From Rhodocyclaceae bacterium (GTDB lineage Bacteria; Pseudomonadota; Gammaproteobacteria; Burkholderiales; Ga0077523): 64,000 nt of DNA. Position 1 is the first letter of the stretch, and each line of letters begins with the position of its first letter. Below are positions 1 through 64,000 of this stretch, piece by piece. Both the position numbers and the translations under genes were made by a program. The notes under the pieces were generated by a model, which worked only from the letters and a program-made list of their open reading frames with translations, ran no database searches and had not been told where the DNA came from. The DNA is taken from contig JADCHQ010000001.1 in the NCBI GenBank assembly GCA_020248405.1, positions 62,001-126,000 on the forward strand, read 5' to 3'.

Positions 1-2026
1 CGAACAAATCGCCGCCCCGGGCCTCGGCGGCGGCGCGGCGGGTGAGCTCCTTCAAGCCGCCGCCACCCGGCAGCAACCCGACCCCCACCTCCACCAGGCC
101 AATGTAGCTCTCGAAGGCTGCAACCGTGCGCGCGCAGTGCATGACGAACTCACACCCTCCGCCCAGGGCCATGCCGTCCACCGCCGCCACCACCGGCACG
201 CGCGCCTGCCGCAGGGCCAGCGTGGTGGCCTGAAACTGCCGCACCAGCCCTTCGACTTTTTCCAGCCGCCCGGCCATCAGGGCGTCGGCCACGTTGAGCC
301 GGTGAGCCGCCTTGAGCAGCGCAGATTCCGCCTCGCGCCGCAGGCGCTTCATCATGGTGCCCACCGCGGAGGGCTTCGGTCGGTCCGAGCGCGGCGCCCT
401 GGGCCCGGAGAGGTTCGCGCCCACGGAGAAAGGCGGCTCGTCCTGCCAGATCACCAGACCGCGGAAGTTACGCTCCGCTTCGTCGATGGCCTGCATCAGG
501 CCGTCGAGCACGTCCTCGCCGATCGCATGCATCTTGCTGCGAAACCCGATCACGGCGATATCGTCCCCAGCGCTCCACAGGTGCACCGCGTCCGTTTCGA
601 ACACGCTCCGGCGAGGGCCCGGCGCCTCGCCCAGGACACGGTCGGGCATGGCCTGGCGCCGATAAACGAGCAGCGCCGGGCGCTGCGCCTGCGTGCCCCG
701 TGACGGGCTGAAGGAGCCTTGCGTGTCGTGCACGCCCGTACGCGAGGGATCAGCCGCCCATCGGGGCAGCGGCACTGGCGCCAGCGCCTCGCCCGCCGCC
801 ACCTCGGCGGCAATCCAGCCCGCCACCGTCTGCCAGCCGGCGGCTTGCCACGACTCGAAGGGCCCCTCGCGCCAACCGAATCCCCAACGCATGGCAAGGT
901 CCACGTCGCGGGCGTTGTCGGCCATGTGCTCCAGATGGAAGGCGGCGTAGTGCAGCGTGTCGCGCGTCACCCGCCACAGGAAGCGCGCCTGGGGTTGCGT
1001 GCTCTGACGCAAAGCCGCCAGCCGCTCGGCGGGCGCGCGGCCTTTGAGGATCTCTACCACCTCCGGATGAGCGCTGCGATCGGCCAGCCGATACTCGCCC
1101 GTGGCGGGATCGAGCACTTGGATTTCACGCCCCTGCTTGCGATAGACGCCACGCCCCGTCTTATGGCCCAGCGCCCCGGCCCGCAGCAGTGCCTCGAACC
1201 ACCCGGGTGCCTGAAAGTGCCCATGCCACGGGTCCGCCGCCAGTTGCGTGCGCTGCGTGTCGAACACATGGCCCAGCGTATCCAGTCCCACCAAATCCAT
1301 GGTGCGAAAGGTGGCGCTCTTGGGGCGGCCCAACAGCGTGCCCGTAACCGCATCCACCTCGTCGAAACCCAGCCCCAGCTCGCGGGCGTGGTGGAATGCC
1401 GCCAGCAGCGAAAAGGCGCCGATGCGGTTGGCGATGAAGTTGGGGGTGTTCCGAGCCCGGATCACGCCCTTCCCCAGCGTGGTGACCAGGAAGCTCTCCA
1501 GGGCGTCGAGCACGGCCGCGTCCGTGGCCGGGGCGGCAATCAGTTCCACGAGGTGCATGTAGCGCGGCGGATTGAAGAAATGCACGCCGCAGAAACGCCG
1601 CCCGAGAGCATCGGGCAGCCCCTGGGCCAGCGCCCCCAGCGACAGCCCGGAGGTGTTGCTGGCAAGCACTGCTTGGGGTGCGAGATGCGGCGCGATACGC
1701 CCGTAAAGCGCATGCTTCCAGTCCAGCCGCTCGGCAATGGCCTCGATGACCAGTTCGCACCCCGCCAGGGCTTCGAGGTCGTGGTTGTAGTTCGCCAACC
1801 CGATGCGATCGGCCACGGAGGCAGCGCCCAGCGGGCTGGGCTCGAGACGCCGCAGCGTCTCCACACCCTTGCGTGCCGTGGCGTTGGCGTCCGCCCCGCT
1901 AGCCGGCAGGTCGAACAACACCGCCTCCACGCCGGCATTGACCAGATGGGCGGCGATCTGGGCGCCCATCACGCCCGCGCCCAGCACGGCGGCGCGACGG
2001 ATGAACATGGGCTGCGGAACGGTCAT
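1..2026 (-). CDS. 3-hydroxyacyl-CoA dehydrogenase / enoyl-CoA hydratase, C-terminus beyond window
   Basis: Bifunctional beta-oxidation enzyme: hydrates trans-2-enoyl-CoA and oxidises L-3-hydroxyacyl-CoA with NAD+. The minus-strand frame stays open from an ATG at 2026 to the window edge (about 675 codons). The NAD-binding GxGxxG lies at residues 16-21 (GAGVMG), followed by the dehydrogenase C-terminal region (HFFNPPRYMHLVE, NFIANRIGAFS). A crotonase domain follows near the window start, with an ALGGGCEF oxyanion stretch and GLVEVGVGLLPGGG. Dehydrogenase first and hydratase second is the FadN-like order, opposite to E. coli FadB/FadJ. It is the last visible gene of a same-strand fatty-acid block starting near 13114. 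A thiolase would be expected just beyond position 1. The family is clear; the exact substrate range is not. Confidence 0.9.
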   Translation of the reverse strand, partial: MTVPQPMFIRRAAVLGAGVMGAQIAAHLVNAGVEAVLFDLPASGADANATARKGVETLRRLEPSPLGAASVADRIGLANYNHDLEALAGCELVIEAIAERLDWKHALYGRIAPHLAPQAVLASNTSGLSLGALAQGLPDALGRRFCGVHFFNPPRYMHLVELIAAPATDAAVLDALESFLVTTLGKGVIRARNTPNFIANRIGAFSLLAAFHHARELGLGFDEVDAVTGTLLGRPKSATFRTMDLVGLDTLGHVFDTQRTQLAADPWHGHFQAPGWFEALLRAGALGHKTGRGVYRKQGREIQVLDPATGEYRLADRSAHPEVVEILKGRAPAERLAALRQSTQPQARFLWRVTRDTLHYAAFHLEHMADNARDVDLAMRWGFGWREGPFESWQAAGWQTVAGWIAAEVAAGEALAPVPLPRWAADPSRTGVHDTQGSFSPSRGTQAQRPALLVYRRQAMPDRVLGEAPGPRRSVFETDAVHLWSAGDDIAVIGFRSKMHAIGEDVLDGLMQAIDEAERNFRGLVIWQDEPPFSVGANLSGPRAPRSDRPKPSAVGTMMKRLRREAESALLKAAHRLNVADALMAGRLEKVEGLVRQFQATTLALRQARVPVVAAVDGMALGGGCEFVMHCARTVAAFESYIGLVEVGVGLLPGGGGLKELTRRAAAEARGGDLF

Positions 2027-2067
2027 GGCGAATGAACTGGTCAGGGCCTCATGGGCTGGCGAAGTCA

Positions 2068-3345
2068 TCAGAACGAGAAAGTGTATTGAGCGCTGAGGAT
2101 GTCCGCGGAGTTGTTGTATGAACCGCGCACCGTGGTGGTTACCAGTGGCACCGGGCTCACCACGGACGTGGTGTTGATGGTGGTGTCCGCTATGAACACA
2201 TGGACATAGGCGAAGTCCAGGCGGTGCCGCGCTGAAGCTTGCCAGCGCGCGCCCACCGACAGCCAGGTGCGGTCGCTATCGGGCAGTGCAGCCACGCGCT
2301 GTTCGGGGCTGCGTACGGGCGTCTGATCCCAGGCCACGCCCGCGCGCAGCAGCCATGCGTCGTTGAGCCGGTAGTTCACCGCCGCCGAAAGGCGCCACGC
2401 GTCCCGCAGGGCCAGCGGCAGGGTGGTGCTCACCAGGCCCGTGGATCGGACGATGTCCAGGCGCTGAATCTCGCTCCACTGGGTCCACATCACGTCGCCC
2501 AGCAGGCTCCAGCGGTCGTTGAGGGCCTGCACACCGGAGAGTTGCGCCAGGGCCGGTGTGGTGAGCTCCGCCGTGATGGGGCCGCTCTGGGAGGCCACGG
2601 TGGCGCCCGCGGGCGTGGTCACCGTCTGGTCACCTTCCAGCTTGTGGTCGATGGCGGAGCGGTAACTGAGGCCGAGCCGGGTAGCCGGCGAGATCTCCCA
2701 CAGCAACCCGGCATTGAAGCCCACCGCCCGGCTGTCGCCGCCGAATTTGGCGCGGCCATCGGGCGTGGGCGCGCCGAAGGGCACGGCGCGCGTGAACTCC
2801 GCTTCGAACATCTGGTAGCTCACGCCCACGCCAGCCGAGAAACTCGGGCTTACGCGATAGGAAACCGACGGGTTGATGTCGGTGCTCTTGATCTCCGATT
2901 TGATGGAGGCGTAGCGGCCCGCCCAGGTGTCCTGGTACTGCGTCATGCTGCCCCAGGGCGCCGACACGCCGACGCCAAAGCGCCACGCGCCCACCGGCAG
3001 CACCGCGAACACGTTGGGAATGAAAGACTCCACACCTGCGCCGCTGTTGCCCGACAGCGGCAACAGCCCGAGCGTTGAACCGTTGTTCGTGAACTGCGGC
3101 TGTGGCGATACATAGTGCCCCGCCACGGCCACCTGCGCGCTTTCCAGGCGCGACATGCCGGCCGGATTCCAGAATACCGTGCTGGCATCCTCACCGAGCG
3201 CAGCCGACCCCGCCAGGGCGTTGCCAATGGCGGCCGCGCCCTGGTAGGGCAGGAAAAAACCGGCAGCCGCCGCGGGCCCGGCGCTGGCCGCCAGAGCGAA
3301 GACAACCCCCAGCGTGGAACGGGTGAAGTGCAGATGGTGATTCAT
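2068..3345 (-). CDS. OmpP1/FadL family outer-membrane long-chain fatty acid (hydrophobic substrate) transporter
   Basis: A 425-residue outer-membrane beta-barrel that should let fatty acids or other hydrophobic compounds cross the outer membrane. The ATG at 3345 follows a strong AGAAGGAG ribosome site. A signal peptide of about 27 residues ends at AAAAGFF, and the mature N-terminus shows the FadL hallmark NALAGSA...STVFWNPAGMSRL that plugs the barrel. The last residue is Phe (TFSF), the usual beta-barrel assembly signal. An upstream in-frame start at 3435 would add 30 residues in front of the signal peptide and is rejected. It lies 41 bp upstream of the hydroxyacyl-CoA dehydrogenase and downstream of a thioesterase, which supports a fatty-acid role. 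Paralogs also carry aromatics, so orthology to fadL itself is not certain. Confidence 0.88.
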   Translation of the reverse strand: MNHHLHFTRSTLGVVFALAASAGPAAAAGFFLPYQGAAAIGNALAGSAALGEDASTVFWNPAGMSRLESAQVAVAGHYVSPQPQFTNNGSTLGLLPLSGNSGAGVESFIPNVFAVLPVGAWRFGVGVSAPWGSMTQYQDTWAGRYASIKSEIKSTDINPSVSYRVSPSFSAGVGVSYQMFEAEFTRAVPFGAPTPDGRAKFGGDSRAVGFNAGLLWEISPATRLGLSYRSAIDHKLEGDQTVTTPAGATVASQSGPITAELTTPALAQLSGVQALNDRWSLLGDVMWTQWSEIQRLDIVRSTGLVSTTLPLALRDAWRLSAAVNYRLNDAWLLRAGVAWDQTPVRSPEQRVAALPDSDRTWLSVGARWQASARHRLDFAYVHVFIADTTINTTSVVSPVPLVTTTVRGSYNNSADILSAQYTFSF

Positions 3346-3431
3346 ACACGTTCTCCTTCTTGGAAATGCGCTGACCGGCCTGTTGCCAGGCAGAAAGTGG
3401 TTGCCCAGGTGTCCCGTGGATCGATGACCCT

Positions 3432-3830
3432 TCAACCGGATTCCGGGCGCACTGGCCGCGGCCGGCGATCCTCGCCCACCGCCACATAGGTGAGCGTTGC
3501 CTCGGTGACCTTCACCACCTCGCGTGCCAGCCCGCGCTCGGCAAACACCTCTACATTCACCGTAATGGAGGTGCGCCCCACACGCGCCACCTCCGAGTAG
3601 AAGCTCACCACATCGCCCACAAGCACCGGCTGCTTGAAGGTGAAGGAGTTCACCGCCACGGTGGCCACCCGGCCATGAGCCTCGCGCACCGCGGGAATCG
3701 CACCGGCGATGTCCACCTGCGCCATGATCCAGCCGCCGAAGATGTCTCCCGCCGAATTCACGTCCGAGGGCATGGGCACCACCCGGAGCGTGGGGATTCG
3801 GCCGGGGGGAAGTCCTTGCGCTTCGCTCAT
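3432..3830 (-). CDS. yciA: acyl-CoA thioesterase, YciA-type hotdog fold
   Basis: A 132-residue single hotdog-domain protein, the normal YciA length. It hydrolyses acyl-CoAs to free acid and CoA in the cytoplasm. The family signature is visible at residues 23-36 (DVNSAGDIFGGWIM), followed by VDIAGAIPA and the strand VNSFTFKQPVLVGDVVSFY. The gene sits between the SDR and the FadL-type porin on the same strand, 16 bp after the SDR stop, so it is probably co-transcribed with the beta-oxidation genes. It may recycle CoA or remove dead-end acyl-CoAs. The ATG at 3830 gives the expected N-terminus. Confidence 0.88.
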   Translation of the reverse strand: MSEAQGLPPGRIPTLRVVPMPSDVNSAGDIFGGWIMAQVDIAGAIPAVREAHGRVATVAVNSFTFKQPVLVGDVVSFYSEVARVGRTSITVNVEVFAERGLAREVVKVTEATLTYVAVGEDRRPRPVRPESG

Positions 3831-3846
3831 GGCATGGCCACCGCGG

Positions 3847-4662
3847 TCAATCCAGAAACAGGTCGGCCGCCAGGGGCGCGCCGGGGGTCACGGCATAGCC
3901 GGAAAAGTCAGTCACGCCCGCTCCGCGGAGCACCTCTTCGTCCACGAAAAAGTTGCCGGTGCATTCCCGGGAAGGCTGGGTGAGGATCCACCAGGCCGCA
4001 TCGGCCATGATCCGGGGTGTGCGGCTGGCGCTCACGGCCTGTGGGTACAACACCTCCACCGCCGCCGTGGCGACGGTGGTGCGCGGCCACAGCGAGTTGG
4101 CGGCGATGCCCTGGGCGGCGAATTCGGTGGCGAAGCCCAGCGTGCATAGGCTCATGCCGTACTTGGAGATGCTGTAGGCGCCATGGTCCCGGAACCAGCG
4201 CGGCTTGAGGTTGAGCGGCGGCGAGAGCGTTAGGATGTGGGGGCTGGGAGCGCGCTCCAGCCAGGGCAGGCAGGCCTGGGTACAGGCAAAGGTGCCACGC
4301 GCGTTCACTTGGTGCATCAGGTCCCAGCGCCGGAGCGGCGTGCCTGCCGTGGGCGTGAGCGAGATGGCGCTGGCGTTGTTCACGAGCACGTCGATGCCGC
4401 CGAAGTGCCGCGCCGCCCGCTCCACCGCCGCGCTCACCGCATGCTCGTCGCGCACGTCCAGCTGGATCGCCAGCGCTTCGCCGCCAGCGGCCTGTACCTC
4501 GGCGGCCACGCTGTGAATGGTGCCGGAGAGCTTGGGATGGGGTTCCGAGGTCTTGCCGGTGACCACCACCCGGGCACCGTCTCGCGCACAACGCAGCGCA
4601 ATGGCGCGCCCGATGCCCCTTGAGGCGCCCGTGATGAAGACGGTTCTCCCGGCCAGGCTCAC
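3847..4662 (-). CDS. short-chain dehydrogenase/reductase (SDR), HSDL2-like
   Basis: A 271-residue classical SDR oxidoreductase using NAD(P). Cofactor motif TGASRGIG is at residues 11-18, NNAS at 95-98, and the catalytic Tyr163 and Lys167 lie in YSISK. I chose a GTG start at 4662 because it puts the Rossmann strand SLAGRTVFITG at the N-terminus as in the family. The frame stays open far upstream, but that part lies antisense inside or over the fadE 3' end and has no family-like sequence. The closest general resemblance is to the HSDL2-like group found with fatty-acid genes; the substrate is unknown. It follows fadE by 79 bp on the same strand. Confidence 0.85.
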   Translation of the reverse strand: MSLAGRTVFITGASRGIGRAIALRCARDGARVVVTGKTSEPHPKLSGTIHSVAAEVQAAGGEALAIQLDVRDEHAVSAAVERAARHFGGIDVLVNNASAISLTPTAGTPLRRWDLMHQVNARGTFACTQACLPWLERAPSPHILTLSPPLNLKPRWFRDHGAYSISKYGMSLCTLGFATEFAAQGIAANSLWPRTTVATAAVEVLYPQAVSASRTPRIMADAAWWILTQPSRECTGNFFVDEEVLRGAGVTDFSGYAVTPGAPLAADLFLD

Positions 4663-4741
4663 GGGGGGCTCCCGGCAGGCGGCCGAGGGCGCGCCACCAC
4701 GGCCCAGGGCAGCGCCACAAGGCGACCCGCTGACCGCGCCT

Positions 4742-7207
4742 TCAAGCCGCCACCCGCGCCAAGGGCTCGGGGGCGCGCAGCGCCCGGCCCACCTCGTGGG
4801 GGAAATCGTCCACGGCGATGGCGGCGATGCGAATGCGCTCAAAACGCGCCAGCAATGCCGCCTCCTCGGCCGATAGCAAACCTGCCGCCTGCGCCGCGCA
4901 GAGGCGCTCGGGTCCGCCCGGGTGCACAAACCGCCCCTCACGCGCCGCCTGGCGCAACCTCGCCTCGAGGGCCTCAACGGCTGGCAGCAACTCCAGCGCC
5001 ACGCGCAGCCGCCCCACGGGATCGTCGTCAAGGGCGGGCAGGAAAACCTCGCGCGACAGCCGCTCGCGCACCTCCCCCGCCTCGGTGATGAGACGGGCCA
5101 CGGCCGCGCCGAGCCGGTCGGAAGGCGCCGGCAGACGCAGACCCAACGGAAACGCAGCCACGCGCAGAACCAGAGCGGCCAGGCGCGAGGGGAAATTCGC
5201 CACCACGCCCGCCAGGGCCTGCTCGGCGCGGTGGAGCGCATCGCGCAGGCACCAATGCACCAGGGGCAAGTCGGCGGGCGGATGACCATCGTCGGCGAAA
5301 CGCTTCAGCACCGCGGAGGCGAGATAGAGCTGCGAGAGCGTGTCACCGAGGCGGGCGGACAGTTTCTCGCGGCGCTTGAGAGAACCGCCCAGGGTGAGCA
5401 TGGCCACGTCCGCCGCGAAGGCGAAGGCCGCGCAGAGGCGCGACATCTCGCGGTAGTAGCGCCGCAGCGCCGCCGGCCCATGCCCTGCGGCGAAGCGCGC
5501 GCCGGTGACGCCGTGGAACAGGGCGCGGGCGAAGTTGCGCGCGGTGAAGCCCGCGTGCCCAAGCAGCGCCGCGTCGAATTCGCGCAGGGCGCGAGCGGGA
5601 TCGGACTCGCGGGTGGCCGCCATCTCGCGCCGCACCCAGGGGTGGCAGCGGATAGCCCCCTGGCCGAAGATGATCATGCTGCGGGTGAGGATGTTGGCGC
5701 CCTCCACGGTGATGGCGATGGGCACCTGCTGATAGGCGCGCCCGAGGTAATTGCCCGGCCCGAGGCAGATACCCTTGCCGCCGTGCACGTCCATGGCGTC
5801 GTTGATGACCTGCCGCGCGCGCTCGGTGGCGTGGTATTTCACGATCGCGGAGACCACCGCAGGCTTCTCACCCAGGTCCACCGCGCCCGCGGTCATGACC
5901 CGCGCTGCCTCGATGGCGTAAGCGTTGCCCGCGATGCGCGCGAGGGCTTCTTCCACGCCCTCGAAGCGTGCCACCGGCGTGCGGAACTGGGTGCGCACCC
6001 GCGCGTAGGCGCCGGTGGCCAGGGCGGCCAGTTTGGCAACCCCGGCGCTGGAGGATGGCAGCGAAACGGCCCTGCCCGCGGCCAGGCATTCCATGAGCAT
6101 GCGCCAGCCCTGCCCCACCCGCTCGCGCCCGCCGATCACCCAGTCGAGGGGAATGAACACGTCTGTGCCGCGGGTGGGGCCATTCATGAACGAGCCATTG
6201 AGCGGCATGTGGCGCCGCCCGATCTGCACGCCCGGGTGGCTGGCGGGGATCAGCGCTAGAGTGATGCCCAGGTCCTCCTCGCCGCCCAGCAGCCGCTGCG
6301 GATCGCGCGCCCGGAAGGCGAGGCCCAGCACTGTGGCCACCGGCGCCAGCGTGATGTAGCGCTTGTTCCAGGTCAGGCGCAGACCGAGCACCTCCCGGCC
6401 CTCATGCAAGCCGCGGCAGACCACGCCGGTGTCGGGAATGGAGCCGGCGTCCGAGCCTGCCTCGGGGCCCGTGAGCGCGAAGCAGGGCAGCTCCAGGCCG
6501 CGGGCCAGCCGCGGCAGCCAGTGGTCCTTCTGGACATCGGTGCCGTAGTGCAACAGCAATTCCGCCGGCCCCAGGGAGTTGGGCACCATCACCGAAACCG
6601 TGCCAGCCGGGGTGCGGGTGGCAAGTTTGGCCACCACTGCGCTGTGCCCCAGGGCCGAGAATCCCAGCCCGCCGTAGCGCTTGGGAATGATCATGCCCAG
6701 GAAACCTTGCTCGCGGATGAAACGCCAGGCCTCGGGCGGAAGATCGTTGAGCTCGTGGGACACCCGCCAGTCGTCCAGCATGGCGCACAGCGCCTCCACC
6801 GGCCCCTCCAGGAACGCGCGCTCCTCCGCGCTCAGCGCAGGAGCCGGAAACCCGTGCAGCCGCCGCCAGTTGGGCGCCCCCGAGAAGAGTTCCCCGTCCC
6901 ACCACACCGTGCCAGCCTCCAGCGCCTCCTGCTCCGTGCGCGACACCGGTGGCAGTACGCGCCGGAACCACCTCAGCAGCGGTGCAGCCACGAGGTTGCG
7001 GCGCAGAGGCGCCACGTTGAGCACCGCCGCCACCAGCGCGAAGGCGACCCACAGGGCTCCCATGGCCACCACGCCCGGCCCCGCGAGCACCTGCAGCGCC
7101 CCCAGCAAGGCCGCCGCGGCCACCGTGGCCAGCCAAAGCGGCGCCCCCACCCCGGCGAGCAGCCACCCCGTGGCCACGGCAGCAACGATCCAGGCGATGA
7201 GGTTCAT
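4742..7207 (-). CDS. fadE: FadE-type acyl-CoA dehydrogenase (long form with DUF1974)
   Basis: An 821-residue protein of the FadE (YafH) class, which catalyses the first, FAD-dependent step of beta-oxidation and is about twice the length of ordinary acyl-CoA dehydrogenases. The N-terminus carries two hydrophobic segments (about residues 1-22 and 24-65), consistent with inner-membrane attachment. The dehydrogenase core includes FALTGPEAGSDAGS and the region VEGANILTRSMIIFGQGA, whose Glu is the likely catalytic base. A C-terminal DUF1974 part follows. The ATG at 7207 has an AAAGGATT ribosome site; an in-frame extension to 7318 is rejected because it would precede the membrane segment. Electrons probably pass to EtfAB encoded at 9683-11367. 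Confidence 0.92.
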   Translation of the reverse strand: MNLIAWIVAAVATGWLLAGVGAPLWLATVAAAALLGALQVLAGPGVVAMGALWVAFALVAAVLNVAPLRRNLVAAPLLRWFRRVLPPVSRTEQEALEAGTVWWDGELFSGAPNWRRLHGFPAPALSAEERAFLEGPVEALCAMLDDWRVSHELNDLPPEAWRFIREQGFLGMIIPKRYGGLGFSALGHSAVVAKLATRTPAGTVSVMVPNSLGPAELLLHYGTDVQKDHWLPRLARGLELPCFALTGPEAGSDAGSIPDTGVVCRGLHEGREVLGLRLTWNKRYITLAPVATVLGLAFRARDPQRLLGGEEDLGITLALIPASHPGVQIGRRHMPLNGSFMNGPTRGTDVFIPLDWVIGGRERVGQGWRMLMECLAAGRAVSLPSSSAGVAKLAALATGAYARVRTQFRTPVARFEGVEEALARIAGNAYAIEAARVMTAGAVDLGEKPAVVSAIVKYHATERARQVINDAMDVHGGKGICLGPGNYLGRAYQQVPIAITVEGANILTRSMIIFGQGAIRCHPWVRREMAATRESDPARALREFDAALLGHAGFTARNFARALFHGVTGARFAAGHGPAALRRYYREMSRLCAAFAFAADVAMLTLGGSLKRREKLSARLGDTLSQLYLASAVLKRFADDGHPPADLPLVHWCLRDALHRAEQALAGVVANFPSRLAALVLRVAAFPLGLRLPAPSDRLGAAVARLITEAGEVRERLSREVFLPALDDDPVGRLRVALELLPAVEALEARLRQAAREGRFVHPGGPERLCAAQAAGLLSAEEAALLARFERIRIAAIAVDDFPHEVGRALRAPEPLARVAA

Positions 7208-7283
7208 GGAGAATCCTTTCGTGATGCGCGAGGCGCTTGCCCAACCCCGGGCCGGGGAAAGGGACAGCCATGGAGAATCTTTT
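7205..7283. repeat. duplicated fadE leader (15 bp, one mismatch)
   Basis: The stretch holding the fadE ribosome site and ATG (7205-7219) is repeated 64 bp upstream at 7269-7283 with one mismatch. On the minus strand the second copy also reads as an A-rich site followed by ATG, but in a frame that does not continue into fadE. It looks like a local duplication creating a decoy start. Confidence 0.5.
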
Positions 7284-7510
7284 GCGAGAAGCGTGCCCAC
7301 GGCCTGAAGGCATGTCAACCTGCGGTCACACTACGCAACCCGCCGGCGCACCTGGCAGGAAAACGCCGCCCGCTCGAAAAACGCGCACCAAAGTTGGGGG
7401 GCAGTCCCGAGGCGCCCCCCGGACTTCGAGGCGCCCACACTGTTTCCCAAGGGACAAACGCACCCCGGACAGGGCGCGAAGAAAGCGGCGGCGAAGAAGA
7501 GCCGCGGCCG
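7208..7510. other. intergenic stretch between the secreted-protein gene and fadE (303 bp)
   Basis: No convincing gene. It contains the duplicated fadE leader and one GC-rich inverted repeat (GGGGGGC at 7396-7402, GCCCCCC at 7414-7420) that could end transcripts coming from 7511-7849. There is no T-tract, so it is not called as an intrinsic terminator. It presumably also holds the fadE promoter, which I could not place. Confidence 0.5.
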
Positions 7511-7849
7511 CTAGCGCCCCTCGAGCTCCCCGAGCCGGGTGCGCAGCGCGCTGATCACCGCCTCGCAAGCCGGGGGATTGCTGCGGCCCGCCTTCATGCG
7601 TTGCCGCAGGCTGTCGAGGAAGCGCTGGCGGGCTTCGATCACGTCCTGGGCCGGACGGCCGCGGCCGGCAAGGGCCAACAGCGCCGAGGCGCGCAACCGA
7701 TCGGCCAGCGGCTCTTCGTTGCAGGCGTAGGCATCGCCGTAGAGGGTCACGTCGCGCCCCAGGGCCGCCTCTTCCTCCGAGGAAAGGGCGGCAATGGCTC
7801 CGCCAACCCAGAGCAGGGCGGCGGGTGCAAGCAGGCAGGCGCGGATCAG
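7511..7849 (-). CDS. small secreted protein of unknown function with an apparent CTG start
   Basis: A 112-residue frame on the minus strand. Read from a CTG at 7849 it begins with a textbook signal peptide (IRACLLAPAALLWVGG, then AIAA), after which comes an acidic start (SSEEEAALG) and a helical domain with two cysteines (ACNEE near residue 45, PPACEAV near residue 95) that could form a disulfide. No ATG, GTG or TTG lies at the right place. The nearest standard start (GTG at 7750) would delete the signal peptide. The CTG overlaps the TGA of the upstream dehydrogenase (CTGA), with GAGGA 9 nt in front, which suggests translational coupling. I do not recognise the family. A sequencing error or an ATT start one codon earlier are alternatives. 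Confidence 0.55.
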   Translation of the reverse strand: MIRACLLAPAALLWVGGAIAALSSEEEAALGRDVTLYGDAYACNEEPLADRLRASALLALAGRGRPAQDVIEARQRFLDSLRQRMKAGRSNPPACEAVISALRTRLGELEGR

Positions 7850-9642
7850 AATTGCGCTTCCTCGAGCGCCAGCACCGCCGGCGAGCCCTCGGTCACTGCC
7901 ACGCGGAAGGCGTGCGCCAGAGGCATGATGTGCTCGGCGTAGAAGCGCGCGGTGGCCAACTTGGCGCGATAGAAATCGTGCTCGGTGCTGCCCTCATCCA
8001 GGCGGGCCTTGGCAATAAGGGCGGCGCGGAACATCTGGTGGCCGCCCGCCACGGTGCCGAACAGCTTCAGGTAGGGAACAGCACCCGCCGAGGCCGCGCC
8101 GGGATTGCGCGGGTAGGTCTCGAGCAGCCAGGCGGTGGCCTGCTCCAGATCGCGAAGCCCGGCGGCGAGCGCTGCGCGCATGGCGGCGAGGCCAGGGTGG
8201 GCGGGGTGGGTGGCGAGGTCGGCATCGAGAGCTCGCATGTGCGCGATGTAGGCCAGCGCCGTGGCGCCCTTTTCGTAGGCGATCTTGCGGCCGATGAGGT
8301 CGTTGGCCTGAATGCCCGTGGTGCCCTCGTAGATGGACGTGATGCGTGCATCGCGCAAGTACTGGGCAGCGCCGGTTTCCTCCACGAAGCCCATGCCGCC
8401 GTGGATCTGCACGCCGGTGGAGGCAATCTTGATGGACTGCTCGGTGCACCAGCCCTTCACCACCGGGGTCAACAGGTCGAACACTGCCTGACCCTGCTGG
8501 CGGCGGGCCGGATCGGGGTTGAGCAGCGCGTGATCCAGGGCCTCGGCGGCGGCGGCGGCCAGCGCGCGCATGGCCTCGGTTTGCGACTTCATGGACAGCA
8601 GCATGCGGCGCACGTCCGGGTGGTGGATGATGCTGACCCGATCGCCGGTCTTCACGCCCACCTCGCGGCCCTGCACACGCGTCTTGGCGTACTCGAGGGC
8701 GTGCTGGTAGGCGCGCTGCGCCATGGCCACGCCCTCCACGCCCACCTCCAGGCGCGCGAAGTTCATCATGGTGAACATGTAGGACAGGCCCATGTTCTCC
8801 TGGCCCACCAGGTAGCCGATGGCGCCGCCCTCGTCACCGTACTGCATGACCGCCGTGGGACTGGCGTGAATGCCCAGCTTGTGCTCGATGGACACGCATT
8901 TGACGTCGTTGCGGGCCCCCAGGCTGCCGTCGGCATTGACCAGAACCTTGGGCACGATGAACAGCGAGATGCCCTTCACGCCCTCGGGCGCGTCGGGGGT
9001 GCGCGCCAGCACCAGGTGGACGATGTTGTCCGCCATGTCGTGCTCGCCCCAGGTGATGTAGATCTTGGTGCCGAAGATGCGGTAGTGATCGCCCTCGGGC
9101 ACCGCGCGGGTACGCACGGCCGAAAGGTCGGAGCCCGCCTGGGGCTCGGTGAGGTTCATGGTGCCGGTCCACTCGCCGGTGACCAGCTTGGGTAGGTACG
9201 TATCCTGCTGCTGCGGCGACCCATGGCGCGCGATGGCCAGCGTGGCGCCGTTGGTGAGCATGGGGCACAGGCAGAAGGACATGTTGGCCGAGTTCCACAT
9301 CTCGGACACCTGTTGAGAAAGCACGTGCGGCAGGCCCTGGCCGCCGTAGCGCGGATCGCCCCCCAGCGCCGGCCAGCCGGCCTCCACGAACTGCCGGTAG
9401 GCTTCCTTGAAGCCGGGCACGGTGGTGACCACACCGTCCTTGGCCTGGGCGCCGGTCTGGTCGCCGGGCCAGTTCAGCGGGTCGAGCACGCCGGCGGCGA
9501 ACTTGCCGGCCTCCTCCAGAACGGCACCTACCAGGTCGGGACTGACTTCCTCGCAGCCGGGAAGGCTGGCGATGGCGGACAGGTCCACCAGTTCCTGGAG
9601 CACGAACTGCATGTCTCGGATGGGGGCGGCATAGATGGACAT
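7846..9642 (-). CDS. acyl-CoA dehydrogenase with extra C-terminal domain (DmdC-like class)
   Basis: A 598-residue FAD enzyme that oxidises acyl-CoA to 2-enoyl-CoA. The order is an N-terminal lid, the dehydrogenase middle domain (MNLTEPQAGSDLSAVRT), then the C-terminal helical domain with the catalytic Glu in SIYEGTTGIQANDL, followed by about 130 residues that typify this long class. DmdC-type methylmercaptopropionyl-CoA dehydrogenases share this layout, but so do many enzymes for ordinary acyl-CoAs, so the substrate is open. It lies 40 bp downstream of etfA and its stop overlaps the next gene, all on one strand. This makes two structurally distinct acyl-CoA dehydrogenases in one block. Confidence 0.9.
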   Translation of the reverse strand: MSIYAAPIRDMQFVLQELVDLSAIASLPGCEEVSPDLVGAVLEEAGKFAAGVLDPLNWPGDQTGAQAKDGVVTTVPGFKEAYRQFVEAGWPALGGDPRYGGQGLPHVLSQQVSEMWNSANMSFCLCPMLTNGATLAIARHGSPQQQDTYLPKLVTGEWTGTMNLTEPQAGSDLSAVRTRAVPEGDHYRIFGTKIYITWGEHDMADNIVHLVLARTPDAPEGVKGISLFIVPKVLVNADGSLGARNDVKCVSIEHKLGIHASPTAVMQYGDEGGAIGYLVGQENMGLSYMFTMMNFARLEVGVEGVAMAQRAYQHALEYAKTRVQGREVGVKTGDRVSIIHHPDVRRMLLSMKSQTEAMRALAAAAAEALDHALLNPDPARRQQGQAVFDLLTPVVKGWCTEQSIKIASTGVQIHGGMGFVEETGAAQYLRDARITSIYEGTTGIQANDLIGRKIAYEKGATALAYIAHMRALDADLATHPAHPGLAAMRAALAAGLRDLEQATAWLLETYPRNPGAASAGAVPYLKLFGTVAGGHQMFRAALIAKARLDEGSTEHDFYRAKLATARFYAEHIMPLAHAFRVAVTEGSPAVLALEEAQF

Positions 9643-9682
9643 GGGGGATTCTCGCTGCGGTTGGAGGGGCCCGGCGGGGCAA

Positions 9683-10615
9683 TCAGCCCAGCGCCTCGGT
9701 GAGTTCGGGCACGGCCTGGAAAAGATCGGCGGTGAGCCAGTAGTCGGCCACGGCGTTGATGGGGGCCTCGGCGTCCTTGTTGATGGCCACGATCACCTTG
9801 CTGTCCTTCATGCCGGCCAGGTGCTGGATGGCGCCGGAAATGCCCACGGCGATGTAGAGATCCGGAGCCACCACCTTGCCGGTCTGGCCCACCTGGTAAT
9901 CGTTGGGCACGAAGCCCGCGTCCACAGCGGCACGGGAGGCGCCCACGGCGGCACCGAGCCGGTCGGCGAGCTTTTCGAGGATGACGAAGTTCTCCCCGCT
10001 GCCCATGCCACGGCCTCCCGAGACGATGATGCGCGCGGCGGTAAGCTCGGGGCGCGCCGAGACGGTGAGTTCCTGACCTTCGAGCGTGGAAAGGCCGGGG
10101 GCGGCCGGGCTCGCCACTGATTCGATGGGGGCCGCGCCGCCCGCGGCGGGCACGGCGTCGAAGGCCGTGCCGCGGACGGTCAGCACCTTGATGGGGTCGG
10201 CGCTGCGCACCGTGGCCATGGCGTTACCGGCGTAGATGGGCCGCACGAAGGTGTCGGGCGATTCCACCGCCACCACATCGGAAATCTGCGCCACATCCAG
10301 CAAAGCCGCCACGCGCGGCAGCAGGTTCTTGCCAAAGGCGGTGGCGGGTGCCAACACGTGGCTGTAACCCCGGGCCAGGGGCACCACCAGCGCGGCGAGA
10401 TTCTCGGCCAGCGGGTCTTTCAGCGCCTGCGCCTCGGCCAGCAGAACCTTCGCCACGCCCGGCACGGCCGCTCCGGCCTCCGCCGCGGCACGGCAGCCCT
10501 GTCCGGCCACCAGCAGGTGGACTTCGCCACCGATGCCCGCGGCGGCGCCGAGGGTGTTGAGGACCGCCGGCTTCAGGCGGGCGTTGTCGTGTTCGGCGAT
10601 GACGAGTATGGCCAT
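9683..10615 (-). CDS. etfA: electron transfer flavoprotein alpha subunit
   Basis: A 310-residue ETF alpha chain. With EtfB it forms the FAD/AMP heterodimer that carries electrons from acyl-CoA dehydrogenases to ETF:quinone oxidoreductase. The N-terminal half binds its partner. The C-terminal FAD domain shows [30 protein letters not shown] and [12 protein letters not shown], the standard family stretches. The ATG is 2 bp after the etfB stop, so the two are translated together. The adjacent dehydrogenase and fadE are the likely electron donors. Confidence 0.96.
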
Positions 10616-10617
10616 GG

Positions 10618-11367
10618 TCAGATCACCTTCGCTTCGTTCTTGAGCTTGTCCACCAGTTCGGCAACGCTCTTCACGGCCTTGCCGGCGCCGCGCTTGGCGG
10701 GTTCGCTCACCCGAAGCGTCTGCACCCGTGGGGTCACATCCACGCCCAGCGATTCGGGCGTGACGGTGTCGAGGGGCTTCTTCTTGGCCTTCATGATGTT
10801 GGGCAGGGTGACGTAGCGCGGCTCGTTCAGGCGCAGGTCGGTGGTGACCACGGCGGGCAGCTTCAGGGCCAGGGTCTCCAGGCCGCCGTCGATCTCGCGG
10901 GTGACGTGCACCGTGCCGCCGTCCACCTTCACCTTCGAGGCGAAAGTCCCCTGGGCCCAGCCCAGCAGCGCGGCGAGCATCTGGCCGGTCTGGTTGCAGT
11001 CGTCGTCGATGGCCTGCTTGCCGAGGATCACCAGCCGTGGTTGCTCCTTGTCCACCAGCGCTTTCAAGGCCTTGGCCACGCCCAGAGGCTGGGTTTCGTG
11101 GGCGGTTTCCACCAGGATGGCGCGATCGGCGCCGATGGCGAGCGCCGTGCGCAGGGTCTCCTGGCAGGCCGCGGCGCCGATGGACACGGCCACGATCTCA
11201 GTGGCCACACCGGCCTCCTTGAGGCGCACGGCTTCCTCGACGGCAATTTCGTCGAAGGGATTCATGGACATCTTGACGTTGGCGGTCTCCACGCCGGTGC
11301 CGTCGGATTTCACGCGCACCTTCACGTTGTAGTCCACCACGCGCTTAACGGGCACGAGAATCTTCAT
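10618..11367 (-). CDS. etfB: electron transfer flavoprotein beta subunit
   Basis: A 249-residue protein, the canonical EtfB length, starting [17 protein letters not shown]. It binds AMP and, with EtfA, forms the soluble electron carrier of beta-oxidation. The family pattern VEEAVRLKE, followed by [13 protein letters not shown] and [17 protein letters not shown], is present. The frame is open upstream to 11775, but only the ATG at 11367 gives the conserved N-terminus. It is first in the etfB-etfA pair and 127 bp downstream of the acyl-CoA ligase. Confidence 0.96.
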
Positions 11368-11494
11368 CGCGGCTGGCTCGGGGGCTGAAAAAAGAATCGC
11401 GGATTTTAGCCCAGCCACCTCGCGCGAGACAGGTTGAACAACGCGCCCCTGGACAAGGACCGCTGCCGCCGCGGCAACGGTGGGCGGCTGCCTG

Positions 11495-13114
11495 TCAGAC
11501 GCGGCCGCGCAGCAGGTGCTTCTGGACCTTGCCCGTGGAGGTCTTGGGCAGCGGGCCGAACACCACGCTGCGCGGCGCCTTGTAGTGGGCCAGGCGCTCC
11601 CGGCAGAAGGCCACCAGTTCGGCTTCCGTGGCCGTGGCACCCTCGCGCAGCGCGACGAAGGCGCAGGGCGTCTCGCCCCACTTGGGGTCGGGCCGGGCCA
11701 CCACCGCCGCCTCCAGCACCGCCGGATGGCGATACAGCACATCTTCCACTTCGATGGAGGATATGTTCTCGCCACCCGAGATGATCACATCCTTGGAGCG
11801 GTCGCGGATCTTCACGTAGCCGTCGGGGTACTGCACCGCCAGATCGCCGGTGCGAAACCAGCCGCCCGCAAAGGCCTCGGCCGTGGCCGCCGGATTGTCC
11901 AGGTAGCCCTTCATGGTGATGTTGCCGCGGAACATGATCTCGCCCAGGGTCTCCCCGTCCCGCGCAACAGGCGCGAGGGTCTGCGGATCCAGCACCGCCA
12001 TGGCTTCCTGCAACGGATAGCGCACCCCCTGTCGGCCGTTCAGGCGCACCTGCTCCTCCAGGGGCAGCGACTGCCACTCGGGATGCTTGGCGCACACGGA
12101 CGCCGGTCCGTACACCTCGGTGAGCCCGTACACGTGGGTGATGTCGAATCCCATGCGGGCCATGCCCTCGATCATGGCCGCCGGCGGCGAGGCCGCCGCC
12201 ACGAGTCCGCGCACCTTGTGGCCGATGCCGCGCTTCCACTCGTCGGGCGCATTGATCAGCAGGTTGTGCACCACGGGCGCGCCGCAGTAGTGCGTTACGC
12301 CGTGGGCGCGGATGGCATCGAGGATGGCGCGCGCCTCCACGCGCCGCAGGCAAACGTGGGTGCCCGCCAGCAGCGTCACCGTCCAGGGAAAGCACCAGCC
12401 GTTGCAGTGGAACATGGGCAACGTCCACAGGTACACGGGGAAGTGGGGCATGGCCCAGCTCACCACGTTGCCGGTGGCGTTGAGATAGGCGCCTCGATGG
12501 TGGGTCACCACGCCCTTGGGATTACCCGTGGTGCCCGAGGTGTAGGACAGGGCGATGGCATCCCACTCGTCCTGGGGGCCAGGCGCCGTCCAGTCCGGAT
12601 CGCCCTGTGCCAGGAAGGCCTCGTAGTCGCATTCGCCCATGAGCGCCCCGCCGCTTGCCAGCGGGTCGTCGATGTCGATCACCACCGGCCGCCTCGGCAG
12701 CAACTCGAGCGCCGCCCGCACCACGGGCGAGAACTCCCGGTCGGTGAGCAGCACCTTCGCCTGCCCATGGCCGAGCTGGAAGGCAATGGCGGCCGGATCC
12801 AGGCGCGTGTTCAGGGCGTTGAGCACCGCGCCCGTCATGGGCACGGCGAAGTGCGCCTCGATCATGTGGGGCGTATTGGAGGCCATCACCGCCACCGTGT
12901 CACCCGCGCCGATGCCGCGGGCCGCCAGTGCCGAGCCGAGCCGTCGGCTGCGCTCGTGCACCTGCGCCCAGGTGAGGCGCCAATCGCCGTGCACGACGGC
13001 CACGCGCCCGGGGTAGACCTCCGCCGCCCAGGGCAGGAAAGACACGGGAGTCAGGGGCGCGTAATTGGCCCGATTCGGCGCCAGGCCCTCGTTGAAGCGA
13101 TTGCGACCGGACAT
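11495..13114 (-). CDS. medium/long-chain acyl-CoA synthetase, AMP-binding (AlkK-like)
   Basis: A 539-residue adenylate-forming ligase that activates a carboxylic acid to acyl-CoA using ATP. Motifs run in order: the P-loop [28 protein letters not shown], the hinge region [13 protein letters not shown], and the C-terminal catalytic Lys in TSTGKVQK. Length and pattern fit the AlkK-like group of fatty acyl-CoA synthetases. The neighbourhood (Etf, two acyl-CoA dehydrogenases, FadL-like porin) supports a fatty or alkanoic acid substrate. I chose the ATG at 13114 (MSGRNRF); the longer frame to 13195 has no family-like sequence. It heads the minus-strand fatty-acid block, with a roughly 280 bp gap upstream that should hold the promoter. 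Confidence 0.9.
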
Positions 13115-13347
13115 GGGTCTTGACCGGGTTGTCCTGTGGTGGAGTGCCGACGAAGCGCGCGCATGCAGACGTGAAGCGCAGCGATCATAAGCCACGCCGC
13201 CGCGCCACCAGAACCGTCAGCCAGGCCACGGGCTCCGACAAGCCGCCCGCGACACGAACGGCTCGGGCCGCGCGCAACCGGTTAAAGGGGAGGGCCGGAA
13301 GCGGCGTGGAGTCCGAAGCATCGCGCCGGCGGATACGCTGTCGAGAA

Positions 13348-13365
13348 CCCTGGCGCCAGCCAGGG
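13348..13365 (-). terminator. hairpin downstream of cobA
   Basis: A perfect 7-bp stem, CCCTGGC with GCCAGGG around a 4-nt loop, 30 bp beyond the cobA stop. On the minus strand it is followed by TTCTC rather than a real T-tract, so termination would be partial or need help. The rest of the 13115-13394 gap shows nothing else I can name. Confidence 0.35.
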
Positions 13366-13394
13366 CTCCGCGGGGCGGGGTCACTGCAAGGCCC

Positions 13395-14162
13395 TCAGGC
13401 CGCGTGTTCCATCGCGCTTGGCTCCGCCCCCCCGGGCGCTTGCTCCAGCCGCCCCTGGGCAGGCGCGCCGATCAGCACCATCACGGGCACGCCGGCCTCC
13501 AGCACTGCTTCGGTGGCACTGCCGAGGGTACCGCGCCAGATGCGCTGCTGCGGCAGGGACGCGTTCGCCACCGTGGCGAGGGGCGTTGCGGCCGGCTTGC
13601 CGGCGGCCACCAGGGCCGCTGCCAGGGCAGGGAGCTGCCTGGCGCCCATGTACACCGCCACTGTGTCGGTGCCGCGTGCCGCTTCGATCCATGCGTGGTT
13701 GGGCGCCTCGCCCTCCCCCACCGAAGCCGTGATGAAGCTCACGCTGCGGGCTGTGCCGCGCCGGGTGAGCGAGCGTCCCAGCACGGCAGCGGCCGCGCTG
13801 GCAGCCGTGACGCCGGGCACCACTTCCCAAGGGATGCCGGCCGCTTCGAGGGCTTCGATCTCTTCCTCGGCACGCCCGAAGAGCATGGGATCTCCGCCCT
13901 TGAGCCGAACCACCGTGCCATGGGCGCGGGCCGCATCAACGATCTGCTTGTTGATGAATCGCTGCGCCGTGGACGGACGGCAGGCGCGCTTGCCCACCGC
14001 CACGCGGCGCGCCTGGGGTGCCAGGGCCAGTACCGCCTCGTCCACCAGCGCGTCGTGCAGCACCACCTCGGCTTCGGCCAGAAGACGGGCTGCGCGCAGG
14101 GTAAGGAGGTCCGCCGCACCGGGGCCGGCGCCCACCAGCCAGACCTTGCCCGGCGGAATCAC
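13395..14162 (-). CDS. cobA: uroporphyrinogen-III C-methyltransferase (SUMT)
   Basis: A 255-residue SAM-dependent enzyme that methylates uroporphyrinogen III at C2 and C7 to precorrin-2, the entry to siroheme (and cobalamin). Signature stretches are VGAGPGAADLLTLRA near the N-terminus, RLKGGDPMLFGRAEEE in the middle and VVPGVTAASA after it. Translation starts with GTG at 14162. It is the last gene of the cysI operon (55 bp after cysN), and siroheme is the prosthetic group of CysI, so the context fits. It is the stand-alone form, without the CysG oxidase/chelatase domain. A short CbiX-type chelatase at 30033-30404 could supply the final iron insertion. Confidence 0.93.
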   Translation of the reverse strand: MIPPGKVWLVGAGPGAADLLTLRAARLLAEAEVVLHDALVDEAVLALAPQARRVAVGKRACRPSTAQRFINKQIVDAARAHGTVVRLKGGDPMLFGRAEEEIEALEAAGIPWEVVPGVTAASAAAAVLGRSLTRRGTARSVSFITASVGEGEAPNHAWIEAARGTDTVAVYMGARQLPALAAALVAAGKPAATPLATVANASLPQQRIWRGTLGSATEAVLEAGVPVMVLIGAPAQGRLEQAPGGAEPSAMEHAA

Positions 14163-14217
14163 GCCCGGCTCCGCGCTGCGCGCTCCGGGCTGATCGCTCG
14201 GGGGCGGCCCGTCGCGA

Positions 14218-15513
14218 TCATGTCGCCCTCATCATGCCAGCTGCGGCGGTCTGGTTGGTGGCGGCGTCCACCAGGATGAAGGCGCCGGTGGCCGGGTTGC
14301 GGGCATAGGCGTCGAGCAGTACGGGTTGCTGCACGGCGATGCGTACGCGTCCGATGTCGTTGAGGTTCAGCGCCGCGGCTTCGCGGCGCTCGGACAGGGT
14401 GCTCACGTCCAGCCGGTCCTCCACCGCCAGCACGCTCGCCAGGGAGGTGCGGGTGCCTTGCCGCAGCAGGTATTTCCGGCGCGGGTCGAGGGGTGAGCGG
14501 TCGAGCCAGCACAGCTCGGCGGTGAGCGCGGTGCCCAGTTTCGCCTCGTCAGCGTCATCCACGATCCAGTCGCCGCGGGACAGGTCCACATCCCGGTCCA
14601 GGCGCACGGTAACGGACTGCCCGGCCACGGCCTGCGCAAGCGCGCCATCCAGCGTGTCGATGGATGCCACGCGCGCCCGTTCGCCGGAGGGCAGGATGCG
14701 CACCTCCTGGCCCGCGCGCAACACGCCCGACCAGAGTTGCCCGGCGTAGCCCCGGTAGTCTTCAGCCGCCGCGCCGTTGGCGCGGATCACAAGTTGCACC
14801 GGAAAGCGCAGCGGGCGGGCGGCGTCGGCGCGGTCCGCGGGCAGCGCCTCAAGCAGCGCCAGCAAGGTGGGGCCCGCGTACCAGGGGCTGCTCGACCCGA
14901 GGCGGGTCACGTTGTCGCCCTGCAGCGCGGACACGGGCACGCAGCGCACGTCCTTCAGCCCCACGGCGTGGGCTAGATCGTCGTACAGGCCGGCGATGCG
15001 TTCGAAGACCGCGCGCTCCCAGCCCACCAGATCCATCTTGTTCACGGCCACCACCACGTGACGGATGCCCAGCAGCGCGGCGATGGCGGAGTGACGCCGC
15101 GTCTGGGGCAGCAGGCCATCCACACCCACGCGGGTCGCGTCCACCAGCACCACGGCGGCATCGGCGGTGCTGGCGCCAGTCACCATGTTGCGCGTGTACT
15201 GCTCGTGGCCCGGCGCGTCGGCCACGATGAACTTGCGCACGGGACTGGAAAAGTACCGGTAGGCCACGTCGATGGTGATGCCCTGCTCGCGCTCGGCCTC
15301 CAGCCCATCGGTGAGAAGCGACAGGTCAAGCTCGCCGCTGCCGCGCCGCTCCGAGGCGCGCCGCACTGCGGCGAGCTGGTCGGCCAGCACCCCTTTGGCC
15401 TCCACCAGCAGCCGCCCGATGAGCGTGCTCTTGCCGTCATCCACACTGCCCGCGGTGATAAACCGCAGAACGCCTCGATCCTCCAGGCGGCCGGGGTCCA
15501 GGGGAGCATTCAT
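14218..15513 (-). CDS. cysN: sulfate adenylyltransferase subunit 1 (GTPase)
   Basis: A 431-residue GTP-binding subunit of ATP sulfurylase. It hydrolyses GTP to drive APS formation by CysD. The P-loop is at residues 22-29 (GSVDDGKS), with DAPGHEQYTRNM and NKMDLVGW as switch II and base-recognition motifs. It lacks a fused CysC (APS kinase) domain, which agrees with the neighbouring CysH being an APS reductase. Its ATG overlaps the cysD stop by one base (TGATG); a TTG one codon earlier also exists. It is somewhat shorter than E. coli CysN. Confidence 0.95.
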   Translation of the reverse strand: MNAPLDPGRLEDRGVLRFITAGSVDDGKSTLIGRLLVEAKGVLADQLAAVRRASERRGSGELDLSLLTDGLEAEREQGITIDVAYRYFSSPVRKFIVADAPGHEQYTRNMVTGASTADAAVVLVDATRVGVDGLLPQTRRHSAIAALLGIRHVVVAVNKMDLVGWERAVFERIAGLYDDLAHAVGLKDVRCVPVSALQGDNVTRLGSSSPWYAGPTLLALLEALPADRADAARPLRFPVQLVIRANGAAAEDYRGYAGQLWSGVLRAGQEVRILPSGERARVASIDTLDGALAQAVAGQSVTVRLDRDVDLSRGDWIVDDADEAKLGTALTAELCWLDRSPLDPRRKYLLRQGTRTSLASVLAVEDRLDVSTLSERREAAALNLNDIGRVRIAVQQPVLLDAYARNPATGAFILVDAATNQTAAAGMMRAT

Positions 15514-16430
15514 CAAAAGTAACCCTCGCGCTTGCGGCGTTCCATGGAAGCCTCGGAGGTCTGGTCATCCATGCGCGTGGCGCCGCGCTCGGTGATGTCG
15601 GTGACCAGCGTTTCCGCGATCACGGCCTCGGCGTCGGCGGCCTCGCTTTCCACCGGGCAGGTGCAGGAGATGTCGCCCACGGTGCGAAAGCGCACGCTGC
15701 GAATCTCCGCCGTCTCGCCCGCGCCTGGCGGGGTAAGCGGCGTGACCGGCACCAGCAGGCCGCGCCGGCGCACCACTTCGCGCCGGTGGGCGTAGTAGAG
15801 CGAGGGCAGCGCCAGGCCCTCGCGGGCGATGTACTGCCACACGTCCAGTTCGGTCCAGTTGGAGATGGGGAACACGCGCACGTGCTCGCCCTTGTGCACG
15901 CGGGCGTTGTAGAGGTTCCACAGCTCGGGCCGCTGGGCCTTCGGGTCCCACTGCCCGAAGGCATCGCGGAAGGAGAAGATGCGCTCCTTGGCACGCGCCT
16001 TCTCCTCGTCGCGACGCGCCCCGCCGATGCAGGCGTCCAGCCCTAGCTCCTCGATGGCCTCCAGGAGGGTGACCGACTGGGCGGCGTTGCGCGAAGCCTC
16101 TGGCGACGGCAGCACCACGCTGCCGCGGGCGATGGAATCTTCCACCGAGCGAACCAGCAGGCGCTCGCCTAGCTCGGCAGCGCGCGCGTCGCGGAACGCG
16201 ATCACCTCCGGGAAGTTGTGGCCGGTGTCGATGTGCAGCAGCGGGAAGGGAAATCGTGCCGGCCGGAAGGCCTTCTGCGCCAGGCGCAGCAGCACCACGC
16301 TGTCCTTGCCGCCGGAGAACAGCAGCGCCGCGCTAGCGCACTCGGCCGCCACTTCGCGCAGGATAGCGATGGATTCCGATTCGAGCCAATCGAGATGGTC
16401 GAGGCGCGGCGCGGCAACTTCAATGCTCAT
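15513..16430 (-). CDS. cysD: sulfate adenylyltransferase subunit 2
   Basis: A 305-residue catalytic subunit of ATP sulfurylase, making APS from ATP and sulfate. The PP-loop SGGKDS is at residues 39-44, followed by LLHIDTGHNFPEVI and the family stretch GGARRDEEKARAKER. The C-terminus RRKREGYF is typical. I chose the ATG at 16430 because GGAG sits 6 nt upstream; the alternative ATG two codons earlier has no spacing to that site. It overlaps the end of cysH by 11 bp, so the two are translationally coupled. Confidence 0.96.
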   Translation of the reverse strand: MSIEVAAPRLDHLDWLESESIAILREVAAECASAALLFSGGKDSVVLLRLAQKAFRPARFPFPLLHIDTGHNFPEVIAFRDARAAELGERLLVRSVEDSIARGSVVLPSPEASRNAAQSVTLLEAIEELGLDACIGGARRDEEKARAKERIFSFRDAFGQWDPKAQRPELWNLYNARVHKGEHVRVFPISNWTELDVWQYIAREGLALPSLYYAHRREVVRRRGLLVPVTPLTPPGAGETAEIRSVRFRTVGDISCTCPVESEAADAEAVIAETLVTDITERGATRMDDQTSEASMERRKREGYF

Positions 16431-17154
16431 GGGCATCTCCGGTACGTCTGGCGGGGGGCACGTGCAGGCCGCATTCGCGCGATGCGGCGCTCTCCCACCA
16501 CCAGCGTCCGGCCCGCGCGTCCTCGCCGGGACGCACAGCTCTGGTGCAGGGCTCACAGCCGATGGAGGGATAACCGCAGTCGTGCAGGGCGTTCCATGGC
16601 ACGCGGTTCGCGCGCAGGTAGTCCCACACATCCTGCTCGCTCCAGTGCACCAGCGGGTTGAACTTGGCGATCCCGTGGGCGGCGTCGTGCTCGCGCAGCG
16701 CGATGTCCGCCCGGGTGACGGACTGGGCGCGACGCTGGCCGGTGATCCATGCGTCGTGGCCGGACAGCGCGCGGGCCAGGGGCTGCACCTTGCGGATGCG
16801 GCAGCAGGCCTGGCGCAGTTCCACCGAATCGTAGAAGGCATCGCGCCCGTGCCGGCCCACGTAGTCCGCCACCGCCGCCGCGTCGGGCCGCACGCGGTCG
16901 ACGACGATGCCATAGCGGCGCTGGACTTCATCGGCCAGCCGCAGCGTCTCATCGGGCAGGCGGCCGGTGTCGAGCATAAAGTGGCGCAGGCTAAGGCTGG
17001 CCTCGGCCAGGGCGTGGGTGAGCACCATGTCCTCGGCCCCGAGGCTGTTGGCAAAGGCCACGCGCGGGAAAGTGCTGGCAATCTCCGCGAGCGTGGTGCG
17101 CAGCTGGCCTTTAAGGGCCAGTGGCGCAGAGCTGTCCGCGCTCAACGCTTCCAC
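16420..17154 (-). CDS. cysH: assimilatory adenylylsulfate (APS) reductase, Fe-S type CysH
   Basis: A 244-residue CysH-family protein. Besides the catalytic Cys228 in RECGLH it has the Cys117-Cys118 pair (ACCRIRK) and Cys200/Cys203 (GCEPC), the four ligands of the [4Fe-4S] cluster that marks enzymes using APS instead of PAPS. It should therefore reduce APS to sulfite with thioredoxin, bypassing APS kinase, which agrees with a CysN lacking a CysC domain. Translation starts with GTG at 17154, inside the end of the DUF934 gene (13 bp overlap); a TTG at 17145 is an alternative. Family: near certain. APS preference: inferred from the cysteines. Confidence 0.93.
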   Translation of the reverse strand: MEALSADSSAPLALKGQLRTTLAEIASTFPRVAFANSLGAEDMVLTHALAEASLSLRHFMLDTGRLPDETLRLADEVQRRYGIVVDRVRPDAAAVADYVGRHGRDAFYDSVELRQACCRIRKVQPLARALSGHDAWITGQRRAQSVTRADIALREHDAAHGIAKFNPLVHWSEQDVWDYLRANRVPWNALHDCGYPSIGCEPCTRAVRPGEDARAGRWWWESAASRECGLHVPPARRTGDAHEH

Positions 17155-17666
17155 TCCGCGGGCCCGGGGCGCTCGCCCCGCCGGAATACCGGCAGCGGCT
17201 GGTCGGTCGAACCCTGGTAAGCCTCGCTGAAGGCACCCATTGCCGCCAGGGCTTGGGCGGGCTTCTTGTCCGGGCGCAGCGCGAAGGCATCGAAGCCCAC
17301 CCGCTTCAGGTAGGCCAGCTGGTCCGGCAGCACGTCACCAATGGCCCGCAACTCGCCGCGATAGCCCAGCCGGTTGCGCAGCAGGTAGGCGCTGGAGTAG
17401 CCGCGGCCGTCGGTGAACTTAGGGAAATCCACCGCCACCACCGCCAGCCCGTCAATCCAAGGGGCGAGCGCAAGAGGATCGTCGTCGGGCGCGAGCCAGA
17501 CGCCCGTGTCGCGGCGCCCTTGCAGGGTTTCAGCACCGGCAAGCCAGTGCGCCAGCGGTACCAGCACCGGGCCCGGCGGCGGGATTTGCCCCTCGACGCC
17601 CGCCGGGGGACGCCAGACGCTGAAGCGGTCTGCCTCGGCGCGCCCGCCACGAATGATCTCAGCCAT
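17142..17666 (-). CDS. DUF934 protein, sulfite-reductase partner
   Basis: A 174-residue protein of the DUF934 family, found almost always next to cysI in proteobacteria lacking CysJ and thought to help electron delivery to, or assembly of, sulfite reductase. No cofactor motif is obvious. A conserved-looking core reads VDFPKFTDGRGYSSAYLLR and later IGDVLPDQLAYLKRVGFDAF. The ATG at 17666 has GGAG 9 nt upstream and overlaps the cysI end by 8 bp; an in-frame ATG seven codons earlier is less likely. Its position between cysI and cysH with overlaps at both ends shows tight co-expression. Confidence 0.88.
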   Translation of the reverse strand: MAEIIRGGRAEADRFSVWRPPAGVEGQIPPPGPVLVPLAHWLAGAETLQGRRDTGVWLAPDDDPLALAPWIDGLAVVAVDFPKFTDGRGYSSAYLLRNRLGYRGELRAIGDVLPDQLAYLKRVGFDAFALRPDKKPAQALAAMGAFSEAYQGSTDQPLPVFRRGERPGPAEWKR

Positions 17667-19371
17667 GGGCGAGCGTCTCCTCGGCATGACCGTCTTCGCC
17701 CAGAGGCGCGCCGTACACCCGCGCCTTGAAGGGCGCGATCCCGAGCCGATGCACCGTCTCGATGAAGGGCTCTTCCGCGAGACGCGCTTGCAGGTAGGTT
17801 TCGATCAGGCGCGCCACCACCTCGGGCATGTGGCCGGCCCGGAAGGACGGCCCGATCACCTTGCCCAGGGCCGCGCGCCCCGCCGACAGCGACGAGCCGT
17901 CGGCACCGCCCAGCGACACCTGGTACCACTCCTCGCCGTCCTTATCCACGCCGAGGATGCCGATGTGCCCCACGTGATGGTGGCCGCAGGAGTTCATGCA
18001 GCCGGAGATGTTGATGTTCAGCTCGCCGATGTCGTGCAGGTAATCGAGATCGTCGAAGCGCCGCTGGATGGCCTCGGCGATGGGAATGGACTTGGCGTTG
18101 GCGAGCGAGCAGAAATCCCCGCCCGGACAGGCGATGATGTCGGTGAGCAACCCGTGGTTGGCGGTGGCCAGCCCGGCAGCCCTAGCCTCGCTCCACAAGG
18201 TGTGCAGGTCGCGCACGCGCACGTCGGAGAGGATCAGGTTCTGCTCGTGGGAGACGCGGATCTCGCCGAAGCCGAAGTGTTCCGCCCACTGAGCCACCCG
18301 CTCCATCTGCTCGGCGGTGGCATCGCCCGGCGGCACGCCGGTCTTCTTAAGGGAAATCACCACGGCGCGATAGCCAGGCACGCGGTGCGGGCGCACGCTG
18401 CGCCCCACCCAGCGGGCGAAAGGCTGCGAGCGGGCCAGTTCACGCTCGTGGGCGGCATCGTGGTCGGCCAGGCTTTCGTAAGCCGGGGCCGAGAAAAACG
18501 CCGCCACGCGCCGGTACTCCTCAGCGGTGAGCGTGCCCGGTCCGTTCTCCAGGTGGGCGAATTCCGCCTCCACCTGGCGGGTGAACTCCTGCGCGCCCAG
18601 GGCCTTGAGGAGGATCTTGATGCGCGCCTTGTAGATGTTGTCGCGGCGCCCGTGACGGTTGTAGACGCGCAGGATGGCTTCCACGTAGGCAAGCGTATGG
18701 GCCCAGGGCAGTCCGTGGCGGATAACCGTTCCGATCATGGGCGTGCGCCCCATGCCACCGCCCACCAGCACGTCCACCACCAGGGCCCCGCTGTCATCGC
18801 GGCGCAAGGTGAGCCCGATGTCATGGAACGCCGTGGCCGCGCGATCTTCATGCGCGCCGTTCACGGCGATCTTGAATTTGCGCGGCAAATAGGCGAACTC
18901 GGGATGAAAAGTGGACCACTGGCGCAGGATTTCGCACAGCGGGCGCGGGTCCACGATCTCGTCGGGCGCGATGCCTGCGTATTCGTCCGAGCTGATGTTA
19001 CGCACGCAGTTGCCGCTGGTCTGGATGGCGTGCATCTCCACCTCGGCCAGTTCGGCGAGCATGTGGGCGCTGTCCTCGAGACGAGGCCAGTTGTACTGGA
19101 TGTTCTGGCGGGTGGTGAAGTGCCCGTAGCCGCGGTCGTAGCGGCGCGCGATATCCGCCAGCCGGCGCAGTTGCACCGACGACAACATTCCGTAGGGAAT
19201 GGCCACCCGCAGCATGGGTGCGTGCTTCTGGATGTAGAGGCCGTTTTGCAGCCGCAGCGGCCGGAATTCATCTTCCGACAGGTCGCCGGCCAGGTGGCGG
19301 GCAAGCTGATCGCGGTACTGGGCCACGCGCTCGTTCACGAGCGTGCGGTCGATGGTGTCGTAACGGTACAT
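17659..19371 (-). CDS. cysI: sulfite reductase, siroheme/[4Fe-4S] hemoprotein
   Basis: A 570-residue hemoprotein that reduces sulfite to sulfide by six electrons. Two ferredoxin-like half domains alternate with siroheme domains. TSGNCVRN lies near residue 120. The coupled siroheme/4Fe-4S ligands come later as CPGGDFC and GCMNSCGHHH. The ATG at 19371 gives the conserved start MYRYDTIDR. No CysJ flavoprotein is in the window, so electrons probably come from ferredoxin or through the DUF934 partner. It is the first gene of cysI-DUF934-cysH-cysD-cysN-cobA, all overlapping or closely spaced. Confidence 0.95.
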   Translation of the reverse strand: MYRYDTIDRTLVNERVAQYRDQLARHLAGDLSEDEFRPLRLQNGLYIQKHAPMLRVAIPYGMLSSVQLRRLADIARRYDRGYGHFTTRQNIQYNWPRLEDSAHMLAELAEVEMHAIQTSGNCVRNISSDEYAGIAPDEIVDPRPLCEILRQWSTFHPEFAYLPRKFKIAVNGAHEDRAATAFHDIGLTLRRDDSGALVVDVLVGGGMGRTPMIGTVIRHGLPWAHTLAYVEAILRVYNRHGRRDNIYKARIKILLKALGAQEFTRQVEAEFAHLENGPGTLTAEEYRRVAAFFSAPAYESLADHDAAHERELARSQPFARWVGRSVRPHRVPGYRAVVISLKKTGVPPGDATAEQMERVAQWAEHFGFGEIRVSHEQNLILSDVRVRDLHTLWSEARAAGLATANHGLLTDIIACPGGDFCSLANAKSIPIAEAIQRRFDDLDYLHDIGELNINISGCMNSCGHHHVGHIGILGVDKDGEEWYQVSLGGADGSSLSAGRAALGKVIGPSFRAGHMPEVVARLIETYLQARLAEEPFIETVHRLGIAPFKARVYGAPLGEDGHAEETLAHG

Positions 19372-19409
19372 GGGCTTGAGAGGAGACCGGGCCGCCGGCG
19401 GAGGCGCGC

Positions 19410-19450
19410 ACTTTAGGCGCGGCCCTTCACCCGGCGAACGAATCAATTCG
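19410..19450 (-). promoter_or_regulatory. predicted activator-dependent promoter of the cysI operon
   Basis: On the minus strand the box ATTCG (within ATTCGTT, plus-strand 19437-19443) abuts a poor -35, TTCGCC (19433-19438). A 17-bp spacer and the -10 TAAAGT (19410-19415) follow. A small dyad CGAAT-TG-ATTCG covers 19439-19450. The same ATTCG/-35/17-bp layout occurs before metY and yezD. A weak -35 with an adjacent dyad is what a LysR-type activator such as CysB needs; that link is inferred. Confidence 0.45.
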
Positions 19451-19517
19451 GCAATGCTTAGAAGCGCACGGAATGAGAGCCGCGTTGGACAGCCATATGT
19501 AAGGCCGGCGCCGCGCT

Positions 19518-20576
19518 TCAGGCGGCGAACACGCGCACCTCGCGCGGACGCACTAGGACGCGCTCGCCGGCAGCCAGGGCAAGGCCGCGCGCGTCCTCGC
19601 GCGATAGCTCGGCGTGAATCACTTCGTTGCCTGCGTCGGGCCGCAGGTCCACCCGCACCAGCGACCCCAGCGCCAGAACGTGTTCCACCCGGGCCGCGAT
19701 GCCTTGGGCCCCCGCCCGCGGCCGCAGCACCTCAATATCGTGCGGCCGGGCGAAGGCCAGCGCCGCCCCGGCAGGCGTGTCGCCATGCGCCGGCACGGCC
19801 ACCGAGTCGCCGCCGATGAGCGCCCTGCCCTCCTGCACCCGCCCGTGGAACAGGTTGACGTTGCCGAGGAAGCGATACACGAAGGCATTGGCGGGCTGGT
19901 CATATACCTCCTGGGGCGTGCCCACCTGCTGGATGCGACCTTCGTTCATCACCACCACCCGGTCGGACACCTCCAGCGCCTCGTCCTGGTCGTGGGTGAC
20001 GAACACGCTGGTGATGTGCATCTCGTCGTGCAGGCGGCGCAGCCAGCGGCGCAGCTCCTGGCGAACCTTGGCATCCAGGGCGCCGAAGGGTTCGTCGAGC
20101 AGAAGCACCCGAGGCTCCACCGCCAGCGCCCGCGCCAGGGCGATGCGCTGACGCTGCCCGCCCGAGAGCTGGTGCGGATAACGGTCAGCAAGCCAGTCGA
20201 GCTGCACCAGCGCCAGCAGTTCGTGAACCCGGCGGCGGATCTCCGCCTCGGGGGGCCGCCGGGACCGCGGCCGCACGCGCAGGCCAAACGCCACGTTTTC
20301 GAAGATGCTCAAGTGGCGGAACAGCGCGTAGTGCTGAAACACGAAGCCCACGCGCCGCTCGCGCACATGCTGGGTGGTGGCATCCTCGCCGTGGAACAGC
20401 ACCTGCCCCGAATCCACCGTCTCCAGCCCGGCGATCACCCGCAGCAAGGTGGTCTTGCCAGACCCTGACGGGCCCAGCAAGGCCAGTAACTCGCCGGTAC
20501 AAACTTCGAGACTCACATCCTCGAGGGCGGCGAAGCTGCCGAAGCGGCGGGTGACGTTCCTGACTTCGATGCTCAT
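19518..20576 (-). CDS. cysA: sulfate/thiosulfate ABC transporter ATP-binding protein
   Basis: A 352-residue ABC ATPase. Walker [10 protein letters not shown] is at residues 35-43, with the signature LSGGQRQR, Walker [12 protein letters not shown] and the switch His in [12 protein letters not shown]-terminal TOBE-like regulatory region follows. It powers sulfate import through CysT/CysW with the Sbp binding protein. It is the last gene of the transport operon, 37 bp after cysW and 146 bp before cysI, where a separate promoter is predicted. Confidence 0.95.
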
Positions 20577-20613
20577 GGCGTTTCCTTGCGCAAGGCGCCC
20601 GGGACGGGCGCGA

Positions 20614-21486
20614 TCAATGGCTGAAGCGGCGCTCCACCCAGGCCTTGAGGGCCAGGGTCACCAGCGCCAGCAACGCCAGCAGCGAAGCGGCGGCGAAGGC
20701 GGCTGCGAACTGGTATTCGTTGTAGAGAATCTCCACGTGCAGCGGCAGGGTGTTGGTCATGCCGCGGATGTGGCCCGACACCACCGACACCGCGCCGAAC
20801 TCCCCCATGGCGCGGGCATTGCACAGGATCACGCCGTAGAGCAGGCCCCACTTCACGTTGGGCAGGGTCACGCGCCACAGCACCTGCCAGCCGCGCGCGC
20901 CCAGAACCACGGCGGCTTCCTCTTCCTCCACTCCCTGGGCCTGCATGAGGGGGATCAGCTCCCGCGCCACGAAGGGAAAGGTGACGAACACCGTGGCCAG
21001 CACGATGCCGGGAACGGCGAAGATCACCTTGAGGTCGTGGTCGCGCAGCGTCTCGCCGAGCCAGCCCTGCAGGCCGAACACCAGCACGTAGATCAGGCCC
21101 GCGATCACGGGCGAGACGGAGAAAGGCAGGTCGATGAGCGTCACCAGCACGTTCTTGCCGCGGAACTCGAATTTGGCGATGGCCCAGGCCGCGGCCACGC
21201 CAAACACCAGGTTGAGGGGCACGGAGATGGCCGCTGCCAGCAGTGTGAGGCGCACGGCGGCCAGCGCGTCGGGCTCCGTGATGGCCCGCGCGTAGACCAC
21301 AACCCCCTTGCGCAGCGCCTCGTAGAACACCGCCGCCAGCGGCACGAAGAGGAAAGTGGTGAGAAACGCCAGCGCCAAGCCGATGAGCGCGAGCCGCACC
21401 CACGCGGGCTCGGCGGTGGCGCGATCGATGCGCCGCGCGCCAGCAGCGGGCGCGGCAGGCTGGGACGGCAGGGCGAGGGCGGTCAT
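20614..21486 (-). CDS. cysW: sulfate ABC transporter permease CysW
   Basis: A 290-residue inner-membrane permease with six predicted membrane segments. It carries the coupling loop that docks on CysA, the EEA-type region [22 protein letters not shown]. It pairs with CysT to form the sulfate channel. The N-terminus has a cytoplasmic extension of about 30 residues before the first helix ([17 protein letters not shown]). It starts 10 bp after cysT on the same strand, consistent with one operon. Confidence 0.94.
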
Positions 21487-21496
21487 GGAACGGGCC

Positions 21497-22333
21497 TCAG
21501 GCGGCGGCGCGGCGGCGACGGGTCCACCACTGCAACAGGTTGATAAGCAGCAGCAGGGCGAAGGACACCAGCAGCATCACCACCGCCAGCGCGGTGGCGC
21601 CCGCGTAGTCGTACTGCTCCAGCTTGGTGATGATGAGCAGCGGCGTGATCTCCGACACCATGGGCATGTTGCCGGCGATGAAGATCACCGAGCCGTACTC
21701 GCCAATAGCGCGTGCGAAGGCGAGGGCGAATCCGGTGAGCAGCGCCGGCAGAACCGTGGGAAACACCACCCGCGCGAAGGTCTGCAGGCGGCCCGCGCCC
21801 AGGGTGGCTGCGGCCTCCTCCAGCTCGGGTTCCAGGTCTTCCAGCACCGGCTGCACCGTGCGCACCACGAAGGGCAGCCCGATGAAGGTGAGCGCCACCA
21901 ACACGCCCAGGGGCGTGAAAGCGATCTTCACGTCCAGGGGCACGAACAGCCGGCCGATCCACCCGTTGGTGGAATACACCGCGGCCAGGGCGATGCCCGC
22001 CACGGCCGTGGGCAGGGCGAAGGGCAGGTCCACCAGGGCATCCACCAGGCGCTTGCCGGGAAACCGGTAGCGCACCAGCACCCAGGCCACCAGCAGCCCC
22101 GCCACAGCATTGATGCTGGCCGCCAGGAACGAAGCGCCGAAGGTGAGCCGATAGGAGGCCAGCACCCGCGGCGCCGTCACTTCGGCAGTGAAGGCGCCCC
22201 AGGTGAGCGAGGCCGTCTTGAGAAACGCCGCCGACAGGGGAATGAGCACCACCAGGCTCAGGTAAAGAAGCGTGAAGCCCAGCGCCAGCCCGAAACCGGG
22301 CAACACGCTGTGGCGGCGCAGGAGCAGGGGCAT
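21497..22333 (-). CDS. cysT: sulfate ABC transporter permease CysT (CysU)
   Basis: A 278-residue permease partner of CysW with the same six-helix layout. The coupling loop reads [23 protein letters not shown], whose Glu-Ala and Gly are the EAA-loop landmarks. The ATG at 22333 follows sbp by 19 bp. Sequence order Sbp-CysT-CysW-CysA is the classic proteobacterial sulfate uptake operon. Confidence 0.94.
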
Positions 22334-22352
22334 GGTCGGCGGCTCCGGGGCG

Positions 22353-23360
22353 TCAGCGGGTGAAGACCTGATCGAACACCCCGCCGTCGAGGAAATGCGT
22401 CTTCTGCGCCTTTTGCCAGCCGCCGAATTCGCCGTCGACGGTCACCAGGTTGAGCTTGGGGAACTGCCTGGCGTACTTGGCCGCCGCCTGCGGGTCGCGC
22501 GGACGGTAATAGTTGGCGCCGATGATGTCCTGGGCCTCCGGGGTGTAGAGAAACTGCAGGTAGGCCTCGGCCACCTTGCGGGTCCCGCGCCGGTCTGCCA
22601 CGCGATCCACCAGCGTGACGGGCGGTTCGGCCAGGATGCTGAGCGAGGGCAGCACGATGTCGTACTTGTCGGGACCAAGTTCCTTGGTGGCGAGGAAGGC
22701 CTCGTTTTCCCAGGAAATGAACACATCGCCGATGCCGCGCTCGGTGAAGGTGGTGAGCGAGCCCCGTGCGCCGGTATCGAGGACCGGCACATTGCGGTAG
22801 AGCGCGGCGATGAAGTCCTTCACCTTGGCCTCGTCGCCGGCGAATTTCTTCACCGCGTAGGCCCAGGCGGCCAGGTAGTTCCAGCGTGCCCCGCCGGAGG
22901 TCTTGGGGTTGGGCGTGATCACCGCCACATCCTTGCGCACCAAGTCATCCCAGTCGCGGATGCCCTTGGGATTGCCCTTGCGCACCAGGAACACGATGGT
23001 GGAGGTGTAGGGCGCGCTGTTGTCGGGCAGGCGCTTCTGCCAAGCCTGGGGCAGCAGCTTGCCGCGGCTGGCGATCTCGTCGATGTCATAGGCCAGCGCG
23101 AGGGTCACCACATCGGCATCCAGCCCGTCGATAACGGAGCGGGCCTGGCGCCCCGAGCCGCCATGGGACTGCTTGATGGTGACTTTCTGACCGGTCTTTG
23201 CCTCCCACTGCTTGGCGAAGGCGGCGTTGATCTGCTGGTAGAGCTCGCGGGTGGGGTCGTAGGAAACGTTGAGCAAGGTAGTTTCCGCGCCAAGGGCTGG
23301 CCCGGCGGCCACGAGCGCCAGGCTGGCGAAGGCAACGAAAGTGCGGAACAGGGAATTCAT
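22353..23360 (-). CDS. sbp: periplasmic sulfate-binding protein
   Basis: A 335-residue solute-binding protein with a signal peptide cut near residue 24 (PALGA). The mature start [15 protein letters not shown], then the loop [10 protein letters not shown] that binds the sulfate oxyanion, identify the Sbp/CysP family. It captures sulfate for CysTWA. I chose the ATG at 23360, which has GGAG 8 nt upstream. A longer frame to 23462 would run antisense-free into the porin end and place residues before the signal peptide, so it is rejected. The start is 31 bp after the porin stop, implying co-transcription. Confidence 0.93.
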
Positions 23361-23391
23361 CGGAGGGCTCCAGTGTGCGAGGCGGTCTGCG

Positions 23392-24876
23392 TCAGAACGA
23401 GACCTGGTAACGGGTGAAGAAGACGTTCTCGTCGCGGCGGTCGCCGCCGTTGGCAGCCCCACCGTCGAACCGCGTGCGCTCGAAAGCCGCCTGGACCTTC
23501 ACCGCACGGTTGAGATACCAGTTGAGGCCCAGCCCGAAACCGGTGGCCTTGCGGGCTGCGGTGGAGGGATCCGCCAGGCGGGTGGCGGCGGTGCCGGCGA
23601 AGGCCGCGTCATCCACCTCGAGCTGCTGGGCACGCCCCACCAGCTCGAAGGCGCCCCAGCCGCCGGCGGCGGGGTCGAAGGGCTGGCGCGGCCGCACGCC
23701 GCCGAAGGAGGCGTCCTCGCCCGTGAGCACCCAGTTGAGCGTGAGCTGCCACGCGGTGACATCCACATCGCGCACGCTGGTGCCGCGGCGCACGCGCTGG
23801 TTGTTGAGGTAGTACTCGCCAAGCAGACCCCACGTCTGCCAGTACCAGTAGAACTGCGGCGCGAACCGGGTGCGTTCGCCGTCGGCGAAGGCGCCGGCGC
23901 TGTAGGAGAAGAACGTCTGCTGCCCCGGGGTGACGAAGGCGGGAAGAACGGCGTTGGTGGCTGTGCCCTGCTGTTCACCCCAGGTGCCGGCCACACCCAC
24001 GCCCAGGCCCTGCAGCCACGGGGTTTCGCTGGCCCGGAAGGGATGAGCGAACAGGCGTACGGCCGCATCCTTGCCGCTGTTGGAGTCACGGTCGCCCGAC
24101 CCGCCGGTAGCCTGGCCGCCATCCACCACGCCGTTGAACACGCCAAGCTCGTAGGTGAGGCGATTTTCCAGCAAGTCGCCGGACACCTGCACGCCGATAT
24201 CGCGGGTGGGCACCAGGTTGGTGGGCAAGGCGCGCTCCACGAGACTCAAGGCCGTGGCGCTCTGCAACCGTTCCAGGCCAACGCCAGGCTTGAACTTGCC
24301 AACCCGCACCCGGAAGGCCGGATTGAAATTGGCGTCGCCGTAGGCGTCGAAGATCTGCGTGCTGCCCTGGCCGAAATCGGGCATGAAGCGGAATCCGTAC
24401 TTGCCAAACAGCGTGCCCTCGAAGATGGGACGTACGCGCCGCAGGGTGAAGGTGTCCGGGGCCGCGGTCTGGGCCTCGTCATCGTAGACGCGGGCGTCGG
24501 CCTGGAGGTACCCCCGCAGGCGGAAGGCGAACTGGTTGTCGGCCGTGCGAACGCCGAAGCCATCGCGCCCCGCAACTGCCTGGGGGCCGTCCTTGGCTCG
24601 GGCTGCCGCCGCCTCCTGTTCGATTTCCTGCTTGCGGCCGACGATGCGCACCTGCTGGTCGATGTCGTCAACGCGCTGCTTCAAGGCTTCCTCGCGAGGT
24701 GAAGGCGGCGCATTGCCGAGGCGCCGCTCCAGTTCCTCGATCTTCTGGTCGAGCGCCTCGATGCGACGTAGCAGCGCCTCTTCCTTTTCGGTGGACTGCG
24801 CCGCGGCCGCGCCGGCCAGCATGGCCAGCACGATGGCCGGGATAACCCCGGACAACAAACCCTGGATAAACCTCAT
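23392..24876 (-). CDS. outer-membrane porin, OprO/OprP (phosphate-selective) family
   Basis: A 494-residue porin with a signal peptide ending AGAAAAQ. A short trimerising coiled coil follows (about residues 28-60, heptads around [16 protein letters not shown]), then a beta-barrel ending in Phe (YQVSF). The family includes anion-selective porins. Placed directly upstream of sbp-cysTWA on the same strand, it is plausibly the outer-membrane gate for sulfate; this is inference from position. The ATG at 24876 gives the signal peptide; the frame is open further upstream without one. Confidence 0.82.
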
Positions 24877-25011
24877 GGGTGACTCTCCACATGTGATGTG
24901 CGAGCACCGCCGGCTTTCCGGTGGGTTCTCCGCGGACGGGGGACAAGTGCGCTTCCTCCAGGGGTCTGGTGGGATTGTTTGCAAATGAAACGCGGCGGCG
25001 CCGCGCGTGCC

Positions 25012-25233
25012 TCAGGCCCGCCGGAAGGGCACGCCTGTCAGTCGCAGCCTTTCGCGGCGCTCCACCTGGGTGATGGCGCCGTCGTGGACAACGATCTCCA
25101 CGGAACCAAAGCGCAGGCCGGCGAGCAGCCGCGCAAGCTCGCGAGCCAGAGTGGCATCCAGACCGCTGTGCAGGCCGGCGCCTGCGGCGCTGGTCACCGC
25201 GGCGGCGGGGGAATCGGAATCGGCTTTAACCAT
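25012..25233 (-). CDS. yezD: YezD-family (DUF2292) small protein
   Basis: A 73-residue protein whose C-terminal half (LRFGSVEIVVHDGAITQVERRERLRL, key residues Gly-Ser-Val-Glu-Ile and the basic-Arg tail) matches the DUF2292/YezD family. That family is commonly found beside sulfate-assimilation genes and has no established function. The N-terminal part is Ala/Ser-rich and low in conservation. The start may be the ATG at 25233 or a GTG two codons earlier. It lies 135 bp upstream of the porin on the same strand, so it may head the sulfate uptake operon. Confidence 0.78.
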   Translation of the reverse strand: MVKADSDSPAAAVTSAAGAGLHSGLDATLARELARLLAGLRFGSVEIVVHDGAITQVERRERLRLTGVPFRRA

Positions 25234-25241
25234 GGGCACCG

Positions 25242-25275
25242 ATGATGGCAGCGCCCGCGCTCGCGGAGAACGAAT
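25242..25275 (-). promoter_or_regulatory. predicted promoter of yezD-porin-sbp-cysTWA
   Basis: The minus strand carries ATTCG (in ATTCGTT, plus-strand 25269-25275) next to a poor -35 TTCTCC, a 17-bp spacer, and a -10 CATCAT (plus-strand 25242-25247). This is the same layout as before cysI and metY. The -10 lies only about 9 nt from the yezD ATG, so the message would be almost leaderless if this is the start used. That makes this the weakest of the three. Confidence 0.35.
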
Positions 25276-25344
25276 GGTTTCCGATTTACATATGCCGCGC
25301 GCGATGCCGCGAACGCGGGGCCCGCCGAAGCCCGGGCCGGACCC

Positions 25345-25773
25345 TCAACCCCTGGCGGCGAGAGCCTGCTCGAGGGCCGTCCAGGCGAGCAGGGCACAGC
25401 CCTCGCGCGAAGGCGTGTTGGCGAGCAATTGCAGCACCGCGGCGTGATCCTCCGGCGCACCAGGCAAAGGCGCCACGCTGCGGCTGGTCACCGCCGCCAT
25501 GAAGGCCTGCCTGGCCTGCAGCGCCTCGGCCACGCTGCGGCCCTTCACCCATTCGGTCATCACCGAGGCAGAAGCCATGGAGATCCCGCAGCACTCGCAC
25601 TGGAACGCCGCATCGCGCACCGTGCCCTGCTCCACGTGCACATAGACCTGGAAGGTATCGCCGCACAGCGGGTTGACGGCCTCGCCGCCCAGGGTGCCGG
25701 GCGCGTCGATGACGCGATAGTTGCGCGCGTTGCGGATGTGGTCGAGGATGACTTCGTCGTAGAGCTTGCTCAC
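25345..25773 (-). CDS. U-type iron-sulfur scaffold (SufU/IscU-like) with two extra cysteines
   Basis: A 142-residue SufU-length scaffold protein. Ligand Cys37 (NPLCGD, with Asp39), Cys62 and the late Cys in REGCALLAW match the three family cysteines. Unusually, the conserved glycines before Cys62 are replaced, giving FQCECCGISMASAS, so Cys59 and Cys61 are extra. It should act in Fe-S assembly or Cys-sulfur transfer in the cytoplasm, which would serve CysI, CysH and other clusters nearby. Translation starts with GTG at 25773; the upstream frame has no family sequence. No sufS or sufB is in view. Confidence 0.82.
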   Translation of the reverse strand: MSKLYDEVILDHIRNARNYRVIDAPGTLGGEAVNPLCGDTFQVYVHVEQGTVRDAAFQCECCGISMASASVMTEWVKGRSVAEALQARQAFMAAVTSRSVAPLPGAPEDHAAVLQLLANTPSREGCALLAWTALEQALAARG

Positions 25774-25890
25774 GGCAGGGGGGGGCAGAGGCGAAAAAGG
25801 AAAGCTTGCCAAGACGGCGCGCAACCCCAAGCATACCGCCCCCGCCCTCGCGCCGCTGGCACCCCCCCCGGGAGGCGGGGGCCTGGGTCG

Positions 25891-26529
25891 CTACTTGCGC
25901 GGCAGGGTGGTGTAGCGAAGGTAGGGCTTCACCGCGCGGTAGCCCTGCGGGAACTTCTCCTTCAGCACCGCCGGGTCCGTGAGCGAGGGGACGATGATCA
26001 CGTCCTCGCCGGGTTTCCAGTTCACGGGCGTGGCCACGCTGTTGGAATCGGTGAGCTGCAGCGAGTAGATCACCCGCAGGATCTCGTCGAAATTGCGCCC
26101 GGTGCTGGCCGGATAGGTGATGGTGGCTCGCACCTTCTTGGCAGGGTCGATGAAGAACACCGAACGCACCGTGGCGGCCACGCTGGCGTTGGGATGGATC
26201 ATGTCGTAGAGCGTGGCCACCTTGCGGTCGGCGTCGGCCAGCACCGGGAACTCCACTTTCGTCCCCTGGGTTTCCTCGATGTCGGGAAGCCAGCCGCGGT
26301 GGGATTCCACCGTGTCCACCGAAAGCGCCAATACCTTCACGTTGCGACGCGCGAATTCCGCCGCCAGCTTGGCCGTGTACCCCAGCTCGGTGGTGCATAC
26401 CGGCGTGAAATCGGCGGGGTGGGAGAACAACACGCCCCAGCTCGATCCGAGATACTCGTGAAAACGGATGCGCCCCGCGCTGGATTCCTGCTCGAAGTCG
26501 GGGGCGGTGTCGCCGATGCGTAACGTCAT
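25891..26529 (-). CDS. 1-Cys peroxiredoxin (Prx6/AhpC-TSA family)
   Basis: A 212-residue peroxiredoxin reducing hydrogen peroxide and organic peroxides. The peroxidatic Cys45 sits in HPADFTPVCTTE. The long C-terminal domain (VNWKPGEDVIIVPS) and total length fit the Prx6-like 1-Cys group. The ATG at 26529 has an AAAGGA site. It is divergent from cysB, and its predicted promoter contains one arm of a dyad likely bound by a LysR-type regulator, so expression may be tied to sulfur status. Confidence 0.92.
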   Translation of the reverse strand: MTLRIGDTAPDFEQESSAGRIRFHEYLGSSWGVLFSHPADFTPVCTTELGYTAKLAAEFARRNVKVLALSVDTVESHRGWLPDIEETQGTKVEFPVLADADRKVATLYDMIHPNASVAATVRSVFFIDPAKKVRATITYPASTGRNFDEILRVIYSLQLTDSNSVATPVNWKPGEDVIIVPSLTDPAVLKEKFPQGYRAVKPYLRYTTLPRK

Positions 26530-26579
26530 GACGGTTTCCTTTGGAACTGACAAGGAGGACCAGCGGCCCGGAGAGCGAT

Positions 26580-26641
26580 CATAAGATTGATACGGCATAT
26601 CGCACGGGCCGCATTATGTGTATCCTTCTTATGCCTTTCAA
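26580..26641. promoter_or_regulatory. divergent prx/cysB control region: sigma70 promoter and 14-bp dyad
   Basis: On the minus strand TTGAAA (26636-26641), exactly 17 bp, and CATAAT (26613-26618) form a good sigma70 promoter for the peroxiredoxin. An interrupted dyad flanks it: CATAAGATTGATAC on the plus strand at 26580-26593 and CATAAGAAGGATAC on the minus strand at 26620-26633, matching at 12 of 14 positions. The second arm lies inside the -35/-10 spacer. ATAAG-type half sites fit a LysR regulator such as the adjacent CysB. I could not place a cysB promoter. Confidence 0.6.
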
Positions 26642-26683
26642 GTAGAATTAGCAATTTGTTTACTTCTTTTAGTTATTAATTCC

Positions 26684-27649
26684 ATGAAACTCCAGCAGCT
26701 GCGCTACGTCTGCGAGGTTGCTCGCAACGACCTCAATCTTTCCAAAGCGGCCCAGGCGCTGTTCACCTCTCAGCCGGGCGTGAGCAAGCAGATTCTTCAG
26801 CTCGAGGACGAGCTGGGGGTGAAGATCTTCGTGCGGTCCGGCAAGCGCTTCACGGCCGTTACGGAACCCGGCGAGAAGATCATCCAGATCGCCCAGCGCA
26901 TCCTGCTGGAGGCTCACAACCTCAAGGAGGTGACCGCCGAGTTCCACCACGAGACCACCGGATCGCTGGCAGTGGCCACCACCCATACCCAGGCGCGCTA
27001 TGCGCTGCCCCGGGTGGTGAGCAGCTTCATGAACGCCTACCCACAGGTTCGCCTGTCGCTGCGCCAGGGCAGCCCCACCCAGATCGCGGAACAGGTGATC
27101 GGCGGCGCGGCCGATCTGGCCATCGCCACCGAGGCACTCGACCTGTACGACCAGCTCGTCATGCTGCCGTGCTACGAGTGGAACCGCTGCGTGGTGGTGC
27201 CGCCGGACCATGCACTGGTAAAAGTGCGCCGGCTCACCCTCGAGGAGATTGCCCGCTACCCCGTCATCACCTACGACTTCGCGTTCACGGGCCGTACCCA
27301 GATGGACCGCACCTTCGCGGCGCGCGGCCTGAAACCCGATGTGGTGCTCACGGCCATCGACGCCGACGTGATCAAGACCTATGTGGAACTGGGGCTGGGC
27401 GTGGGCATCATCGCCCACATGGCCTATGACCCGAAGCGCGATACCGGCCTGGTGGCCCTGGATGCGAGCCACCTGTTCGAGAACAGCGTCACGCGCATTG
27501 GCGTCCGCCGCAATACCTACCTGCGCGCCTACGTGTATGACTTCATCGCCATGTTCGCGCCTCACCTCACCCGTGAGGTGGTGGATGCCGCGCTCGCAGG
27601 CGGTGTAGCGCCCGGCGATGGCCCAGAGAAAACAACAAAAATAGAATAA
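26684..27649 (+). CDS. cysB: CysB-like LysR-type transcriptional regulator of sulfur assimilation
   Basis: A 321-residue LysR regulator starting MKLQQLRYVCEVARNDLNLS. The winged helix-turn-helix at residues 5-60 includes SKAAQALFTSQPGVSKQI, and the effector domain has the CysB-type stretch TTHTQARYALPRVV. Length and sequence fit CysB/Cbl, which activates cys genes with O- or N-acetylserine. The ATG at 26684 is preceded by AT-rich DNA, unlike the rest of the window. An extension to 26618 is rejected because it is only intergenic sequence. It lies between peroxiredoxin and metY, amid the genes it should control. Confidence 0.92.
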   Translation: MKLQQLRYVCEVARNDLNLSKAAQALFTSQPGVSKQILQLEDELGVKIFVRSGKRFTAVTEPGEKIIQIAQRILLEAHNLKEVTAEFHHETTGSLAVATTHTQARYALPRVVSSFMNAYPQVRLSLRQGSPTQIAEQVIGGAADLAIATEALDLYDQLVMLPCYEWNRCVVVPPDHALVKVRRLTLEEIARYPVITYDFAFTGRTQMDRTFAARGLKPDVVLTAIDADVIKTYVELGLGVGIIAHMAYDPKRDTGLVALDASHLFENSVTRIGVRRNTYLRAYVYDFIAMFAPHLTREVVDAALAGGVAPGDGPEKTTKIE

Positions 27650-27697
27650 AGATATTGTTCTTTATTCGTTTGGGTTTGCTGTCGCGGCTCCTACACT
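27644..27697 (+). promoter_or_regulatory. predicted metY promoter with an upstream dyad
   Basis: A perfect 8-bp inverted repeat, GAATAAAG (27644-27651) and CTTTATTC (27660-27667), overlaps the cysB stop codon. Its right arm leads into ATTCGTT (27664-27670), then a weak -35 TTTGGG (27669-27674), 17 bp, and the -10 TACACT (27692-27697). The hairpin has no T-tract, so an operator seems likelier than a terminator. The layout is shared with the cysI and yezD promoters. Confidence 0.5.
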
Positions 27698-27757
27698 GCT
27701 TTCCAGCAGCGTCGGCTTCCTGCTTGGCGCATCCCAATGAAATCGGAGGAGCCCATC

Positions 27758-29062
27758 ATGCCTCGTCTCGAAACCATCGCCGTCCACGGCGGCTACAAGC
27801 CCGACCCCGTCACCAAGTCGGTGGCGGTGCCCATCTACCAGACCACCTCCTACGCCTTCGACGACACCCAGCACGGTGCCGACCTGTTCGACCTGAAGGT
27901 GCAGGGAAACATTTACACCCGCATCATGAACCCCACCAGCGACGTGCTGGAGCAGCGCCTCGCGCAACTGCACGGCGGGGTGGGGGCGCTGGCGCTCGCG
28001 TCCGGTCAGGCTGCCATCACCTACTCCATCATCACCATCGCCGGAGTGGGCGACAACATCGTCTCCGCCAGCACGCTCTACGGCGGCACCTACAACCTGT
28101 TCGCGCACACGTTGCCGCAATTGGGTATCAAGGTTCGTTTCGCAGATTCCGATCGCCCCGAAACCTTCGCCGCACTGATCGACGAACGCACCAAGGCGGT
28201 GTACGTGGAATCCATCGGCAACCCGCGTGGCAATGTGGCCGACATCGCCGCGCTTGCGGAAATCGCTCACGCCAAGGGCGTGCCGCTGATCGTGGACAAC
28301 ACCGTGGCCACGCCCTACCTGTTGCGCCCCTTCGAGCACGGCGCCGACATCGTGGTGGAGTCGCTCACCAAGTACCTCGGCGGTCATGGCAATTCCATCG
28401 GCGGTGCGCTCATCGACTCGGGTAAGTTCCCGTGGGGCAGCCACAAGGAGCGCTTCCCGCAACTCAACACGCCAGATGTTTCCTATCACGGCGTCAACTA
28501 CGTGGAGGCGCTTGGCCCGGCCGCCTACATCGCCCGCGCGCGCGTTGTGCCGCTCCGCAACACCGGCGCGGCCCTCTCGCCCTTCAACAGCTTCCTGATC
28601 CTTCAAGGCATCGAAACCCTCGCCGTTCGCCTGGACCGGATCAATGCCAACACGCTTTCCATCGCCGAGCACCTGAAGGCTCATTCGAGCGTGAAGTGGG
28701 TCCGCTATGCCGGCCTGCCCGGAGATCCCTATCACGAACTCGCCCGCCAGTATCTGGGCGGACGCGGCTCGGGCATCCTTAGCTTCGGCATCGACGGCGG
28801 TCGCGAGGCGGCGGCGAAATTCATCGACGCGCTGCAATTGTTCACGCGTCTGGTGAACATCGGTGACGCCAAGTCACTGGCCGTGCATCCCGCGAGCACC
28901 ACCCACCGTCAGCTCTCCAACGAGGAACTGCTCAAGGCAGGCGTCAGCGAAGACCTGATCCGCCTGTCCGTGGGTATCGAGCACATCGACGACCTGCTGG
29001 AAGACATCGACCAGGCGCTGGCAGCGGCCAGCGCCAAGCCGAAGCTCGCCGTCAACGCCTGA
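27758..29062 (+). CDS. metY: O-acetylhomoserine aminocarboxypropyltransferase (sulfhydrylase)
   Basis: A 434-residue Cys/Met-metabolism PLP enzyme, the usual length for MetY. It joins sulfide directly to O-acetyl-L-homoserine, giving homocysteine. The PLP Lys205 lies in SLTKYLGGHGNSIGG, and the substrate region has SGQAAITYSI and NIYTRIMNPTSDVLEQRL. The ATG at 27758 has a strong GGAGGAG site 7 nt upstream. It consumes the sulfide made by CysI and is placed directly after cysB with its own predicted promoter. A role as O-acetylserine sulfhydrylase as well is possible in this family. Confidence 0.94.
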   Translation: MPRLETIAVHGGYKPDPVTKSVAVPIYQTTSYAFDDTQHGADLFDLKVQGNIYTRIMNPTSDVLEQRLAQLHGGVGALALASGQAAITYSIITIAGVGDNIVSASTLYGGTYNLFAHTLPQLGIKVRFADSDRPETFAALIDERTKAVYVESIGNPRGNVADIAALAEIAHAKGVPLIVDNTVATPYLLRPFEHGADIVVESLTKYLGGHGNSIGGALIDSGKFPWGSHKERFPQLNTPDVSYHGVNYVEALGPAAYIARARVVPLRNTGAALSPFNSFLILQGIETLAVRLDRINANTLSIAEHLKAHSSVKWVRYAGLPGDPYHELARQYLGGRGSGILSFGIDGGREAAAKFIDALQLFTRLVNIGDAKSLAVHPASTTHRQLSNEELLKAGVSEDLIRLSVGIEHIDDLLEDIDQALAAASAKPKLAVNA

Positions 29063-29069
29063 GCTTCAT

Positions 29070-29096
29070 GGGTCGCGCGGCCCTGGCGCGCGACCC
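29070..29096 (+). terminator. GC-rich hairpin after metY
   Basis: A perfect 10-bp stem, GGGTCGCGCG (29070-29079) with CGCGCGACCC (29087-29096), begins 7 nt after the metY stop. No T-tract follows, so it may stabilise the 3' end or pause polymerase ahead of the second hairpin downstream. Confidence 0.5.
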
Positions 29097-29138
29097 AGCC
29101 CCTTCGAGACTCCCCCGCCAGGAGGCGGAGGTTTACCT

Positions 29139-29169
29139 ACGCCGTAGCGCAAGCCGCGGCGTTTTTTTT
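29139..29169 (+). terminator. intrinsic terminator between convergent metY and yafJ-like gene
   Basis: ACGCCG (29139-29144) pairs with CGGCGT (29157-29162), followed by eight T at 29162-29169. The T-run touches the stop codon of the convergent amidotransferase gene. A further hairpin, CCGCC/GGCGG, lies at 29115-29128. Together they should stop metY transcripts before they run antisense. Confidence 0.65.
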
Positions 29170-29939
29170 CAAGGCTCCAGGGGAGCGCCGTCGACGAAGC
29201 ACGCCAGTTGCCCCGGCCGCATCACTGTCCACGTCTCGTTGTCGGTGAGTGGCAACGTGGCCACCACCGCCACCCGGTCCGCCGGCGTGGTGAGCTCACT
29301 GAAGTCCACCTCCACCTCCGCATCCGAGAGCCGGGCACGGGAAAACGGCGCCTGGCGCACGATGTAGGCGAGCTGTGTGGCGCAGTGGGCAAACAGCCGC
29401 TCGCCATTGCTGAGCAGGAAGTTGAAGCTGCCCAAGCTGGACATGCGCCGCGCCCATTCGGCCACGGCGTCGCGCAACGCGGCCTCGCCGGGCTGGGTGT
29501 CGCCGAAACGCCGCCACAGGGCGTCGAGCAGCGTGCAGAAGGCGGCCTCGCTGTCGGTGCCGCCCACGGGCCGGAAGCGGCCATCGGCGGGGGGAGCGAT
29601 GGAATCGAGCGTGCCGTTGTGGGCGAATATCCAGTAGCGCCCCCACAGCTCGCGCATGAAGGGGTGGGTGTTCTCCAGTGCCACGGCGCCCCGGGTGGCC
29701 TTGCGGATGTGGGCAATGACGTTGGTGGAGCGGATGGGGTAGGTGCGCACCAGCTGCGCCACGGGCGAAGACGAAGCTGCCGCGGAATCCAGGAACAGCC
29801 GGCAACCACGGCCCTCGAAGAAGGCAATGCCCCAGCCATCGGCGTGGTGGTCCGTGTTGCCGCCTCGCTGCTGGAAGCCGGTGAACGAGAACACGATATC
29901 GGTGGGAACGTTGCAGTTCATGCCGAGCAGCTGGCACAT
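29169..29939 (-). CDS. class II glutamine amidotransferase, YafJ family
   Basis: A 256-residue Ntn-hydrolase. Cys2 after the initiator Met (MCQLLGMNC) is the nucleophile. GNTDHHADGWGIAFF, HIRKATRGAV, THPFMRE and FAHNGTLD are the standard YafJ/YafJ-like landmarks of a glutaminase domain. No synthase domain is attached, so the acceptor of the released ammonia is unknown; the E. coli homolog is likewise uncharacterised in detail. It converges on metY and is divergent from the chelatase gene at 30033. Confidence 0.88.
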   Translation of the reverse strand: MCQLLGMNCNVPTDIVFSFTGFQQRGGNTDHHADGWGIAFFEGRGCRLFLDSAAASSSPVAQLVRTYPIRSTNVIAHIRKATRGAVALENTHPFMRELWGRYWIFAHNGTLDSIAPPADGRFRPVGGTDSEAAFCTLLDALWRRFGDTQPGEAALRDAVAEWARRMSSLGSFNFLLSNGERLFAHCATQLAYIVRQAPFSRARLSDAEVEVDFSELTTPADRVAVVATLPLTDNETWTVMRPGQLACFVDGAPLEP

Positions 29940-30032
29940 GGCGCGTCCGGGGTGGAGGGATTCGACGTGGTCAGAATACCGGAAGCCCCGGCCGCTCTGG
30001 CATCATCGCGCTCCCATCATCAGGCCTCTCCC

Positions 30033-30404
30033 GTGACCACCGCCCTGATCCTGTTCGCCCACGGCGCCCGCGACCCACGCTGGCGCGAACCCTTCGACCG
30101 GCTCGAGGCGCTGGTGCGCACCCGCCACCATGGGCCACTGGCGCTCGCCTTTCTGGAGCACATGGCGCCGGGGCTGGCGGATGCGGCACGGGCCGTGGCG
30201 GACGCCGGGGCCAGCCGCGCAGTGGTGGTACCGCTGTTCCTCGGGACGGGCGGGCACCTGCGCAGGGATCTGCCGGTGCAGCTCGCCGAGGCGCGCGCGG
30301 CGGCGGGAATCCCCTTGGAATCCGTCACCGCGGCGGGCGAGGATTCGGTGGTGCTGGCGGCGCTGGCCGACTATTGCGTGGCCGCTGCCAGGTCCGCGGA
30401 CTGA
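30033..30404 (+). CDS. short CbiX-type sirohydrochlorin chelatase
   Basis: A 123-residue CbiX-short protein. Two conserved histidines, His10 (FAHGARDP) and His75 (TGGHLRRDLP), are the metal ligands. It inserts iron or cobalt into sirohydrochlorin. As the siroheme-dependent CysI and SUMT (cobA) are in the same window and no CysG is seen, ferrochelation for siroheme is the likely role, inferred from context. Translation starts with GTG at 30033. Longer plus-strand frames over this region are antisense to the amidotransferase. Confidence 0.85.
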   Translation: MTTALILFAHGARDPRWREPFDRLEALVRTRHHGPLALAFLEHMAPGLADAARAVADAGASRAVVVPLFLGTGGHLRRDLPVQLAEARAAAGIPLESVTAAGEDSVVLAALADYCVAAARSAD

Positions 30405-30425
30405 GGGTCCCCCGCGCCACCGCCC

Positions 30426-31043
30426 TCAGGGCTTGGCGACGCCGGGCACGCCAGGCAGCGGCGCCGGCGCCTGGGCAAAGGAATCCAGCAGCTTGAGCAG
30501 GTTGCCGATCTGGTAGTCGGGAATGGTGGCGCCCTGCTTGCCGCCCACCAGCATCACGTAGCGGCTCACGGTGTCGGCAGCCACGTCGCCCACGGCATAC
30601 TGCACCACGGGCTGGGACTCGCCGCGACGCACGAACAGCAGCACCATGGAGGGCGATGCCAGACCGTACTGGGCGCCGCCATCGCCCACGGGAAATTCGC
30701 GTTCGAGCTTCGCCCGGCTGAGCGCCGTGAAGGCCGCTTCGATGCGCCTGGCGCCGTCGGGATCGGTGATGTGGCTGTGGGCCGGGTCGGAGACCGCCTG
30801 GTGGACGCCGTGATAAACCCACAGGCCAGCGGCATCGCGCTCGAAGCGGTGCAGCGCACCGCCGTGCACCACCTCCACGGCGCCCACCTCGGCCAGGGCC
30901 AGCGGCACGAACATGCCCTGTTGCAGCTTGCCGTGGCCGTGGCCATCGTCGTCGGAGTGCAGGCCACCGCCCAGTTCGAACCAAGCCACCGCCGCGGCAA
31001 GCGCCGCGAACACCGCCCAGATGGCCAGCAGCTTGGGTTTCAT
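30426..31043 (-). CDS. membrane-anchored DUF4340-like protein with His-rich linker
   Basis: A 205-residue protein with one N-terminal membrane helix (residues 5-22) and a periplasmic domain resembling DUF4340, which accompanies Gld-type ABC genes. Directly after the helix comes a His/Asp-rich linker with His29, His35 and His37 (LHSDDDGHGHG), and a later stretch DPAHSHITDP. It ends the four-gene operon ATPase-permease-GldG-like-this gene, 10 bp after its neighbour. The function is unknown; the linker could bind a divalent metal. Confidence 0.7.
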   Translation of the reverse strand: MKPKLLAIWAVFAALAAAVAWFELGGGLHSDDDGHGHGKLQQGMFVPLALAEVGAVEVVHGGALHRFERDAAGLWVYHGVHQAVSDPAHSHITDPDGARRIEAAFTALSRAKLEREFPVGDGGAQYGLASPSMVLLFVRRGESQPVVQYAVGDVAADTVSRYVMLVGGKQGATIPDYQIGNLLKLLDSFAQAPAPLPGVPGVAKP

Positions 31044-31053
31044 CCGGACGGCC

Positions 31054-32676
31054 CTATCGCTGCCGCCACCATACCGCCAGTCCCACCAGGGCCAGCAGCC
31101 CGGGGATCAGCATCACCGACAGGAAAACGGTGCCCTTCATCTGGCGGTTGGTGAGGTTGACGCGCGGCGCGTCGAAACTGCGCGGCTGGATGCCGATGAG
31201 GTTTTCCTGCTCGGCGAGGAAGTTCACTGTGTTGAGAAACAGCTTGCCGTTGCCGAGGATGTGGAAGAAGGAATTGGTGGCAAAGTCGGAATCGCCCACC
31301 ACCACCAGCCGGGAGCGGCCCTGCTTTTGCAGCGAAGCTGCTTCCACGATGCCCTTCTCGCGGGTGAGCAGCTCCATGGTGGCGGCGGCATCCTGGGTGC
31401 CAGCCTTGCGGGTGGAGGCCACCATGAGCGGCAACGGGCCCTTGCGGTCCTTGTCGGGCGTGAACTCCACGCGCTCGGGCTGGGTCTCGCCCCAACTGCC
31501 CTTGGAACTGTTGGCGATGGGCGTCACAGAGGTTCCCGGCACCGGCAGCTCCGTGGGCGAGAAGGACCGCACTCCGGGGAAAAAGGACAGGGGCACCTCG
31601 CGGGCAATGGGGTGGCGGTTGTAGTCGCTCACCGCGGGCGAGGAGATGTCCGACCAGAAATGGCTCGGCTCGTCGATGACCAGATTGTTGTCCACCAGGA
31701 TGCCAAAGCCCTTGAGCACGGGTTCGAGCCCGGTCGTGATCCAGGGGTCCAGCAGGAACAGGGCATTGGCGCCGTTGGCCAGCCATGCCTCCACCGCCTT
31801 CACCTCGGGCGGCAGCAGCGCGAATTTCGGCCCTGCCACCACCAGCACCGCACAGCCGGAGAGCACCTCGCCGCCCCTCACCAGGGTGACCTTCTCCACC
31901 GCGTAATTCATGGTCTCCAGGGCTGCGCGCGCCTTGGCCATGCCGTGCTGCTCCTGCACGATCACCTTGTCGCCCAACCCGTGGGCGTGGCCGCCCTGCC
32001 CCTCCAGGTGGTCGTGGGACTCGAGGCTGAAGGGGTCGGCTTCGCCGTGACCTTCGAGGAAACAGACCTTCTGGGTAACCCCCTGGGAAACGCGCAGGAT
32101 GGCATTGGCAATGTCGGCCTCGTTGCCGCTTTGCACCAGTTGCTTGCGCCCCTCGCTCTCGACCACGGACGTGCCGGCAAAGGTCACGCCCATGAGCCGC
32201 GCCTGGGCCGGGTTGAGGGTGGGATCGAAGAACTCCACGCTGATGCGGGCATTCTGCCGGGCGATCAGCCGGTACAGATCGGCCGTCTCGCGCATCATGG
32301 GGTCGCCGAAAAAAGTGATGCGCATGGGCTTGTCGATGCGCTTGAGCATGGCGACGCTTTGCTCGCTCAGGGAGTAACGCCCCCCGCGGGTGAGGTCGAA
32401 ACGCGCCGGCACCAGCGCCATGAGCCACGCCGCCGCTACCAGGATACCCGCCAGGCCGAGGGTGGTGAGGGCCACTTCGCCGCGCCTGCCGCGGGCGAGC
32501 TGGCGCAGGTCCGCGCGCAGCTGCCAGCCAGCCCAGGCGGTGATGGCCAGCCCCGCGGCAGCCACGGCCAGCGCCCATGGGTCGGGATCAAGCAACAGAA
32601 GCTGCAGGATGCCCGCCAGTGCCAGCAGGAACAGGCCGGCCAGCAGCACCAGACCATGGCGGAAGTTGCGATCCAT
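31054..32676 (-). CDS. GldG-family ABC-associated membrane protein with His-rich insert
   Basis: A 540-residue GldG-type protein. Two or three N-terminal helices (about residues 8-50 and 70-90) and one C-terminal helix (about 518-536) frame a large extracytoplasmic domain. The family signature FLEGHGE is at residues 206-212, and VVVGDSDFATNSFF comes late. Straight after the signature is a His-rich run, His221, His223, His230, His232 and His244 (HDHLEGQGGHAHG). It belongs with the permease and ATPase upstream (10 bp gap). The exported substrate is unknown; GldAFG is known from gliding bacteria, but homologs occur widely in non-gliders. Confidence 0.82.
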   Translation of the reverse strand: MDRNFRHGLVLLAGLFLLALAGILQLLLLDPDPWALAVAAAGLAITAWAGWQLRADLRQLARGRRGEVALTTLGLAGILVAAAWLMALVPARFDLTRGGRYSLSEQSVAMLKRIDKPMRITFFGDPMMRETADLYRLIARQNARISVEFFDPTLNPAQARLMGVTFAGTSVVESEGRKQLVQSGNEADIANAILRVSQGVTQKVCFLEGHGEADPFSLESHDHLEGQGGHAHGLGDKVIVQEQHGMAKARAALETMNYAVEKVTLVRGGEVLSGCAVLVVAGPKFALLPPEVKAVEAWLANGANALFLLDPWITTGLEPVLKGFGILVDNNLVIDEPSHFWSDISSPAVSDYNRHPIAREVPLSFFPGVRSFSPTELPVPGTSVTPIANSSKGSWGETQPERVEFTPDKDRKGPLPLMVASTRKAGTQDAAATMELLTREKGIVEAASLQKQGRSRLVVVGDSDFATNSFFHILGNGKLFLNTVNFLAEQENLIGIQPRSFDAPRVNLTNRQMKGTVFLSVMLIPGLLALVGLAVWWRQR

Positions 32677-32686
32677 CAGCGCGGTC

Positions 32687-33394
32687 CTAGCGGCGCCACT
32701 GCAGCCAGCCGGCGTTGAGCACTAGGGCGATGCCCGTCACCGCCAGGTAAAAGGCGATGGCCTCGCTTCGCACCAGCCCCTGGATGAAACCGCCGTAGTG
32801 GATGGCGAAGGACAGGTGCGAGAGCAGCGCGCGCATGCCCGGCGTGGATTGGAACGCCTGGGCGTGGCCCACGAACCAGAGGCCCAGCACCACCACCACC
32901 GTCAGCAGCGCGGCGACGATCTGGTTCTGGGTGAGGGCCGAGAAGAACTGCCCGATGGCCAGGCAGGCCATGCCCAGCAGCACGAACCCCAGGTAGCCCG
33001 ACAGGATGGTGCTGAGCTCCGGGTTGCCATACATCACCAGCGGCACCAAGTTGATGGCCGTGCCCAGCGTCATGATGAGCAGGATGCTCACCGCGCCCAG
33101 GTACTTGCCCAGCACCAGTTGCCACGGCTGGAAGGGCAGCGTGGCCAGCAGTTCCATGGTCTTGCCGTTCACCTCGGCGGTGAACAGGCGCATGGACACG
33201 ATGGGCAGCAGCGTCACCAGCAGGATGCCCATGTTCTGGAACGTCTCGTCCATGCTGGCATTGCCGGTGAGAAAGGTGTTGTAGAGGAAAAAGTAGCCCG
33301 TGCCCACCAGGAACACCGCCACCACGAAGTAGGCGATGGGCGAGCGGAAGTAGCTCAGCAGTTCCTTGCGATACAGGGCCAGGAGCGCGCGCAT
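32687..33394 (-). CDS. ABC-2 type permease, GldF-like
   Basis: A 235-residue permease with six membrane segments of the ABC-2 (export) class. It starts MRALLALYRKELLSYFRSP, the typical amphipathic elbow that contacts the ATPase. MELLATLPFQPWQLVLGKYLG in the first cytoplasmic loop is also typical of GldF/NosY-like permeases. It sits 14 bp after the ATPase stop and 10 bp before the GldG-like gene, so the three form one exporter complex in the inner membrane. Confidence 0.86.
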   Translation of the reverse strand: MRALLALYRKELLSYFRSPIAYFVVAVFLVGTGYFFLYNTFLTGNASMDETFQNMGILLVTLLPIVSMRLFTAEVNGKTMELLATLPFQPWQLVLGKYLGAVSILLIMTLGTAINLVPLVMYGNPELSTILSGYLGFVLLGMACLAIGQFFSALTQNQIVAALLTVVVVLGLWFVGHAQAFQSTPGMRALLSHLSFAIHYGGFIQGLVRSEAIAFYLAVTGIALVLNAGWLQWRR

Positions 33395-33408
33395 TGACCG
33401 GTTCCCTC

Positions 33409-34398
33409 TCAGGCCGCCGCGGCGCGCTCGGCCGCGCCGTGAGCATCGAGCGTGGTGTCGCCCACGTAGCGCAGAAACACGTTCTCGAGCGTGGGCTGCA
33501 GGCGCTCCAGGCGCAGCAGTTCGAAGCGCGCCGCCACCGCCCGGGCAATGCGCGCCTCCACGCCGCTATCGGCACGCACCAAGCATTCGGCGCGCAGCAG
33601 GCGGCCATCGCTGCCTGCAGCCTGAAGCGACACGCCCTCCACGCCGTCCACCGCCGCCAGCGCCTGGCGCAGGTCGGCCTCGACGGCGCCCTCCACCAGC
33701 ACGTGCACGCGGTTGCTCTCCTCAGCCTTGCTGCGCAGGCCCTCGGGCGTGTCGATGGCCAGAAGGCGGCCCTGGCTGATGATGGCCACACGCCGGCAGA
33801 TCATGGTGACCTCGGGCAGGATGTGGGTGGACAGCAACACCGCGTGGCGCTCGCCCGCGGCGCGGATCACCTCGCGGGTTTCCTGGATCTGGCCGGGGTC
33901 GAGGCCGGCGGTGGGCTCGTCCAGCAGCAGCACGTCGGGGTCGCCGAGCAGCGCCTGGGCCAGGCCCACGCGCTGACGGTAGCCCTTGGACAGCTTGTAG
34001 ATTTCGCGGCGCATCACCGCCTCGAGACGGCAGGCAGCGGCCACGCGCTCGAGTTCGGCGCTCATCTGTCCCCGCGGCACGCCCTTCACATCGGCCACGA
34101 AGCGCAGATAGGACCCCACCTCGAGAACATCGTAGAGCGGTGGCGTCTCGGGCAGGTAGCCCAGGTGCCGCGCCGCCGCTACCTGGTGCAGCGCCATGTC
34201 GTGACCGGCCACCAGAATGCGGCCGCTGCTGGCCGTGGTGTAGCCGGCGATCATGCGCATGGTGGTGGTCTTGCCCGCACCATTGGGGCCAAGAAAGCCC
34301 ACGATCTCGCCGGCATCCACGGTGAAGGAGACATCCTGCACGATGGTGCGCGAGCCGTAGCGCTTGGAAACCGACTCCAGGGAAATGGCAGCAGGCAC
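33409..34398 (-). CDS. ABC transporter ATP-binding protein, GldA/NatA-like
   Basis: A 329-residue ATPase with Walker A GPNGAGKTT, Q-loop region YLPETPPLYD, signature LSKGYRQRVGLAQAL and Walker B VLLLDEPTAGLDP. A C-terminal extension with an ACT-like look follows, as in GldA-type exporters. The N-terminus is uncertain: I chose a GTG at 34398 just before AISLESVSKRYG. The frame is open to 34608, with an ATG at 34455, but neither has a clear ribosome site. It heads the exporter operon. Confidence 0.85.
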   Translation of the reverse strand: MPAAISLESVSKRYGSRTIVQDVSFTVDAGEIVGFLGPNGAGKTTTMRMIAGYTTASSGRILVAGHDMALHQVAAARHLGYLPETPPLYDVLEVGSYLRFVADVKGVPRGQMSAELERVAAACRLEAVMRREIYKLSKGYRQRVGLAQALLGDPDVLLLDEPTAGLDPGQIQETREVIRAAGERHAVLLSTHILPEVTMICRRVAIISQGRLLAIDTPEGLRSKAEESNRVHVLVEGAVEADLRQALAAVDGVEGVSLQAAGSDGRLLRAECLVRADSGVEARIARAVAARFELLRLERLQPTLENVFLRYVGDTTLDAHGAAERAAAA

Positions 34399-34525
34399 GG
34401 AATGGAGCGGAGGGAGAGCGGAAACAGTGGGGACGTGATGCGTCGGCCTGTGCATGTTGGCCGGACTCGATCCGGAGCCGCCCATGGCAGCGAGACCACG
34501 GCAATGATCTCCCAGGCAGGCAACA

Positions 34526-34557
34526 ATGACGAGGCCCCCTTGCGGGGGCCTCGTCAT
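34526..34557 (-). terminator. strong intrinsic-type terminator after the MBL-fold gene
   Basis: A perfect 14-bp stem, ATGACGAGGCCCCC (34526-34539) with its complement at 34544-34557, and a 4-nt loop TTGC, begins 19 bp after the stop of the MBL-fold gene. On the minus strand it is followed by TTGTTG. It insulates the downstream ABC operon. Confidence 0.75.
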
Positions 34558-34576
34558 GGTGCAAGCCTCGAGAGGC

Positions 34577-35449
34577 TTACTTGTACCAGCGGTTGCCCTT
34601 GGCGGCAAACTGGTCCTGGTCGTGCGCCATGAAAATCTCGGTGCCTTCCAGGTCGCGCATCATCTTGAGGCGGTTGACCGAGTCGGTGTAATCCTTCACC
34701 GAGTAGTTCAGGCCGGCCGGGTACCCATCGAGGTTTTCCTTCATCCAGATGGCGTCCTGGGTGATGATGATGGTGCCGGAGTTCTTGGTCTTCACCTTCA
34801 GGGACTGGTGACCCAGGGTGTGGCCGGGAGTGCTGAGGATCTGCACCGTGCCATCGCCGAACAGGTCATAGTCGCCGTTCAACTCGAGGAAGTTGTAATC
34901 GCGGGCGGAGGCGAGGTCGTTCAGCACGAAGCTGCCGTTCACGGCACGACCCTGGAACTTCTCGGGCCACCAGCCCTGATACAGCTCTTTCTTCTGCAGT
35001 ACGTGAATGGCGTTGGGGAACATGGCGATGTTGCCCACATGGTCAAGGTGCGAGTGCGAGGTGACCACCACCTTGACCTTGGCCGGGTCGTAGCCCAGTT
35101 TCTTGAGTTGGGCGTCGATCACGTCCTCACGCTTCTGCGAGGGCTTGAGGAAGTCGCAGTTGCCCGCGGCCCAGTACTTCTTGCAATTGTCCGGGCCGCC
35201 GGAGATGGCCACGTTGTTGCCGGTGTCGAACACCACCACTCCCTTCTCGTGGTCGATCACCCACATGGACACCGGGATGGTAATGTCTCGAGCCTTGTCT
35301 TCGGGCAGCGCCGGAATGAGGCCGCGGATATTGAAGGGGCCGAACATGCCGCTGGTGGTCCAGTACACGCCCTTCACCTGCGCCGATGCGGCACCGGACA
35401 GCGCCATGGTGGCGGCGCCGAGCAGCCCTGCGATTACAGCTTTCTTCAT
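34577..35449 (-). CDS. secreted metallo-beta-lactamase-fold hydrolase, AHL-lactonase-like
   Basis: A 290-residue protein with a signal peptide (residues 1-23, ending SGAASA). The metal-binding HxHxDH reads SHSHLDHVGN, then TPGHTLGH and later FMAHDQDQF complete the dinuclear zinc pattern. Spacing resembles the N-acyl-homoserine lactonase family, but the export signal and sequence do not prove that substrate; other esters or lactones are possible. The ATG at 35449 has an AAGGAG site. It is a single gene closed by a strong terminator, with a 17-bp dyad upstream at 35623. Confidence 0.82.
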   Translation of the reverse strand: MKKAVIAGLLGAATMALSGAASAQVKGVYWTTSGMFGPFNIRGLIPALPEDKARDITIPVSMWVIDHEKGVVVFDTGNNVAISGGPDNCKKYWAAGNCDFLKPSQKREDVIDAQLKKLGYDPAKVKVVVTSHSHLDHVGNIAMFPNAIHVLQKKELYQGWWPEKFQGRAVNGSFVLNDLASARDYNFLELNGDYDLFGDGTVQILSTPGHTLGHQSLKVKTKNSGTIIITQDAIWMKENLDGYPAGLNYSVKDYTDSVNRLKMMRDLEGTEIFMAHDQDQFAAKGNRWYK

Positions 35450-35622
35450 CGCTCTCTCCTTGTGTTGTGGTTCGCGGGAAACCCGCAACCGCCGACGGAA
35501 CACGGCACAACATCCAGATGAAAGAGACGCTCCGCGAGATGGCTCCCGTTGGCTCTCTTCCGCCCAGGCGCCTCGCACGGCCCCGAGTTCTTACAATCGG
35601 CGCGTTCTTCTTAAGGACTGAT

Positions 35623-35639
35623 TCGGAACGCTTTTCCGA
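35623..35639. promoter_or_regulatory. 17-bp palindrome upstream of the MBL-fold gene
   Basis: TCGGAA-N5-TTCCGA is a perfect dyad about 175 bp upstream of the MBL-fold ATG, in an otherwise empty 291-bp gap (35450-35740). It could be an operator. No regulator gene lies next to it, so the partner is unknown. Confidence 0.35.
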
Positions 35640-35740
35640 GTGGCGCGCAGTTTGGTCCCCATGGCGGCGGGGCGTCAACGTGTTTTTACAAATAAGGCCG
35701 CGCCAAAAATGACGCCTTCATCGATGCATCGCCGGGCCCG

Positions 35741-36784
35741 TCAGTGCCGGGCGGCCAGCACCGTGAACCCCTCACCGATGATCGACCGGCGAATCTCACC
35801 CTGGAAGCCGGCTTCGCGCAGCAGCCACTCCTGCTCCTCGCGGTCGGGGATTTCGTTGCCCCAGGTGAGTTCCTCGATGCCAGTCTGCAGCGGGAATCGA
35901 AACTCCGGCTCGCGCGTCTGGGCCAGCGTGGAGGGATAGGTTTCGTCCACGATCAGCATCCACCCGCCGGGCTTGAGGGCCCGCGCCGCCTCGGCCACCA
36001 CGGCGGGGCGGATGGGCCGGGCTATTTCGTGCAGCACCTCGATCATCACGCACGCCTCCACGCTGCCGGGCGCCACCACCTCGCCCACGCGCCCCTGCCG
36101 CAGTTCCACGCGCTGCTCCAGGCCAGCCTCGCGGATGCGGCTGCGGGCCACCTCCAGGCCGGAGGGGTCGATGTCCACCCCCAGGGCCCGGGCGGCGGGA
36201 AAGGCCTTGGCGAACTGCACCAGGAAATTCGCTGTGCCGCAGCCCACTTCCAGCACGGTTGCGCCCGCCTCCAGAGCCGCCGGCAGACCCTCGAGGGCCG
36301 GCAACAGCTTCTTGGCCGTGGCCAGTTGCAGGCCCCAGGTGGATTCGGCAATGGCCCGGGCGAAGGCCTCACCGCGACCCTGGAAGGGCGCCACCTGCCC
36401 GGTGCGAAACGCCTCGCGGGCGGCACGGTAGTCCTCGGCGGCAAACTCGGTGCCCAGGCGCACGAAACCACCCAGATAGCGCGGGTGGCCAGGACTGGCC
36501 AGGATGGCGTCGAAGTGCGGCGCCAGCCGGAAGGCGTCCTCGCCCTCGGCATCCACCATGCCGAAACCGTGGGCCGTCCACAGCCAGGTACGCACGTACG
36601 GGAGGTGCAGTGCGGCGGCCTCGGCCAGGGCGGCGGCGCTGGAACCCGGCGCCTGGGCAAGCGCCCGGAACAGGCCCAGCTCGATGCCCAGGTCCATGAC
36701 ATGCATGGCATTGAAACCGCGGCGCCACTCGAACACCCGGGCAACCTGCTGGTCGGCGGTGACGGCGGAATCGGTCAGGCTCAT
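35741..36784 (-). CDS. class I SAM-dependent methyltransferase with N-terminal helical (winged-helix-like) domain
   Basis: A 347-residue methyltransferase. The N-terminal part (about residues 10-100: FNAMHVMDLGIELGLFRAL, then a helix-rich stretch) looks like the dimerisation domain of small-molecule O- or C-methyltransferases. The SAM-binding motif I is VLEVGCGTANFLVQF, with ALGVDIDPSG as motif II and LKPGGWMLIVDE as motif III. The substrate is unknown. The ATG at 36784 has a clear GAGGAGAT site. It is divergent from the DUF2339 gene across a 143-bp gap. Confidence 0.85.
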   Translation of the reverse strand: MSLTDSAVTADQQVARVFEWRRGFNAMHVMDLGIELGLFRALAQAPGSSAAALAEAAALHLPYVRTWLWTAHGFGMVDAEGEDAFRLAPHFDAILASPGHPRYLGGFVRLGTEFAAEDYRAAREAFRTGQVAPFQGRGEAFARAIAESTWGLQLATAKKLLPALEGLPAALEAGATVLEVGCGTANFLVQFAKAFPAARALGVDIDPSGLEVARSRIREAGLEQRVELRQGRVGEVVAPGSVEACVMIEVLHEIARPIRPAVVAEAARALKPGGWMLIVDETYPSTLAQTREPEFRFPLQTGIEELTWGNEIPDREEQEWLLREAGFQGEIRRSIIGEGFTVLAARH

Positions 36785-36927
36785 GAAATCTCCTCGTGGC
36801 TGGTGGTGCACCGTCGCTACCGGGTCTTCCCGCCGCGGCGCAGACCGTGCATCCTCGCACGAGCGCACGGCGTTGCGAAACGCCGCGCCCGCACTGTCCT
36901 CCTCCCTCGCTGCCAGGAACCGTTGCC

Positions 36928-39816
36928 ATGTGGTTGATCGGAATGCTGCTGGGTGCCCTTGCCTTCGGCATCGCGGGCGATGGGTCCGCCGCTGTGCTTG
37001 GCGGCCTGCTGGGCGGTGTTCTGGCGCATCGGCTGGCGGCGGATCGCAAGTCTCTGCGCGCCCTGGAGGCCCGCCTTTCAGACCTGGAAACGAGGTCGCG
37101 GCGCGCCACGGCGCCACCGGCCGATACGGCCGCCGATGCTGCGCAGCCCGAGGCACGGGCTTTGGCGGCGACGCCTGCCACCCCCCCCACGCCCGCGCCC
37201 CGTGCCACCGTCGCGCCTGACGCCGACGACGACGCCTCGGCGGTGGCACAAACGCCTTCATACGAGCTCACGCCCGCCGAGCTGTTCGCCCGCCTTGCCC
37301 AGGGCGAAAACGTCGAAGTTACTGCCGCGTCAAGCGCCGGCACTTCCAGCCCATCGGCAAGCACCCGGGGCGAGCCGCAGCCTGCTTATCCTCCAGCAGC
37401 GCACACCAGCCCGCCGTCCGCCGATCATGGGGTTGCCCACCCGCCCGCTGCCGGCGACCGGTGGGACCGCGCAGTGCTTTGGCTTACCCGGGGCAATGTG
37501 GTGGCGCGCGCCGGCGCGCTCATTCTGTTCGTGGGCCTGGCCTTCCTGATGCAACTCGTCTACACCGCCGTCACACCGGCGGCACGCCTGGGTGGCGCAG
37601 CCCTGGGGGGAGCGGCGCTTCTGGCGGCAGGCTGGAGGATGCGTCACACCCGGCCCGGCTACGCCGTGTCGCTCCAGGGCGCCGGTGTGGCGATCCTGTA
37701 CCTCACCGTGTACGGCGCATTGCGCCTGTTCGGCATGGTGGATGCGCCGTTGGCGTTCGCGCTCATGGCGCTGGTGGCCGCTGCCAGTGCCGCGCTTGCC
37801 GTCCGTCAAGACTCCGTGGCGCTTGCCGTACTGGGCTTCGGCGGCGGCTTTCTCGCCCCGCTCCTCGCCTCCACCGGCAGCGGCAGTCATGTGGTGCTGT
37901 TCGGCTACTACACCCTGGTTAACGCCGGTCTTGCAGCGGTGGCCTGGAACCGTGCCTGGCGGCCGCTCACCTTCACGGGCTTCGCGCTCACCTTCGGAGC
38001 AGCCGGACTGTGGGGCTGGAAGTTCTTTCAGCCCCACCTGTACGCGTCCACCCAGCCCTTTCTGCTGCTGTTCTTCGCCATCTACCTCGCGCTACAGGTC
38101 CGATTCGCCCTGCTGCGCGCGCCACGCTGGACCGATCTGGTGGACGCCAGCAGCGTGTTCGGCGTGCCGCTGGTGGGTTTCGGCCTGCAGGCCAGCCTGG
38201 TCAAAGACTTCGAGCACGGCACGGCCATCTCGGCCGCGGTGCTTGCCCTGCTCTATTTGGTGCTCGCGGCCCGGATGCGTCGCCGGGGCAGCGCATTCGG
38301 CATGCTCGCCGACGCTTACAACGCGCTCGGCACCGGATTCCTCGTCTTGGCCGTGCCGCTGGCCGTGGACGCGCGCTGGACGGCCGCCGCCTGGGCGCTG
38401 CAGGGCGCCGGGCTCGTCTGGGTGGCGCTGCGCAACCAGCGCCGCCTGGTGCTCGTAATGGGCCTTGGCCTGCAACTGGCGGCGGCCTGTACCTACGCCG
38501 TGGCGGAAATGCAGCCCGAACCCGGCGTGGCAGTGCTCAATCGCGTATGCCTGGGTGCGGTGCTGCTTGCCGTCGCCGCGCTGTTCAGCGCCTGGCGTCT
38601 CGAACAAGACACGTGGGAAGCCGGCGAGCGCGATGCCGACCCCATCGCCCGCCCGGGGCTGGCCTGGGCCCTGCTGATTTGGGGGCTTTTCTGGTGGATT
38701 TTTGCCGGGCTGCGCGAAATCTCCCAACATGTGCCGCGCCCGGATTCCGTGCCCACGGCCCTGCTGTTTGCGCTACTGAGCGCAACGGCGTTCCAGGCGG
38801 CTTACGAGCGGCTGCGATGGCAGAGCGCGCGCTGGCCGGCGTTGTCTCTACCCGTAGCCATGACTCTGGCGCTGTTGGTGCTGTGGAAGCAGCCCCAGGC
38901 CCAGGCGCCGCTCGCCGGCGCCGGCCTGTTCGCATGGCCCGCGGTCTGGCTCACGCACCTGGCGCTGCTCACCCGTCACGACAACGAACCGCCCGACACC
39001 CTGGCGGTCCTGCATGCGGCCGTGCCAGCCTGCATGGCCGTGGTGCTTGGCTGGCACCTCGACCTGTGGCTTCTCGACGCCCTGGGCAGCAACGCCTGGA
39101 GCGTCATAGGCTGGGCGTTGCCGGCAGCAGCCTTGCTTGCGCTCGTCACATACACCTGGAGGCGGCGAGAGGACGCGAGTCAGGCGCCCGGCGCCGTTGA
39201 AGAGGGTTGGCTACTGCTGGGTGGCGCGCTGCTCACCGCGGGGTTGCTGGGTTGGTCGCTGTTGGCTGGACTGTCGAAAATCGGCGCAGCACCGCCCCTG
39301 CCCTGGTGGCCCGTGATCAATGTCCTCGACCTCGCCGTGCTGCTCTTGCCACTGCTGGCCTTGCCCTGGCTGCGGGCGATCCGCGCGCGCTTCACCGGCA
39401 GCCCCATCGCACGCGAAGCGAGCCGCTTGCCCGTGGCGCTATCGGTGCTCGGCTTCATCAACCTCAACACCGCGCTGCTGCGCGACTTCGCCCTGGTGCT
39501 GGGCTTCCAGGACTGGGAAGAGATGCTCAGGCAATCGAGCGAGGTGCAGGCTGGCCTGTCGCTGCTCTGGACAACCGTGGCCCTTACCGCCATGTGGACT
39601 GCCTCGCGGCGCGGCGCGCGCGCGCCATGGATCGCCGGCGCGAGCCTGATGGCCGTGGTGGTGGCAAAGCTGCTGTTGGTGGACTTGAGCAATGTGGGCA
39701 CCTTCGCACGCATCGTTTCCTTCGTCGGCGTGGGAGCCCTGATGCTGTTGATGGGCTGGGTGTCGCCCCTGCCGCCGGAACAGGGCACGGAGGACTCGCA
39801 GGATAAGGCAGCGTAG
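36928..39816 (+). CDS. DUF2339 polytopic membrane protein
   Basis: A 962-residue inner-membrane protein. It has one helix at the N-terminus (residues 1-35), a charged coiled stretch (ADRKSLRALEARLSDLETRSRR), and a long Ala/Pro-rich cytoplasmic linker to about residue 180. More than twenty membrane helices fill the rest, as in DUF2339 proteins, whose role is not established. The signature start of the membrane part is WLTRGNVVARAGALILFVGLAF. I chose the ATG at 36928 (MWLIGMLLG); the upstream in-frame ATG at 36796 would add non-membrane residues overlapping the divergent promoter zone. It is a stand-alone gene. Confidence 0.88.
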   Translation: MWLIGMLLGALAFGIAGDGSAAVLGGLLGGVLAHRLAADRKSLRALEARLSDLETRSRRATAPPADTAADAAQPEARALAATPATPPTPAPRATVAPDADDDASAVAQTPSYELTPAELFARLAQGENVEVTAASSAGTSSPSASTRGEPQPAYPPAAHTSPPSADHGVAHPPAAGDRWDRAVLWLTRGNVVARAGALILFVGLAFLMQLVYTAVTPAARLGGAALGGAALLAAGWRMRHTRPGYAVSLQGAGVAILYLTVYGALRLFGMVDAPLAFALMALVAAASAALAVRQDSVALAVLGFGGGFLAPLLASTGSGSHVVLFGYYTLVNAGLAAVAWNRAWRPLTFTGFALTFGAAGLWGWKFFQPHLYASTQPFLLLFFAIYLALQVRFALLRAPRWTDLVDASSVFGVPLVGFGLQASLVKDFEHGTAISAAVLALLYLVLAARMRRRGSAFGMLADAYNALGTGFLVLAVPLAVDARWTAAAWALQGAGLVWVALRNQRRLVLVMGLGLQLAAACTYAVAEMQPEPGVAVLNRVCLGAVLLAVAALFSAWRLEQDTWEAGERDADPIARPGLAWALLIWGLFWWIFAGLREISQHVPRPDSVPTALLFALLSATAFQAAYERLRWQSARWPALSLPVAMTLALLVLWKQPQAQAPLAGAGLFAWPAVWLTHLALLTRHDNEPPDTLAVLHAAVPACMAVVLGWHLDLWLLDALGSNAWSVIGWALPAAALLALVTYTWRRREDASQAPGAVEEGWLLLGGALLTAGLLGWSLLAGLSKIGAAPPLPWWPVINVLDLAVLLLPLLALPWLRAIRARFTGSPIAREASRLPVALSVLGFINLNTALLRDFALVLGFQDWEEMLRQSSEVQAGLSLLWTTVALTAMWTASRRGARAPWIAGASLMAVVVAKLLLVDLSNVGTFARIVSFVGVGALMLLMGWVSPLPPEQGTEDSQDKAA

Positions 39817-39899
39817 CGCTCCTGCAGCCCCGTGATCCGCCTCAGAAGCGCGCCGCCGCGCTCCGGCAAGCGCCGCACTGGACTTTCCGCCCGCGAAAT

Positions 39900-39925
39900 C
39901 CTTGCCTGACCGGCCGCTGGCAAGG
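39900..39925. terminator. possible bidirectional hairpin between convergent genes
   Basis: CCTTGCC (39900-39906) pairs with GGCAAGG (39919-39925) around a 12-nt loop, between the ends of the DUF2339 gene (plus) and the His-repeat gene (minus). There is no T-tract on either side, so the call is weak. Confidence 0.25.
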
Positions 39926-39973
39926 CGGGCAAGGGCCGCGGCGGCCGCCACGCCGCCACGGGCACCCCTGCGG

Positions 39974-40423
39974 TTACTCCGAAGCAGGCATCTTCTCGAT
40001 CTGCCCCACCAGCTTGAGGAGCTGGCGGTGCAGCTTGGCAAAGCGCGCGTGCTCCGCCTTCCACTTGGCGTGCTTCGTACCCATTTCCTGATGCTTCCTG
40101 TCGAGCTCGGGACTGGCCTGACCCGCCGCCAGGGCAGCCTCGTGGGCCTTGATGGCTTCATCGTGAGCCTGCATGTCGCTCTCGTGTTCGGCAATCATCC
40201 TGTCGTGTGCTTCCACCAGCCCGGCGAGTTTCTTCACGGCCGCCTCCACGCGGTCGTGATCCTTGTGGAGCGCCTCGTGCCCCGCCTTCCAGGTGGCGTG
40301 CTCCTTGGCCCACGCCTGATGCTCCCGCGCCATGGCGGCAGCATCGCCGGCAAACCCCGCGGGGGATGCGGACAGGCCGGCGGCCAACGCCAGGATTGCG
40401 AAGCTGTTCTTCATCGTCGTCAT
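39974..40423 (-). CDS. periplasmic heptad-histidine repeat protein (unknown function)
   Basis: A 149-residue protein with a signal peptide (about residues 1-26, SASPAGFAG) and a wholly helical, highly charged mature part. Thirteen histidines occur, twelve of them in three sets of four spaced exactly 7 residues: 35/42/49/56, 73/80/87/94 and 111/118/125/132. The sets are offset by 38 residues, so the protein is three 38-residue repeats (35-72, 73-110, 111-148) plus one residue. Repeats 1 and 3 also share W-K-A spacing. Each helix would show a stripe of four histidines. I do not recognise a family. Metal binding is inferred. The ATG at 40423 has AAGGAGATCGAG upstream; an ATG three codons later is possible. 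Confidence 0.85.
   Translation of the reverse strand: MTTMKNSFAILALAAGLSASPAGFAGDAAAMAREHQAWAKEHATWKAGHEALHKDHDRVEAAVKKLAGLVEAHDRMIAEHESDMQAHDEAIKAHEAALAAGQASPELDRKHQEMGTKHAKWKAEHARFAKLHRQLLKLVGQIEKMPASE
39980..40321 (-). repeat. three in-frame 114-bp repeats encoding the His-heptad units
   Basis: Units at 40208-40321, 40094-40207 and 39980-40093 encode residues 35-72, 73-110 and 111-148. The unit pattern is His-x6-His-x6-His-x6-His followed by 16 residues before the next His. The DNA has diverged; periodicity is kept at the protein level, which suggests selection on histidine position. Confidence 0.75.
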
Positions 40424-40574
40424 CTCGATCTCCTTGGAAAAACGGACGGGCGCTGCAGTTCAGCGCAGATGCGCTGGGTTGCACCTGTAACAAAGTACTG
40501 CGTCCCGCCCGCAACCGGATTGATCCCCGTCAATAGGAGCCCGTATGCAGCGACAGGCGTTGCGTGGCGGTGGA

Positions 40575-41450
40575 TCAGTCCTTCGCCAGCAGTTGCATCA
40601 GCGACGAGGTGTCCCAGCGGCCGCCGCCGCGCGCCTGGACCTGGGCATAGAACTGATCGATGAGCGCGGTGCCCGGCAGGCGGGCGCCGTTGCGCTGCGC
40701 CTCGTCCAGACAGATGCCCAGGTCCTTGCGCATCCAGTCCACGGCGAAACCGAAGCCATCGAAGCGGCCCTCGGCCATGGTCTTCCAGCGGTTCTCCATC
40801 TGCCAGGACTGCGCCGCGCCCTTGGAGATGACGGCGATCACCTTCTCCATGTCGAGGCCGGCCTTGAGGCCGAAATTCATGGCCTCGGACAGCCCCTGCA
40901 ACAGGCCGGCGATGCAGATCTGGTTGACCATCTTGCACAGCTGGCCGGCGCCAGGCTCGCCGATCAGCACGCAGCTCTTGGCGTACACGTCCAGGACCGG
41001 TTTGACGCGGTCGAACACCGCCTGCTCCCCGCCGCACATGACTCCCAGCTGGCCATTCACGGCACCGGCTTGGCCGCCCGACACCGGCGCATCCACGAAG
41101 CCCACCCCAGCCTCGGCGCAGCGCCCGTGCAGCTCGCGCGCCAGGCTGGCAGAGTCGGTGGTGTGGTCCACCAAAATGGCACCGCCGTGCATGCCGGCCA
41201 GCGCGCCCTGCTCGCCGTACACCACCGAGCGCACGTCATCGTCGTTGCCCAGGCACATGAGCACCACCTCGCAGCCGCTGGCGGCCTCGCGCGGCGTGGC
41301 CGCGGCGCGCCCGCCGTGTTCGCCGACCCACTGCGCGGCTTTGGTGGCGGTGCGGTTGAAGACGCTCACATCGTGCCCGCCCTTGCGTAGCAGGTGTGCC
41401 GCCATGGGAGCACCCATGACACCGAGGCCCAGGAAAGCGACTTTGGCCAT
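40575..41450 (-). CDS. 2-hydroxy-3-oxopropionate (tartronate semialdehyde) reductase / 3-hydroxyisobutyrate dehydrogenase family
   Basis: A 291-residue beta-hydroxyacid dehydrogenase. The NAD(P) motif GLGVMG is at residues 8-13, the substrate loop APVSGG at 121-126, and the catalytic Lys173 in GAGQLCKMVNQ. Divergent from a MOFRL glycerate kinase and near glcDEF, it most likely reduces tartronate semialdehyde to glycerate (GarR/GlxR role), but sequence alone does not exclude 3-hydroxyisobutyrate. The ATG at 41450 has AAGGAGAT upstream. No glyoxylate carboligase gene is in the window. Confidence 0.85.
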   Translation of the reverse strand: MAKVAFLGLGVMGAPMAAHLLRKGGHDVSVFNRTATKAAQWVGEHGGRAAATPREAASGCEVVLMCLGNDDDVRSVVYGEQGALAGMHGGAILVDHTTDSASLARELHGRCAEAGVGFVDAPVSGGQAGAVNGQLGVMCGGEQAVFDRVKPVLDVYAKSCVLIGEPGAGQLCKMVNQICIAGLLQGLSEAMNFGLKAGLDMEKVIAVISKGAAQSWQMENRWKTMAEGRFDGFGFAVDWMRKDLGICLDEAQRNGARLPGTALIDQFYAQVQARGGGRWDTSSLMQLLAKD

Positions 41451-41642
41451 TGCCGAGATCTCCTTGAAGTCCTTGAAGGGGGTGGGCGCGCCACGGGCGG
41501 CGCGCCGCAATGCCCGCGAGGGCGCCGATTCTACGGGGCCCTCGGAGCGGCGCCACACCGCCCGCGCCTGCCGTGGCCTGCCGCCGCCGGCGGGAGCGCC
41601 CATTACACTACCGTCCTGTCCGCTCATTTCCGTCCCGCGCCC

Positions 41643-42908
41643 ATGCCTGCCGATCCCCGCGCCTTGCTGCGCCAGATGTTCGACGCCGCCATCGCCTCCG
41701 CCCTGCCCGCGCAATGCCTGCCCCCGCACCTGCCGGCACCGCCGCGCGGACGCACCGTGGTGGTGGGGGCCGGCAAGGCCGCCGCGGCTATGGCCCGTGC
41801 CGTGGAGGAACACTGGCCGGGAGAACTGGAGGGGTTGGTGGTCACCCGCTACGGACACCGGGTGGCCACGCGGCGCATCGAGGTGGTGGAGGCCGCCCAC
41901 CCGGTGCCAGACCTGGCGGGCCGCGAAGCCGCCGAACGCATCCTGGCCAAGGTGCGCGGGCTCGGCGCCGACGACCTAGTGCTGTGCCTGATCTCCGGCG
42001 GCGGATCGGCGCTGCTGGCGCTGCCCGCGCCCGGCCTGACGCTGCACGACAAGCAGGCCATCAACCGCGCGCTGCTGCGCTGCGGCGCCAACATCGGCGA
42101 GATGAACTGTGTGCGCAAGCACCTCTCGGCCATCAAGGGTGGCCGCCTGGCCGCCGCCGCCGCCCCGGCGCAGGTGCTCACGCTGCTCATCTCCGACGTG
42201 CCCGGCGACGATCCCGCGGTGATTGCCTCGGGCCCCACGGTGCCCGATCCCACCACCTTCGCCGAGGCGCGCGCCATCCTGCGCAAGTACGGCATCGACG
42301 AGCCGCGCGCCGCGGTGGAGCACCTGGAGGCGGCCATGGACGAAACGCCCAAGCCCGGCGACCCGCGGCTGGCGCGCTGCGAAACGCGCATGATCGCCGC
42401 CCCCCAGCGCGCGCTCGAAGCTGCCGCCGCCGTGGCCCGGGTCGCGGGCGTGGCGCCGCTCATCCTGGGCGATGCGCTGGAAGGCGAATCGCGCGAGGTG
42501 GCGCTGGTGCACGCGGGCATCGCCCGCCAGGTGCTGCGCCACGGCCAACCGCTGCCCCGCCCGTGCGTGCTGCTGTCCGGCGGCGAAACCACCGTCACGG
42601 TGCGCGGCAGCGGGCGCGGCGGGCGAAACGTGGAATTCCTGCTGGCCCTGGCGGTGGCCCTGGACGGCGCACCGGGCGTGTACGCCCTGGCGGGCGACAC
42701 GGACGGCATCGACGGCGCCGAAGAGCGCGCTGGAGCCATGGTGGCGCCCGACACGCTGGCACGCGCCGCGGCGCTCGGCATCGACGCCAAGGCGGCGCTG
42801 GCCGATAATGACGGGCACGGCTTTTTCGAAAAACTGGGTGATGCCGTGATCACCGGTCCCACCCTCACCAACGTCAACGACTTCCGCGCCATCCTTCTCG
42901 CCGCTTGA
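41643..42908 (+). CDS. glycerate 2-kinase, MOFRL family
   Basis: A 421-residue kinase of the GckA/TtuD type. It phosphorylates D-glycerate to 2-phosphoglycerate. The N-terminal domain shows VVGAGKAAAAMA and LISGGGSALLALP, with the conserved NCVRKHLSAIKGGRLA. The C-terminal MOFRL domain has LSGGETTVTVRGSGRGGRNVEF and GDTDGIDG. It is divergent from the reductase that would produce glycerate and 28 bp upstream of glcD, so it probably leads the glycolate operon. The ATG at 41643 is the first sensible start; the upstream open frame is promoter sequence. Confidence 0.92.
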   Translation: MPADPRALLRQMFDAAIASALPAQCLPPHLPAPPRGRTVVVGAGKAAAAMARAVEEHWPGELEGLVVTRYGHRVATRRIEVVEAAHPVPDLAGREAAERILAKVRGLGADDLVLCLISGGGSALLALPAPGLTLHDKQAINRALLRCGANIGEMNCVRKHLSAIKGGRLAAAAAPAQVLTLLISDVPGDDPAVIASGPTVPDPTTFAEARAILRKYGIDEPRAAVEHLEAAMDETPKPGDPRLARCETRMIAAPQRALEAAAAVARVAGVAPLILGDALEGESREVALVHAGIARQVLRHGQPLPRPCVLLSGGETTVTVRGSGRGGRNVEFLLALAVALDGAPGVYALAGDTDGIDGAEERAGAMVAPDTLARAAALGIDAKAALADNDGHGFFEKLGDAVITGPTLTNVNDFRAILLAA

Positions 42909-42935
42909 GCGGCGTGCCGCTCGCGCGCTTCTGCC

Positions 42936-44432
42936 ATGGGCAAACCCGAACTCTTCGAAACCATTCCAGACGCCCTGGCGGACAAGGACGAACTGGTGCG
43001 CCGGCTGCTCGAGGGCCTGCCCGCGCACTGCGTTTTGCACGCCCCCGAGCAACTCAAGCCCTACGAATGCGACGGCCTGTCGGCCTTTCGCGAGGTGCCG
43101 CTGGCGGTGGCCCTGCCCGAGACCGAAGAACAGGTGGTGCACGCGCTGCGCACCTGCCATGGCGTGCGCGTACCGGTGGTGGCACGCGGCGCCGGCACCG
43201 GCCTGTCGGGCGGCGCCCTGCCCCACCCGCGCGGCGTGACCCTGGGCCTGTCGAAGATGAAGTCCATCCTCGCCCTCGACCCTCTGGCGCGCACCGCGCG
43301 CGTGCAGCCCGGCGTGCGCAACCTTGCCATCTCCGAGGCGGCCGCGAAGCATGGCCTGTACTACGCCCCCGACCCCTCCTCGCAGATCGCCTGCTCCATC
43401 GGCGGCAACGTGGCCGAGAATTCCGGCGGGGTGCACTGCCTGAAGTACGGCCTCACGGTGCACAACGTGCTGGCCGTGCGGCTGGTCACCATCGAGGGCG
43501 AAGTGCTCGAACTGGGGGGCGAGGGACTCGACGCCGCCGGCCTCGACCTGCTGGCGCTCGCCATCGGCTCGGAGGGCCTGCTGGGTGTGGTGACCGAAAT
43601 CACCGTCAAGCTGCTGCCCCGGCCGCAACTGGCGCGCGTGGTGCTGGCCGCCTTCGGCTCGCTCGAGAAAGCCGGCGAAGCCGTGGCCAATGTCATTGGC
43701 GCGGGCATCATCCCGGCGGGCCTGGAGATGATGGACCGGCTCGCCACCGGCGCGGTGGAGCAGTTCGTGCACGCCGGCTACCCGCTCGACGCCGAAGCCA
43801 TCCTGCTGTGCGAATCCGACGGCACGCCCGAGGAGGTGGCCGAGGACATCGAGCGCATGATCGAGGTAATGCGCGCCAGCGGCGCCACCGAGATCCGCCT
43901 CTCGCGCGACGAAGCGGAGCGGCTGCGGTTTTGGTCGGGCCGCAAGTCCGCCTTCCCCGCCGTGGGGCGCCTCATGCCCGATTACTTCTGCATGGACGGC
44001 ACCATCCCCAAGCGCCAGCTGGGCCGGGTGCTGCGCGGCATCGAGAAGCTCTCGGCGGAATTCGGCCTCAAGTGCCCAAACGTGTTCCACGCCGGCGACG
44101 GTAACCTGCACCCGCTCATCATGTTCGACGCCAACGTGCCGGGCCAGCAGGAGCAGGCCAGCCGCTTCGGGGCGCGCATCCTCGAGTTGTGCGTGGAGGC
44201 CGGCGGCACCATCACCGGCGAGCACGGCGTGGGCATCGAGAAGATCGACCAGATGTGCGCGCAGTTCCGCCCCGACGAACTCGCCACCTTCCATGCCGTG
44301 AAGGCCGCCTTCGATGCGCAGCGTCTGCTCAACCCCGGCAAGGCAGTGCCCACGCTGCAGCGCTGCGCGGAATTCGGCGCCATGCACGTGCACCACGGCG
44401 AGCAGAAGTTTCCCGAGCTACCGCGGTTCTGA
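42936..44432 (+). CDS. glcD: glycolate oxidase subunit GlcD (FAD-linked)
   Basis: A 498-residue flavoprotein of the GlcD/D-lactate dehydrogenase family. The FAD-binding domain includes ARGAGTGLSGGALPH and CSIGGNVAENSGG. The C-terminal FAD-linked oxidase domain has HAGDGNLHPL and GEHGVGIEK. With GlcE and GlcF it oxidises glycolate to glyoxylate at the inner membrane, passing electrons to the respiratory chain. Gene order D-E-F and the neighbouring glycerate genes support glycolate over D-lactate. Confidence 0.95.
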   Translation: MGKPELFETIPDALADKDELVRRLLEGLPAHCVLHAPEQLKPYECDGLSAFREVPLAVALPETEEQVVHALRTCHGVRVPVVARGAGTGLSGGALPHPRGVTLGLSKMKSILALDPLARTARVQPGVRNLAISEAAAKHGLYYAPDPSSQIACSIGGNVAENSGGVHCLKYGLTVHNVLAVRLVTIEGEVLELGGEGLDAAGLDLLALAIGSEGLLGVVTEITVKLLPRPQLARVVLAAFGSLEKAGEAVANVIGAGIIPAGLEMMDRLATGAVEQFVHAGYPLDAEAILLCESDGTPEEVAEDIERMIEVMRASGATEIRLSRDEAERLRFWSGRKSAFPAVGRLMPDYFCMDGTIPKRQLGRVLRGIEKLSAEFGLKCPNVFHAGDGNLHPLIMFDANVPGQQEQASRFGARILELCVEAGGTITGEHGVGIEKIDQMCAQFRPDELATFHAVKAAFDAQRLLNPGKAVPTLQRCAEFGAMHVHHGEQKFPELPRF

Positions 44433-44471
44433 TCCTCACCCTGTCGCCGCCCGCTGCAACGCCCCCCGCCC

Positions 44472-45527
44472 GTGCTCGATCAGTTCGCCGACACCATCCG
44501 CGCCGCCGCCGCCCGCGGCGCCAGCCTGCGCATCCGCGGCGGTGGCGGGAAAGACTTCTACGGCGTGCGTCTGGAGGGTGACGTGCTCGACACCACCGGC
44601 CACACGGGCGTGGTGAACTACGACCCTTCCGAACTGGTGATCACCGTGCGCGCGGGCACACCGGTGGCGGAGGTGGAGGCGGTGCTGGCCGGGCGTGGCC
44701 AGATGCTCGCCTTCGAGCCGCCGCGCCTCAATGCCGCCGGCACCATCGGCGGCGCCATCGCCAGCGGCTGGTCGGGCCCCCGTCGAGTGGCTGCCGGCTC
44801 GGCGCGCGACTTCGTGCTCGGCGTGCGGCTGCTCGACGCCCGCGCCCGGCCGCTGTCCTTTGGCGGACAGGTGATGAAGAACGTGGCGGGCTACGACCTG
44901 TCGCGCTTTCTGGCCGGCTCCTTCGGCACCCTGGCCCTCATCACCGAGGTATCCCTGAAGGTGCTGCCGCGCCCCGTGGCCGAGGCCACGCTGCGCTTCG
45001 AGCTGGATGAAGCCGCCGCCCTGGACACCGTCAACCGCTGGGCCGGCCAGCCCCTGCCCCTGTCCGCTAGTTGCCACATGGACGCGGCGCTGTGGGTACG
45101 GCTGTCGGGCGCCTGTGCCGCCGTGGACGCCGCCCTGGCGCGGCTGGGCGGCGAGCGCGTGGACGATGCCGAAGCCGCGCGCTTCTGGGCCTCGCTGCGC
45201 GACCAGACCCACCCGTTCTTCGCCACCGCCTCCACCCTGTGGCGGCTGTCGATCCGGGGCACGGCTGCACCCCTCGGGCTGGGTGCGCAGCTCACGGAGT
45301 GGCACGGGGGGCTGCGCTGGATCGCCGCGCCGCTGGAAGCCCAGGTTGCCCACGCCGCGGCCCGCGGCTCCGGCGGCCACGCCACCCTGTATCGCGCCGA
45401 CGCTGCCCTGCGGTCCGGCGGCATCCAGCACCTGGGCTCCGCCGTGCTGGCCCTGCACCAGCGCTTGAAGCAGGCCCTCGACCCGCAAGGTCTGTTCGGG
45501 GCGCACCGCCTGCACCCTGATTTCTGA
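44472..45527 (+). CDS. glcE: glycolate oxidase subunit GlcE (FAD-binding)
   Basis: A 351-residue FAD-binding subunit, the usual GlcE length. It holds the PCMH-type FAD domain (RIRGGGGKDFYG, GTIGGAIASGWSGPRR, QVMKNVAGYDLSRF) without the full C-terminal oxidase domain of GlcD. Translation starts with GTG at 44472, 39 bp after glcD. It is needed with GlcD and GlcF for an active glycolate oxidase complex. Confidence 0.94.
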   Translation: MLDQFADTIRAAAARGASLRIRGGGGKDFYGVRLEGDVLDTTGHTGVVNYDPSELVITVRAGTPVAEVEAVLAGRGQMLAFEPPRLNAAGTIGGAIASGWSGPRRVAAGSARDFVLGVRLLDARARPLSFGGQVMKNVAGYDLSRFLAGSFGTLALITEVSLKVLPRPVAEATLRFELDEAAALDTVNRWAGQPLPLSASCHMDAALWVRLSGACAAVDAALARLGGERVDDAEAARFWASLRDQTHPFFATASTLWRLSIRGTAAPLGLGAQLTEWHGGLRWIAAPLEAQVAHAAARGSGGHATLYRADAALRSGGIQHLGSAVLALHQRLKQALDPQGLFGAHRLHPDF

Positions 45528-45536
45528 GCGCTGCCC

Positions 45537-46793
45537 GTGGAAACCCATCTCGCCGACTTCATCAAGGACACACCCGAGGGCCGCGAGGCCGAGGCCATCC
45601 TGCGCCGCTGCGTGCACTGCGGCTTCTGCACCGCCACCTGCCCAACCTACCAGTTGCTGGGCGACGAGCTGGACGGGCCGCGCGGCCGCATCTATCTCAT
45701 CAAGCAAGTGCTCGAAGGCGCACCCGCCACGGCCAACACCCAGCTGCACCTGGACCGCTGCCTCACCTGCCGCTCCTGCGAATCCACCTGCCCCTCCGGC
45801 GTGGCCTACGGCAGGCTGGCCGACATCGGTCGCAAGGTGGTGGAAGACCAGGTGGGCCGCGGCCCCCTGGACGGCCTGAAGCGCAAGCTTCTGGCCACCG
45901 GCCTGTCCAGTCCGGCGCTGTTCGGGTCCGCTGCCGCCGCAGGCCGCGCGGTGCGCGGCCTGCTGCCCCAGTCGCTGCGCCAGAAGCTGCCCGACGCCGA
46001 TCCGGCCGGCCCCTGGCCGCCCGCACGCCACGCCCGGCGCATGGTGGTGCTGGAGGGCTGCGTGCAGCCCTCCCTGGCGCCGGACATCAATGCCGCTGCC
46101 GCGCGGGTGCTCGACCGGATCGGCATTTCGCTCATCCGTGCGCCGCGGGCGGGGTGCTGCGGCGCAGTGGAATTCCACCTCAACTACCAGGACGCCGGGC
46201 GCGAGGCCATGGGCCGCAACGTGGACGCCTGGTTCCCGCTGCTGGAGCAGGGCGTGGAGCGCGTGGTCATCACGGCCAGCGGCTGCGGCAGCACGGTAAA
46301 GGAGTACGGCCATCACCTTGGCGATCACCCGCGCCTCGCCGGGGCCGCGCAGCGGGTGTCGGTCGCCAGCGCCGACCTCACCGAAGTGCTGGAAGCCGAA
46401 AGCGCCGCGCTGGTGCCGCTGCTGCAACGGGCAGCCGCGTCGCGGCCCCGCCGCCCCCTGGCCTGGCACTCGCCGTGTTCGCTGCAGCACGGTCAGCAGA
46501 TTCGCGGCAAGGCCGAAGCACTGCTGGAGGCCGCCGGCTTCCACCTCACGGCCGTGCCCGACGCGCACCTGTGCTGCGGCTCGGCCGGCACCTATTCGCT
46601 GTTACAGCCCGAACTGTCCCAGCAGTTGCTGCGCAACAAAGTGGCTGCGCTGGCCTCGGGCGCGCCCGAGGGTGTGGCCACGGCCAACATCGGCTGCCTC
46701 ACCCACATTCAAAGCGGCACGGCGCTGCCGGTGCAGCACTGGGTGCAGTGGATCGACGCGGTGCTGGACCAGCCCCCGCCTGCCGCTAGTTGA
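45537..46793 (+). CDS. glcF: glycolate oxidase iron-sulfur subunit GlcF
   Basis: A 418-residue subunit with two [4Fe-4S] motifs: Cys25/28/31/35 (CVHCGFCTATCP) and Cys75/78/81/85 (CLTCRSCESTCP). Two CCG domains follow (GCCGAVEFH and LCCGSAGTY regions). It relays electrons from the flavin subunits to quinone. Translation starts with GTG at 45537, 9 bp after glcE. Its stop overlaps the convergent hypothetical gene by 8 bp. Confidence 0.95.
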   Translation: METHLADFIKDTPEGREAEAILRRCVHCGFCTATCPTYQLLGDELDGPRGRIYLIKQVLEGAPATANTQLHLDRCLTCRSCESTCPSGVAYGRLADIGRKVVEDQVGRGPLDGLKRKLLATGLSSPALFGSAAAAGRAVRGLLPQSLRQKLPDADPAGPWPPARHARRMVVLEGCVQPSLAPDINAAAARVLDRIGISLIRAPRAGCCGAVEFHLNYQDAGREAMGRNVDAWFPLLEQGVERVVITASGCGSTVKEYGHHLGDHPRLAGAAQRVSVASADLTEVLEAESAALVPLLQRAAASRPRRPLAWHSPCSLQHGQQIRGKAEALLEAAGFHLTAVPDAHLCCGSAGTYSLLQPELSQQLLRNKVAALASGAPEGVATANIGCLTHIQSGTALPVQHWVQWIDAVLDQPPPAAS

Positions 46794-47331
46794 GCACCCG
46801 GCTCGCGCCAGTTTCGGAAGCGCCCAGGGCCGGTTTCGGCAACTCCAGACGCAGATCCCACTCGGCCTTTTCCACGGCGGCCTGGGTGAGGCGCATGAGC
46901 CCATGTAAAAGGCTATCGCCCAGGGTGAGGTGCGCCCCCTGGCCCTCGGCGGGCAGCAGCGCCAGCAGACTGCGCTCGGCATCCACGCGGCGCGCCTGGA
47001 TGCGCATGATGAGCAGCGGCGCTTCACCCAGCGGCCGGTCGCGCGGCGGCTGGGGCCCTTGCGGTGCGGTTTGCTCCTCGCGGGTGGAAAGCTGCACCTC
47101 GCGCAGCGCCTTTTCGTGGGCAAACTGCAGGATGGCGCTGCGCGCTTCGGGGTCGGCCTGGCGCTGAATTTCGGGTTTGCCCTCGGCCAGTTGCAGCATG
47201 GCCAGCCACAGCCGCTTCACGCAGCGCCGCGTCAGCCACAACAACACCTCGGTCTGGCCATCCACCAGGATGCGCATCACCAGGCGGTCCTGTTCGGGTT
47301 CGAAATCGACGCGAATCTTTTCCAGGCGCAT
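46786..47331 (-). CDS. hypothetical cytoplasmic protein (unrecognised)
   Basis: A 181-residue protein without signal peptide or membrane helix. It begins MRLEKIRVDFEPEQDRLVMRI, suggesting an N-terminal beta-strand domain, then LWLTRRCVKRLWLAMLQLAE, a basic amphipathic helix. The middle is Gln/Pro/Arg-rich (APQGPQPPRDRP), and the end is a leucine-rich helical stretch (HLTLGDSLLHGLMRL). I do not recognise the family. It converges on glcF with an 8-bp overlap. The ATG at 47331 lies only about 45 bp from a strong minus-strand terminator, so its promoter must overlap or sit very close to that hairpin. Confidence 0.7.
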   Translation of the reverse strand: MRLEKIRVDFEPEQDRLVMRILVDGQTEVLLWLTRRCVKRLWLAMLQLAEGKPEIQRQADPEARSAILQFAHEKALREVQLSTREEQTAPQGPQPPRDRPLGEAPLLIMRIQARRVDAERSLLALLPAEGQGAHLTLGDSLLHGLMRLTQAAVEKAEWDLRLELPKPALGASETGASRVLN

Positions 47332-47374
47332 GGCGCAGGCTCGTGCAGGGTGTGAACCGATTCTACCCTCCACG

Positions 47375-47405
47375 AAAAAAAACCCGGCGGACAGCCGCCG
47401 GGTTT
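47375..47405 (-). terminator. intrinsic terminator downstream of the SBP/two-component operon
   Basis: AAACCCGGCGG (47380-47390) pairs with CCGCCGGGTTT (47395-47405) around ACAG. Eight A on the plus strand (47375-47382) give a proper T-tract on the minus strand. It closes the histidine kinase-regulator-SBP operon, about 175 bp past the SBP stop. Confidence 0.85.
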
Positions 47406-47556
47406 AAATCGAGAGGAGTTGAAACGACTACCGTACTGCGAGCCTGCTGCGCCCGGCCGGGCTGACATCCCCACTTGCTTCGCCACCTCGACCGCAACGA
47501 CGCCACGATAGGCGCACCGGCGGGGCGGCGACAGCGCAGCTTCGCCCGTTCGGACC

Positions 47557-47571
47557 CGGGAATGCTTCCCG
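47557..47571. promoter_or_regulatory. CGGGA-N5-TCCCG palindrome just after the SBP gene
   Basis: CGGGAATGCTTCCCG has the same CGGGA-N5-TCCCG form as the two palindromes between the kinase and TonB genes. It lies 9 bp beyond the SBP stop and about 230 bp upstream of the hypothetical gene at 47331. It may be a further regulator site, or simply a 6-bp hairpin at the mRNA end; there is no T-tract. Confidence 0.35.
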
Positions 47572-47579
47572 CGCGAGGA

Positions 47580-48776
47580 TCAGGGCACCGCGGGCGCGAG
47601 CTGCCAATTGCGGCCGTCGAAGCGCAGCAACACCAGGTCCTCCACCGGGTAGTAGTCGGTCTTGGAGGTGGTGACCCGCACACCCGGGAACAACATGGGG
47701 AACTCCACGTTGGTCATGCTGGTGGCCACCTTCATGATGTTGTCGCGCGACAGGTCATCGCCCGCCTGGCGCAGCACGTACTCGAGCGCCTGGGCCACCT
47801 GGTAGCCGTGGGCGGCGATGCCGTCCATGGGGTTACCGTCGTAGAACTTGCGCGCCCATTCCAGGTACTTCCGGATGGCCACGTCCTGGGCGAAGGCGAT
47901 GGTGTCGGGCGCCTTGGCGTAGTAGGCCGAGTGCATGCCTGCGGCGTTTTCCAGGCCACCGGGCTCGAGCACCGTCTTGACTGCGGCGCTGGCAATGCCC
48001 GTGTAGTGCACGGGCCTCCAGCCAATTTCGCCCATCTTGCGCAGCACCTGAGAAGCGTGTTTTCCGCCCATGGCACTGAACAGGGTGTCGGCACCCGAGG
48101 CCTTCAACGCCACCACCTGGGTGTCCACGGTGGGATCGGTGAGTTCGTAGGTCTGCTCGGCCACGATCATGGTCCTGGCCTTGTCGCCCAAGGCGTCCCG
48201 CAGGCCCGCCAGGTAGTCTCGGCCGTACTCGTCGTTGAGGGTGAGGGTGCCGATCTTTGCGTTGGGGCGCGTCTTGAGGATGTGCCGGCCGTAGAGCTGG
48301 CCCTCGTGGCGGTAGGAAGGCATCCACCCCATGGTCCAGGGGAATTTCTCGTGATCGCCCCAGGCGCTGTCGCCGCCGGCCACGAACAGCTGCGGCACCT
48401 TCTTCGCGTTGAGGTACTTGCGCACCGCCAGGTTGTTTGGCGTGCCCACGGAACTGAACATGAGCAGCACCTGGTCCTGCTCCACCAGGCGCCGGGTGTG
48501 CTCCACGGTCTTGGAGGGCAGCGAGGCATCGTCCAGGCTGATGAAGCGCACCTTGCGGCCGTTGATGCCGCCGGCGGCGTTGATGGCGTCGAAGAAGCCC
48601 TTGTGGGCCTTGCCCAGGGCGGCATAGGCCGACAGCGGCCCGCTGTAGGGCATGGTCTGGCCGATCAGGATCTCCGTCTCGGTAACGCCGGGCCCGGTGT
48701 ACTTCTGCGCCAGCGCGGGAAGCGCGCACAGAACGAGCGCCGCAGTGAGCGAGGCGGCGCGGATGGGCGATGCCAT
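47580..48776 (-). CDS. periplasmic ABC substrate-binding protein, LivK/branched-chain amino-acid type
   Basis: A 398-residue binding protein with a signal peptide (cut near ALPALAQ). The mature start GVTETEILIGQTMPYSGPLSAYAALGKA is typical of the type I periplasmic-binding LivK/HAAT family, with DDASLPSKTVEHTRRLVEQ following. No LivHMGF genes are adjacent. Instead it lies 79 bp after a response regulator and kinase on the same strand, so it may feed a signalling role or a transporter encoded elsewhere. Family members bind amino acids, aromatic acids or amides; the ligand is unknown. The ATG at 48776 has CAGGAG upstream. Confidence 0.88.
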   Translation of the reverse strand: MASPIRAASLTAALVLCALPALAQKYTGPGVTETEILIGQTMPYSGPLSAYAALGKAHKGFFDAINAAGGINGRKVRFISLDDASLPSKTVEHTRRLVEQDQVLLMFSSVGTPNNLAVRKYLNAKKVPQLFVAGGDSAWGDHEKFPWTMGWMPSYRHEGQLYGRHILKTRPNAKIGTLTLNDEYGRDYLAGLRDALGDKARTMIVAEQTYELTDPTVDTQVVALKASGADTLFSAMGGKHASQVLRKMGEIGWRPVHYTGIASAAVKTVLEPGGLENAAGMHSAYYAKAPDTIAFAQDVAIRKYLEWARKFYDGNPMDGIAAHGYQVAQALEYVLRQAGDDLSRDNIMKVATSMTNVEFPMLFPGVRVTTSKTDYYPVEDLVLLRFDGRNWQLAPAVP

Positions 48777-48855
48777 GAGGGGTCTCCTGGAAATTGCGGG
48801 GCGCCGCACGGGCGCACGGCGACGAAAGTCTAACAGCCGCTCGAGGCGGCCGCTG

Positions 48856-49536
48856 TCAGCGCCCGCCGGCGCTCTCCACCGCCGCCACCGGGTCGTTGTC
48901 CAGCATGCCGTGCATCATGGCCATGCGCACCACCTGGGCGGTGTTGGAGACGTCGAGCTTGGCGCGGATGTTGGACTGGTGATTGGCCACGGTCTTGTAG
49001 GACAGCGACAGGATGCGGCCGATCTCGCCAATCGAATGGCCGGCCACCAGCAGCCGGAACACCTCGAACTCCCGCGGGCTCAGGGCCTGCAGCGGGTTGT
49101 CGTGGCCGGGCAGCATCTGCACCGCCAGCTCCTGCGCCATATCGTGGCTGATGTAGAGCTTGCCCTCCGCCACCAGCCGCACCGCCTCCACCAGCACCTC
49201 GGGCGCGCTCGACTTGGTGACGTAGCCCCGCGCGCCCATCTGCAGCGCCCGGGACGGGAACACCACGTCCTCGTGCATGCTGAACATGAGAATGCGCGCC
49301 TGGGGCTCGCGCGCCAGGATACGCCGCGCGCACTCCAGCCCCCCGATGCCGGGCAGGTTGATGTCCAGCACCGTCACATGGGGGACATGCTCCACGAACA
49401 GCCGATAGGCGTCCTCGCCGCTGGCGGCCTCGGCCACCACGGTGATATCGCTGGTGCGCTCCAGCAGGCGGCGATAGCCCTCGCGCACCACGGCGTGATC
49501 GTCGGCGAGCAGAACAGTGGTCTTGTTCGGGGGCAT
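48856..49536 (-). CDS. NarL/FixJ-type response regulator
   Basis: A 226-residue regulator. The receiver has acidic Asp12-Asp13, the phospho-acceptor Asp58 (VLDINLPG) and the Lys in YVTKSS. A LuxR-type helix-turn-helix follows: LSPREFEVFRLLVAGHSI, then TVANHQSNIRAKL. It starts 24 bp after the kinase stop, forming a two-component pair. It is the prime candidate to bind the CGGGA palindromes at 50651-50725. The ATG at 49536 has GGAG 9 nt upstream; a TTG six codons earlier is less likely. Confidence 0.92.
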   Translation of the reverse strand: MPPNKTTVLLADDHAVVREGYRRLLERTSDITVVAEAASGEDAYRLFVEHVPHVTVLDINLPGIGGLECARRILAREPQARILMFSMHEDVVFPSRALQMGARGYVTKSSAPEVLVEAVRLVAEGKLYISHDMAQELAVQMLPGHDNPLQALSPREFEVFRLLVAGHSIGEIGRILSLSYKTVANHQSNIRAKLDVSNTAQVVRMAMMHGMLDNDPVAAVESAGGR

Positions 49537-49560
49537 GGATTCGTTCTCCGGCAAAAGTCT

Positions 49561-50535
49561 CTAAAGAGGGATGACGGCGCTCACCCGCAGACCGCCGCGG
49601 GCGCCACGCTCCAGCGCGAAGCGGCCGCGCAGCACTTCCACCCGCTCGCGCAGGCCTAGCAGCCCCAGCCCCAGACGCGGCTCGCCGCCGGGCGGCAGGC
49701 CTTTGCCGTCATCTTCCACGCTCACGTGCAAGCTGGCAGCGCCCTGGAGGTGGCGCAGTTCGATGCGCACTTCCCTCGCCTGGGCGTGCTTGGTGACGTT
49801 GGTGAGGCACTCCTGCACCAGTCTATAGACGGTGATGTTGAGGCTCTCGCCCAGGCCGTCGATGCTGCCGTCGGTCTCGAAGCTGCAGCGCACTTCCGGA
49901 TGACGGCGTCGCCATTGGTCCACCAAGTACTGCACCGCCGAAGGCAGGCCCAGCTCGTCCAGGGCCACGGGGCGCAGCCGGCGCATGAGGTTGCGGGCCA
50001 CTTCGTACACGTGATTGGCCACCTCGATGATGGCGCGCGACAGCGCCCGGGCGTCCTCCGGCAGGTCGGTGCGATCGCGCAGCGCCACGGCGTCGAGCTT
50101 GAGGGCGTTGAGCCACTGCCCCATTTCATCGTGCAGCTCGCGGGCGATGTTGCGCCGCTCGTCCTCCTGCACCTGGATGCTGCGCTGGACCAGCAGACGG
50201 TTCTCCGCCAGGGTGGCTGCCAGCCGGTCCTGGGCGTGCAGGCGCAGGCGCATCTCCGCCGCCGCCTGGCGGTGCCGCCGCCAGGAATACCAGGTGAGGC
50301 CTGCCAGCATGGCCACCAGGGCCAGCGGGAGTTCGTCCACCTGCCAGCTCTCCAGAGCGCGCATGCGGGTCGCGAAGCCCTCCGATAGCTCGAGCCACGA
50401 GCCCAGCAGGAAAGTGCCCAGGGTGATGCCGGCCACCAGGGCGAGGTCGCGGCGCGCCTGGTTGAGAGGGCGGTGCTCACCCGGAGTTGCGCCGGACAGC
50501 ACAGCGCTGCCGGGATTCAGGGAAGGTGCATGCAT
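49561..50535 (-). CDS. sensor histidine kinase, HisKA_3 (NarX/UhpB-like)
   Basis: A 324-residue kinase with two membrane helices (about residues 32-50 and 69-85) enclosing a periplasmic loop of under 20 residues. A coiled linker follows, then the HisKA_3 box with His135 (RRNIARELHDEMGQ) and an ATPase domain (DDGKGL, GLGLLGLRERV). The loop is too small for a usual sensor domain, so input may come through the membrane, the linker or a partner such as the SBP encoded downstream. It is divergent from the TonB receptor. A promoter TTGAGG-N18-TATAAG is visible on the minus strand at 50597-50626. Confidence 0.92.
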   Translation of the reverse strand: MHAPSLNPGSAVLSGATPGEHRPLNQARRDLALVAGITLGTFLLGSWLELSEGFATRMRALESWQVDELPLALVAMLAGLTWYSWRRHRQAAAEMRLRLHAQDRLAATLAENRLLVQRSIQVQEDERRNIARELHDEMGQWLNALKLDAVALRDRTDLPEDARALSRAIIEVANHVYEVARNLMRRLRPVALDELGLPSAVQYLVDQWRRRHPEVRCSFETDGSIDGLGESLNITVYRLVQECLTNVTKHAQAREVRIELRHLQGAASLHVSVEDDGKGLPPGGEPRLGLGLLGLRERVEVLRGRFALERGARGGLRVSAVIPL

Positions 50536-50864
50536 GGGCCAGGGCCAGGGGGGAGCGATCGAGCGCGGGAGTGCCCCTCTTCGGGGCCATGTGAGGCTTA
50601 TACCGAAACAGGGCGGCTTGCCTCAAGGCCGCGGGATTCCGGTCCGCAGCCGGGAATATCTCCCGATGCGGCAGCCAGGGCCGCGCTCCTGCCGCCCCCG
50701 AGGCGTGAAGCGGGAGAATTTCCCGGCCCAGCGCGGGAATCCGGCTTGCCGCTCCCGGCACCCGCACCGAATACCCTTCCGGCCTTCAGAAGAAGATGCG
50801 CTGCCGCCGTTGTGGCGGCACGCGCAGTCATCGCCTCGATCCCAAACCGCCCGAGAGCCTCCTC
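50536..50864. promoter_or_regulatory. divergent control region with a symmetric CGGGA operator array
   Basis: Between the kinase and the TonB receptor lie two palindromes, CGGGAATATCTCCCG (50651-50665) and CGGGAGAATTTCCCG (50711-50725), 60 bp apart centre to centre. They are flanked by CGGGATTCCGG (50632-50642) and CGGGAATCCGG (50734-50744). A TCCCG half lies at 50753-50757. The kinase promoter TTGAGG-N18-TATAAG (minus, 50597-50626) puts its nearest palindrome near -68. A weaker TonB promoter (TTGCCG at 50746-50751, AATACC at 50770-50775) puts the other near -64. This looks like a shared binding array for the NarL-type regulator. No B12 or other riboswitch is seen. Confidence 0.6.
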
Positions 50865-53237
50865 ATGCGTCCAGCCCCCACCCGCCTGACCCGCAGCGCC
50901 ATTTCCGCCGCCGTAGCCGCCGCCTTCGCCGGCCCCGCCGTAGCCGACAACGACCGCCCGGCCACCCTCGAAGCCCCCACCGTCAAGGTGATCGGCGTCA
51001 CCCCGCTGCCCGGCGTGGGCTTGCCGCTCAACAAGGTGCCCGGCAACGTGCAGACCCTCACCGCCAAGGACGTGCAGCAGCAGCAGGCGGTGGGTCTGCC
51101 GGATCTCATGACCACGGCGCTGCCCTCGGTCAACGTGAACGACGTGCAGGGCAACCCCTTCCAGCCGGATGTGAACTACCGCGGCTTCACCGCCTCGCCG
51201 CTGCTGGGGCTGCCCCAGGGCCTGTCGGTGTTTCAGGACGGCGTGCGCATCAACGAGCCCTTCGGCGACGTGGTGAACTGGGCGCTGGTGCCCATGGATT
51301 CCATCAGCACCATGAATGTCATCCCCGGCTCCAATCCGCTGTTCGGCCTCAACACCCTGGGCGGCGCCCTGTCGCTGCGCACCAAGAGCGGTTTCCAGTT
51401 CCCCAACACGGCCTTCGAACTGTCCGGCGGCAGCTGGGGGCGGGCCAACGGCAAGTTCGAACACGGCGGCTACAGCGGCAACAAGGACTACTACATCGCC
51501 GGCAACTGGTTCAAGGAAGACGGCTGGCGACAGTTCTCTCCCTCCGACGTGAAGACCTTCTTCGCCAAGAGCGGCTGGCAGGATGGCCGCACCGACCTGG
51601 ACGTGTCCCTCACCCTGGCCGACACCAACCTCACCGGCAACGGCGTGGCACCCCAGAGCTTCCTGGAGCAAAGCCGCAACCGCATCTTCACCCAGCCCGA
51701 CCAGACCATCGCCCGCATGGCGATGCTCAACTTCACCGGCAGCCACTGGCTCAATGACACCGACAACCTGCAGGGAAATGTGTATGTGCGCGGCACGCGC
51801 ATCCGTACGCTGAACGGCGATGCCAACGACGGTTTCGAGGGGGGGGCCTTCGACGGCGACACGGCTGCCGTCGACGGCGGCCTTTGCCCGGGCGCCGGGT
51901 GCAACACCGAAACCGGCGCCAACAACCGCTCGCGCACCAACAGCCGCTCCTTCGGTGCCAATCTCCAGTGGACGCGCGCGGTGCAGAACAACCAGTTCAC
52001 CTTCGGCGGCAGCTACGACAACGCCCGCGCCGACTTCCGCTCTACCCAGACTCTGGGTGTCATCAACGCCGACCGGGGCGTGACCGAGACCAACGCCACC
52101 ACCGACGAGGCGGCCCTCATCGGCCGCACCGTCACCTCCAGCCTGTTCCTCACCGACACCTGGACCTTCCGGCCCAACTGGCACCTCACCGGCTCGGCGC
52201 GCTACAACTACACGCGGGTGAAGAACAACGACACCCTCAACCCCGGCGTGGCGGGCAACCTGGACGGCAACTACGTCTACCCGCGCCTGAACCCCGCCGT
52301 GGGCCTGAACTGGACCCCCTCCGACGCCCTAACTCTGTACGGCACGGTAAACCAGGGAAACCGCGCGCCCACGCCCATCGAGCTGGGCTGCGCGGACCCA
52401 GCCAACCCGTGCCGCCTGCCCAACGCCATGGCCGCCGACCCCTTCCTCAAGCAGGTGGTGGCCACCACGGTGGAGGTGGGCGCACGCGGCATGTTCAACG
52501 ACTGGCTGGGCTACAGCTCGGCGCTGTTCCGCACCGTCAACCGCGACGACATCCTGTTCGTGAGCACCACCACCAGCGCCGGCTTCTTCACCAACTTCGG
52601 CCGCACCCAGCGCGAAGGCATCGAGCTCGGGCTCACGGGGGCCAAGGGCCGGTGGGATTTCCGCGCCAACTACACCTACCTGCGGGCCACCTTCGAATCC
52701 GAGGCCGACCTGCTGGCCGAAAACAACTCTTCCCGCGGCTTCGGCGGGGTGGCCGCGGACGACCAGATTCGCGTCCGGCCCGGCGACCGCATTCCCGGCA
52801 TGCCCCAGCACCAGTTCCGCATCAACGCCAACTACCGCCTCACCGACGCCTGGAGCGTCGGCGCCAACGTGATCGCCATGACCGGGGTATACGCCCGCGG
52901 CAACGAGAACAACCAGCACCAGGCCGGGACCGTGACCGACCCCATCGGCGGGGATACGCGAACCTTCAACGGCGCGGGCAAGACCTCGGACTACGCCGTG
53001 CTGAACCTGGTGACCAACTACAAGCTCACCTCCCAGTGGCAGCTCTTCGGGCGCATCAATAACGTGTTCGACAACCGCTTCAACACCGCCGCCATCCTGG
53101 CCGAGAATCCCTTCAATGCCGCGGGCGTGTTCCAGACCAACTCCGGGGATTGGGCCCGCGAAACCTTCTACGGCCCCGGCGCGCCCCGGGCCGCCTGGAT
53201 CGGCGTGCGATACTTCCTCGAACGCCAGCCGCGCTGA
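50865..53237 (+). CDS. TonB-dependent outer-membrane receptor
   Basis: A 790-residue receptor with a signal peptide (residues 1-27, ending PAVAD). The plug domain (GNVQTLTAKDVQQQQAVGLPDLM, YRGFTASPLLGLPQGLSVFQDGVRINEPFGD) matches the FecA-like layout, and a 22-strand barrel follows. A TonB box could lie near APTVKVIGV. A pair of Cys in a loop (CPGAGC) may form a disulfide. The substrate is unknown: siderophore, metal chelate or another large solute. It is divergent from the two-component genes and followed 46 bp later by a periplasmic beta-propeller, likely one operon. The ATG at 50865 is the only start with a signal peptide. Confidence 0.9.
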   Translation: MRPAPTRLTRSAISAAVAAAFAGPAVADNDRPATLEAPTVKVIGVTPLPGVGLPLNKVPGNVQTLTAKDVQQQQAVGLPDLMTTALPSVNVNDVQGNPFQPDVNYRGFTASPLLGLPQGLSVFQDGVRINEPFGDVVNWALVPMDSISTMNVIPGSNPLFGLNTLGGALSLRTKSGFQFPNTAFELSGGSWGRANGKFEHGGYSGNKDYYIAGNWFKEDGWRQFSPSDVKTFFAKSGWQDGRTDLDVSLTLADTNLTGNGVAPQSFLEQSRNRIFTQPDQTIARMAMLNFTGSHWLNDTDNLQGNVYVRGTRIRTLNGDANDGFEGGAFDGDTAAVDGGLCPGAGCNTETGANNRSRTNSRSFGANLQWTRAVQNNQFTFGGSYDNARADFRSTQTLGVINADRGVTETNATTDEAALIGRTVTSSLFLTDTWTFRPNWHLTGSARYNYTRVKNNDTLNPGVAGNLDGNYVYPRLNPAVGLNWTPSDALTLYGTVNQGNRAPTPIELGCADPANPCRLPNAMAADPFLKQVVATTVEVGARGMFNDWLGYSSALFRTVNRDDILFVSTTTSAGFFTNFGRTQREGIELGLTGAKGRWDFRANYTYLRATFESEADLLAENNSSRGFGGVAADDQIRVRPGDRIPGMPQHQFRINANYRLTDAWSVGANVIAMTGVYARGNENNQHQAGTVTDPIGGDTRTFNGAGKTSDYAVLNLVTNYKLTSQWQLFGRINNVFDNRFNTAAILAENPFNAAGVFQTNSGDWARETFYGPGAPRAAWIGVRYFLERQPR

Positions 53238-53283
53238 GTTGTCTCTAGCGGTGGCCGGTAACCACCACGAGGATCACTTCACC

Positions 53284-54225
53284 ATGAAACGCCTCCTGCC
53301 CGCGCTCGCCGCGGGCTTTTTCTGCGCCCTGCAGGCGGCAGCCGCCCCCCTGGCCTACGTGGCCAACGAAAAGTCGGGCACCATCTCCATCATCGACACC
53401 GCCACCGACGAGGTGGTGGGCACCATCAAGGCGGGCACCAAGCCCCGCGGCCAGGCTGTGGGTGCGGACGGCCGCACCCTGTACGTGAGCGACCAGCCCG
53501 CCAACGCCCTGCTGGTGGTGGACCTGGAGAAGCGAGCCGTGGCCGGCACCATCGACCTGGGCGAATCGCCCGAGGGCGTGAGCCGCTCGCCCGACGGCAA
53601 GTGGGTGGTGGTGGCGGTGGAGATGAGCAACAGCGCCGCCTTCATCGACACCGCCTCGGGCCGCAAGCTGTTCAATATCAAGACCCGCGGCGAGAATCCG
53701 GAGCACGCCGTGTTCAGCCCCGACGGCCGCTGGCTGTATGTGAGCGCCGAGGAGGCCGACCAGGTGGACATCGTGGACGTGGCCGCACAGAAGCAGGTGG
53801 CGGCGGTGAAGGTGGCCAAGCGCCCGCGCGGCATCGCCTTCCTGCCCGACGGATCGCGCGCCTATGTGGCCTGCGAGTTCGACAGCAAGGTGTTTGCCAT
53901 CGACGTGGCCACCCAGAAGGTGGTGGCCGAAATCAAGGCGGGCACCTTCTCCAACGGCGTCGCGGTCCACCCCGACGGCAAGCGCGTGTACGTGTCCAAC
54001 GGCAAGGACGCCAGCGTGTCGGTCATCGACACCGCCACCAACACGGTGAGCGCCACCATCGCCGTGGGCAAGCGCCCCTGGAACATGGCCATCACCCCGG
54101 ACGGTACCAAGCTTTACGTGGCCAACGGCAGGGATAACTCCGTGAGCGTTATCGATACGGCCACGAACCGCAAGTTGAGAGACATTCCCGTGGGCGAGAT
54201 CCCCTGGGGGGTGGTGATCCGCTGA
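53284..54225 (+). CDS. periplasmic YVTN/YncE-type beta-propeller
   Basis: A 313-residue protein with a signal peptide (residues 1-20, QAAAA). About seven repeats of the YVTN type follow, seen as YVANEKSGTISIIDTAT, YVSDQPANALLVVDL, YVSAEEADQVDIVDV, YVACEFDSKVFAIDV, YVSNGKDASVSVIDT and YVANGRDNSVSVIDT. YncE-like propellers are often co-expressed with TonB receptors, and some bind metals or DNA. Position behind the receptor suggests it handles or senses the same ligand in the periplasm. The ATG at 53284 follows GAGGATCACTTC. Confidence 0.9.
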   Translation: MKRLLPALAAGFFCALQAAAAPLAYVANEKSGTISIIDTATDEVVGTIKAGTKPRGQAVGADGRTLYVSDQPANALLVVDLEKRAVAGTIDLGESPEGVSRSPDGKWVVVAVEMSNSAAFIDTASGRKLFNIKTRGENPEHAVFSPDGRWLYVSAEEADQVDIVDVAAQKQVAAVKVAKRPRGIAFLPDGSRAYVACEFDSKVFAIDVATQKVVAEIKAGTFSNGVAVHPDGKRVYVSNGKDASVSVIDTATNTVSATIAVGKRPWNMAITPDGTKLYVANGRDNSVSVIDTATNRKLRDIPVGEIPWGVVIR

Positions 54226-54321
54226 CCGGACCGGCCTGGTGCCTGCCGGGAGCAACCGGCGCCGCCGGCGCTTGCCCCATGCCAGAATAGGGTCGATTTT
54301 CTCGCGCCCTCCTCCACTGCC

Positions 54322-55857
54322 TTGATCAATCGACTCCACGCGGGCTTCGCGCTGCGTTTGCTGCTGCTCGCAGCAGCGGCACTGCACCTCGCCGGCTGCG
54401 GCAGCCTGCGTACCTACCGCCAGGAGATGGATGTGACCCTCCGCCGAGTGGTGGACGGCGATGTGCCGGGCGCCATCAAGGTTCTGGAGAAAAACAATAA
54501 GGGCGGCGATCGCGACCTGCTGTTCCACCTGGAACTCGGTGAGTTGCGGCGCCTCAACGGCGAGTACCCGCGCAGCCTCGAGGCCTTCCGCACGGCAGAC
54601 GCCGTGATTCAGGCCTGGGAGCAGACCGCGAAGCTCGACCCTTCGAAGCTCTCGGGCTCGGTGGCCAGTCTTCTGGTCAACGACAAGGTGCGTGTCTACC
54701 AAGGCATCGACTACGAAAAGGTGATGGTGGCCACCCGCATGGCCATGGATTACCTGGCCGTGGGCGATTGGGACAACGCCCGGGTGCACATCAAGCGCAC
54801 CCACGAACGCGAAGCGCTCATCGCGGAGGTGCGCGCGAAACAGTATGTGGAGATCCGGGAGGATGCCGAGCGCAAGGGCGCCCGGCAGAGCTTCAAGGAG
54901 ATCGGCGGCTACCCAGTGCAGACCCTGGAGGTACCCGAAGCCCTCGCCCTGAAAAACGGCTACCAGAACGCCCTCTCCCACTACCTGGCCGGCTTCGTGT
55001 ACGAGGCCCTTGGCGAGGGCAGCCTGGCGGCACCAGGCTATCGCACCGCCATCGAACTGCGCCCCGGACAAGCGCTGCTGGAGGACTCCCTGGGCGGGCT
55101 TGACGAGCGCATGGCCCTGGACGATGACGGCAAGTGCGACACGCTGTTCGTGATCGAGACGGGTCTTGCGCCGGCACGAGCCTCTCGGGACTTCAATCTG
55201 CCCATTCCCGTGGGCCCCGATGGGCGATGGATCTACGTGAGCGCCTCCTTCCCCGTGCTATCGGACCGGGCCGCCTACACTGCGCCCGCGGTCACGGTGG
55301 ACCGCTCGCTCGGCGTGGGCTCGGCGCACGTTCTCGATGTGGATGCCATGGCCCGGCGCGCCCTGGCCGACGAGATGCCGGGCATCATGCTGCGCACCTT
55401 CGCCCGCTCCGCCTCGCGGGCCCTCGCCCAGTACGAGATGCAGCGGCAAATGGAAGAGGGACGCCGCCGCAACCGCGACGAGGATAACCTGGGCATGGCG
55501 CTGGGACTGCTGGCCTTGCAGATCGGCGGCATCGTTCTCGAGTCCGCCGACGAGCGCACCTGGCGCTCTTTGCCGGCCCATGTCACCGTGGCCCGGGGCC
55601 GCCTGTCGCGGGGTGTGCACTCCGTGCAAGTGGACACCAGCTCGGGGGCGGTGAGCTTCGATGTCAACCTGTCCGCCTCCCACGCCGTGGTGGCTGTACG
55701 CGTAGCAGGTGGCCGGCTCTTTGTGGCTCCCGGCCAGCCGCTGCCACCAGCGGACGCGAAATCCACCATGATCGACCCCGCGCCTGGCGCGACGGCGGTC
55801 GTAAGCATCCAGCAGTTGGACCGTAGCACTTCCCTTGCCTCCCGGAGGATCCCCTGA
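54322..55857 (+). CDS. COG3014-type lipoprotein with TPR-like region
   Basis: A 511-residue lipoprotein. The lipobox LAGC puts the lipidated Cys at residue 26. A helical repeat region follows (LLFHLELGELRRLNGEYPRSLEAF, ARVHIKRTHEREALIAEV), then mixed beta sequence. This family (COG3014) is usually found with YcfL and LpoB-like genes, as here, and has no settled function; a role in envelope or peptidoglycan synthase control is inferred from context. Translation starts with TTG at 54322. Its stop overlaps the next ATG (TGATG). Confidence 0.8.
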   Translation: MINRLHAGFALRLLLLAAAALHLAGCGSLRTYRQEMDVTLRRVVDGDVPGAIKVLEKNNKGGDRDLLFHLELGELRRLNGEYPRSLEAFRTADAVIQAWEQTAKLDPSKLSGSVASLLVNDKVRVYQGIDYEKVMVATRMAMDYLAVGDWDNARVHIKRTHEREALIAEVRAKQYVEIREDAERKGARQSFKEIGGYPVQTLEVPEALALKNGYQNALSHYLAGFVYEALGEGSLAAPGYRTAIELRPGQALLEDSLGGLDERMALDDDGKCDTLFVIETGLAPARASRDFNLPIPVGPDGRWIYVSASFPVLSDRAAYTAPAVTVDRSLGVGSAHVLDVDAMARRALADEMPGIMLRTFARSASRALAQYEMQRQMEEGRRRNRDEDNLGMALGLLALQIGGIVLESADERTWRSLPAHVTVARGRLSRGVHSVQVDTSSGAVSFDVNLSASHAVVAVRVAGGRLFVAPGQPLPPADAKSTMIDPAPGATAVVSIQQLDRSTSLASRRIP

Positions 55858-56294
55858 TGAAACCCCTGACCCTGATCGTGACGCTGTTCGCCGCCCTGGC
55901 CCTGTCGGCCTGCGGCACCAAGAAAGGCTTCGAGAAGCCCGGATTCGCCTTCGGCTGCCCCATCGGCGACCAAAGGATCTCTTCCATGTCCGACCTGGTG
56001 AAGGCCAAGACCGTGCGGGAAGGCGGCAAGAGCCCCGATGTGGAAGTGGAGGAAGTGCGCTGCACCACCACCGGCGAGCTGCTGAAGATCGACGTGGGCG
56101 TCTACAACGACGAGTCCGACGTGGAGCGCCTGATGTACAAGTTCCGCTGGATCGACGCCGAGGGCATGCGGGCCGCCGAAGAAGAGTCCTGGAAGCCGCT
56201 GCTCATGTACGGCAACTCCCGGCAGATCGTCACCACCGTGGCGCCCAACCCCAAGGCGCGCGACTTCAGATTCATCATCATGGGACAGGACTGA
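55857..56294 (+). CDS. ycfL: YcfL-family lipoprotein (DUF1425)
   Basis: A 145-residue lipoprotein. The lipobox LSAC puts the lipidated Cys at residue 19. The mature part reads as a small beta-sandwich with LLKIDVGVYNDESDVERLMYKFRW and QIVTTVAPNPKARDFRFIIM, which matches the YcfL family. In E. coli ycfL sits next to lpoB, as it does here. Its function is unknown. It overlaps the preceding gene by one base and is 4 bp ahead of the LpoB-like gene. Confidence 0.82.
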   Translation: MKPLTLIVTLFAALALSACGTKKGFEKPGFAFGCPIGDQRISSMSDLVKAKTVREGGKSPDVEVEEVRCTTTGELLKIDVGVYNDESDVERLMYKFRWIDAEGMRAAEEESWKPLLMYGNSRQIVTTVAPNPKARDFRFIIMGQD

Positions 56295-56298
56295 CGCC

Positions 56299-56889
56299 AT
56301 GCAAGCAAACCTCACCCTTCGACTGCTGTCGGTGGCCGCCCTGGCCGGTTGCATCGTCCTGAGCGGCTGCGCCAAGCCCAAGACGCGCTACGGCGATGCC
56401 GGCGCCGTGGAGACGGTCACCAACCAGTTCGGCTCCACCGACCTGCAGATGCTGGCCGAGCAGATGTCCCAATCCATGCTCTCGGAGGCGCCGGTGATCA
56501 GCAGCGGCAACCTGCCCATCGTCACCATCCAGGAAGTGAAGAACAAGACCAGCGAATACATCGACACCCGCACCATCACCAACCGCATGCGCGCCACGCT
56601 GCAGAAGAGCCGCCGGGTGCGCTTCGCGGCGGACGAGGCGGACATGAAGAAGCAGATCTCCGAGCTGCAGCGCCAGCAATCCGAGTACTACAAGCAGGAG
56701 CAATCGGCCCAGATCGGCCAGATGGTGGGGGCCGGCTTCCGCCTCTCGGGCGAGATCAGCTCCATCGTCAAGGAAACCAAGGACGTGAAGGACGTGTACT
56801 ACCAGCTGTTCCTGTCGCTCACCAACGTGCAAACCGGCATCGAGGAGTGGAGCGACACCAAGGACATTCGCAAGACCACCCAGCGCTGA
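56299..56889 (+). CDS. lpoB: LpoB-like penicillin-binding-protein activator lipoprotein
   Basis: A 196-residue lipoprotein with lipobox LSGC (Cys24). The domain matches the LpoB family: GSTDLQMLAEQMSQSML, LPIVTIQEVKNKTSEYIDTRTITNRMRATL, and GAGFRLSGEI. LpoB in enterobacteria activates PBP1b from the outer membrane. Whether the same partner exists in this organism is unknown, so the name reflects family and gene order (ycfL-lpoB). It is the third gene of the lipoprotein operon. Confidence 0.82.
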   Translation: MQANLTLRLLSVAALAGCIVLSGCAKPKTRYGDAGAVETVTNQFGSTDLQMLAEQMSQSMLSEAPVISSGNLPIVTIQEVKNKTSEYIDTRTITNRMRATLQKSRRVRFAADEADMKKQISELQRQQSEYYKQEQSAQIGQMVGAGFRLSGEISSIVKETKDVKDVYYQLFLSLTNVQTGIEEWSDTKDIRKTTQR

Positions 56890-56974
56890 GGCGATGGGCA
56901 GCGGCCCGCGCCCGGGGCGCCCGGTCGCGTGGCCGCGGTTAGAATCGCGCCTCGCCACTGCGGGGATACGGGAA

Positions 56975-57847
56975 GTGATCGGGTTGGGTCGAGCAGCCGC
57001 CGGGGCTGCGATGCTGTCGTGGACGCTGTGGACCGCCGCGGCCTTCGCCGCGCCGCCCGAAGATCAGACCGAGCGGCGGGAGCAACAGCGCACGGCCGTG
57101 AACCGCGTGGCGGCGGCGCACGACCTCACCATGATCACCGCCACCGCGCGGCTCGTGCTGCGGCAGGCGGCCCTGCGCACGGCCCGCGAGCATCTCTGGA
57201 ACCTGGGCCGCGAGCGCAACCTTGGTGCGGACTGGAAACTGGGCGACACCCACTGGAAGGCCGCGGAGGCCGCTATGGTGCGAGACAGCCCTCCGCTCAT
57301 CACCGCCGCCTTCGCCGACGACCTGCGCCTGCGCAACGTGTGGACCGAGGCGGCCGTCACCGGCCTGGATGGCGAAGAGGCCGACGTGATCGCCAGCCAT
57401 TTCGAATCCGACGCCGGCAAGGAGCAGCTTGCCCTCATGGACTGGTTCCTGAGCGAGACGGTGCTGTTTCGCTACACCTACACCAACCAGTTCCAGTACG
57501 ACATGCCGGGCACCGAGGCCGAGCAGAAGGAGCTGCAACGCATCGCCGTGCCCAAGATCCCCAGGAAGGACAACGAACTGGAATTCTCCAAGCGCAACCC
57601 CGAGGCCTTTCAGTTCGTGGCCTGCAGCCCCGAGAGCCGCTACTGCCCCGGCGTGAAGTACGTGCGCCTGGTGGCCAAGAAGGTATCGAGCGAGCTCGTT
57701 GTCACCATCGACGGCGTGTTGCGCCGGGTGGTGGAGGCTGTGGAAGCGCGCAAGCCCGAGGCCCTGGCCCATGTGGAGGCGTTCCTGGCCCAGCGACGCC
57801 CGCCGCCCGCCGAGCCGGCGGCTGCCCCCCCGGCTGACGCGCGCTGA
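56975..57847 (+). CDS. secreted protein of unknown function (DUF2059-like length, unrecognised)
   Basis: A 290-residue protein read from a GTG at 56975, which gives a signal peptide (GRAAAGAAMLSWTLWTAAAFA). The mature part is helical, with ALRTAREHLWNLGRERNL, ASHFESDAGKEQLALMDWFLSETVLFRYTY, two Cys (VACSPESRYC) and a Pro/Ala tail. The pattern ESDAGKEQ followed by a hydrophobic helix recalls DUF2059-type periplasmic proteins, but I cannot confirm this. An ATG at 57011 is an alternative start. It sits between the LpoB-like gene (85 bp) and the TolC-type gene (30 bp). Confidence 0.68.
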   Translation: MIGLGRAAAGAAMLSWTLWTAAAFAAPPEDQTERREQQRTAVNRVAAAHDLTMITATARLVLRQAALRTAREHLWNLGRERNLGADWKLGDTHWKAAEAAMVRDSPPLITAAFADDLRLRNVWTEAAVTGLDGEEADVIASHFESDAGKEQLALMDWFLSETVLFRYTYTNQFQYDMPGTEAEQKELQRIAVPKIPRKDNELEFSKRNPEAFQFVACSPESRYCPGVKYVRLVAKKVSSELVVTIDGVLRRVVEAVEARKPEALAHVEAFLAQRRPPPAEPAAAPPADAR

Positions 57848-57877
57848 GCTTTCACACTGCGCCGCTAGAATCCCTCC

Positions 57878-59320
57878 ATGAGTACTAGCCTCGCGCAGCA
57901 GGGGGGGATGCGCCGGCCGCTGGCAGCGAGCCTGCTGACCCTCTCGCTGGCGGCGGGCTCGATCAACGCGGCAGGCGAGGATGACCCCTACCGGGTGCGC
58001 GAGCTGCATCCGCCCGCACCCTCGGCGGGCTGGTCGGGTAGCTCACCGCACCCCTGCCCCGACCAGCCAGCGCCGCACCAGCCGCTCGCCCTGGTGGACG
58101 CGGTGGATCTGGCGCTGTGCTTCAACTCGCGCACCCGCGCCTCCTGGTCGGCGGCCAAGGCGCAGGCGGCCCAGTTGGGCGTGGCGCGGGGCACCTTGCT
58201 GCCCAACGTCAGCGCCAACGGCACGGTGCAACGCCTGGACCAGCGCTCCACGCCCACCCTGCCCGGTCAGCGCACCCAGGCCACGGGCGCCCTGAGCGTG
58301 AACTACCTGCTGTTCGACTTCGGCGGGCGCGCGGCCAGCATCGAACAGGCGCGCCAGTCGCTGCTGGCGGCGGACTGGTCCCACAACGACGTGCTGCAGG
58401 CGGTGCTTCTGGACACGGTGCAGGCCTTCTACCAGTTGTTCGCTGCCGAGGAGGCCATCGTGGCCACCGCAGCGGCGGAGAAATCGGCGCGCCAGAGTCT
58501 GGATGCCGCCGAGGCGCGCCAGCGCGCCGGCAGCGCCACCCGGGCCGACGTCCTGCAAGCGCAGACTGCCCACTCCCAGTCGCGCTTCGCCCGGGTGCAG
58601 GCCGAAGGCGCGGCGGCCACCGCGCGCGGCACGCTAGCCAATCGCATCGGCCAGCCCGCCAACCGCCCGCTTGCCATCGTGGCCCCTGACGATCTGGCGG
58701 CGCAGCGCCTGGCGGCAGCTGACGTGGACCGGCTGGTGGAAACAGCCCTCGCCCAGCGCCCCGACCTGCTGGCGGGAGAAGCCCGCCGCCGGGCCGCCGA
58801 TGCCGCGGTGCGCGTGCAGCAGTCCGCCAGCAAGCCCACCGTGTCTCTTTTCGCCAATGCCTCGGCCACGCAGAACGAACCGGGTATCGATCCACGTACC
58901 GGGGCGCTGGGCGTGCAGGTGTCCATCCCGCTGTTCACCGGCTACCAGAACACCTACCGCATTCGCGCCGCCCGCGAGACGGCCGAGCAGCAGGCCGCCC
59001 AACAGGACGTGCTGCGCAACGACGTGACGCTGGACGTGTGGCGCAACTTTCAGGAAGTCCGTACCCAGCGCGCCTCCCTCGAAGCCACCAGCGACGTAGT
59101 GGCCAGCGCGGAGCAGTCCTACGCCGTGGCGCTGGGCCGCTACCGGGCCGGGGTGGGCACGGTCACCGACCTGCTGGTGGCCCAGAGCGCCCTATCGCGC
59201 GCCCAACTGCAGCGCATCGAGGCCCGCTTCCGCTGGAATGCGGCCAAGGCGGGCCTGGCCCGCGCCATCGGCGACCTGGACGCCGCCCTGCTGCCGGCCA
59301 GTCCGGCAGCGCCGAAATGA
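57878..59320 (+). CDS. TolC-family outer-membrane efflux protein
   Basis: A 480-residue outer-membrane factor with a signal peptide (about residues 1-30). Two OEP repeats are seen, with the first at ALVDAVDLALCFNSRTRASWSAA and the second at PDLLAGEARRRAADAAVRV. Coiled-coil helices include SARQSLDAAEARQRAGSATRADVLQAQ and YAVALGRYRAGVGTVTDLL. It forms the outer duct of the tripartite pump encoded by the next three genes; its stop overlaps the adaptor ATG (ATGA). Confidence 0.92.
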   Translation: MSTSLAQQGGMRRPLAASLLTLSLAAGSINAAGEDDPYRVRELHPPAPSAGWSGSSPHPCPDQPAPHQPLALVDAVDLALCFNSRTRASWSAAKAQAAQLGVARGTLLPNVSANGTVQRLDQRSTPTLPGQRTQATGALSVNYLLFDFGGRAASIEQARQSLLAADWSHNDVLQAVLLDTVQAFYQLFAAEEAIVATAAAEKSARQSLDAAEARQRAGSATRADVLQAQTAHSQSRFARVQAEGAAATARGTLANRIGQPANRPLAIVAPDDLAAQRLAAADVDRLVETALAQRPDLLAGEARRRAADAAVRVQQSASKPTVSLFANASATQNEPGIDPRTGALGVQVSIPLFTGYQNTYRIRAARETAEQQAAQQDVLRNDVTLDVWRNFQEVRTQRASLEATSDVVASAEQSYAVALGRYRAGVGTVTDLLVAQSALSRAQLQRIEARFRWNAAKAGLARAIGDLDAALLPASPAAPK

Positions 59321-60518
59321 AGGCCCTCATGAACCCATCGCGCCTGCTGTCCTGGTTCCTCAGACTTTCGCTGGTGGCGGCCCTGGCCGCCACCGGCTGG
59401 TGGGCATGGAACCACTACCAGCGCGGCGCGGTGCGCGGCCCGGAGGATCGCTACGAGTTCCAGGAGGTGGCGCGCGGGGAGATCAGCCAGATGGTCACCG
59501 CCAGCGGCACCCTCAATCCGGTGGTGCTCGTGAACGTGGGCACGCAGGTGTCGGGCACGGTGAAGAAACTGCATGCCGACTTCAACAGCACCGTGGCTGC
59601 CGGCCAGGTGCTGCTGGAGCTCGACCCCACGCTGTTTCGCGCGGCAGTGGAGCAGAGCAGCGGCGCCGTTGCCACAGCCGAGGCGGCCTTGCGCCTCACG
59701 CGCGCCAACGAGGCGCGCATCCGCCAGCTCTTCGAACAGGAGTACGTATCGCGCCTGGAGCTCGACCAGTCGGTGCAGGCGCGCGAAGCGGCCGAGGCGC
59801 AGTTGCGCACCGCCCGCGGCCAGCTCGCCCGCGACCAGGCCAACCTGGGCTTCGCGGTGATCCGCTCGCCCGTCTCGGGCGTGGTGGTGTCGCGCCAGGT
59901 GGACGTGGGCCAGACCGTGGCGGCGAGCTTCCAGACGCCGACACTGTTTCGCATCGCCCAGGACCTCACGCGCATGCAGATCGACACAAACGTGGCCGAG
60001 GCCGACATCGGCCGCGTGAAGCTCGGCATGCCAGTGCGCTTCACCGTGGACGCCTTCCCCGGACGGCGCTTCGAGGGCCAGGTGGCGCAGATCCGCCTTG
60101 ATCCCATCGTGCAGCAGAACGTGGTCAGCTACGACGTGGTGGTGGCCGTGGCCAACGAGGACAAGGCGCTCATGCCTGGAATGACCGCCTACATCACCGC
60201 CGAGGTGGACCGCCGCGCGGATGCGCTGCTGCTGCCCTCGGCGGCGCTGCGCTTCCGGCCCAAGGATCTCCCGCCCGAACCCAAACAGCCCCTGGCAAAG
60301 GGCGAGAAGCGCGGCCCCGGCGGCCGCGTGTATATGCTGCGCGGCCAGCAACTCGCGCCGGTGCGCATCGAAACCGGCATCGCCAACGGCCGCCTGGTGG
60401 AAGTGACGGGGGGCGAGCTGAAAGAGGGCGACCGGGTGGCGGTGCAGAACCGGCTGCCCGACTCGCCCACGGTGCCCAATCCCCTGGGCGGGCCAGCCCA
60501 GCGTATGCGCTCCTTCTG

Positions 60519-60519
<1 letters not shown>
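59317..60519 (+). CDS. macA: MacA-like periplasmic adaptor (HlyD/RND membrane-fusion family)
   Basis: A 400-residue adaptor with an N-terminal membrane anchor (residues 9-30). A lipoyl half-domain (GTLNPVVLVNVGTQVSGTVKKL), a coiled-coil hairpin (about 100-180, LFRAAVEQSSGAVATAEAALRL) and a beta-barrel with VTGGELKEGDRV near the end follow. It bridges the MacB-type ABC transporter and the TolC-family duct. The ATG at 59317 overlaps the previous stop; its own stop overlaps the ATPase ATG (TGATG). Confidence 0.9.
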
Positions 60520-61276
<757 letters not shown>

Positions 61277-61280
<4 letters not shown>

Positions 61281-62497
61281 TCTTCGCCATGCTGCGCGAG
61301 GCCTGGCTCGCCATGGGGGCGAACAAGCTGCGCACCTTCCTCACCATGCTGGGCATGATGATCGGCGTGGCAGCCGTGGTGATCATGCTGGCGGTGGGCC
61401 AGGGGGCGCAGCGCGCCGTGCGGCAGTCCATCGCCACCCTGGGCACCAACCTGTTTATGGTGGTGTCCAGCTTCTCCAGCGCGGGCGGGGTGCGCGGCGG
61501 CGCCGGCAGCGCCCCCACCCTCACCCTGGCCGACGCCGCCGCGCTGGCCGAGTTGCCCAGCGTGGGCGATGTGGCGCCCATGCAGCCGGGCACTTCGCAA
61601 CTGGTGGCCGGCGCGGCCAACTGGAACACCCAGGTGTTCGGCGTGACGGCCAGCTACTTCGGGGTGCGCGACTGGCAGCTCGCCTGGGGCGACCCCATCA
61701 CCGACACCGACGTGCGCCTGGCCACCCGCGTGGCGGTGCTGGGGCAGACGGTGGCCGACCGGCTGTTCGGCGACGACGATCCGGTGGGCCGCTCCCTGCG
61801 CATCCGCAATGTGCCCTTCGTGGTGGCGGGCGTGCTGGCGGCCAAGGGTCAGAGCTTCGACGGCCGCGACCAGGACGACACGGTGCTCATTCCCCTGTCC
61901 ACGGCGCAGCGCAAGGTGTTCGGCGCCACGGTGCCCAACAGCGTGCGCATGATCATGGTGCAGGCCGTCTCAGAGCGCGCCATGGCCCAGGCCGAGGCGG
62001 ACATGACCGCGCTGCTGCGCGAGCGCCACCGGCTGGCCGAGGGCGTGGAAAACGACTTCACGGTGCGCAACCTCGCCGCTGCCGCCGAGGTGCAGGCCCA
62101 GACCACCCGCGTGCTGTCCGTGCTGCTGGGCGCCGTGGCGGCCGTGTCGCTGGTGGTGGGCGGCATCGGCATCATGAACATCATGCTGGTGTCGGTGACC
62201 GAGCGCACCCGCGAGATCGGCATCCGTATGGCCATTGGCGCGCGCCGCCGCGACATCCTGCTGCAGTTCCTGGCCGAGGCGGTGTTCGTGTCGGTGCTGG
62301 GCTGCCTGATCGGCGTGGCCCTGGGCGTGGGCGGCGCCAGCGTGGCGGCGCGCTTCACGGGCATGGCCGCGGAGGTGACCAGCGCCTCCATTGTGCTGGC
62401 CTTCGGCGTGGCGGCCTGCGTGGGCATCTTCTTCGGCTTCTACCCGGCCCGCAAGGCCGCCTACCTGGAGCCCATCGAGGCCCTGCGCTACCAGTAA
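61277..62497 (+). CDS. MacB-like ABC permease (FtsX/MacB domain)
   Basis: A 406-residue permease with the mechanotransmission topology: one N-terminal helix (TFLTMLGMMIGVAAVVIMLA), a large periplasmic MacB-core domain (about residues 45-270), and three C-terminal helices (near 285, 335 and 370). The ERTREIGIRMAIGARRRDIL coupling stretch is typical. It exports macrolides, peptides, siderophores or lipoproteins in known systems; the substrate here is unknown. Translation starts with GTG at 61277, overlapping the ATPase stop (GTGA). Confidence 0.93.
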
Positions 62498-62508
62498 GGG
62501 CGCGGGCT

Positions 62509-63603
<1,095 letters not shown>

Positions 63604-63671
63604 GGGGGGCAGTGTAGCCCTCCACCGGCCTTGATCGGCGTCAATCGCCACCGCCCCGCGCACCCCGTACC

Positions 63672-64000
63672 ATGGCGACCATGATCCCCGGCGTCCGCAG
63701 CGCCCGGACAGGCGCGCCGCGCGCGCGCCGCTCCGGCCCCATCCTCCCCGCGCTGCTGCCCCTGGCCGCCTGCGCTGCGCTGCTGCTGGCACCCTGCGCC
63801 CCCGCCCAGGACATCGCCCTGTCCCCCGATCAGGCCCGCGCCCTGGGCGTGACAGTGCAAGCGCCGGCGGCCGAATCCGGCGGCGAGGTGGTGGGCCTGG
63901 CGGCCGAAGTGATGGTGCCCAACAACCAGCTGCACGTGGTAAGCACGCCGCTGCCCGGATTGGTGGAATCCATCCACGTGGCCGTGAACGAGCGCGTGCG
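63672..64000 (+). CDS. periplasmic adaptor of an RND-type efflux system, N-terminal part only
   Basis: The first about 110 residues of a CzcB/CusB-like membrane-fusion protein, cut by the window end. After a long basic N-terminus (RTGAPRARRSG) comes a signal or lipoprotein-like segment (LPLAACAALLLAPCAPAQ). The mature start IALSPDQARALGVTVQAPA and AEVMVPNNQLHVVSTPLPGLVESIHVAVNERV form the first lipoyl-like half motif typical of heavy-metal RND adaptors. The ATG may be at 63672 or 63681. Substrate unknown; metal efflux is a guess from the family. Confidence 0.75.
   Translation, partial: MATMIPGVRSARTGAPRARRSGPILPALLPLAACAALLLAPCAPAQDIALSPDQARALGVTVQAPAAESGGEVVGLAAEVMVPNNQLHVVSTPLPGLVESIHVAVNERV

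Follow-up and report, generated by a model that had tools for sequence, protein, structure and literature searches.

A putative periplasmic coiled coil lined with heptad-spaced histidines in a Rhodocyclaceae bacterium and its distant relatives

What is the role of a small, probably exported protein whose histidines recur at seven-residue steps? The question is raised by a gene on the minus strand (39974..40423, stop codon included) of the window, by which we mean the whole 64,000-nucleotide stretch of DNA analysed here. The gene encodes 149 residues from an ATG start, which lies 6 nt after a ribosome-binding sequence, AAGGAG (40430-40435, minus strand), and it is present as a single copy in its own genome. 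The first 25 residues (MTTMKNSFAILALAAGLSASPAGFA; 40349..40423, minus strand) read as a putative Sec signal peptide, and the mature part probably starts at about residue 26; the counterpart of this N-terminus in the close homolog described below is MKSHLCLSFLLAVGVALSSTAQA. A direct count finds 13 histidines, at positions 35, 42, 49, 53, 56, 73, 80, 87, 94, 111, 118, 125 and 132, and no cysteine. The preliminary description of the locus had given twelve of these positions correctly, leaving out His53, and the exact offset of 38 residues that it reported is confirmed for 35-73-111. The mature part contains nine His-His pairs separated by 7 residues, a number that none of 100,000 composition-preserving shuffles reached (maximum 7). 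The heptad spacing of the histidines is thus far from chance.

Two uninterrupted heptad registers run through the protein, from residue 31 to 98 and then from 107 to 143. In helix 1 (residues 31-66; 40226..40333, minus strand) His35/42/49/56 occupy the 'a' positions and M/W/W/L/V/L the 'd' positions. In helix 2 (residues 67-98; 40130..40225, minus strand), which is continuous with helix 1 in the models, the histidines 73/80/87/94 are found at 'd' and V/I/M/I/L at 'a', and in helix 3 (residues 107-143; 39995..40105, minus strand), antiparallel to helix 2, His111/118/125/132 are again at 'a', with M/W/F/L/I at 'd'. The loop between helices 2 and 3 (residues 99-106, A-AGQAS-PE; 40106..40129, minus strand) absorbs nearly all the length variation of the relatives. 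The heptads are Hxx[W/L]xxE-like, their a/d positions being filled by His and large hydrophobics: all 31 a/d positions carry VILMFWY or His, against 6 of the 74 other positions, and 12 of the 13 histidines lie on a/d, the register having been set from the histidines themselves (His35 = 'a'), so that the p-value of this core pattern is only indicative. As 'a' layers face 'd' layers in antiparallel packing, the a/d/a pattern of the histidines in helices 1/2/3 would pair His with His and hydrophobic with hydrophobic. As far as the sequence goes, the earlier proposal that the histidine stripes face the core appears borne out by their heptad positions.

Is this pattern shared by other proteins? A close homolog exists in 1 other genome among 399 of the order (G002, locus L025), on a contig that matches the metagenome-assembled genome Betaproteobacteria bacterium Ga0077526. 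The two proteins are 59% identical, and all 13 histidines are identical as against 77 of 123 mature positions (P = 0.0015). A profile made from these two proteins matches distant relatives from further families within the class (E 1e-10 to 1e-4), and its iteration brought in about 20 distant relatives, sporadically distributed in other Pseudomonadota. The family is found in 14/369 genomes of the class and in 6/398 of the phylum sample (the window's own genome being counted in each), and no relative was found in the plasmids, phages and viral contigs searched. The signal peptide is missing in most of the distant relatives. Most of the weak profile matches among loci L013-L024 were set aside as seemingly unrelated, being long coiled coils, repeats or matches in a wrong frame. 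A control profile built without the window's two proteins gave the window protein 47.9 bits (E 9e-13 in 10,000 sequences). The remaining scores above 18 bits, 43 and 25, belonged to ORFs from loci brought in by the family search, and the best clearly unrelated ORF reached 18 bits. Nevertheless, 6.7% of register-preserving shuffles of the window protein score as high as the protein itself, and shared descent with the distant relatives is therefore only partly separable from shared heptad composition. One genome (G557) carries two tandem copies of the family (L071, 8391-9505), both with Asp instead of His42, and in another locus (L060, 1072-1893; G999) about 125 residues of another helical-looking stretch precede the histidine-heptad domain.

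The histidines are very unequally kept among the 22 members of the family, in which W38 and W45 are invariant (22/22). His87 and His111 are each found in 20 members, His118 in 19, His42 and His125 in 18, His80 in 14 and His132 in 13, down to His35 (8), His56 (3) and His49 (2); His35, 49, 56, 73 and 94 are each kept in less than half of the members, and Tyr often takes the place of His94 and His132. The expectation that homologs would conserve the spacing thus holds for the close homolog, which keeps all 13 histidines, and only in part for the distant relatives, which retain 4-10 of the 12 and nearly all lack the second offset of 38 residues. Four complete layers of three histidines (His3 layers) are accordingly special to two genomes.

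The offset of 38 had led to the view of a three-repeat protein, which proved a poor description. When the histidines were set aside, the 38-residue units were not clearly more alike than shuffles for the pairs 1-2 (p=0.33) and 2-3 (p=0.59), with a weak likeness between units 1 and 3 (p=0.04; 0.036), and an origin by three-fold repetition was rejected. Furthermore, the first offset is retained across the family and the second is absent in nearly all distant relatives. In these, additional residues separate helices 2 and 3, and the second offset is lost because this loop varies in length.

How are the histidine stripes brought together? For each possible register we counted, sequence by sequence, the inter-helix histidine pairs over the 22 members. 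Co-occurrence peaks at i+j=129 between helices 1 and 2 (29; next best 20 and 15) and at i+j=205 between helices 2 and 3 (47; next 38 and 35). The margins are moderate, since shifts to an adjacent heptad are also common by construction and the window's two proteins add to the counts of all layers. The four layers proposed in the preliminary description (35/94/111, 42/87/118, 49/80/125 and 56/73/132) are exactly these peaks, and by keeping to this layer logic the relatives strengthen the original observation. Moreover, His35 is associated with His94 (7/8 vs 2/14; Fisher p=0.0015, uncorrected for the 32 tests and for kinship), an association between aligned positions that supports the register i+j=129. 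Most widespread is the layer 42/87/118, whose histidines are present in 18, 20 and 19 of the 22 members. One histidine per helix in the same core layer fits both the register and the co-occurrence, and going by the register the three histidines of a layer would be co-located.

Two AlphaFold2 predictions, both run without templates and resting on 1-2 sequences, gave the same layout. With a two-row alignment a helix spans residues 22-99 and a second one residues 105-143 (pLDDT 77, pTM 0.50), and the mature protein alone scored higher (pLDDT 86, pTM 0.54). In a structure search the predicted residues 62-142 matched antiparallel hairpins, such as the SerRS arms, at 1.3-1.8 Å; these were generic hairpins only, no entry standing out and PDB 5LOS not being among the matches listed. 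The loop of this hairpin, at residues 100-104, coincides with the midpoint of i+j=205. For i+j=129 the midpoint is 64.5, within a conserved, indel-free stretch: the helix is unbroken through residues 64-65 in both predictions, and no relative has an indel near these residues. Since this midpoint lies in an unbroken, conserved helix, the partners of helix 1 are most likely helices 2 and 3 of a second chain, and the single-chain three-helix bundle originally envisaged is not supported by the predictions. The most likely arrangement, which we infer from the register and the models, is an antiparallel dimer with its two-fold axis at residues 64-65, each half forming a three-helix rod; such a dimer would yield the same His3 layers as the single-chain bundle. 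In many of the distant relatives, a Pro close to position 71 might introduce a kink into the long helix.

These considerations lead to a tentative reading of the whole locus, which we prefer while giving it a little short of an even chance. The heptad core pattern, the conservation, the co-occurrence register and the helices were computed, secretion, dimerization, metal binding and regulation being inferred. The product would be a secreted (periplasmic) alpha-helical coiled coil whose core layers alternate His with Trp/Leu/Ile/Phe. Its long helix (about 28-99) would be followed by a short one (105-143) folded back on the second half of the long helix, and two chains would pair antiparallel, with helix 1 of each packed alongside helices 2 and 3 of its partner. 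This pairing would create three histidines per layer, one per helix segment, and four layers per half. By analogy with designed His3 sites, and following the hypothesis of the authors who described the histidine zippers (see below), metal binding may be proposed first: the layers might bind or buffer divalent transition-metal ions (Zn, Cu, Ni or Co) in the periplasm, and the gene might be expressed at low oxygen from an FNR-type promoter. A bolder version, which we consider unlikely, sees a three-helix rod, formed by an antiparallel long-helix/short-helix pair, in which tris-histidine metal sites are stacked. The site 42/87/118 would be ancestral, the window's lineage would have as many as four sites per half, and these might be catalytic, in the manner of a carbonic anhydrase, and not just store metal. 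If true, such a family would be a natural counterpart of the designed His3 metalloproteins.

Other arrangements of the same histidines have to be weighed. Four stacked His3 sites in a single-chain antiparallel three-helix bundle would agree with the co-occurring layers, and the designed single-chain three-helix protein GRa3D is among the top weak PDB profile matches (E=0.008). However, such a bundle requires a turn at the KK of residues 64-65, in the middle of a hydrophobic stretch (59-70) that is conserved and in which helix and alignment are unbroken. Moving the turn to the 'LP' of the relatives (about 70-71) would imply a register of i+j ~136-138, for which few co-occurring pairs were counted (12, 1 and 4). 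We consider this fold rather unlikely. We find it quite improbable that the histidine zipper is limited to the intra-chain hairpin of helices 2 and 3, acting as a metal sponge while helix 1 serves partner binding or oligomerization. The pairing of helices 2 and 3 is indeed the best supported contact, and His49 and His56 of helix 1 are among those rarely conserved, but His42, W38 and W45 of the same helix belong to the most conserved residues of the family and His35 associates with His94 of helix 2.

The histidine core might also work without any metal, as a pH- or anion-responsive element in which protonation opens the coiled coil, and we regard this as doubtful yet far from negligible. Buried histidine layers can serve pH response, and at acid pH, about 3-6.5, a sharp disassembly is seen in designed trimers and filaments that bury six or nine histidines (PMC11286511). 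Two such designs, pRO-2.3 and pRO-2.5, also turned up as structural neighbours of the predicted hairpin, though only as a common arrangement. In the designs pRO-2 and DpHF, however, the six or nine buried histidines of a three-subunit helical bundle are held in His-Asn-Thr hydrogen-bond networks (PMC11286511), each histidine having Asn/Thr partners which the window protein lacks, its His-His layers being flanked by Trp/Leu. Moreover, relatives have Tyr instead of His at positions 94 and 132, as reported for the histidine zipper 'Nitro', and this suits metal ligation or aromatic packing at least equally. That the whole pattern is an artefact of chance or composition in a His-rich, GC-rich ORF is barely conceivable: the region is covered by alternative-frame ORFs, but the close homolog with its 59% identity and its full set of histidines, the ribosome-binding sequence and a spacing beyond that of all shuffles speak against it, and conservation rules it out.

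With which known systems can the preferred histidine-layered dimer be compared? It had been thought that no described family has this plan, which is true for Pfam and NCBIfam, whereas proteins of the same kind have been described as 'histidine zipper coiled coils' (PMC8616854). In Pfam the window protein reached at best 17.9 bits for a cut-off of 32.7 (23.6 being the cut-off of the second match), and in NCBIfam 17.6 for a cut-off of 567. Eighteen family members scanned against Pfam had isolated weak matches, none belonging to a family, and the five relatives tested against NCBIfam did not reach a cut-off. Altogether the Pfam, NCBIfam and PDB sequence searches returned weak coiled-coil matches only. 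Small, periplasmic, helical metal proteins are known from the ZraP/CpxP (LTXXQ) and CnrX-like sensor families, none of which matched the window protein in Pfam up to E=10. Copper storage proteins (Csp) are four-helix bundles lined with Cys, and as the window protein has no Cys this identity was excluded.

The histidine zippers described by Hartmann and Lupas are His-rich antiparallel hairpins that form antiparallel homodimers, with intra- and inter-chain histidine interfaces (PMC8616854). Their crystal structures were the CASP14 targets T1083 (Nitro), T1084 (Meio) and T1087 (Tuna), and their first representative was PDB 5LOS, the Serendipita indica protein PIIN_05872/Dld1, with which the known zippers share only 15-23% identity; metal-ion scavenging is the authors' hypothesis (PMC8616854). 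The study of 5LOS, judging from its title as cited in PMC8657640 and PMC9610748, reports metal-ion homeostasis. Like the window family, histidine zippers have regularly spaced histidines in antiparallel helical hairpins and some histidines replaced by Tyr, and the hairpin predicted here carries what characterizes them, histidines at 7-residue steps in an antiparallel hairpin. They are short, however, with 71-93 residues modelled, whereas the window protein adds an extra helix segment. A 73-residue protein encoded on plasmid pMESIL01 of Allomeiothermus silvanus, MESIL_RS16785, fits Meio by organism, length and composition and is presumed to be that protein (D7BIZ4). It is built of Ala-rich HHxxAAx heptads, in contrast to the single His per heptad and the Trp/Leu/Ile layers of the window protein. 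No similarity was detected between this presumed Meio and either the window protein (BLASTP E=7.6) or the family profile (probability 0.3%), and 5LOS was not listed up to E=1 when the profile was compared with PDB sequences; this test of a sequence relation is weak because of the low identity of the known zippers with 5LOS. The window protein thus resembles histidine zippers and may work like them, and comparison with 5LOS and one presumed representative leaves membership unsupported by sequence. The family is undescribed, and its architecture is a different one for histidine-lined coiled coils, a kind that is already known. A TatA/TatE family gene begins 15 bases after MESIL_RS16785 on the same strand (L082, 1031-1474; pMESIL01 130530-130973), in a possible operon.

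Histidine-lined coiled coils occur naturally, and as to their function those who solved the crystal structures could offer no more than speculation about metal scavenging. Among the designed His3 metalloproteins, GRW-H is a three-stranded coiled coil, and alpha3DH3 is reportedly a single-chain three-helix de novo design (Cangelosi 2014, cited in PMC13262294); in both, every helix contributes one His to a single His3 core layer. The window protein differs in being natural and in having up to four proposed three-His layers, which by analogy with the designs may bind metal; Zn or Co is bound by three-stranded coiled coils designed to carry one His on each helix (PMC13262294). Should the layers bind metal, nature would offer a parallel to the His3 coiled-coil enzymes made by design. 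The family, short, with a well-defined conserved layer and about 22 sequences, includes members with one to four complete His layers, which provide an internal comparison for metal binding.

As for expression, an FNR/ANR-like box (TTGAC-GGGG-ATCAA; 40520-40533, minus strand) lies upstream of the gene and matches TTGAT-N4-ATCAA at 9/10 positions (shuffle p=0.001). A weak -10-like sequence, TACTTT (40492-40497, minus strand), is found 29.5 bases downstream of the centre of the box, a class II-like distance by the spacing rules of FNR, and no sigma-70 promoter pair was scored there. FNR-like sites occur twice in the 64-kb window against 0.04 expected, the second one (TTGATCGGCGTCAA; 63631-63644) being near the probable start of queG (epoxyqueuosine reductase). 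The box was rejected as a family-wide feature, since a 9/10 match is found only for the window gene and L060, where it reads TTGATATAGGTCAA.

No metal genes were found among the neighbours in the window, which encode a DUF2339 protein, a 3-hydroxyisobutyrate-dehydrogenase-like enzyme, a glycerate-kinase-like DUF4147/MOFRL protein and glycolate-oxidase-like subunits, and no partner gene recurs throughout the neighbourhoods of the relatives. Some relatives (L032, L069, L031, L068, L033, L034, L036) lie near genes for cation P-type ATPases, CorA, CbiM, DUF389 and BON-domain proteins and phosphoketolase, and their neighbourhoods look like stress or fermentation islands common to distant genomes. 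Elsewhere in the window, at 50796-54225, a TonB-dependent receptor gene is followed by a gene for a YncE-like beta-propeller.

Follow-up and report, generated by a model that had tools for sequence, protein, structure and literature searches.

Response regulators of the NarL type mostly activate transcription from positions well upstream of the -10 element. The heptamer recognized by Escherichia coli NarL is TACYYMT, and DosR (DevR) of Mycobacterium tuberculosis recognizes a box with the consensus TTSGGGACTWWAGTCCCSAA, in which GGGACT half-sites are arranged as GGGA-N6-TCCC, with tandem sites placed upstream of the -35. In DosR, three residues that contact bases are Lys179, Lys182 and Asn183 (PMC4082495). 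Two-component switches have also been described for rare-earth uptake, by a mechanism that is still unsettled according to a review (PMC11845868). In the accessible portions of a mostly open-access literature (PMC12997753, PMC5018670, PMC12482762, PMC6115532, PMC4082495, PMC11845868) we found no operator for regulators of the kind considered here, and none for the MxaY/MxaB-type switch.

The locus lies in a window of 64 kb, by which we mean the whole stretch of DNA analysed, and its genes were called with a simple composition heuristic that leaves some gene starts uncertain. On the minus strand, a sensor histidine kinase (49561-50535; HisKA_3, 2.7e-12, and HATPase_c) has two apparent membrane spans, which are joined by the short acidic loop LELSEGFATRMRALESWQVDELP, and this loop is conserved in the comparison with relatives. 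The kinase gene is directly upstream of that for a response regulator on the same strand (48856-49554, starting at 49554 or 49536), which possesses a receiver domain (Response_reg, 1.2e-26) and a GerE/LuxR domain (1.9e-16) with the recognition helix SYKTVANHQSNIR. The receiver and GerE domains and the adjacent HisKA_3 kinase are those of the NarL/FixJ (LuxR-type) family. Close behind the regulator, a periplasmic binding protein gene (SBP; Peripla_BP_6; 47580-48809, minus strand) is likely part of the same operon, and further on is a gene without a Pfam match (46786-47373, minus strand), homologues of which are found near the regulator in relatives. On the plus strand, diverging from the kinase, are a TonB-dependent receptor (50865-53237), to which, among solved structures, only E. 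coli YncD is related at E<=1e-15, and a YVTN/YncE-like beta-propeller protein (53284-54225). The receptor more likely starts at 50865 than at 50796, because a predicted signal peptide begins there and the starts of relatives align with it. Glycolate-oxidase-like genes (an FAD-linked oxidase, a second FAD-binding subunit and a 4Fe-4S subunit) lie beside the locus at 42936-46793, and such genes are also present near the regulator locus in several relatives. In one relative a PEP-CTERM protein gene (L047, 11021-11869) comes directly after the second of the TonB receptors at the regulator locus, with similar arrangements in others.

The gap between the kinase and the receptor contains four elements at the positions given by the first-pass annotation, with a mirror symmetry that is exact to the base about 50688. 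Two CGGGA-N5-TCCCG palindromes, CGGGAATATCTCCCG (50651-50665, the primary site on the kinase side) and CGGGAGAATTTCCCG (50711-50725, the primary site on the TonB side), are enclosed by the motifs CGGGATTCCGG (50632-50642) and CGGGAATCCGG (50734-50744), all four read directly from the sequence. The 11-mers of these flanking motifs have no other copy in the 64 kb on either strand. The annotation had overlooked a third exact palindrome, CGGGAATGCTTCCCG (47557-47571), which follows the SBP stop codon by 8 bp and is upstream of the 46786-47373 gene. The three exact copies in the window compare with a mean of 0.21 and a maximum of 2 in 150 first-order Markov simulations, in none of which was there a pair separated by 100 bp or less. 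Copies with one mismatch were not in excess in the window (4 found, 5.8 expected).

The genome-wide search for exact CGGGA-N5-TCCCG that the annotation had proposed gave a count below that of the control: the pattern is not enriched in the organism's own genome, where there are 12 copies and 47 of the reversed control pattern. A ranking of 1024 half-sites with 16 spacers each was then available from 17 loci surrounding orthologous regulators, 63-85% identical, drawn from relatives in the same genus (78-85% in most of them) and from named metagenome-assembled genomes; runs of N were excluded and some of the loci share assemblies. GGGAA-N3-TTCCC ranked first, with 24 copies against 0.28 expected, in 13 of the 17 loci. 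Because the exact CGGGA-N5-TCCCG form was at or below chance and also ranked lower in the relatives, it was replaced by the GGGAA-N3-TTCCC form, and the core of the motif is CGGGAA-N3-TTCCCG. Exact GGGAA-N3-TTCCC summed over 12 genomes occurs 68 times, compared with 25 for the control; in the own genome alone there is no excess (3 versus 5 for the control). A strict 19-mer, ATCGGGAA-N3-TTCCCGAT, was found in 1 of 369 genomes of the class, with no relative of eight query proteins within 1.5 kb, and was set aside as a chance match.

A matrix was constructed from 19 sites in the loci of relatives, with the window left out; its consensus is ATCGGGAATAATTCCCGAT. Applied to the 64 kb, this matrix placed the three palindromes of the window at the top, with scores of 19.9 for palindrome 1, 15.7 for the copy at 47557 and 15.6 for palindrome 2, followed by a fourth match at 8.0. 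The site at 47557 has a parallel in a relative (L058), in which a site scoring 15.1 is upstream of a homologue of the 46786-47373 gene, and this gene is a possible target. In the relatives the sites have an AT-rich centre and a fixed register. Most of these genomes possess a single strong palindrome in the gap, and primary sites about 60 bp apart are present also in L285 (59 bp) and L064 (66 bp). Among 55 upstream regions of more distant kinases, a site of at least 14 is present in 12, and the motif is no higher than fifth in rank.

The register of the sites bears on the nature of the flanking motifs. Around 57 intergenic sites scoring at least 14, the mean second-site score is highest at offsets of +23 and +22 bp (positive values being towards the gene), which exceed other offsets by 3.5 and 3.0 SD and give the strongest off-centre signal; the next peaks are at +11 and -22. 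This count left out strong sites within predicted genes, included the training loci and took some paired sites from both sides; with these provisos, positive second-site scores were obtained at +23, +22, -22 and -23 for 7, 6, 6 and 2 of the 57 sites. A pair of sites on contig C35 of the own genome is spaced by 23 bp. In the window, the last base of CGGGATTCCGG is 23 bp before that of palindrome 1, and the first base of CGGGAATCCGG is 23 bp after that of palindrome 2. The corresponding full-length positions are 50628-50642 on the kinase side, at an exact distance of 23 bp from palindrome 1 and with a full-site score of -17.4 (the mean elsewhere is -32), and 50734-50748 on the TonB side, at the same distance from palindrome 2 and with a score of -10.8. 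The flanking motifs are therefore not a separate element in the interpretation that we prefer; they are best read, from their spacing, as degenerate half-sites in a 22-23 bp tandem register.

Promoters on both sides of the gap had been predicted by the first-pass annotation. A consensus scan of 50400-51000 detected no sigma-70 promoter, and candidates emerged from a comparison of 30 promoters aligned on their sites, in which -10 signals appear 47, 53 and 57 bp from the site centre. For the kinase operon this comparison proposes a -35 of TTGAGG (50626-50621), an 18-bp spacer and a -10 of TATAAG (50602-50597) on the minus strand; the kinase promoters of the window, L058 and L059 have a GGTATAA -10 in common, and the -10 elements of the tonB operons are TAGAGT-like. 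Relative to this proposed promoter (50597-50626), the flanking motif, the near palindrome and the far palindrome would be centred at about -45, -68 and -128, close to the spacing that had been claimed for the kinase side. The TonB side yielded a weak candidate on the plus strand (50746-50774), TTGCCG-N17-GAATAC, with a poor match to the -10.

As a whole, these data make it probable that the array serves as operator for the DosR-like response regulator encoded next to it (48856-49554), which would activate both promoters of a metal- or PQQ-linked regulon; binding, activation and cooperativity are predicted here from sequence comparison. In this scheme each CGGGAA-N3-TTCCCG, lying about 60-70 bp ahead of a start site, would be bound by a dimer of the phosphorylated regulator; cooperativity would hold another dimer on the weaker site, or half-site, 22-23 bp nearer the gene and beside the -35. 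On the kinase side the bound regulator would activate the kinase-regulator-SBP operon, and hence its own synthesis, and on the other side the TonB receptor and its beta-propeller partner. The secondary sites in the window are half-sites only, with negative scores as full sites, and this counts against the proposed arrangement, as does the weakness of the candidate promoter on the TonB side. The suggestion that a single regulator serves both directions holds insofar as the sites are of a regulatory type, are tied to the adjacent regulator and recur between divergent genes in relatives; the four-part mirror array itself is not a conserved design.

The same regulator might instead bind these sites as a repressor, with its dimers blocking RNA polymerase at one or both promoters until a signal relieves the block. 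A palindrome of this kind could equally be used by a repressor, and the secondary half-site is close to the -35. However, the primary sites are 47, 53 or 57 bp from the -10, well upstream and in the usual position for an activator, and we consider repression unlikely.

The identity of the protein that reads the palindromes can be approached through the recognition helix. Among 92 regulators compared, 50 carry a KTxAN helix, 41 an xTVGTH helix and one neither. A site scoring at least 17 is nearby for 34 of the 50 KTxAN regulators and for none of the 41 with xTVGTH; the remaining 16 KTxAN regulators lack a nearby site. After the training loci and the window were removed, a site was present within about 4.4 kb at 19 of 27 KTxAN regulators versus 0 of 41 of the other class (Fisher P = 6.6e-11, a value that ignores kinship). 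The KTxAN helix thus predicts regulators that read the site, and xTVGTH those that do not. An annotated Ideonella plasmid outside the training set presents the same divergent order of TonB receptor, gap, kinase and regulator, with a KTVANH helix and the acidic loop, and its gap contains sites scoring 20.5 and 13.1. On this plasmid (I. dechloratans, L298, 101814-116431) the neighbouring annotations are for a nickel transporter, an MbnP-type copper-binding protein and a cytochrome c peroxidase.

It is less probable still that some other factor, such as the second LuxR-type regulator of several relatives or an unlinked regulator, binds the palindromes and that the adjacency is incidental. Several relatives do possess two KTxAN regulators per locus, and there are Methylophilaceae in which two kinase-regulator pairs share sites. 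Against this, the sites track the regulator locus across lineages, and the own genome encodes only two regulators at E<=1e-50, the other of which (on contig C43) has a PRTIGTH helix, of the class in which none of 41 has a site nearby. This paralogue was rejected as the reader of the site on the basis of its helix and of a 14 kb locus with no site of at least 12. The paralogous pair (C43, 158000-173700) consists of a regulator 46% identical to that of the window and a kinase with HAMP and PAS domains; it is flanked on one side by an FTR1/ABC-type iron cluster that has a TonB receptor and on the other by pqqE, and the three match positions are similarly linked in several members of the genus. 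A reading of the palindromes as hairpins in RNA, either terminators or mRNA structures, or as products of chance in G+C-rich DNA, which the location of the 47557 copy just past a stop codon and the chance-level number of one-mismatch matches in the window might suggest, is barely credible, given that the gap lies between two gene starts with no terminator-like site in 50400-51000, that the sites of relatives share an AT-rich centre and fixed register, and that the exact sites exceed simulation.

Frequent palindromes without relation to promoters would have spoken against a regulatory role, and in this respect the outcome was mostly favorable. Of 18 one-mismatch sites in the own genome 17 were examined, of which 11 are inside ORFs (two of these scoring above 15) and 6 are intergenic, facing the regulator locus, exbB-exbD or PepSY genes. 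The intergenic sites are the three at the window locus and one each on C35 (PepSY, 27.1), C32 (exbB-exbD, 17.1) and C26 (a second PepSY gene, 8.9). The gene at C35 encodes a small protein that has a pair of PepSY domains and an apparent signal peptide; the C26 site, at 76391, is an exact GGGAA-N3-TTCCC that was not counted as strong.

In the relatives, a site upstream of tonB-exbB-exbD was present in all five genomes read (14.2 in G002, 21.5 in G003, 26.3 in G004, 21.5 in G007 and 24.8 in G011). These upstream regions were obtained separately and lie outside a set of 30 scanned ExbD loci, two of which, those of the own genome and G008, have matches of at least 14. In G008, sites are found at exbB (23.7), at FTR1 (22.7) and at the next TonB receptor (22.6); G004 has one scoring 28.0 at a TonB receptor divergent from bfd-bfr, and G011 one of 22.4 at a TonB receptor. 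Six genomes possess FTR1, and a site of at least 12 accompanies it in G008 only, with one match of 11.4 in G006. Among PepSY upstream regions, 3 of 14 loci contain a site of at least 14. In Methylophilaceae the site precedes several kinase genes (29.9 in L083, L088 and L098), and in L083 a site of 22.7 is between the kinase-regulator pair and an mxaF dehydrogenase gene, whose HDEWDFAGVN signature we take to be of the Ca type. In L074 the kinase has a PepSY gene as its neighbour, and behind the regulator there are exbB-exbD-tonB-like genes. The recurring targets are thus the kinase-regulator operon, TonB receptors, tonB-exbB-exbD, PepSY proteins and FTR1, with mxaF in Methylophilaceae. No evident link to such a target exists for many of the exact sites in G002 or for some of those in other genomes. 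In G004 (C13, L189), a site at 2518 scoring 27.2 is about 200 bp upstream of a gene for a His-rich exported protein (HGRHDGFRDHGFHDRG...), possibly a metal-binding target.

The wider regulon would serve the outer-membrane uptake of a metal or of a metal- or PQQ-linked substrate, and its members would include the TonB receptors, TonB-ExbB-ExbD and the LanPepSY-like PepSY proteins, with FTR1 and mxaF in relatives. As to the signal, iron is indicated by FTR1 and bfd-bfr and by sequences resembling Fur boxes close to tonB and exbB; the LanPepSY-like proteins, mxaF and the organism's own Ln-type dehydrogenase (NDPYDYDGVN, in which the second Asp is presumably the Ln-type mark) point towards rare earths. 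A near-perfect Fur-box-like sequence, AATAAGAATGATTCTTAAG, is located between the palindrome and exbB on C32 (L247), and a similar sequence overlaps the tonB promoters of relatives; these neighbouring elements suggest dual control. The own dehydrogenase is a PQQ alcohol dehydrogenase with Asp-x-Asp (C7, 33000-37500, L295), behind which are a gene for a small exported protein and one that is cytochrome-like; the weak palindrome just past its stop (35676, score 8.0) was treated as due to chance. A purely iron-responsive regulon may be too narrow a reading, as the mxaF target of Methylophilaceae and the PepSY proteins do not fit iron alone; PQQ uptake through PQQ auxotrophy was rejected, as the own genome has pqqE. 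In Methylobacillus flagellatus the protein levels of the two two-component systems were unchanged with La3+, as reported in a review (PMC11845868), and this counts against a rare-earth signal. Because the kinase carries a short acidic loop, a metal ion is a plausible signal; that the loop itself binds the metal is a guess.

More speculatively, and we would not presently wager on it, (T)CGGGAA-NNN-TTCCCG(A), accompanied by a further site 22-23 bp closer to the gene, may be the operator code of a whole family of two-component systems in Betaproteobacteria that respond to rare earths or metals. Direct sensing of the metal would fall to the kinase, by means of an acidic loop of 20 residues that is conserved (LSE...E.YQ.DELP), and the regulator would bring TonB receptors, the TonB motor, LanPepSY-like carriers and PQQ dehydrogenases together in a single regulon. 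The recurrence of the site before outer-membrane metal-uptake and alcohol-oxidising genes suggests a readable regulatory code for metal acquisition. With a dependable operator, the regulon could be read from any related genome, and the TonB receptors and small carriers that act together in metal, possibly rare-earth, uptake would be named.

The resemblance to described systems is partial in each case. The array contains no match to the NarL heptamer, in agreement with the first-pass annotation, and although the regulator belongs to the same fold family, its site is an odd-length palindrome with a one-base centre. DosR is closer, being a NarL-family regulator with GGGA half-sites and tandem sites, which are here in a 22-23 bp register and, in the window, half-sites only. 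In a putative alignment of the helices, K187 and N191 would correspond to DosR Lys179 and Asn183, so that two of three contacts would match; an Ala occupies the position of Lys182. The spacing also differs from the DosR consensus, with GGGA-N5-TCCC and an inner half of GGGAA here, and N6 and GGGACT in DosR, which moreover has heme-sensor kinases and a hypoxia regulon. DosR was absent from the GerE-domain matches at E<=0.001.

In its pairing of a LuxR-type regulator with a kinase the locus resembles MxaY/MxaB, the rare-earth switch of methanol dehydrogenase, in which such a pair is tied to PQQ dehydrogenases. The homologous locus of Methylophilaceae faces mxaF in L076, L078, L083 and L110, whereas that of the window has neither mxaF nor xoxF beside it. 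The window kinase consists of HisKA_3 and HATPase and lacks the LapD_MoxY_N domain, taken as MoxY-typical from its Pfam name, of other Methylophilaceae kinases. The TonB receptor and YncE-like propeller recall the PqqU (YncD)-YncE pair of E. coli (YncD structure 6V81), but the receptor, at 104.6 bits, is far below the cut-off of 1200 for the PqqU equivalog. Finally, the C35 target resembles LanPepSY of M. flagellatus in being small and putatively exported with two PepSY domains. It matches the solved entries 9VY3-9VYA with E 2.8e-41, of which we infer from the deposited name that 9VY3 is LanPepSY, and it is related to the Methylobacillus protein encoded beside the kinase-regulator pair in L074.
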